Source: a virus. From it: 24,203 nt of DNA. Both the position numbers and the translations under genes were made by a program. Location of the stretch: positions 1-24,203 of IMG/VR virus record IMGVR_UViG_3300009001_000094. One strand, 5' to 3'. The notes under the pieces were generated by a model. The model was not told the DNA's origin. It saw only the letters and a program-made list of their open reading frames with translations, and did no database searches. Each line of letters starts with the position of its first letter. The stretch's first letter is position 1. This document shows positions 1 to 24,203 of this stretch, piece after piece.

Positions 1-1194
1 AGACCACCGGATCCGGAAAACGCTGAAAACGGAATCTCCGCGGTCGAGGAAATAGAAAACGGCGGCGGTGTAACTGTAGCTGAATCTCCTAAAGTCTATC
101 ATTATCCTAGTGACCTTCATTCGAATGTTGAAGGCGCGGCTAAGTATCCTCATAGTGTAATATTCTATATTAACGCTCGCACAAATACTGCTGTAGGTAA
201 AAAAGCCTCCGCTGCTGCCCAAGCAAACGCTGATTCGGCCCTCGCAGCTGCACAGAGTCAACTGAGTGCAGAAAGAACCGGACAAAACAGAATAAAAGAA
301 GAGCAGTATAACGACATTCTGACAGGTGCCGGCTTTGTAACAACAGCTATAGGCGCAGGCCAGGTGCTAGATTCGGTACTTGAAGGTGACACTAAATCAG
401 CCGGTATAAAATTTGCTGAAAAAGTAGTTCTTGGCGCTGCGGGGGGAATTTTGACTAACGCAGTGGCAAATGTAACAGAACAAGTTAGACTGCTTTCAGC
501 TATTGAGTTGGTTACACAAACACCTCCTGTTGCGGGATATAGTGCCTCATACGATCAAGAGGATGTTGGTGCTATAGGCGCGCTTGCCGGACAAGAAGGT
601 AGTTTAACAACCCTGATGAAGAATGGCGGCAGAGCTGCAGAATACCTAGCTAGGGGTGCAATATCAGCGGCAGCAAGTCTTCCGCAAAGTTTAGGTGTCA
701 ACATGAATGTTGGAGCAGCTATTGAAGCCACATCAAAGAAAGTAACAAATCCATATAGAGAACAGCTTTTTAAAAATATGGAATTTAGACGCCATTCGTT
801 TCAATATCAATTTGCTCCTAAAAATGCAAACGAAATGGAACACATAATGCAAATTATACAACTGTTTAAATACCATATGCACCCAGAAAGAACTAAAGAC
901 AGATTGTTCTTAGCATATCCTGCAGAGTTTCAAATTGAATATAGATTTAATTCTGAGGAACAAATGGCAGCTGCCGCTGATGCTGGTTTTACTCAGTCTA
1001 ATAGAAACACTTGGTTAAGTAAAATAGGTTCCTGTGTGTTAGAAAACATGAAAGTCACATATGGTAATGCTGATTTTGTTACAATCCAAGGAACCGGTGG
1101 TGCTCCAGCATTCATTAATTTGGAATTACAATTTGCTGAAACAGAAATTCTTACTAATGACCGCATCACTCAAGATTATAGGGATAGCTTCTAA
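1..1194 (+). CDS. 48: Baseplate tail-tube cap protein gp48, 5' truncated by window edge
   Basis: The frame is open from base 1 with no in-frame ATG, so the gene begins upstream; 397 residues are visible, against about 364 in T4 gp48, so little may be missing. The first GTG in frame (364) lies too far inside to be the start. Order: a polar N-terminus, an Ala-rich helical stretch (about residues 60-90), a Gly/Ala-rich middle, then a C-terminal half with RRHSFQYQFAPKNANEMEHI (an aromatic strand followed by a long helix) and a beta-rich end with NLELQFAETEIL. This C-terminal pattern matches the gp48 fold as I recall it (T4 ends with a similar FTLEITMREI strand). In T4, gp48 sits on the central baseplate where the tail tube begins to polymerise, with gp54. 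Its stop overlaps the next start (TAATG). gp54 is the main alternative, but the C-terminus fits gp48 better. Confidence 0.78.
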   Translation, partial: RPPDPENAENGISAVEEIENGGGVTVAESPKVYHYPSDLHSNVEGAAKYPHSVIFYINARTNTAVGKKASAAAQANADSALAAAQSQLSAERTGQNRIKEEQYNDILTGAGFVTTAIGAGQVLDSVLEGDTKSAGIKFAEKVVLGAAGGILTNAVANVTEQVRLLSAIELVTQTPPVAGYSASYDQEDVGAIGALAGQEGSLTTLMKNGGRAAEYLARGAISAAASLPQSLGVNMNVGAAIEATSKKVTNPYREQLFKNMEFRRHSFQYQFAPKNANEMEHIMQIIQLFKYHMHPERTKDRLFLAYPAEFQIEYRFNSEEQMAAAADAGFTQSNRNTWLSKIGSCVLENMKVTYGNADFVTIQGTGGAPAFINLELQFAETEILTNDRITQDYRDSF

Positions 1195-1691
1195 TGTATT
1201 TTAAAGCAATTAAAAACATCAATTATCCTTTTTTCGATACTCATAGAAATGTAAAGGATATTTTTAATAGAGTTACTACACGCGGACCAAAGGTAAATAA
1301 AACTACCTTAAATTCTTATATGATAAAAGACGGTGAAACGCCTGATATTTTATCACACAAGCTATATGGTAACACAAGATATCATTGGATATTTTTTCTT
1401 ATCAATGAAATAGTGGATCCTTACGCAGAGTGGCCGATTCCTAATTCAGAACTTTTACCTTTAGTGCGGGAAAAATATAATGATTCAACCGGTACAAAGA
1501 TTCATCATTACAGAGAAACTACTGGAGATCGTTTGGTTGTAGATCTAGATCCATCAAGAACAGACATTGAACCTGTAACTAACTATGAATATGAGTTTGA
1601 GTTAAATGAACAGAAAAGAATGATTTTGATATTGAAACCCATTTACCTTAAAGACTTTGTAAAATCATATAAAACTCTTGTGGGTGCCTAG
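1194..1691 (+). CDS. 53: Baseplate wedge protein gp53
   Basis: This protein of 165 residues is somewhat shorter than T4 gp53 (196). gp53 joins neighbouring baseplate wedges around the hub and has a LysM-like fold. The seen segment from about residue 43 (MIKDGETPDILSHKLYG, then RYHWIFFLINEIVDPYAEWP) has the LysM-like pattern of a helix followed by a Trp/aromatic strand, and is the most conserved part of gp53 in marine T4-like phages. The ATG start overlaps the gp48 stop (TAATG), and the stop overlaps the GTG of the next gene (TAGTG), so all three are probably translationally coupled. In T4, gene 53 also lies directly upstream of gene 5; here one hub gene is placed between them. Confidence 0.85.
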   Translation: MYFKAIKNINYPFFDTHRNVKDIFNRVTTRGPKVNKTTLNSYMIKDGETPDILSHKLYGNTRYHWIFFLINEIVDPYAEWPIPNSELLPLVREKYNDSTGTKIHHYRETTGDRLVVDLDPSRTDIEPVTNYEYEFELNEQKRMILILKPIYLKDFVKSYKTLVGA

Positions 1692-3031
1692 TGGAAGAGG
1701 AATCTCTACAGTATGCGGGAGAAGTAGTAGTAGAAGAAATTTATATAACTTCTGCTGCTAATCCTGATTCTATTGACATATCAAATTTAATGATAGAAAT
1801 AAATTTGTATGAGGACATATTTTCTCCTACATTACATGGGTCTATTTTGCTAGCAGATTCTATCAATCTCATAACAGAATTGCCTATGTTGGGAACTGAG
1901 CTTATTACACTTAAACTAAGAACTCCTACATTAGAAGATCATCCAATCAACACTATAGAAAAGACATTTCAAGTATATTCTATTACAAATAAAACATTAA
2001 ATAATGACAGAGGCCAATATTATTCTTTAAATTTTATTTCAAAAGAAACATATTTAGACAATGCGATTGCTGTATCAAAAACATTTGAGGGGAATACCGT
2101 TGATATAGTTAGACAAATTTTTAAAATGATACAAACTCCTAGAAGAATAGATAGCGAAAGAAAAACTGGAATAGTTATTATGGACACTCCCCATGCAAGT
2201 GAGATAAAATATACCTCTTGTTATTGGTCGCCTATGAAAAATTTAGCTTTTATAGGAACAAGGGCCAAAGGAAATTCTGTTGCAGAAGGAGACTTTATTT
2301 TCTATGAATCAAATAAAGGATTCTATTTTACAAGTTTAGAAGCCCTAATTGCACACCAAAAAACTCAAGGTGTGTTTGATGAATATGTTTATGAGTTGGT
2401 TGCTGATACTATCCCTAGATTTAATCCTCAAAAAACCGGCAACCCGTTACCTTCTGATTGTACTAGAATTGAAGAAATGGTAGTACCAAAACTTTTAGAT
2501 ATACTAGACGGGCAAGATAGTGGATATTATGGAAGTACAATAAGAGGATATGATATGTTCACTAAGAAGATGACAGAAATTGTATTTGATGCTAGAAAAG
2601 AAATGAGTAACTTTTATAAAACCGATGATGGCAATCCTATTCCGGGGGATGTTATCAATGACCCAGGAAAGAATATACAATTTGAGTCATATAATACTGC
2701 TCTTTATAATAACTATGGGTTGTCTTCTGATGAACATTCAAACAAAATTGTTTTTAGAAAGTCCTATTTGAACTCTTTTAATCAATTTAAATTTGAAATA
2801 ACTATACCGGGAAGAACCGATATGGAAGTAGGTAACATAATTAGTATTTTGTATCCTTCCCCTAAAACTAAATTGGGTGATGAGACAGAATTAGATGATG
2901 TGTTTGATCCTTTGCTAACAGGTACATATATTGTATCTGCAATGCACCACGTAATTTCACAAGACAGACACTATATTAAAGCAGAAGTAATTAAAAATGG
3001 TTTAGCTAAAGATTTAGGTAAGAGAAAATGA
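1691..3031 (+). CDS. 27: gp27-like baseplate hub protein
   Basis: This protein has 446 residues; T4 gp27 has 391. The N-terminal region (about residues 25-110) reads as a beta-barrel hub domain: ISNLMIEINLYEDIFSPTLH, then LLADSINLI, PMLGTELITLKL and a later FQVYSITN strand. This arrangement is seen in gp27/VgrG-type hub proteins, where the trimer forms the channel that continues the tail tube and seats the spike. The C-terminal part (PGRTDMEVGNIISILYPSP, then LTGTYIVSAMHHVI) resembles the second barrel. Position supports the call: it lies immediately before gp5, its expected partner, with an ATGA overlap. The start is GTG, overlapping the gp53 stop; the next in-frame ATG (1790s) would remove the first strands. 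The call is family-level, since gp27 is poorly conserved in sequence; a less specific name would be baseplate hub protein. Confidence 0.68.
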   Translation: MEEESLQYAGEVVVEEIYITSAANPDSIDISNLMIEINLYEDIFSPTLHGSILLADSINLITELPMLGTELITLKLRTPTLEDHPINTIEKTFQVYSITNKTLNNDRGQYYSLNFISKETYLDNAIAVSKTFEGNTVDIVRQIFKMIQTPRRIDSERKTGIVIMDTPHASEIKYTSCYWSPMKNLAFIGTRAKGNSVAEGDFIFYESNKGFYFTSLEALIAHQKTQGVFDEYVYELVADTIPRFNPQKTGNPLPSDCTRIEEMVVPKLLDILDGQDSGYYGSTIRGYDMFTKKMTEIVFDARKEMSNFYKTDDGNPIPGDVINDPGKNIQFESYNTALYNNYGLSSDEHSNKIVFRKSYLNSFNQFKFEITIPGRTDMEVGNIISILYPSPKTKLGDETELDDVFDPLLTGTYIVSAMHHVISQDRHYIKAEVIKNGLAKDLGKRK

Positions 3032-4482
3032 TTTCCCCAAAATTAAAATGGTGGATAGGCGTGGTAGAAGATAGAGCCGACCCAGAACAAATAGGAAGAT
3101 ACAGAGTAAGAGTATTAGGTTATCATACGGCCAATAGAGTAACCCTACCAACAGAGGATTTGCCTTGGGCGACCTGTGTTATGCCTGTGAACTCACCTGG
3201 TATTTCGGGTATAGGACAGAATCCTATGTTAGTCGAAGGAAGCACTGTTATTGGTTTCTTCGCTGACGGTGATGACGAACAGCAACCAATCATTGTAGGT
3301 TCTTACATGGGATTTCCTATAGAGCGGGAAGAAAATCCTGAAATAGGTTTCAATGATCCTTTTCACACATATCCATTAAACGGTGAACAAGAAGGCCGTA
3401 ATACACTGAACGAACCTGATACCTCTAGACTTGCTAGAGGAGCAAAGGCAGAAGAACACTATTCACTTTTAAATAAGCGCGGAACAAAAGTTAATGAAAT
3501 ACCAAGAGCTTTAGCATCTTCTGTTCCTTCTGTTAGTGAAGATCTCTCAGGCGCCACATATGAAAGAGAAACCTGGGACGAACCACATCCACGTTTTGGT
3601 TCTACTGATACAGGAACCTATGCTACATCGGGTGAAGCACCCACATTTGAAGATGGCACAACATCTGTTTATCCTTATAATAACGTATGGGAAACAGAAT
3701 CAGGGCACGTTTTTGAGGTGGATGATACTCCTGGTAATGGCAGAATTCATAACTATCACAACTCAGGTACCTTTGAAGAAATACAAGCTGATGGTAAAAA
3801 AGTTACTAAGATTGTAGGTGACGAATACGAAATCACACTAAAAAATAGAAAGGTATATATTGCAGGAAACTGTGATGTTACAATAGCCGGGAACGCTAAG
3901 ATGTATGTTAAAGGTGATATGTACACCGAGGTTGACGGTAATCAGTTTAATACTATACGTGGTAATCGTGTTACTAAGATTGGCGGCAACGACCTAACAG
4001 AAGTATTGTCAGACTCAGCAACGCAAATAAACGGTAACAAAGCTGTTCGTGTTTCTAAAGATGATAGCGAAACTATTACAGGTGCTCAAACACATACTGT
4101 TGGCAAAACAAAGACTACTACAGTAACAGATAAAGTCGTAGAATCACACAATGCTTCAATGACGACCGTGGTTTCAGGGGCATATAATATAGTTTCTGTT
4201 GACAACTTATCATTAGGCACAGGTGCTAATCTTTCAATGGCTGCTGAAGAAGTATTAACAGCAACCGCAGGCGGTGAAAGTTTGATAAAATCAACAGGAT
4301 CAATGACGCTGTCCGCTTCTGTTACAAATATACAGCAGAATACAAATGTTACGGGTACACTAGATGCAAGCACAGATGTGTTGGGTGGCGGCAGTGACGT
4401 TAGCCTTGTAAATCATACTCACGCACAGAATAATGGTAATGACACAGGCGGCGGCGTAGATACTGATGCACCATCATCATAG
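3028..4482 (+). CDS. 5: gp5-like baseplate spike protein without lysozyme domain
   Basis: This protein of 484 residues is the central spike that punctures the envelope. Residues 1-100 form the gp5 OB-fold: WWIGVVEDRADPEQIGRYRV, DLPWATCVMP and GSTVIGFFADGDDEQQPIIV. Residues 105-225 are a polar linker where T4 gp5 would carry its T4-lysozyme-like domain; no catalytic Glu/Asp/Thr context of that kind is seen. Residues 277-366 are octapeptide repeats with a hydrophobic residue at position 2 and Gly at position 4 (YIAGNCDV, TIAGNAKM, YVKGDMYT, EVDGNQFN, TIRGNRVT, KIGGNDLT), the T4 gp5 beta-helix signature. The C-terminus carries H463-T-H465, as in metal-binding spike tips. It overlaps the upstream hub gene by four bases. 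Lack of lysozyme is common in marine T4-like phages, so peptidoglycan cleavage must come from elsewhere. Confidence 0.85.
   Translation: MISPKLKWWIGVVEDRADPEQIGRYRVRVLGYHTANRVTLPTEDLPWATCVMPVNSPGISGIGQNPMLVEGSTVIGFFADGDDEQQPIIVGSYMGFPIEREENPEIGFNDPFHTYPLNGEQEGRNTLNEPDTSRLARGAKAEEHYSLLNKRGTKVNEIPRALASSVPSVSEDLSGATYERETWDEPHPRFGSTDTGTYATSGEAPTFEDGTTSVYPYNNVWETESGHVFEVDDTPGNGRIHNYHNSGTFEEIQADGKKVTKIVGDEYEITLKNRKVYIAGNCDVTIAGNAKMYVKGDMYTEVDGNQFNTIRGNRVTKIGGNDLTEVLSDSATQINGNKAVRVSKDDSETITGAQTHTVGKTKTTTVTDKVVESHNASMTTVVSGAYNIVSVDNLSLGTGANLSMAAEEVLTATAGGESLIKSTGSMTLSASVTNIQQNTNVTGTLDASTDVLGGGSDVSLVNHTHAQNNGNDTGGGVDTDAPSS
3856..4125 (+). repeat. Octapeptide beta-helix repeats of the gp5-like spike
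   Basis: About eleven tandem 24-base units encode eight-residue repeats (residues 277-366) with the pattern x-(V/I)-x-G-x-x-x-x. The first six keep the Gly; the seventh, ninth and last ones degrade it. In T4 gp5 such octads wind three chains into a rigid triangular prism. The repeat is protein-level; DNA identity between units is low. Confidence 0.8.
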
Positions 4483-4492
4483 GAGAATTTAA

Positions 4493-5089
4493 ATGAGTTG
4501 CGGGCCAGCAGCAGGACTTAAAAAATTAGCAGACAAAGTAGACGGTCTTAACAATGAAATAGATAGTCTAGTCAGCAGCATTCAAAGTGGCGCTATAGGC
4601 GGAATTAAATCTGTTGTTGATGACGCTACTTCTCAAGTAAAAGATGCTGTAAAAGGCATGATACCTGAAATTGATTTGCCAAAGGTACCTGACAGTTTAC
4701 AAAATGATGTTACTAAAATAGCAAAAACATTGATAACAGGAAAACTTGCTGCAGATCAAATACAAAACGAACTTAATAATTTAAAAGGCAAGTGGGGTAA
4801 CGTAGATTTTGGCGATATAGATTTAAATAATTTGCCTAACTTATTGCGTAATGGCGCTCTAGATATAGAAAATATATGTAAACTTATTCCGAATTTTGAA
4901 AAGGAAGGTGCTGATGTTATTGTAAAAGGATTGCCTATTACATTTCCTGAGATTGATGCAGTAAATATAATACGTGGCGGAACTATACCTGAAGTACCAA
5001 AACCAAAAGTGACCATAGATGTTGCTCGGGCAAAACGTGAAGCAGGAGAAAAATTCATAAATGTTGTAAAACCTAGGTTCGGTGGTTAA
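4493..5089 (+). CDS. Uncharacterised protein between gp5 and gp25 (probable baseplate-associated)
   Basis: I do not recognise the family. The protein has 198 residues with no membrane segment or signal peptide. The first ~110 residues look mostly helical and amphipathic (LKKLADKVDGLNNEIDSLVS; later KIAKTLITGKLAADQIQNEL), compatible with a coiled coil. The rest is richer in Pro, Ile and Val (GLPITFPEIDAVNIIRGGTI) and ends in a basic segment. A strong ribosome binding site (AGGAGAA, centred about 10 bases upstream of the ATG) sets the start. It lies 10 bases after the spike gene and 20 before gp25, so a structural, chaperone or hub-assembly role is likely by position only. It is not a PAAR tip protein (T4 gp5.4): those are about 100 residues, beta-rich and His/Gly-rich. 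Confidence 0.82.
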   Translation: MSCGPAAGLKKLADKVDGLNNEIDSLVSSIQSGAIGGIKSVVDDATSQVKDAVKGMIPEIDLPKVPDSLQNDVTKIAKTLITGKLAADQIQNELNNLKGKWGNVDFGDIDLNNLPNLLRNGALDIENICKLIPNFEKEGADVIVKGLPITFPEIDAVNIIRGGTIPEVPKPKVTIDVARAKREAGEKFINVVKPRFGG

Positions 5090-5096
5090 TAAAGGA

Positions 5097-5104
5097 TATA
5101 AATA
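5097..5104 (+). promoter_or_regulatory. T4-type late promoter sequence upstream of gp25
   Basis: An exact TATAAATA lies in the 20-base gap before gp25, directly after AAAGGA (5091-5096) and five bases before the ATG. It matches the T4 late promoter core recognised by the gp55 sigma factor. If used, transcription would start at or just after the ATG, giving an almost leaderless message. The AAAGGA would be a ribosome site 13 bases from the ATG, rather far. One or the other may be active; this is the only copy lying between genes. Confidence 0.4.
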
Positions 5105-5109
5105 CACAT

Positions 5110-5526
5110 ATGGCCATAGAGAATACTATACAACCAGTAAATAAAGTAGCCAAGATATGGAAAGATCTTGACTTAAATTTTGCCCCCAATCAAAAAAGTG
5201 GTGTTGCTAAAAAGACTGACGAAAATGCTGTTAAACAGTCAATGCGAATATTAATACTCACTAACTTTTATGAGCGGCCTTTTTATCCGACTAAAGGCGG
5301 TAATGTAAGGGGAATGTTGTTTGAAAACATGACTCCTTTGGTGGCAAGTGCTATGCAAAAGGGAATGGAAAACTTAATTACGTCATATGAGCCCAGAGTA
5401 GAATTAGAATCAGTAGAAGTTATTCCTAATTACGATCAAAATTCATATGAAGTTACCATTAGGTATAGCATACTAAATGTAAACAAACCGGACAGTTTGT
5501 CACTAGAATTAAAAAGGTTAAGATAA
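5110..5526 (+). CDS. 25: Baseplate wedge protein and sheath initiator gp25
   Basis: This protein has 138 residues; T4 gp25 has 132. It belongs to the widely conserved gp25 family present in phage tails, type VI secretion (TssE) and related contractile systems, where it sits in the inner baseplate with gp6 and gp53 and nucleates sheath assembly. Seen motifs: AVKQSMRILILTNFYERPFY with the following GGNVRGMLFENMTP, then the family's key E94-P95-R96 motif in SYEPRVELESVEV, and a final beta strand with a Tyr/Ile-rich core. The ATG at 5110 follows a 20-base gap holding AAAGGA and TATAAATA. It is followed after three bases by gp6, its structural partner. This is one of the safest identifications in the window. 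Confidence 0.95.
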   Translation: MAIENTIQPVNKVAKIWKDLDLNFAPNQKSGVAKKTDENAVKQSMRILILTNFYERPFYPTKGGNVRGMLFENMTPLVASAMQKGMENLITSYEPRVELESVEVIPNYDQNSYEVTIRYSILNVNKPDSLSLELKRLR

Positions 5527-5529
5527 AAG

Positions 5530-7497
5530 ATGTCACAGTTAAATGTAACAGAATTAGATTTTGACGGTATAAAACAAAACCTTAAAGAGTATTTTCAAAC
5601 TCAGTCTGACTTTACAGATTATGATTTTGAAGGATCTGCTTTATCTGTTTTGTTAGATGCGCTTGCATATAATACACACTATAATGCTATACTTGCCCAC
5701 ATGATGGCAAACGAATCTTTTATTGATACTGCTATTAAAAGAAGCTCTGTGGTTTCTCTGGCTAAAAGTTTGGGTTATACTCCTAGATCTAGAAGGTCTG
5801 CAAATGCAACAATTAAGTTATCTATAACTCCTGACCCAAATTATTTGTCATCAAACACATCACTTACGCTGCCTAGGGACCAAGCATTTGTTGCCAACAT
5901 TGATGGTACATCTTATAACTTTTATCCTAGTGACGCTGTAAACGCCGGTGCAGAAACAGTAGATATTAACGGTGTTCCTACTACTCAATTTATTTTTCCA
6001 AATGTAGAAATAACAGAAGGAAAAAGAGTTACCAATAGTTTTATTATTTCAGCCAACAAAGAACTGAATCCTATTGTATTACCAAATGATAATATTGACA
6101 CCACAACTCTCAGAGTAAGGGTTAAAGAAGCCACACACACAAATACTTTTACATCATATACACTATCCAATAGTTTATTGTCTCTTTCAAGCACTTCTAA
6201 AATATATTACCTAGAAGAAAATACTGATGGCAAATATCAAATATATTTTGGAGACAACGTAATAGGAACAAAATTGTCAGCAGGCAATGTTGTTATTGTA
6301 GACTATCTAGTGTCACAGGGTGTTGAGGGAAACAACGCAAAAACATTTAGTTTAACTACTAAATTAACAGGGCAGAATGAAATTGTTACAGGACTTACTG
6401 TTTACAACGGTGTAGATGCTGATGGTAATGCTATTGAGACCGGAGGCAGATCATCCGGCGGACAAAACAAAGAATCAATAGATAGTATCAGATTAAACGC
6501 TCCGAGAAATTATAGTACGCAACAGAGAGCAGTAACTTCTACAGATTATAAAAATTTAATATTAGCAAGTAATTCTAATATACAATCAGTTTCCGTTTGG
6601 GGAGGTGAAACAAACAATCCTCCTGAATATGGCAAAATTTTTATATCTTTAGATCCTATAGAGGGACAAACAATATCACAACAGGATAAAGACAACATTG
6701 TTAATAATATATTGATTCCTAAAGGATCAATTTCAATGATACCTGTTTTTGTAGATCCAGAATACACTTACATTGGTTTGAATGTTGGTGTTGTGTATAA
6801 TCCTAACTTGACTTCTTCTTCTAGCACTGAAATAAAAGGAGCAGTATCTACAGCTATAAATGAACATTTTTCAGATGAACTTAGAGCATTAAATAAGAAT
6901 TTTTATTATTCAAAGATTCACAATGCAATAAAAGAAGTTTCTGATTCAATAGTATCAGTATCTGTTACACCTTATCTACAAAAAAGACTAGCAGTAACTA
7001 AATTTAATTCAGATGTAAATTACAGCTTTAGTTTCAATAGTAGAATACAACCTAGAGAAATTCATTCTACTTGGTTTAATGCTGTTTTGGGTTCGGGTAT
7101 TATAAAAGTTAAATTACAAGATGTTCCTGATGCGGGTGTTGTTCCACCGGAATATAATGGATTTGGTAAAGTTTATCTTGTTGATAGTAGTAATAGACAA
7201 AGAGCAGAAATAGGAACATTAGATTATTCCACTGGTAAAGTAACAATACCTGCAATTAAAGTAAACAGTTTGTATTCAAATGAAACTGTAATTAGGGTTT
7301 CTACTAGACCACATGATGACTCTAAAGATATTTCTACTAGCGTTTTGACTAGAGTTGCTCCTGTATCTACTAGTGCAGTTTTCCCGGCTCCTTCAAAAAA
7401 TACAGTTTTGGATAAGAACGATACTGCTAGTAATGCTGCAACCGGAGCCAGAGAAGGTATTAAAATTACTGTAACTGTAGATAACCAGGGAATCTAA
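5530..7497 (+). CDS. 6: Baseplate wedge protein gp6 (baseplate J-like)
   Basis: This protein of 655 residues is almost the same length as T4 gp6 (660). gp6 forms the continuous dodecameric inner ring that holds the wedges together and belongs to the baseplate J-like family. The N-terminus has the typical helices TELDFDGIKQNLKEYFQTQ followed by DYDFEGSALSVLLDALAYNT and the aromatic/Asn segment where the ring-dimer helices start. The centre holds EENTDGKYQIYFGDNVIGTK, the baseplate J signature, followed by RAVTSTDYKNLILASNSNIQ and SVWGGETNNPPEYGKIFISL, the C-terminal core conserved in J proteins. It starts three bases after gp25, and the stop overlaps the next ATG (TAATG). Nothing is missing. 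Confidence 0.95.
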   Translation: MSQLNVTELDFDGIKQNLKEYFQTQSDFTDYDFEGSALSVLLDALAYNTHYNAILAHMMANESFIDTAIKRSSVVSLAKSLGYTPRSRRSANATIKLSITPDPNYLSSNTSLTLPRDQAFVANIDGTSYNFYPSDAVNAGAETVDINGVPTTQFIFPNVEITEGKRVTNSFIISANKELNPIVLPNDNIDTTTLRVRVKEATHTNTFTSYTLSNSLLSLSSTSKIYYLEENTDGKYQIYFGDNVIGTKLSAGNVVIVDYLVSQGVEGNNAKTFSLTTKLTGQNEIVTGLTVYNGVDADGNAIETGGRSSGGQNKESIDSIRLNAPRNYSTQQRAVTSTDYKNLILASNSNIQSVSVWGGETNNPPEYGKIFISLDPIEGQTISQQDKDNIVNNILIPKGSISMIPVFVDPEYTYIGLNVGVVYNPNLTSSSSTEIKGAVSTAINEHFSDELRALNKNFYYSKIHNAIKEVSDSIVSVSVTPYLQKRLAVTKFNSDVNYSFSFNSRIQPREIHSTWFNAVLGSGIIKVKLQDVPDAGVVPPEYNGFGKVYLVDSSNRQRAEIGTLDYSTGKVTIPAIKVNSLYSNETVIRVSTRPHDDSKDISTSVLTRVAPVSTSAVFPAPSKNTVLDKNDTASNAATGAREGIKITVTVDNQGI

Positions 7498-10400
7498 TGG
7501 CACACACTGTCCCTACTAATTTAGGATATGTTGCATCCATAAATGTTACTAATGGCGGCACCGGTTACGCTTCAAATCCTACAATTACTATAGATGCACC
7601 CACACTTCCGGACGGGGTACAAGCTACAGCAACTGCTACCGTTGTTAATGGTGTAATCACTAATATCAATGTACAAGAAGCTGGAAGCGGTTATGATGTA
7701 AATTTAACCAGTATTGGTATTACTATAGGCGCTCCTGCAAATGGAGATACTGCAACAGCAACCGTTACTTTAGGTTATTATTACGGCACTGCTGAGCCTT
7801 ACGATACAAAATATAAAAACCTTTCAAAATATTCTCTCCCTGAATTTATTAGATACGATTATGATACGTTTAAAACTTTTGTAGAAAATTATTTTGATTA
7901 TATGGATCAGACCGGAAATCCCGGTAATATTCTTTTTAACTCCAAATATTTTGATATAGATGATTTAACCGCTATTGAATTAAATAAGAAAGCTTTAGAA
8001 ATAGCACAAGATTTTCCTCGTATTCTTGCAGTAGATTCTAAAATACTGTTTAAACATATTAAAACTTTGTATGAAGCAAAAGGTTCTGAAAGAGCTATTA
8101 AGGCATACTTTAAACTAGTATATGACGAAGATGTTACAATCGAATACCCAACAACAAATTTGTTGAGAACTAGCGACGGCACATGGCGTCAAAGAAATTC
8201 AGTTAGAGCAATAGAAGGGTATAACGGATACGAACCTACTAATTTAGATAGTAAAGAAATAGATATCTGTTATTATTCTACGGAAAATTTTTATTATACT
8301 ACGCCATCTCAAGTATCAGTTTTAACAGGTTCTTGGACTAGCTCTATACTTTCTACTACTGTAACAGCTCCCGGATTAAATGGTTCAGCACTTACTGAAG
8401 TTTCTATAGGACAAGAATTAAGAGATTCAAATGGAGCCGTAATAGGAACAGTAGTATCTATTACAGATGATGATAATATTGAATTAGATATTCCGGCTCT
8501 AATAAATCTAACAACAGCTACTATATCTGCTTATACACAGGTAGTACGAGCATCAAATACAATCATAAAGAAAATTCAGGCAAAAGTAGAAAATACTATT
8601 AAGGTTGGTAACACTCAGGTATTAAATAATTTGGGTGCAGTAACTACACCACAGTCTTATGAATTATTTTTAGGAAATTTTTCAACAGCTATAACTAGCA
8701 TACCAGGCCCCGGTGATGCGGCAACCGGTACTCTTAATATTGAAGATGGTGTTCTTAGCACTGTCATTCCACAAACAGCAACAGCAACCGATGCTGGAAG
8801 AGCAAGTGGATTATATTCGGTATCAACATTTACAACTTCAGGCTCAGGATCCGGAGCAATTATTACAGTAGAGGTATCAGGTACTGGTCTAGCAACCATT
8901 CCTTTTGGTGGGTTATATAACAAAGGTAAAGACTTTGCTGTCAATGATACTATAACAATAGCATCAGCTGACATTGGCGGTGGCACTACTGATCTAGTTT
9001 TAGATGTGACTGCTATTAATGACGGTGTAATTAAATCTGTAACCATGACCAATACTGGTTTTGGATATATTGCTGCGCCAGCAGGCACAATTACTGACAC
9101 GACTGGTACGGGAGCAGATGTTGTTCCTTATGTTGAGAATGGAAACGTATTGTCCTGTACTATAAACAGAGGCGGTTCTGGTTATAGTAACAATGCAACC
9201 ATTTCTTTCGACACAACTGGGTTAGAGACCTTTATTGTACTTAGAGATGAGTTACCTCAACAAGCAAACCAAAAAGCAGTCTTAAAAAGAATAGCAAAAA
9301 GTATTTCAGCTGCTGTTCCTAGAAGCGGTATAGCAACCATAGATTCTTTATCGGCTGCTGATGCAAGTAGAGCAGCCGGCACATATACAATAACTTCTTC
9401 TGATTGGACTTCAGACGGTACTGGCGCAAACGCAGAGTTTACTGTTACAATAGACGGAACAGGAGCGGCTGCTGTTACTATAGATACTGCCGGCAATGAT
9501 TTTATTGTAGGTGAAACTATTACTATTGCAGATTCAGATCTTGGCGGAGGCGGAGCTGATGATGTTAGTTTTGATGTAGCCACACACACCACAACAGATT
9601 GGGGATTTAAAGAAGGTCAATCATATAGAGTTAAGGAAGGTTCTACACAAGGAACTATTATTAGAGTACAGAATTTAAATAACAATAAGGTACCCACATC
9701 ATGGACCATTGTGTCTCCGGGTGAAGGTTGGTCTTCTGCTACTGTGGACAATACACTAACATCTAGTATAGGTGAAAAAGTAGATGTAACAGTAACTACC
9801 GGTTATTATTACAATTATGTTGGAGAGTTTATAGGAACTAGAGGCCAGCTTTCTACAAAAAATGTTCTTAATGATAATAGAAGAAATCAAATCTATTCAT
9901 ACATCATCAGATCAGGCCTTTCACAAAACATTTGGAATGCTGGTTTTAGAAAACATATGCACCCTGCAGGTAAAGAAGTATTTGGTGATATTGTATCTAG
10001 CTCTTCTATTTTAACTGATATAAGATATACTGTACCTGAAGGTCTTAGTATTTACAAGTTTATTACTGAGGACTTTACACTTGCTAATGACATATTAACC
10101 ATACGTTACGAAAAGGTCTTAGAAGATACTGTTGTTGCGACAGAATTATTAAGTGTTACATACTTTAAAGATTTTGAAGAAGAAGTAACAGCAGAAGAAG
10201 GGTGCAGTCCTCTATATGTAGATACTGGTTATTGGTATGGATCATATGCAGGATCGTGTAACGTATATTTTGATGTTGTTAAACCCATAGAAGAACCTTT
10301 AACAGCATCAGAAACTTTTGTCCAGATTATGACTTGGACCAGAAGTTTTAATGAACCATTGACCGTAACGGAAAATGTTGATATAGTAAATGTAATACCC

Positions 10401-10763
10401 GGATTAACACTATCAGACAGTGTTTCAACATCCGAATTTTTTGAATATTCTCGTACTTTAGAAGATATTGTTTATACAGACGATTCTACTGATTTTACTA
10501 TAGGTAGTTTTAAAAATATAAGCAATAATGTCAATAGCACTGAAGATTTAATTATAAATATACTGAAAGAAACAGAAACAGCAGAAACAGCAACCACAAC
10601 AGATGTTCTTGTTTCTGTTATAACGTGGAATAGAGATTTTACAGATAGCACTTCAGGTGTCTCAGATGCTGGAATAATTATAGCAGGACAAAATTATGTA
10701 GACCCATCATATTTGGCCACACCTGACCAATATATTACTGGGGGAACATTAGCAACATTTTAA
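7497..10763 (+). CDS. Large baseplate wedge/virion protein in the gp7 position
   Basis: This protein of 1088 residues lies between gp6 and gp8, where T4 carries gp7 (1032 residues), but sequence similarity to T4 gp7 is not obvious to me. Residues 17-92 hold two Gly-Gly/Gly-Ser-x-Gly-Tyr hairpins. Residues 113-217 are helical (LPEFIRYDYDTFKTFVENYF, then DFPRILAVDSKILFKHI and LYEAKGSERAIKAYFKLVYD), a segment widespread in marine T4-like and giant phage structural proteins. Residues 273-337 form a Trp-centred beta module shared with gp8 and the 2450-residue protein. Residues 434-507 and 623-696 are two copies of one module. Residues 929-1063 are short degenerate repeats. The start overlaps the gp6 stop. 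A role as outer wedge scaffold is inferred from position; it could also be a tail-fibre attachment protein. Confidence 0.78.
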   Translation: MAHTVPTNLGYVASINVTNGGTGYASNPTITIDAPTLPDGVQATATATVVNGVITNINVQEAGSGYDVNLTSIGITIGAPANGDTATATVTLGYYYGTAEPYDTKYKNLSKYSLPEFIRYDYDTFKTFVENYFDYMDQTGNPGNILFNSKYFDIDDLTAIELNKKALEIAQDFPRILAVDSKILFKHIKTLYEAKGSERAIKAYFKLVYDEDVTIEYPTTNLLRTSDGTWRQRNSVRAIEGYNGYEPTNLDSKEIDICYYSTENFYYTTPSQVSVLTGSWTSSILSTTVTAPGLNGSALTEVSIGQELRDSNGAVIGTVVSITDDDNIELDIPALINLTTATISAYTQVVRASNTIIKKIQAKVENTIKVGNTQVLNNLGAVTTPQSYELFLGNFSTAITSIPGPGDAATGTLNIEDGVLSTVIPQTATATDAGRASGLYSVSTFTTSGSGSGAIITVEVSGTGLATIPFGGLYNKGKDFAVNDTITIASADIGGGTTDLVLDVTAINDGVIKSVTMTNTGFGYIAAPAGTITDTTGTGADVVPYVENGNVLSCTINRGGSGYSNNATISFDTTGLETFIVLRDELPQQANQKAVLKRIAKSISAAVPRSGIATIDSLSAADASRAAGTYTITSSDWTSDGTGANAEFTVTIDGTGAAAVTIDTAGNDFIVGETITIADSDLGGGGADDVSFDVATHTTTDWGFKEGQSYRVKEGSTQGTIIRVQNLNNNKVPTSWTIVSPGEGWSSATVDNTLTSSIGEKVDVTVTTGYYYNYVGEFIGTRGQLSTKNVLNDNRRNQIYSYIIRSGLSQNIWNAGFRKHMHPAGKEVFGDIVSSSSILTDIRYTVPEGLSIYKFITEDFTLANDILTIRYEKVLEDTVVATELLSVTYFKDFEEEVTAEEGCSPLYVDTGYWYGSYAGSCNVYFDVVKPIEEPLTASETFVQIMTWTRSFNEPLTVTENVDIVNVIPGLTLSDSVSTSEFFEYSRTLEDIVYTDDSTDFTIGSFKNISNNVNSTEDLIINILKETETAETATTTDVLVSVITWNRDFTDSTSGVSDAGIIIAGQNYVDPSYLATPDQYITGGTLATF
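8313..8507 (+). repeat. Shared Trp-centred beta module, copy A (gp7-position protein)
   Basis: Residues 273-337 contain LTGSW, then IGQELRDSNGAVIGTVVSIT and DDDNIELDIP. The same order of motifs occurs in gp8 (12064-12261) and in the 2450-residue protein (15401-15612). Copy A diverges most in the stretch after Trp280. Confidence 0.7.
8796..9017 (+). repeat. Internal duplicated ~70-residue module, copy 1
   Basis: Residues 434-507. Begins RASGLYS, includes GSGSGA, VSGTG and DFAVNDTITIASADIGGG, and ends VLDV. It pairs with 9363-9584; the first Arg and final Asp are 68 residues apart in both copies. Confidence 0.75.
9363..9584 (+). repeat. Internal duplicated ~70-residue module, copy 2
   Basis: Residues 623-696. 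Begins RAAGTYT, includes DGTGAN, IDGTG and DFIVGETITIADSDLGGG, and ends SFDV. Between the copies lie two Gly-x-Gly-Tyr hairpins and a short region with LRDELPQQANQKAVLKR. Confidence 0.75.
10281..10685 (+). repeat. Degenerate ~19-residue tandem repeats at the C-terminus of the gp7-position protein
   Basis: About seven units in residues 929-1063, each built on (hydrophobic)-x-E/D-x-L/V-T/S-x-T/S-E/D, as in IEEPLTASET, FNEPLTVTEN, LTLSDSVSTSE, LEDIVYTDDS and FTDSTSGVSD, usually followed by a hydrophobic strand and sometimes Thr/Asn-Trp-(Thr/Asn)-Arg. Units diverge strongly, and the DNA copies are not alignable by eye. Confidence 0.6.
10553..10560 (+). promoter_or_regulatory. TATAAATA late-promoter-like sequence within the gp7-position gene
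   Basis: Exact TATAAATA, 229 bases before the ATG of the 150-residue gene. It lies inside coding sequence (it encodes Ile-Ile-Asn) and could be chance in A+T-rich DNA. Confidence 0.22.
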
Positions 10764-10789
10764 TACAAAATAAAATTTGGAGATAAACA

Positions 10790-11242
10790 ATGTTTAATAA
10801 AGACACAATGAAAGCGACAGGTATGGTGGATATTGTTATCCGCGATGCCGATGGTCGTATTAAAGATGAGCGCCATGTACCTAACTTGGTCGTTGATACT
10901 GGTTTAGATTTTATCGCATCTCGCATGAAAGATGCAACTGCCACTGCTATGTCGCATATGGAAGTTGGTGAAGGTACTACTGCAGCAGCTAGTGGTGACA
11001 CTGCACTTGAAACACCTTTTGGCACACCTGCTATTGTTGCATTAACATCAACAACAGTTACTAACAATGCTGTAGCATATGTTGCTACTTTTGGTGCTGG
11101 CGATGGCACGGGCGCTCTTACAGAAGCAGGCATTTTTAATGCTGCTTCAGCCGGGGATATGCTTTGTCGTACTGTGTTTTCAGTAATTAACAAAGGCGCT
11201 GCAGACAGCATGACAATCACCTGGACAATTACTATTTCTTAA
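10790..11242 (+). CDS. Small structural-type protein between gp7-position gene and gp8
   Basis: This protein has 150 residues. The N-terminal MVDIVIRDADGRIKDERHVP leads to NLVVDTGLDFIASRM, followed by a Gly/Thr-rich segment (VGEGTTAAASGDTALETP) and a C-terminal strand pair with LTEAGIFNAASAGDMLCRTV and INKGAADSMTITWTITI. I recall similar proteins in many tailed phages, usually annotated as virion or tail-fibre-related, with no proven function. The start has GGAG seven bases upstream. All five Arg codons are CGC or CGT, whereas the flanking genes mainly use AGA, and the gene looks richer in G+C. This suggests later acquisition or selection for high expression. T4 has no equivalent at this point in its baseplate operon. 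Confidence 0.8.
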   Translation: MFNKDTMKATGMVDIVIRDADGRIKDERHVPNLVVDTGLDFIASRMKDATATAMSHMEVGEGTTAAASGDTALETPFGTPAIVALTSTTVTNNAVAYVATFGAGDGTGALTEAGIFNAASAGDMLCRTVFSVINKGAADSMTITWTITIS

Positions 11243-11253
11243 TAGGCAGATAG

Positions 11254-13227
11254 ATGGCACTTCTTCTAACAAGATTGGGTAAAGTAGAATTAGCTCGTAC
11301 TTATTTTAGAGATATAAAAAATAATCACGATCTATACTACTTTACCTTTGGTAAAACAGATGAGTGGGCGGATGAATCTAATCCAGATACTCCTGTGGAT
11401 AGCACCAAAGATATAACCGCCTTTCGTAAAAACATGATGTTTATACAAAGAATAACAGGCACCAATGTATGTCATCTTGTTAGAAGAATTAATTGGACAA
11501 GTGGAACAACATACGATAGATATGATGATGTTTATTATTCAAGTCAAGCAGCAACCGAAAAATCTTGGCAAACAGCCACACACCTAGGTGATGCTAACTT
11601 TTATGTAATGACGGTAGATTACAATATCTACAAATGCTTGGATAATAGAAATGAATCTGGAATTGTAGTACCTAGTACAGATCCGCCCACTACAACAGGT
11701 TTGGAAATTGAAATTACAGGTGATAATTATAAATGGAAATACATGGGTACTGTTTCAGAAGGAGACAGAACTAGATTCTTAGATGATAATTGGATACCTG
11801 TAAGAAAAGTAGCGGGTTCAGCTGACGATACATTCGATATAACAGGAGAAATTGATGATGTTACGGTTGTTGACGGCGGCACGGGTTACAGCAGTGGGCT
11901 GGTAATCGTTGTACAGGGTGACGGTTCGGGTGTAGCAGCAGCATCAGCTTCTTTGAATAGTAGTACAGGAGCAATAGAAACAGTAACGCTAACATCTTCA
12001 CAAACAACAGAAGCAGGTTCTGGCCAAGGATATTCTTTTGCAATATTAACACTTTTGGACAACATTAGTCTTGCCGGAACTTGGAGTTATGACACTTCTA
12101 GCAACATATTAACAGGTGTCAATGGAGATGCTACAACAGCAACTTCTCCTTCTACCGTGGGTAGAATAATAAAAGACGAAAACAGACAGGTTGTGGGTGT
12201 AGTAGCAAATGTTGTAGACGACAATACTATTCAATTAGCAGCCAATGCTGTAGTTTCATATAGAGACCCCAATACAAATGCGTTGTTGACCAGTGTTACG
12301 GGTAAAACTCTTTCTTCAGACCACGGCGGAAATGATGCTGAATTGAAAGTAAACTTAGCAGACCCTGACAGTGTACTGACTCTTGCACAAAAAGCTGTTG
12401 AGGATGAATCATCTAATATTGCAGGACAAATTGATAGGATTGAAGTAATAGACGCCGGCAGTGGTTTTGCCCAGGGTGATACTTTAGTTAGTATCTCCGG
12501 AGACGGACAAGACGCTACGGCTGTTGCTGTTATTGATGCCAATGGTGGGGTAAGTAAAATTATAGTAAATACTCAAGGTACTGGGTATACATATGCTGAT
12601 GTGACAGTTTATTCTAGTTCTGACCCTACTAATTTTGTATACGGCAGGGCTGTCATAGGTCCTATTTTAGGACACGGAAACAATATGGTAAGAGAGTTAT
12701 TTTCAACATCATTGGCTCTATCAATATCATTATCAGATCCCACTAATGATGATTTGATTTTGAATAATGATTTTAGACAAATTGGACTGGGTAAAAATTT
12801 CTTAGATCTTAGTGGAAATGTTTTTACTTCTACTACAGGAAGAACAACATACAAAGTAGAATTAGCAAACGCTACAGAATATGCTAAGTGGTCATCATTA
12901 GATTTAACAACAGATGATACACTAACTGGCACCAATAACATAGTAACTATGGGTTCTGGTGGAACAGCTAGGGTTGTTCAGGTTTTAGAGGATGGTAATG
13001 GTTACTATCTTTATTTACAAGCTATAACAGCTACCGATATAGCCACAACAGCTCCTTTTGATGATATAATAGGTAGTGCAGATACTACTACCGGTAGCGG
13101 TATAAATAGTGTGACTGCTCCTGAGTTTAGTTATAAAACAGGAGAGATTGTCTATATGGAAAACAGAGGCGGTATCAGCAGACAAGCTGACCAGGCAGAA
13201 GTAATTAAGACATTTATAACATTCTAA
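11254..13227 (+). CDS. 8: Baseplate wedge protein gp8 with large internal insertion
   Basis: This protein of 657 residues is about twice T4 gp8 (334). gp8 is a dimer on the outer wedge that joins gp7 and gp10 to the rest. The N-terminal ~190 residues are gp8-like: VELARTYFRDIKNNHDLYYF, then TFGKTDEWADE, AFRKNMMFIQRI, DYNIYKCLDN and YKWKYMGTVSE. The C-terminus is also typical (GEIVYMENRGGISRQADQAE followed by a Phe-rich end). Residues ~200-460 are extra: Gly-x-Gly-Tyr/Phe hairpin modules at 201-268 and 392-455 flank a Trp module (271-336) that is also found in the proteins on either side. The ATG follows the upstream stop by 11 bases. The identification is safe; the insertion boundaries are estimates. 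Confidence 0.9.
   Translation: MALLLTRLGKVELARTYFRDIKNNHDLYYFTFGKTDEWADESNPDTPVDSTKDITAFRKNMMFIQRITGTNVCHLVRRINWTSGTTYDRYDDVYYSSQAATEKSWQTATHLGDANFYVMTVDYNIYKCLDNRNESGIVVPSTDPPTTTGLEIEITGDNYKWKYMGTVSEGDRTRFLDDNWIPVRKVAGSADDTFDITGEIDDVTVVDGGTGYSSGLVIVVQGDGSGVAAASASLNSSTGAIETVTLTSSQTTEAGSGQGYSFAILTLLDNISLAGTWSYDTSSNILTGVNGDATTATSPSTVGRIIKDENRQVVGVVANVVDDNTIQLAANAVVSYRDPNTNALLTSVTGKTLSSDHGGNDAELKVNLADPDSVLTLAQKAVEDESSNIAGQIDRIEVIDAGSGFAQGDTLVSISGDGQDATAVAVIDANGGVSKIIVNTQGTGYTYADVTVYSSSDPTNFVYGRAVIGPILGHGNNMVRELFSTSLALSISLSDPTNDDLILNNDFRQIGLGKNFLDLSGNVFTSTTGRTTYKVELANATEYAKWSSLDLTTDDTLTGTNNIVTMGSGGTARVVQVLEDGNGYYLYLQAITATDIATTAPFDDIIGSADTTTGSGINSVTAPEFSYKTGEIVYMENRGGISRQADQAEVIKTFITF
12064..12261 (+). 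repeat. Shared Trp-centred beta module, copy B (gp8 insertion)
   Basis: Residues 271-336: LAGTWSYDTSSNILTG, then VGRIIKDENRQVVGVV and VVDDNTIQLAANAVV. It aligns by eye with 15401-15612 over nearly the whole length. Confidence 0.75.
13101..13108 (+). promoter_or_regulatory. TATAAATA late-promoter-like sequence before the 2450-residue gene
   Basis: Exact T4 late promoter core near the end of gp8, 132 bases before the ATG at 13241. It overlaps codons for Gly-Ile-Asn. A separate late transcript for a large gene is plausible, but the site could be chance. Confidence 0.32.
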
Positions 13228-13240
13228 GGTATTAAAAAAA

Positions 13241-16200
13241 ATGGCACTCAACTTATCAACTTCACCCTATTATGACGATTTTGACGCGACAAAAAATTAC
13301 TCTAGGGTTTTGTTCAAACCAGGCGTTGCTGTACAAGCAAGAGAGCTAACACAGCTCCAAACTATACTGCAAGATCAGCTTTCTCTGATTTCTGGGTATA
13401 CGCTAAAAGAAGGCGCGATAATTTCTGGGTGTGAAGAAAAGCAAACGGCCGTACCTTATATAAAAATTGATGATACTGATGCCGCTACACAAACAGTAGC
13501 AGACAGCGATCTTCCAAATTTTATTGGAGAAACAGTAGTAGGTTCACAAACAGGACTTAAAGCAACAATCGTAGACACTCGTCCTGGTAGAGAAAACGCA
13601 CATCCAGATTCAAAAACTTTATATCTATCTTATGAAAACGGTGGCGGTGCTACTAATACAGCACTAAGTGGTTTTGTAAATAATCCTGACGATCCCAACT
13701 ATGATGCTGAAGTGCTCGCACATTTTAAAGCAGGAGAAACACTTACTGTAACTTCACCCGGTGTTTGGAAAGGAAGAACATTTGTAGTTAATACTTTTGT
13801 TTCTTCACCCGAAACAATGGCAGACAGATATTATGGTTACGCACATAGAATTGCGTTGTCAGATGGTTTGCTTTATGTTAAAGGACAATTTGTAAGAACT
13901 GGTAAAATAGGTTGTTATGTTGACAAATTCAACCCAGCAGTAGCTAGAAAAATAGGATTCTTAGTAACAGAATCTATTGTACAGTCAGATGACGATGCTA
14001 CACTTTTGGATCCTGCATCCGGTACATACAACGAAAACGCACCCGGTGCTGATAGATATAAAATTTCAGTAGCTCTCAAATCATACGCTTTAGATGCTGC
14101 AATACCGGACAACTTTTTTGGATATGGTTTATATGAGAGAGGACGTTTCAGTAGAAACAAAATTAAAAACGATCCTCTAGCCAAAATAGGCGACCAAATA
14201 GCAAAAAGAGCATATGCCGCTAATGGTAACTATATTGTTAACGGTTTTTATACTACTGTCAGAGAACACTTAGATGATGGAAATGGTAATGGAGGTTTGT
14301 TTACTAAATCTTCAAATCCTCTTACAGTAAGAGATCTTTTAGGCGATCCTTCTAAACTAGTAGCAGAAATCACTCCCGGTAAATGTAATGTAGGCGGATA
14401 TTTAAGAACACTACAGGCTAAAAAATTAATTGGATTTGATAAACCCACAGCCACAACATCTACTACAAAAGAGATTACAACTGCTTACGGAAACTATGTT
14501 ATTGTTGATGAGCTAGCTGGCAACTGGAACCTAGGTTCTATTGATGCTGGTGCTGATGGAATCATTGATTTATATGACACAGCAACAAATGCTAGTACCG
14601 GAAGTAAATCTGGATCAACGGTTGCAGGTAATAAAATAGGTGAAGCTAAGGTAAGGCAAATAATATATCATAGCGGTACTATTGGTACTGCAAGCTGTCA
14701 GTACAAAATGTATCTTTATGATATAAAAATGACAGGCACCACTTCATCTACTGAAAATTTTAAAGATGTGAGAACCTTTTATTATAATAATGGATCAGAG
14801 GATGCTTTTGCGGATCCTGTTTTGAATAGTGGCGGCAATGCTGAAATTTTAGATCCTGATTATAATAAACTCCTTTGGAAACTGCCTAGATCGTTTATCA
14901 AAACATTAAATACAGACGGCACCTTTTCAGGAACACCTAACATTAAATTTACATACATGGCAGAAATTTCCGGTCTTACACCGGCTGCTTTGCCTTCAGG
15001 TGCCTTTAATATAGTTCCTCCTGTATCAGGAGATACTTTTCCATGGTATAACGGAAGTGCAGATTCAAATCTAATACTAGTAGCAACAAGTAATTTTACC
15101 TCTGCTTCTCTTGGTTCAGTAGTAGTTGGACAAATCATAGACGGTGATAGTGTAAAACAAACATCTACTTCAAACTCTATTGCAATAGATATTGGTAATG
15201 TAACATCCGGAACTCCGGAGTTTAAAGCATATGCTTTGACTAAGACTTCAATATCTTCTGTTAAGGGAAATGTAAAAGAAGCTGTAAAAAATGAATTAGT
15301 AAAAATTAATACTTCTACACATTTAAATTCTACTTTGGGTGTTTACAGTTTAGGTTTTCCTGACGTATATAAACTAAATTCTGTTACTGCATATGATGGA
15401 GTAACCTTAACAGGCACTTGGACATACGCTACAAACAGCACAGCGCTAACAGGTTCTGGTGGTGCAGCAACTACCGAACTAGGTGTTGGTGTTTTGGTTG
15501 TAGATTCTAATGGAAACGAAGTAGGTACAGTATCATCTATAACTGATGATGATAATGTTGTTTTGACTTCAAATGCTACTGTTGCTGGCACAGGCGCAAC
15601 AGTTAAAGGGGCATTTATTACTTCAGACGGCAAAGACGTAACAAAAGATTTCTACTTAATTACAAACCAAAAAGACAGTTCATATGGTTTGGCATCTATT
15701 AGACAAAACATTAATAGCTCTTTGGATTTAACTACTTGGAAATATTTGTTAATAGAATTTTCAAGGTTTAGAAGAGCGAGTACCACAGACTACAACTTTA
15801 CCACTGTAGATTCATATAGTAAGCCAGCAAACGAAACAGACGCCACTGCAAGTGATGAAGTATATTTTCAGGAAATTCCTTTATATGAATCTTCTAAATA
15901 TGGTACTGTTGACCTAAGAGATGCTATAGATTTCAGACCTTTTGCTACGGCAACAGCAACAGCATCCTCAGGTTCTTTGTTGAACGCTTCAACCAATCCT
16001 AGTAATGTAGAAACAATTAACTTTACTAATGTTAAGTTTCCTTCACCGAGTGACACATTTAGTACAGATATAACTTCATATTTGCCACAAGGGTTTCGCT
16101 GTGTAGTAGACAATGAGGGAGACATATCTATTAGCGCCTCTCCGGCAGCAACTAAAGTAGATGTAGCGGTTCCTGACAATGATACTTCTATGACAATAGC

Positions 16201-19200
16201 AACATTTATTGCTCCTCCTTTTCCTTGTCTTTCAGCTAGAGCAGCACAAGTTTATAACAGGCCCGATCTAGCACTTAAAGTTTCTAACTTAGAAAATCCT
16301 CATTATACAATGAGAGACATTGGCCAATTAGAAAAAAGAATAACAAACATTGAATACTATACTTCTCTTTCAATGTTAGAAAAAGAAGCAAGAGATCAAT
16401 TAATACTTGATGACATAGGCATTGATAGATTTAAAAACGGATTGTTGGTTGATTCTTTCAAAGGATATGCTGTAGCAAATAAAGGACATCAGGACTATTG
16501 GGCAGCCATTGATACAAATAGGCAAATGCTTAGAGCAAAATACCATGAAGCTACTACAGATTTTAGAGCAGTAGCACTTAACGATAGTGATAATATTCAG
16601 GCAGCACAAACTGGTCCTGTACTACATTGTGGTGCTGCCCAAGTTGTTTATATGGAGCAACTTCTTGCAACGAAATCTGATCCTATTGTTTTAGAATTGT
16701 TGTATGATGTTGAGGATGCTGGCTCAGAAACCCGAGATAACACTAATCCCAATCCCGGTTCAGGCGGTTCAGGTGATGGCACTGACATTTCAGGTTCAGG
16801 TAACACTGGCAATAACACCACCACCATTGTTGATGACGGCCCACTCAATGATCCTGCACCGAAGTATTATGTTTCTGCTGACACTACAACCGTTCAGAAC
16901 GGACACGATTTTACAGTTAGGGTTGAAATTGTTAACCATGTACCGGGTACTAATTTTAGTTGGCAGATATACGATACTGCCACGAATCTGGCATCACAAT
17001 ATATTACTCCTAACACCTTGAACAATTTAAATGTGGTTCCTTCAGATGCAGGTAACTATGAAGCCACATTTAACTATACTGCGGTGGCTGCTGGCACATC
17101 TTTAGCTGCAAGTTCTGTCACCTTTAGACTGAGTATAACTGATAGTGCAGGAAATCAAACTCAACAGCCTTCAGTCGTAATTAATTTGGCTAAAGTAGAT
17201 TCTGCTGTACGACCCGTACAGTGTGGGCCCGGATCAAGATTGGATCCTGTTACTAATACGTGTGTTCCTATAAATCAAAGTGACGATCAGGCAATTGGAA
17301 CATTGACCTTGAATCCTTCATTTGACCAGTGGCACGATTCAGAAGAAAATGAAATCGTACAAGAAGATAAAACAGGTGAATATGACCAGTTTAATTACAC
17401 GGGTGCTTGGACTGCAACTTGGGAAGGTTGGACAGATATTGATCCTATTCTTTCACAGTCTACTAGAACATACGAAGAACAAACAGGTCTCCGTAGTGAA
17501 AGAGAATGGTTTGTAGAAGAATCTTCCGGTGAGCATTATGGCGATTACGGTGTAGAAGGTTATTGGGAACAACAAGTAGCAACCATGACCAAATTTTCTG
17601 AAACTACATACAATAGAGTAGACAGAAAGTATCAGCACGGATATGAAGTTTATACAGGCTCTCTACCAGGACCTATTCAGGTAAAAGGATATAAAGGTGA
17701 GACAACCTTAATACCTGGTGTACGAGCATACGCAAGAAAAAGAGCTGTAGACTTTAGTGCAAATGGTTTGGCAAAAAATACTCTCTATGAATTAAGTGTC
17801 GGTGAAATTTCTAAAGGCAAATACACTTCTGATTCTGCTGGCTCGATTGTCGGTACTTTTCAGATCAATGCTAAAGAAATTGAAATTGGTACATCTGAGG
17901 TACGCCTTGTGGCCACCGGCAATACTAGTAAATGGACAGCAGCTAACTCTTTTGCTGTAGCTTATTACACATCTGTATTTGATGGGACACAGGTAACAGA
18001 TGTGTATTTACCGTATGACATTAGTCCACCTAAGCCTCCGAAAAGAAAAGTTACCGGTCCCATTGTTTCTACTGATCCTTATCAATACGATAAACAAAAA
18101 ACAGATGTGGGTTCGTATGAGGTGTATATTGGAGAACCGGTTATTGTATATAAAGGCAATTCACTGTATAACGTAAACGGTTACGGATATGTAGCAACAA
18201 CTTCAACAACAAATTGGAACACAAATGACCTAATTGAAGTAACACAAATAAGCCCGAATACAGGAACAGCTATTACTGTAACAGCTCCTAATACAGGCAA
18301 TACCGCAGTTTCAACTATAGACACAAACAATGATAACCCGTATTCTACTGCTTACAAGCCGACAGTAAATACTAGTTCGGGTGTTGCTGTTGCAGATACT
18401 AATACTAACTATACTACTGGATCTCAAACAACTCCTACGGTTAATCCGATATTTTCTACAACAGAATTTGATTTTACTTCATTGAATTCTGATGCTATGG
18501 CTGCTGAACAGGCTCAAATGGCAGCACAAGCAATGAAGTTGGCAACAGGTTGGAACGGCGGAATGTGTAACGGCTGGGATCCTATGGCTCAAACATTTTA
18601 TGTAGAAAAACATCCTGGTGGTATTGTTGTTCACTCTGTCGATCTTTTCTTTAGTTCTATTTCTTCAGAAGCCAACAACAACGGTATCACACTGGAAATT
18701 AGAGATGTTGTAAACGGCTATCCTGGAAACAATGTTATCGGAAGTGTTAGTAAGAAAAGAAGAGATTGTAAAATAGCTTCCTCTACTAATGGTGTTCCTG
18801 ATGTACATCTTGGCACAACCTTTACATTTGAATCACCAGTATACCTAGAAAATAATACAGAGTATTGTCTTGTTCCTCTCCCTGACAAAAATGACCCTGA
18901 CTATAAAGTTTATATTGCTGAAATGGGTCAACCAGAACTTGGTGGTGATGGTAAGGTAGTTAGCTCACAGCCTAGCACAGGTGTACACTTTACTTCTGCT
19001 AATAATAGAACTTGGACAGCACATCAAAATCAAGATATGATGTTTAGGATTAAAAGAAATTCTTACAGAACCAATACTGAGTATACTGCTACACTTAAAA
19101 ACAAAAATACTGACTGGTTAGAGTTTACAGAATCAACTGTTTATGATCCAGGTACTTTCATATGGAACATTACAACAACTCCTAGTAATTTTACAGCAGA

Positions 19201-20593
19201 TGCTTCGATTGCAAATTTAACAGGAGCGGCTGTTACATTTACTGATGAATCTCAAATTTTAAATATGACAATGACAGCAAATACAGATGCTTTAGGACAA
19301 GTTACTGCTCTCACTGTTACTAGTTTAGGCACTGAAGATATTAACAAAACTCCTGTAATAGAAACAATAGGCGGTGTGGATGTTACTTCTTTATATACTA
19401 CTAGTCCAATTAGATTAAATAGAGCAAGGGTTACTAGGTATTCAGAATCGTATAATACACATGAAGTAGAAGTAATACAGGGCTTTTTTACTACAGGTGC
19501 CACAATAACGAATGGTTCAAGTAGTGTAACTGTAGCTACTATACATGATAGAATAATAGACGCATATACCATAAAAGCTAGGATGACTAATTTTGGTAAG
19601 TTCGGGACAATAATTCCTAGAATTTATCTGCAATCAACAGATCCTACTTCTACTAGGACAACTACGTTTAATAATTCTACAATGACTGAATTTTATATGA
19701 ACAAAACAAATGAATTAACTAATCCTGCTAAGATATATAGCTATTCAAATTTATTTGATGGATCTCGTGGTGGTACTTGTACAATTCAATTTGTAATGAA
19801 AACAGCAGCTGAGAATATGAGTCCTATGATAAATGCTGACACCTTGTCAATGTTTTTGACAACTAATGTTATAGATTCTGTTTCCACAGGAGAAGTTACT
19901 ACGGTTGGTGGTAACCCTAATGGTTCAAGATATATAACTAAAAAGGTTATTCTTGCAAGCGGCCAAGAATCAGAAGATTTCAAAGTTTGGTTGGATAATA
20001 AAATTCCTAGTGTTTATGACTCAGCTACACAAGCATATACTGATGGTGCTGTTGAAGTTTATGTCAAGCTTCAGGCAAAAGAAGATCAGGATGTTAGCTT
20101 CTTAGAAGATATAAGTTGGAGAAAACTTGATATTGAGACGCAACCGAATAACCCAACCGGCGGTTGGGGAGAGTTTGTTTATAAACTTCCCACTAAGACA
20201 GCTGGTTTTGGATTGAACGGTTCTGGTCAGTTAGAGTACGATGTTAATTCTATAGCTAGTGTAGGAATTACTTCCGGCGGAACAGGATATGAGATCGGTG
20301 ACGTTCTACAAATATCTGGTAATGGTTCTGGCGGCCATGTAAGAGTCACTGCTGTAAACACAGGTGCCATAACTGCTGTAGAAATTTTGAATGGTGGAAG
20401 ATACCATGATACACCTACAGCAACTTGTAGAGGCACAGGCGGAAACAATGATGCAGTATTCTCATTGACACTGAACACTACTACATATACTGGCTTTAAA
20501 GCATTTGCTGTTAAGATTGTACAAATGAGTTCTAATTCTTCACAGATACCTAAGTCAGCAAATCTAAGAGCATACGCTCTATTGGCGGCATAA
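13241..20593 (+). CDS. Giant mosaic virion structural protein (DUF4815-type)
   Basis: This protein of 2450 residues is typical of marine T4-like phages but very long. Residues 7-47 (SPYYDDFDATKNYSRVLFKP with AVQARELTQLQTILQDQL) match the DUF4815-type N-terminus as I recall it. Residues 721-790 are the Trp module shared with its neighbours. Residues ~1000-1112 are a helical core (MRDIGQLEKRITNIEYYTSL, then RFKNGLLVDSF). A Gly/Ser/Asn linker (1167-1201) precedes an Ig-like beta domain (1207-1321) and a paired-Cys segment (C1328, C1341). Residues ~1350-1545 are Trp/Tyr-rich. DPMAQTFYV at 1780 starts a tail domain common in such proteins. Residues 2338-2412 hold a Gly-Gly-Thr-Gly-Tyr hairpin. It lies after gp8, where T4 has gp9 and gp10, so it is probably a peripheral baseplate or fibre-network protein. 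Confidence 0.85.
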   Translation: MALNLSTSPYYDDFDATKNYSRVLFKPGVAVQARELTQLQTILQDQLSLISGYTLKEGAIISGCEEKQTAVPYIKIDDTDAATQTVADSDLPNFIGETVVGSQTGLKATIVDTRPGRENAHPDSKTLYLSYENGGGATNTALSGFVNNPDDPNYDAEVLAHFKAGETLTVTSPGVWKGRTFVVNTFVSSPETMADRYYGYAHRIALSDGLLYVKGQFVRTGKIGCYVDKFNPAVARKIGFLVTESIVQSDDDATLLDPASGTYNENAPGADRYKISVALKSYALDAAIPDNFFGYGLYERGRFSRNKIKNDPLAKIGDQIAKRAYAANGNYIVNGFYTTVREHLDDGNGNGGLFTKSSNPLTVRDLLGDPSKLVAEITPGKCNVGGYLRTLQAKKLIGFDKPTATTSTTKEITTAYGNYVIVDELAGNWNLGSIDAGADGIIDLYDTATNASTGSKSGSTVAGNKIGEAKVRQIIYHSGTIGTASCQYKMYLYDIKMTGTTSSTENFKDVRTFYYNNGSEDAFADPVLNSGGNAEILDPDYNKLLWKLPRSFIKTLNTDGTFSGTPNIKFTYMAEISGLTPAALPSGAFNIVPPVSGDTFPWYNGSADSNLILVATSNFTSASLGSVVVGQIIDGDSVKQTSTSNSIAIDIGNVTSGTPEFKAYALTKTSISSVKGNVKEAVKNELVKINTSTHLNSTLGVYSLGFPDVYKLNSVTAYDGVTLTGTWTYATNSTALTGSGGAATTELGVGVLVVDSNGNEVGTVSSITDDDNVVLTSNATVAGTGATVKGAFITSDGKDVTKDFYLITNQKDSSYGLASIRQNINSSLDLTTWKYLLIEFSRFRRASTTDYNFTTVDSYSKPANETDATASDEVYFQEIPLYESSKYGTVDLRDAIDFRPFATATATASSGSLLNASTNPSNVETINFTNVKFPSPSDTFSTDITSYLPQGFRCVVDNEGDISISASPAATKVDVAVPDNDTSMTIATFIAPPFPCLSARAAQVYNRPDLALKVSNLENPHYTMRDIGQLEKRITNIEYYTSLSMLEKEARDQLILDDIGIDRFKNGLLVDSFKGYAVANKGHQDYWAAIDTNRQMLRAKYHEATTDFRAVALNDSDNIQAAQTGPVLHCGAAQVVYMEQLLATKSDPIVLELLYDVEDAGSETRDNTNPNPGSGGSGDGTDISGSGNTGNNTTTIVDDGPLNDPAPKYYVSADTTTVQNGHDFTVRVEIVNHVPGTNFSWQIYDTATNLASQYITPNTLNNLNVVPSDAGNYEATFNYTAVAAGTSLAASSVTFRLSITDSAGNQTQQPSVVINLAKVDSAVRPVQCGPGSRLDPVTNTCVPINQSDDQAIGTLTLNPSFDQWHDSEENEIVQEDKTGEYDQFNYTGAWTATWEGWTDIDPILSQSTRTYEEQTGLRSEREWFVEESSGEHYGDYGVEGYWEQQVATMTKFSETTYNRVDRKYQHGYEVYTGSLPGPIQVKGYKGETTLIPGVRAYARKRAVDFSANGLAKNTLYELSVGEISKGKYTSDSAGSIVGTFQINAKEIEIGTSEVRLVATGNTSKWTAANSFAVAYYTSVFDGTQVTDVYLPYDISPPKPPKRKVTGPIVSTDPYQYDKQKTDVGSYEVYIGEPVIVYKGNSLYNVNGYGYVATTSTTNWNTNDLIEVTQISPNTGTAITVTAPNTGNTAVSTIDTNNDNPYSTAYKPTVNTSSGVAVADTNTNYTTGSQTTPTVNPIFSTTEFDFTSLNSDAMAAEQAQMAAQAMKLATGWNGGMCNGWDPMAQTFYVEKHPGGIVVHSVDLFFSSISSEANNNGITLEIRDVVNGYPGNNVIGSVSKKRRDCKIASSTNGVPDVHLGTTFTFESPVYLENNTEYCLVPLPDKNDPDYKVYIAEMGQPELGGDGKVVSSQPSTGVHFTSANNRTWTAHQNQDMMFRIKRNSYRTNTEYTATLKNKNTDWLEFTESTVYDPGTFIWNITTTPSNFTADASIANLTGAAVTFTDESQILNMTMTANTDALGQVTALTVTSLGTEDINKTPVIETIGGVDVTSLYTTSPIRLNRARVTRYSESYNTHEVEVIQGFFTTGATITNGSSSVTVATIHDRIIDAYTIKARMTNFGKFGTIIPRIYLQSTDPTSTRTTTFNNSTMTEFYMNKTNELTNPAKIYSYSNLFDGSRGGTCTIQFVMKTAAENMSPMINADTLSMFLTTNVIDSVSTGEVTTVGGNPNGSRYITKKVILASGQESEDFKVWLDNKIPSVYDSATQAYTDGAVEVYVKLQAKEDQDVSFLEDISWRKLDIETQPNNPTGGWGEFVYKLPTKTAGFGLNGSGQLEYDVNSIASVGITSGGTGYEIGDVLQISGNGSGGHVRVTAVNTGAITAVEILNGGRYHDTPTATCRGTGGNNDAVFSLTLNTTTYTGFKAFAVKIVQMSSNSSQIPKSANLRAYALLAA
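15401..15612 (+). repeat. Shared Trp-centred beta module, copy C (2450-residue protein)
   Basis: Residues 721-790: LTGTWTYATNSTALTG, then VLVVDSNGNEVGTVSSIT and DDDNVVLTSNATV. It combines the N-terminal half seen in gp8 with the C-terminal half closest to the gp7-position protein. Confidence 0.75.
16739..17263 (+). other. Linker, Ig-like domain and paired-Cys segment within the giant virion protein
   Basis: A Gly/Ser/Asn/Thr-rich linker (residues 1167-1201) leads to a beta-sandwich-like domain from P1207, with alternating strands FTVRVEIVNHV, FSWQIYDT, GNYEATFNYTAV and VTFRLSITD to about 1321, resembling Ig-like domains of phage surfaces. It ends with Cys-12 residues-Cys around GPGSRLDPVTNT. 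The linker DNA uses more GGT/GGC and ACC codons than its surroundings. The domain family is inferred from the strand pattern only. Confidence 0.6.
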
Positions 20594-20826
20594 TGGGACT
20601 GTTAAAAGTAGAAGGTGAAAATCACTTGTATCGAGATGCTACAAGTAGAGCAATATTAAACACAGACAATAAAGCTGCTGAGGAATATAAGAAAAGGCGT
20701 TCTGCTAGAATGCATCAAAAAGAAGAAATAGAACAGCAACAAACTGATATAAATAACTTGAATGATGAAGTAAAAGAATTGAAAGAGCAGATGCGTTTAC
20801 TTTTAAATAAATTATCCGGGAACTAA
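20593..20826 (+). CDS. Small coiled-coil protein
   Basis: This protein has 77 residues, and its ATG overlaps the stop of the giant gene (TAATG), so it is probably co-translated with it. The N-terminus (LLKVEGENHLYRDATSRAIL) resembles a short protein commonly encoded in this part of marine T4-like phage genomes. The second half is a clear coiled coil: I53, L56, V60, L63, M67, L70 and L74 follow strict 3-4 spacing. It probably forms a small oligomer, such as a fibre or baseplate adaptor or an assembly chaperone. The function is unknown; the role is inferred from position. Confidence 0.82.
   Translation: MGLLKVEGENHLYRDATSRAILNTDNKAAEEYKKRRSARMHQKEEIEQQQTDINNLNDEVKELKEQMRLLLNKLSGN
20748..20755 (+). 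promoter_or_regulatory. TATAAATA late-promoter-like sequence before the 160-residue gene
   Basis: Exact T4 late promoter core inside the coiled-coil gene, 74 bases before the GTG at 20830. The distance suits a late promoter with a modest leader. Confidence 0.33.
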
Positions 20827-20829
20827 TAA

Positions 20830-21312
20830 GTGTCTACAATTATAACTAGAACAGGTAAAGGATCTCCTCTCACTAACACTGAGATGGATGACAACTTCAC
20901 CAATCTCAATACAGATAAGTATGAGGCAAGTGACGACATCAGTGTAGGTGATGTAGTTTCTTCTGGAGACCATACTTTTTCGCTGGATGCTACAATTTCA
21001 GCAGCAGGAACTGTTCAGGGAGATGCTACTTCATTAGGTAAAACATTCAATATTATAACAACTGCAACAGCTAATCAGGGTGTTATACTTCCAAATGCAA
21101 TGTCAGGGCTAAGATATACTGTTATCAATGATTCGGGTACAGCAGTAAATATATACCCAGCGGTGGGACATACTATAAATAATGGCACAAGCAATGCTGC
21201 TATAGTGATACCAGATGGCACAACTAAATTTTTAGTTGGAACAAGCACTACAAACTGGGAAACTATGGTAGAAACAGCAATTTACAGCTCAACTGGCACT
21301 CGACTTAATTAG
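20830..21312 (+). CDS. Probable tail fibre/peripheral virion protein
   Basis: This protein has 160 residues. The GTG start follows two consecutive stop codons in the upstream frame, with GGGA about eight bases before it. The N-terminal GKGSPLTNTEMDDNFTNLN is a motif repeatedly seen at the start of tail-fibre-like proteins in marine T4-like phages, where it may serve as an attachment segment. The rest is beta-rich: a short strand region (residues 35-75), then a Gly/Asn-rich C-terminal half with VILPNAMSGLRYTVINDSG and a Trp near the end, resembling a small beta-sandwich knob. The next gene follows after 10 bases. The role is family-level inference. Confidence 0.8.
   Translation: MSTIITRTGKGSPLTNTEMDDNFTNLNTDKYEASDDISVGDVVSSGDHTFSLDATISAAGTVQGDATSLGKTFNIITTATANQGVILPNAMSGLRYTVINDSGTAVNIYPAVGHTINNGTSNAAIVIPDGTTKFLVGTSTTNWETMVETAIYSSTGTRLN
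21174..21181 (+). promoter_or_regulatory. TATAAATA late-promoter-like sequence before the 362-residue gene
   Basis: Exact T4 late promoter core in the 160-residue gene, 141 bases upstream of the ATG at 21323. It may be chance. Confidence 0.28.
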
Positions 21313-21322
21313 GAACATATAA

Positions 21323-22411
21323 ATGCGACCACTAAGAATTAAAGCATCCGGGAATCCGATTACTTCTGGTAATTTCCAAGGTCTCCAAGAGATGACCGAC
21401 ACAGAGATAGAACAGTATCTATCATATGTAATTACTAACAAGTATGCAACAGACTGGGACGGCACCCTTACCGGTGATCTGAATATGGATACTGCAAATG
21501 CTCTTAGTGGTTCTTCTATAGGCACTTTTGCTGACACTCAAAGAACTGAAGCTGTTGGTACTCACCCAGCAACAGGCGCTACATCTACAGTTAATACCTA
21601 TTATTTTAAACAAGTAACTTCAGCTGCTACAGAAAGTATTACAAATCGTCCTTTGGGTTATGATAGTGGAATAAAAGAGTTTACGGATTCTGGTCTAGAC
21701 ACTGACATATTAGACAAAGTTATAGAAGATATGGTAAGCGAAAGCGATTACACCGTTGGTCAGTTTAAACTTGCAGCATCTGCTCCTTCTGGTGGTACCT
21801 GGACTTCTCGATATACAATTACCGATACACATTTAGATGGTTCTAACACTATATATCTTTGGCAAAAAACAGCGCCAACAACATCAGCAAATAGTGATCT
21901 AGCTTCTCTGAAACACGATAGTGGTGTAAAAATGATGACCTCTGCTGAAATTGAGCAGATAGTTCCTAACTTTAGGAATAGAATTGTTGAAGGATATGGA
22001 TCAACTCCTGGTGTTGGATGTTACAAGATACAGTCAACCTCACCTGCTGAAACAGGTACTTGGACACAAATGGGTGACGCAGCAGGCTTTTCTGATACTA
22101 GACACCAAGTAGCTTCTTCTACTTATTCAGGAAGCTATACTGGGACATTCTCAGGTGATTACACCGGAGCATATGAAGGGCCAGCTGACTATAGCGGAAC
22201 ATACACCGGAGATTATGTATTATATTACTCTGGTTATGTTGGTGGAACTTTCTCAGGAGATTACACCGGATTTTATACAGGTGTTACTGATTATTCTGGT
22301 ACTTATACCGGATTTTATTCTCAAGACTTTACCGGCAATTATTCAAGTGACACAATTAAAGCAGCTACAGAAACAGTTTCTACAATTAAACTGTGGTTAA
22401 GAACTGCTTGA
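21323..22411 (+). CDS. Probable tail fibre protein with C-terminal Tyr-Ser/Thr-Gly repeats
   Basis: This protein has 362 residues, with an AGGAAC ribosome site ahead of the ATG. The N-terminus (MRPLRIKASGNPITSGNFQG, then MTDTEIEQYLSYVITNKYA) is a pattern I recall from marine phage tail proteins. Two alternating units follow: SGIKEFTDSGLDTDILDKVI, mirrored later by SGVKMMTSAEIEQIVPNF, suggesting an internal duplication with helical pieces between beta segments. Residues 268-343 are aromatic-Gly repeats, and a short KLWLRTA tail ends the chain. It is the last gene before a strong promoter on the same strand, so it probably closes the tail operon. Receptor binding is possible but not shown. Confidence 0.82.
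   Translation: MRPLRIKASGNPITSGNFQGLQEMTDTEIEQYLSYVITNKYATDWDGTLTGDLNMDTANALSGSSIGTFADTQRTEAVGTHPATGATSTVNTYYFKQVTSAATESITNRPLGYDSGIKEFTDSGLDTDILDKVIEDMVSESDYTVGQFKLAASAPSGGTWTSRYTITDTHLDGSNTIYLWQKTAPTTSANSDLASLKHDSGVKMMTSAEIEQIVPNFRNRIVEGYGSTPGVGCYKIQSTSPAETGTWTQMGDAAGFSDTRHQVASSTYSGSYTGTFSGDYTGAYEGPADYSGTYTGDYVLYYSGYVGGTFSGDYTGFYTGVTDYSGTYTGFYSQDFTGNYSSDTIKAATETVSTIKLWLRTA
22124..22351 (+). repeat. Tyr-Ser-Gly/Tyr-Thr-Gly tandem repeats in the fibre protein
   Basis: Residues 268-343 are built from units such as YSGSYTG, TFSGDYTG, YSGTYTG and TFSGDYTG. Two stretches encoding FSGDYTG (22148 and about 22251) differ at only one base in 21, so part of the array duplicated recently. The array is regular in aromatic-x-Gly spacing rather than in unit length. 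Confidence 0.82.
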
Positions 22412-22436
22412 CATCTTGACTATATAGTAATATAAT
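22408..22436 (+). promoter_or_regulatory. Consensus sigma-70 promoter
   Basis: TTGACA (22408-22413) and TATAAT (22431-22436) are both exact and separated by exactly 17 bases. The -35 box overlaps the stop codon of the fibre gene. Transcription would start near 22443, leaving a leader of about 20 bases with GGAG (22452-22455) seven bases before the ATG at 22463. Strong host-sigma promoters of this type are early promoters in T4-like phages, so the genes downstream may be expressed before the tail genes. Confidence 0.78.
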
Positions 22437-22462
22437 ATAGTTTTTAATCATGGAGTTTTATT

Positions 22463-22954
22463 ATGTCGGAATTATCCGTACCTTTAGATTCGTCGGTAAC
22501 AGAAATAGTCGAAGAATCTAAGCCTACCAAAGAATACCTAAACCCTTATTGGTCTAATAAGAGTAATAGACATCTCATAGTAACCGTCAAACTTTCTAAT
22601 GGTATAGAAAGAATGGCATCTATTCAGGATACAGATGGAACAAATCCTGATATGAAAGAAATACTAAAGGTGTATACCGAAGAACAGATAGACGAAAACA
22701 CTAGACTGAATTTAGAAAAAAGAAATGCCAACATTAAAAAGACGGCAGAAAGACGAGAATCACAAAAAGCTAGGGCTCAACAAGAGGCACTATTTGCTGT
22801 TAAACTAGAATCTTTTGAAATTGATAAAGTCAAAAATTCAAAAAATACTGAACTTAAAAAATTAATAAGAAAAGCTAAAAGTGTTGTAGAAGTGCAAGCA
22901 TACACTACTATTTTGTTGATGAAGGAACTTGAAAGTGCCGAAGAAGAACAATAA
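22463..22954 (+). CDS. Uncharacterised charged helical protein downstream of a strong promoter
   Basis: This protein has 163 residues; I do not recognise a family with a known function. An acidic start (MSELSVPLDSSVTEIVEES) leads to a small beta-like segment with YLNPYWSNKSNRHLIVTVKL and NGIERMASIQDTDG, then a long Lys/Glu/Arg-rich helix (about residues 72-160) that is probably a coiled coil, ending in acidic residues. There is no signal peptide or membrane segment. It is the first gene after the promoter and overlaps the glycosyltransferase start by 20 bases, so translation is coupled. The compact N-terminal segment could bind a partner, and the helix could dimerise. No function is proposed. 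Confidence 0.82.
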   Translation: MSELSVPLDSSVTEIVEESKPTKEYLNPYWSNKSNRHLIVTVKLSNGIERMASIQDTDGTNPDMKEILKVYTEEQIDENTRLNLEKRNANIKKTAERRESQKARAQQEALFAVKLESFEIDKVKNSKNTELKKLIRKAKSVVEVQAYTTILLMKELESAEEEQ

Positions 22955-23648
22955 AGGATTTGTTATTGTTGCTTCTAACAAAAAAGCATTTTATCTTTAT
23001 GCTAAACTATTAGCAGAATCAATACGAGACTTTTGGCCAGAAGCTAACATTACATTTTTTACACATGAACATTGGGTAACCCCTGAGGATTACAAACTGT
23101 TCGACACTGTGATAACTGAAGGAATACCAAATCATATCAGAGCAAAACTCTGGGCTCTAAACAAAACTCCCTATGATATTACAGCATATCTTGATGCAGA
23201 CATGATGTGTGAGCATGAAGATATTAAAAATATTTTTGATATTTTACCAGAAGACAAAGATATTGTATTTACTAAAAACAGACCATATAATGCTAGGCTA
23301 ACAAAACTTTCTGATACTGAAGAAATGACCTGTCACTGTGGGTTTTTTGTTTATCGTAAAACACCTGCTATCATGGATCTAATGGGTGCATGGTGGACTG
23401 AGTATTTGAAACAACGTGAACCTGATTATGATATTGCTCATTATCCTCCAACTGCTGTACAGTGGGACACATTTACTATGTGGAAATTATTAACGTACGG
23501 AGAATTTGATATTAAATGGGGATACGTAGAAGAGCCGGATGCGCGTTGGAATTTTGTTAACGGCTATCACTATGAAGAATTGCAAGGCACTGAAATAGTT
23601 TTATATCATCATACAATACCCAAGGATCAATTGAATGAAGTGGATTGA
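22935..23648 (+). CDS. Glycosyltransferase, GT-A type (GT8-like)
   Basis: This protein has 237 residues from the chosen GTG; AAGGA (22922-22926) lies eight bases ahead of it. A TTG at 22929 would add two residues, but it sits only two bases from that site. Residues 8-14 form the first Rossmann strand (GFVIVAS). K71 in RAKLWAL precedes YLDADM, where D87-A88-D89 is the Asp-x-Asp motif that binds the metal-nucleotide-sugar in GT-A enzymes. MTCHCGFFVYRKT is a typical acceptor-side segment, and VQWDTFTMWKLL and the late YHHTI give the C-terminal His and Trp residues seen in GT8-like enzymes. Such genes are frequent in marine T4-like phages; the sugar and acceptor (virion protein, DNA or host surface) are unknown. 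Confidence 0.8.
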   Translation: MPKKNNKGFVIVASNKKAFYLYAKLLAESIRDFWPEANITFFTHEHWVTPEDYKLFDTVITEGIPNHIRAKLWALNKTPYDITAYLDADMMCEHEDIKNIFDILPEDKDIVFTKNRPYNARLTKLSDTEEMTCHCGFFVYRKTPAIMDLMGAWWTEYLKQREPDYDIAHYPPTAVQWDTFTMWKLLTYGEFDIKWGYVEEPDARWNFVNGYHYEELQGTEIVLYHHTIPKDQLNEVD

Positions 23649-24203
23649 TATAAACAATGAAGAAGTCCTAGAAATGTTAAATGAGTATAGTGCTTGGTTT
23701 TTTGATACGGACATGAAATTACTCACAGATATTTCACACAACAGAGAACGCCACAAGGGTATGAAGTTAGAAGAAGCCTGTGGTGAAGATTATCTAAAAG
23801 AAATTGTAGAGAAAGACGGCCAGCATATAGGGTATCCTGAAAGAACACTCTCTGTAGACATAGCTTCTTGTGACAATGTGCCTTCTGAACACAAAGAAAA
23901 AAGATTAGAATTGTCAAAAAAATTATGCTCTTATCTAGGTGCTCGCAATCAAGCAGTCAATGTATTTTACCCCGAAGGCGGTTATATGGGTTGGCATAAT
24001 AATTGGAATGCTTCCGGTTATAATATACTATTGTCGTATTCACCTACAGGCAATGGTTTCTTTAGATACATGGATCCTCTCACCAAAGAAATAGTAACTA
24101 TGGAAGACAAGCCAGGTTGGACTTGTAAAGTAGGATACTATGGCAGAGGCAGAGAACCCGACAAAGTTTATTATCACTGTGCCGGGTCCTATGAGCCTCG
24201 TAT
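23635..24203 (+). CDS. 2OG-Fe(II)-oxygenase-like protein, 3' truncated by window edge
   Basis: The ATG at 23635 lies 14 bases inside the glycosyltransferase gene, eight bases after AAGGA (23622-23626); 189 residues are visible before the window ends. The C-terminal half has the double-stranded beta-helix pattern of 2-oxoglutarate/iron oxygenases: VNVFYPEGGYMGWHNNW with H121, then YNILLSYSPTGNGFFRYMDP, PGWTCKVGYYG, and a distal H181 in VYYHC followed by R189. The usual His-x-Asp is His-x-Asn here (H121-N-N123). Marine phages carry many such oxygenase-like genes. If active, it would hydroxylate a protein or small molecule; if not, it may be a binding protein. The family is likely; activity is uncertain. 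Confidence 0.65.
   Translation, partial: MKWIDINNEEVLEMLNEYSAWFFDTDMKLLTDISHNRERHKGMKLEEACGEDYLKEIVEKDGQHIGYPERTLSVDIASCDNVPSEHKEKRLELSKKLCSYLGARNQAVNVFYPEGGYMGWHNNWNASGYNILLSYSPTGNGFFRYMDPLTKEIVTMEDKPGWTCKVGYYGRGREPDKVYYHCAGSYEPR

Follow-up and report, generated by a model that had tools for sequence, protein, structure and literature searches.

The best-known examples of domain exchange among bacteriophages concern receptor-binding fibres and Ig-like accessory domains. The Ig-like domains of phages are described, where the original survey is cited, as small accessory β domains that occur in many unrelated virion proteins and are exchanged horizontally (Fraser et al., 2006, cited in PMC8718954 and PMC10684548). 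They are found in tail tube and tail sheath proteins, where weak carbohydrate binding or stabilization has been proposed as their role (PMC9230969). The same study (Evolution of Phage Tail Sheath Protein, 2022, PMC9230969) describes additional domains of tail sheath proteins, mostly Ig-like sandwiches, as extra β domains that lie outside the conserved sheath core and away from the tube. Domain shuffling in phage tails is already known from a study of domain mosaicism in phage proteins, according to which shuffling is ongoing and strongest among tail proteins, i.e., fibres, spikes, and baseplate components (Nat Commun 2023, PMC10684548).

The module described here is likewise a small β domain found in several virion proteins; however, it differs from the phage Ig-like domains in having no Pfam Ig match and in its predicted fold, a small barrel with a short helix. 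Whereas the sheath study deals with the sheath alone, a single cassette family occurs here in the sheath, in gp7, in gp8, and in a giant baseplate protein, and in one sheath slot it alternates with GGTGY repeats or with nothing. The mosaicism study used known ECOD domains and its main text does not cover the tail sheath, whereas our barrel has no Pfam family above the cut-off. In the families phrog_1980, phrog_17834, and phrog_28473 and in the distal tail protein gp20 (PDB 23gd), the profile-matched barrel is situated at or near the N-terminus, while the copies described here lie inside the sequence of structural proteins, as insertions. Within the literature searched, an un-named barrel cassette common to sheath, wedge, and giant proteins, with its empty sites mapped, seems to be new.

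The Baseplate Gene Cluster of the Window

The window is the whole 24,203-nt IMG/VR record IMGVR_UViG_3300009001_000094 and contains a T4-type baseplate cluster; its complete DNA sequence gives zero matches to annotated phages. Profile matches assign a tube cap (gp48-like), a gp53-like wedge protein, a tail protein, a gp5-like hub, gp25, and gp6, followed by a gp7-like wedge protein, a 150-aa protein, gp8, and a 2450-aa VrlC/DUF4815 protein (Table 1). VrlC is regarded as a component of the double-layered baseplates of pelagimyophages and cyanomyophages (PMC7029224). The tail sheath gene of the window phage lies outside the 24-kb contig. The gene order of the cluster recurs in contigs G001 (L176) and G004 (L177), the closest relatives with conserved synteny, whose gp6 is 50-55% identical to that of the window.

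The 150-aa protein encoded between gp7 and gp8 (10790-11242) is among the best conserved of the cluster, being 69-76% identical in relatives (69-75% in G001 and G004). It corresponds to phrog_5417, a family of unknown function, with a weaker match to a tail-fibre profile, and is matched in at least 595 viral contigs. A 362-aa ORF further downstream (21323-22411) carries irregular C-terminal repeats rich in Tyr, Gly, and Thr (YTGxFSGDYTG..YSGTYTG); it is kept in L176 and L177 at 54-67% identity and has no family match.

Table 1. Positions of the baseplate genes, insertions, module copies, and GGTGY-type repeats in the window.
Feature	Position	Strand	Extent	Evidence
gp7-like baseplate wedge protein, host of copy A	7497..10763	+	1088 aa	PHROG phrog_2885/17744; Pfam Baseplate_wedge PF23786 above cut-off
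GGTGY-type repeat pair, gp7 N-terminus	7530..7769	+	residues 16-52 and 58-95 of the frame starting at 7485	HMM, E 3e-14 and 6e-7
Insertion A, missing in gp7 of L176 and L177 (approximate edges)	8283..8564	+	~94 residues	alignment with L176 and L177
Predicted barrel module, copy A, in gp7	8313..8507	+		Smith-Waterman, BLAST, sheath-only profile
gp8 baseplate wedge protein, host of copy B	11254..13227	+	657 aa	phrog_438, E 1e-94; alignment
GGTGY unit in gp8, upstream of insertion B	11851..11949	+		E 6e-9
Insertion B, between GGTGY unit and following gp8 sequence, missing in relatives (approximate edges)	12043..12324	+	~94 residues	alignments
Predicted barrel module, copy B, in gp8	12064..12261	+		Smith-Waterman, BLAST, sheath-only profile
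GGTGY units in gp8, downstream of insertion B	12430..12621	+		E 2e-11 and 4e-6
Giant VrlC-like baseplate protein, host of copy C	13241..20593	+	2450 aa	phrog_358, E 5e-234; DUF4815 PF16075, E 1e-30
Insertion C, missing in the nearest relatives' giant protein (approximate edges)	15395..15622	+	~76 residues	alignment with L176/L177
Predicted barrel module, copy C, in giant protein	15401..15610	+		Smith-Waterman, BLAST, sheath-only profile; AlphaFold2 model
GGTGY-type unit near C-terminus of giant protein	20252..20332	+		E 6e-5

Three Homologous Segments in Adjacent Structural Genes

A sequence-only reading of the window had proposed that one β module recurs in gp7, gp8, and the giant protein. 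The translations of the three segments are as it described them, and the shared stretches LTG.W, DSNG, and GTV.SITDDDN are present as quoted; solely the end given for copy C (15612) overruns a codon, the 70-residue segment stopping at 15610. Smith-Waterman scores are 100 for A-B, 135 for A-C, and 132 for B-C, compared with shuffle means of 29-34 (z 13-17), and 0 of 2000 shuffles reach the scores of the pairs. Pairwise BLAST among the copies gives E-values down to 2e-14, and tblastn of copy C against the window record recovers C itself, A (1.5e-12), and B (5e-11) only. A profile built from seven tail-sheath copies of other phages and zero window sequences detects C (1.4e-18), A (9e-17), and B (2.1e-9) among the six-frame ORFs of the window and nothing else below E 1, while reversed decoys score E 0.3 or worse. 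The three segments thus detect each other far above chance, as the sequence-only reading had anticipated, and, judged by these comparisons, A, B, and C are homologous and constitute one module family.

The module is rich in Thr, Gly, Ser, and Asp, and one might therefore suspect that low-complexity or compositional convergence of such β segments produced the likeness in place of a true module. Against this stand the shuffles, the clean decoys, and the independent profile, as well as the invariant Trp, Gly, and Asp positions of the module alignment and the insertions, which are exact relative to related proteins; convergence is ruled out for practical purposes. When A, B, or C is searched singly by tblastn against annotated phages, one weak match to a Bacteroides phage is obtained; the distant kin of the module were found by way of orthologous giant proteins and sheath copies.

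Predicted Fold and Family Relationships

Copy C was modelled with AlphaFold2 from an alignment of 23 copies that includes the A and B rows. The model (pLDDT 91.8, pTM 0.78) is a small barrel with short strands and one short helix. In an AlphaFold model of gp8 the B region has pLDDT values of 27-44, the insertion being too shallow in the alignment; by homology, A and B would be expected to adopt the fold of C. Compared with viral models, the copy C model matches domains inside larger virion proteins, among them proteins of 571 and 1380 aa (TMq 0.89), a baseplate wedge subunit, a structural protein of S-TIM5, and, in BFVD, the tail fibre of Leptospira phage LE3 (E 8e-4, TMq 0.74). A Foldseek search of the model against the PDB yields no match with E <1e-3, and in VIA the best PDB hit is the LKA1 tailspike at Z 8.4, followed by the Mystique tail tube at Z 7.4. 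Since common small barrels such as ATP-synthase domains score in the same range, homology to PDB entries is not claimed from Foldseek or VIA. Ig chains are absent among the listed Foldseek and VIA rows, and a Pfam scan of 23 module members finds no family above the cut-off and lists no Ig family at E up to 1.

At the level of sequence profiles, the nearest solved protein is the distal tail protein gp20 (PDB 23gd, residues 4-59, E 5e-5), with a weak match to the N-terminus of the F2-pyocin side fibre (25ve). Three tail-fibre or tail families match the module, i.e., phrog_1980, phrog_17834, and phrog_28473. The tail-fibre profile phrog_1980 matches 15 of the 23 module members (best 4.5e-11), although copy C of the window alone is not among the matches. 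Matches to tail-fibre profiles fall at the profile start, at positions 6-62 of phrog_1980 and 7-65 of phrog_17834. The module is part of a broad family of phage barrels, which also covers the start of tail-fibre profiles and the N-terminus of the distal tail protein.

In fibres and tail proteins of this kind, the matched N-terminus is usually the virion-attached end, and the module could consequently be thought of as a docking element, a knob for protein-protein contacts by which one and the same fibre or decoration protein would be attached at several points of the tail, rather than as an adhesin for the host surface. However, no partner is known, and the module occurs sporadically and in a lineage-specific manner, although a docking site should track the gene of its ligand. 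We consider docking a serious though less probable alternative and favor an accessory cassette.

Insertions and Empty Sites in Relatives

In L176 and L177, a short loop occupies each site. Their gp7 reads '..CYYST' and then '..KIEAEV' at the A site, gp8 of the relatives reads 'GYSFA' and then 'GGGSGA..' at the B site, and the C site of the giant protein follows the LNSVTAY strand. No barrel is present in gp7, gp8, or the giant protein of G001 and G004. The inserted cassettes (75-95 residues, in frame) are slightly longer than the barrel itself (~60 residues).

A sample of close relatives consisted of 80 contigs fetched with the 150-aa protein plus L176 and L177, and ORFs with both conserved cores were counted (in gp7, these cores lie at ~140-260 and ~760-850 in relatives). 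The barrel is present in three of 37 gp7, two of 34 gp8, and one of 23 giant ORFs, and its carriers are limited to the species group of the window (L178, L179) and L184. The gp7 of L184 (L184 4741-7971) carries the barrel twice, at the A site and again at a new position (661-715), whereas gp8 and giant ORFs of L184 are present and have no barrel. The A-site copy of L184 is 60% identical to A and is its sister in the tree (99/97). Variable presence of the module among related phages, which the sequence-only reading had proposed as a sign of shuffling, is therefore borne out by these counts and by the empty sites.

Gp8 of relatives is mostly 460-570 aa long vs. 657 aa in the window, and distant gp8 relatives (~460-500 aa) are without a region of ~190 residues that contains B. 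The claim that B lies in a region absent from gp8 of T4 agrees, indirectly, with this comparison, the whole segment being missing in 22 of 22 distant gp8 relatives aligned. Four gp8 ORFs among L178-L257 have 739-1005 aa instead of the usual 485-566 and carry no barrel, and a large insert is likewise found in the 848-aa gp8 of L019. Gp8 appears to harbor a hot spot for insertions.

Instead of being gained in the lineage of the window, the modules might be ancestral and might have been lost repeatedly in relatives. The barrel family is indeed old in the giant proteins of distant relatives (positions 650-660) and is found in gp7 and gp8 of L056. However, A, B, and C group with sheath copies and not with the 650-type giant copies, all three are absent in the nearest syntenic and most close relatives, and insertion sites differ between lineages, which makes repeated loss improbable and favors insertion.

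GGTGY-Type and Other Repeats in the Host Proteins

The host proteins had been considered otherwise unrelated, which is only partly right, as gp7, gp8, and the giant protein also share GGTGY-type repeats (Table 1). The unit of the giant protein is recovered by blastp with the gp7 and gp8 repeats (E 4e-4 and 3e-5). Among close relatives these repeats are nearly universal, occurring in 37 of 40 gp7 and 36 of 38 gp8 ORFs. A further GGTGY-type repeat is situated in gp7 at 9030-9221. The same protein contains a third kind of repeat, a module of ~80 residues present twice (~8803-9000 and ~9345-9580) with the pattern SGxYsV.TF/DWTS.GSG..xTV..NDFxVxxTITIAxxDxGGG, and a similar stretch occurs in gp7 of L176.

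The Module in Tail Sheath Proteins and Other Hosts

The closest copy first found outside the window, in L008, is located inside a tail sheath protein, encoded next to tube and portal genes, so that the host proteins of the module comprise gp7, gp8, the giant protein, and the tail sheath. Among 82 sheaths, a single slot between '..GNSLKVSFADS' and 'W.Y...FD.AP', which shows a weak correspondence to gp18 of T4 near residue 245, contains the barrel in nine, a GGTGY repeat in 21, a short stretch in six, and other sequence in 46 cases. In four of the short sheaths the slot can be seen to hold no insert; L113 and L119, which belong to these four, share 65-66% identity with the barrel-bearing sheath of L008. 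G001 has the barrel in its sheath though none in its baseplate genes, and the sheath slot of G004 is empty. A diverged barrel in some of the 'other' slots is suggested by hhalign (probability 38%) and is not claimed.

In more distant relatives, copies of the family are found at many positions of the giant protein and in gp7 and gp8 of L056, and contig L012, with four copies in two proteins, provides an independent multi-copy case. The VrlC protein of Pelagibacter phage Mosig also bears the barrel. Bacteroides phage BS162P1 (OP172706.1) encodes a 573-aa 'hypothetical protein' (L063 5434-7155) with a barrel 61% identical to the sheath copy of L062; it matches a tail-sheath profile and is probably an unannotated sheath.

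History of the Copies

In phylogenetic trees, which are based on ~68 columns and contain several weak branches, A, B, C, the two L184 copies, and the sheath copies of L008 and L066 form one group (100/97) apart from the 650-type giant copies. C is thus not a plain ancestral copy of the distant giants. Within the group, whose internal order is poorly resolved, the sheath copies are interspersed with A, B, and C. Third codon positions are 37-58% identical between copies and hence near saturation. None of A, B, and C is therefore a recent duplicate of another, and each may have been acquired independently; very recent tandem copying is rejected on the same grounds. As A is orthologous to a gp7 copy of L184, it predates the species. 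Within the species, A is 88% identical vs. 93% for gp7, and B 92% vs. 94% for gp8, indicating similar rates of divergence.

The three genes adjoin, and the AU test does not reject a single A/B/C clade (p-AU 0.377; 0.285 with the L184 copies added), which would fit direct duplication within the three neighboring baseplate genes only, with C (or A) copied to the other two and the sheath copies being unrelated transfers or derived. In contrast, the sheath copy of L066 is closer to C (62% identity) than are A (~51%) or B (~44%), and the nesting of the sheath copies, the nearly saturated third positions, and the age of A all speak against such a course, which we regard as doubtful. The presence of the same subfamily in tail sheaths, with L008 and L066 nested among A, B, and C, implies that exchange is wider than among neighboring baseplate genes. 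Shuffling or duplication among neighboring tail genes, as proposed by the sequence-only reading, is therefore supported as far as shuffling is concerned (homology, empty sites, variable presence), whereas the restriction to neighboring baseplate genes is not.

A Probable Interchangeable Cassette of Contractile Tails

A, B, and C very probably represent one small β-barrel domain that serves as an interchangeable accessory cassette and has been moved by recombination between virion tail genes. In the lineage of the window, the cassette was inserted in frame, at loops, into three baseplate proteins, and members of the same subfamily fill the insertion slot of the sheath in close relatives. Recombination would carry it between virion genes, loops distant from assembly interfaces would tolerate it, and it would be exposed on the assembled tail. 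As relatives lack the module, it is presumably not needed for assembly. The gain might consist in weak surface binding or in virion or tail stability, as is thought for phage Ig-like and extra sheath domains (PMC9230969). By this analogy, the module may be an accessory on the tail surface that the phage can do without and that serves adhesion or stability, and it might give the baseplate a common function.

Going further, T4-like phages might keep a small pool of surface cassettes, barrel and GGTGY, common to sheath, gp7, gp8, and the giant protein, from which the whole outer face of the tail would be diversified within the genome, with the abundant sheath as likely reservoir. We propose this tentatively, as a possibility somewhat short of even. 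For annotation, the barrel is a warning that matches to such modules tie together unrelated structural genes. For the phages, it would represent an un-named domain that is exchanged among central structural components of contractile tails, the sheath included, and it may offer a concrete and testable system for the diversification of the outer surface of T4-like tails.
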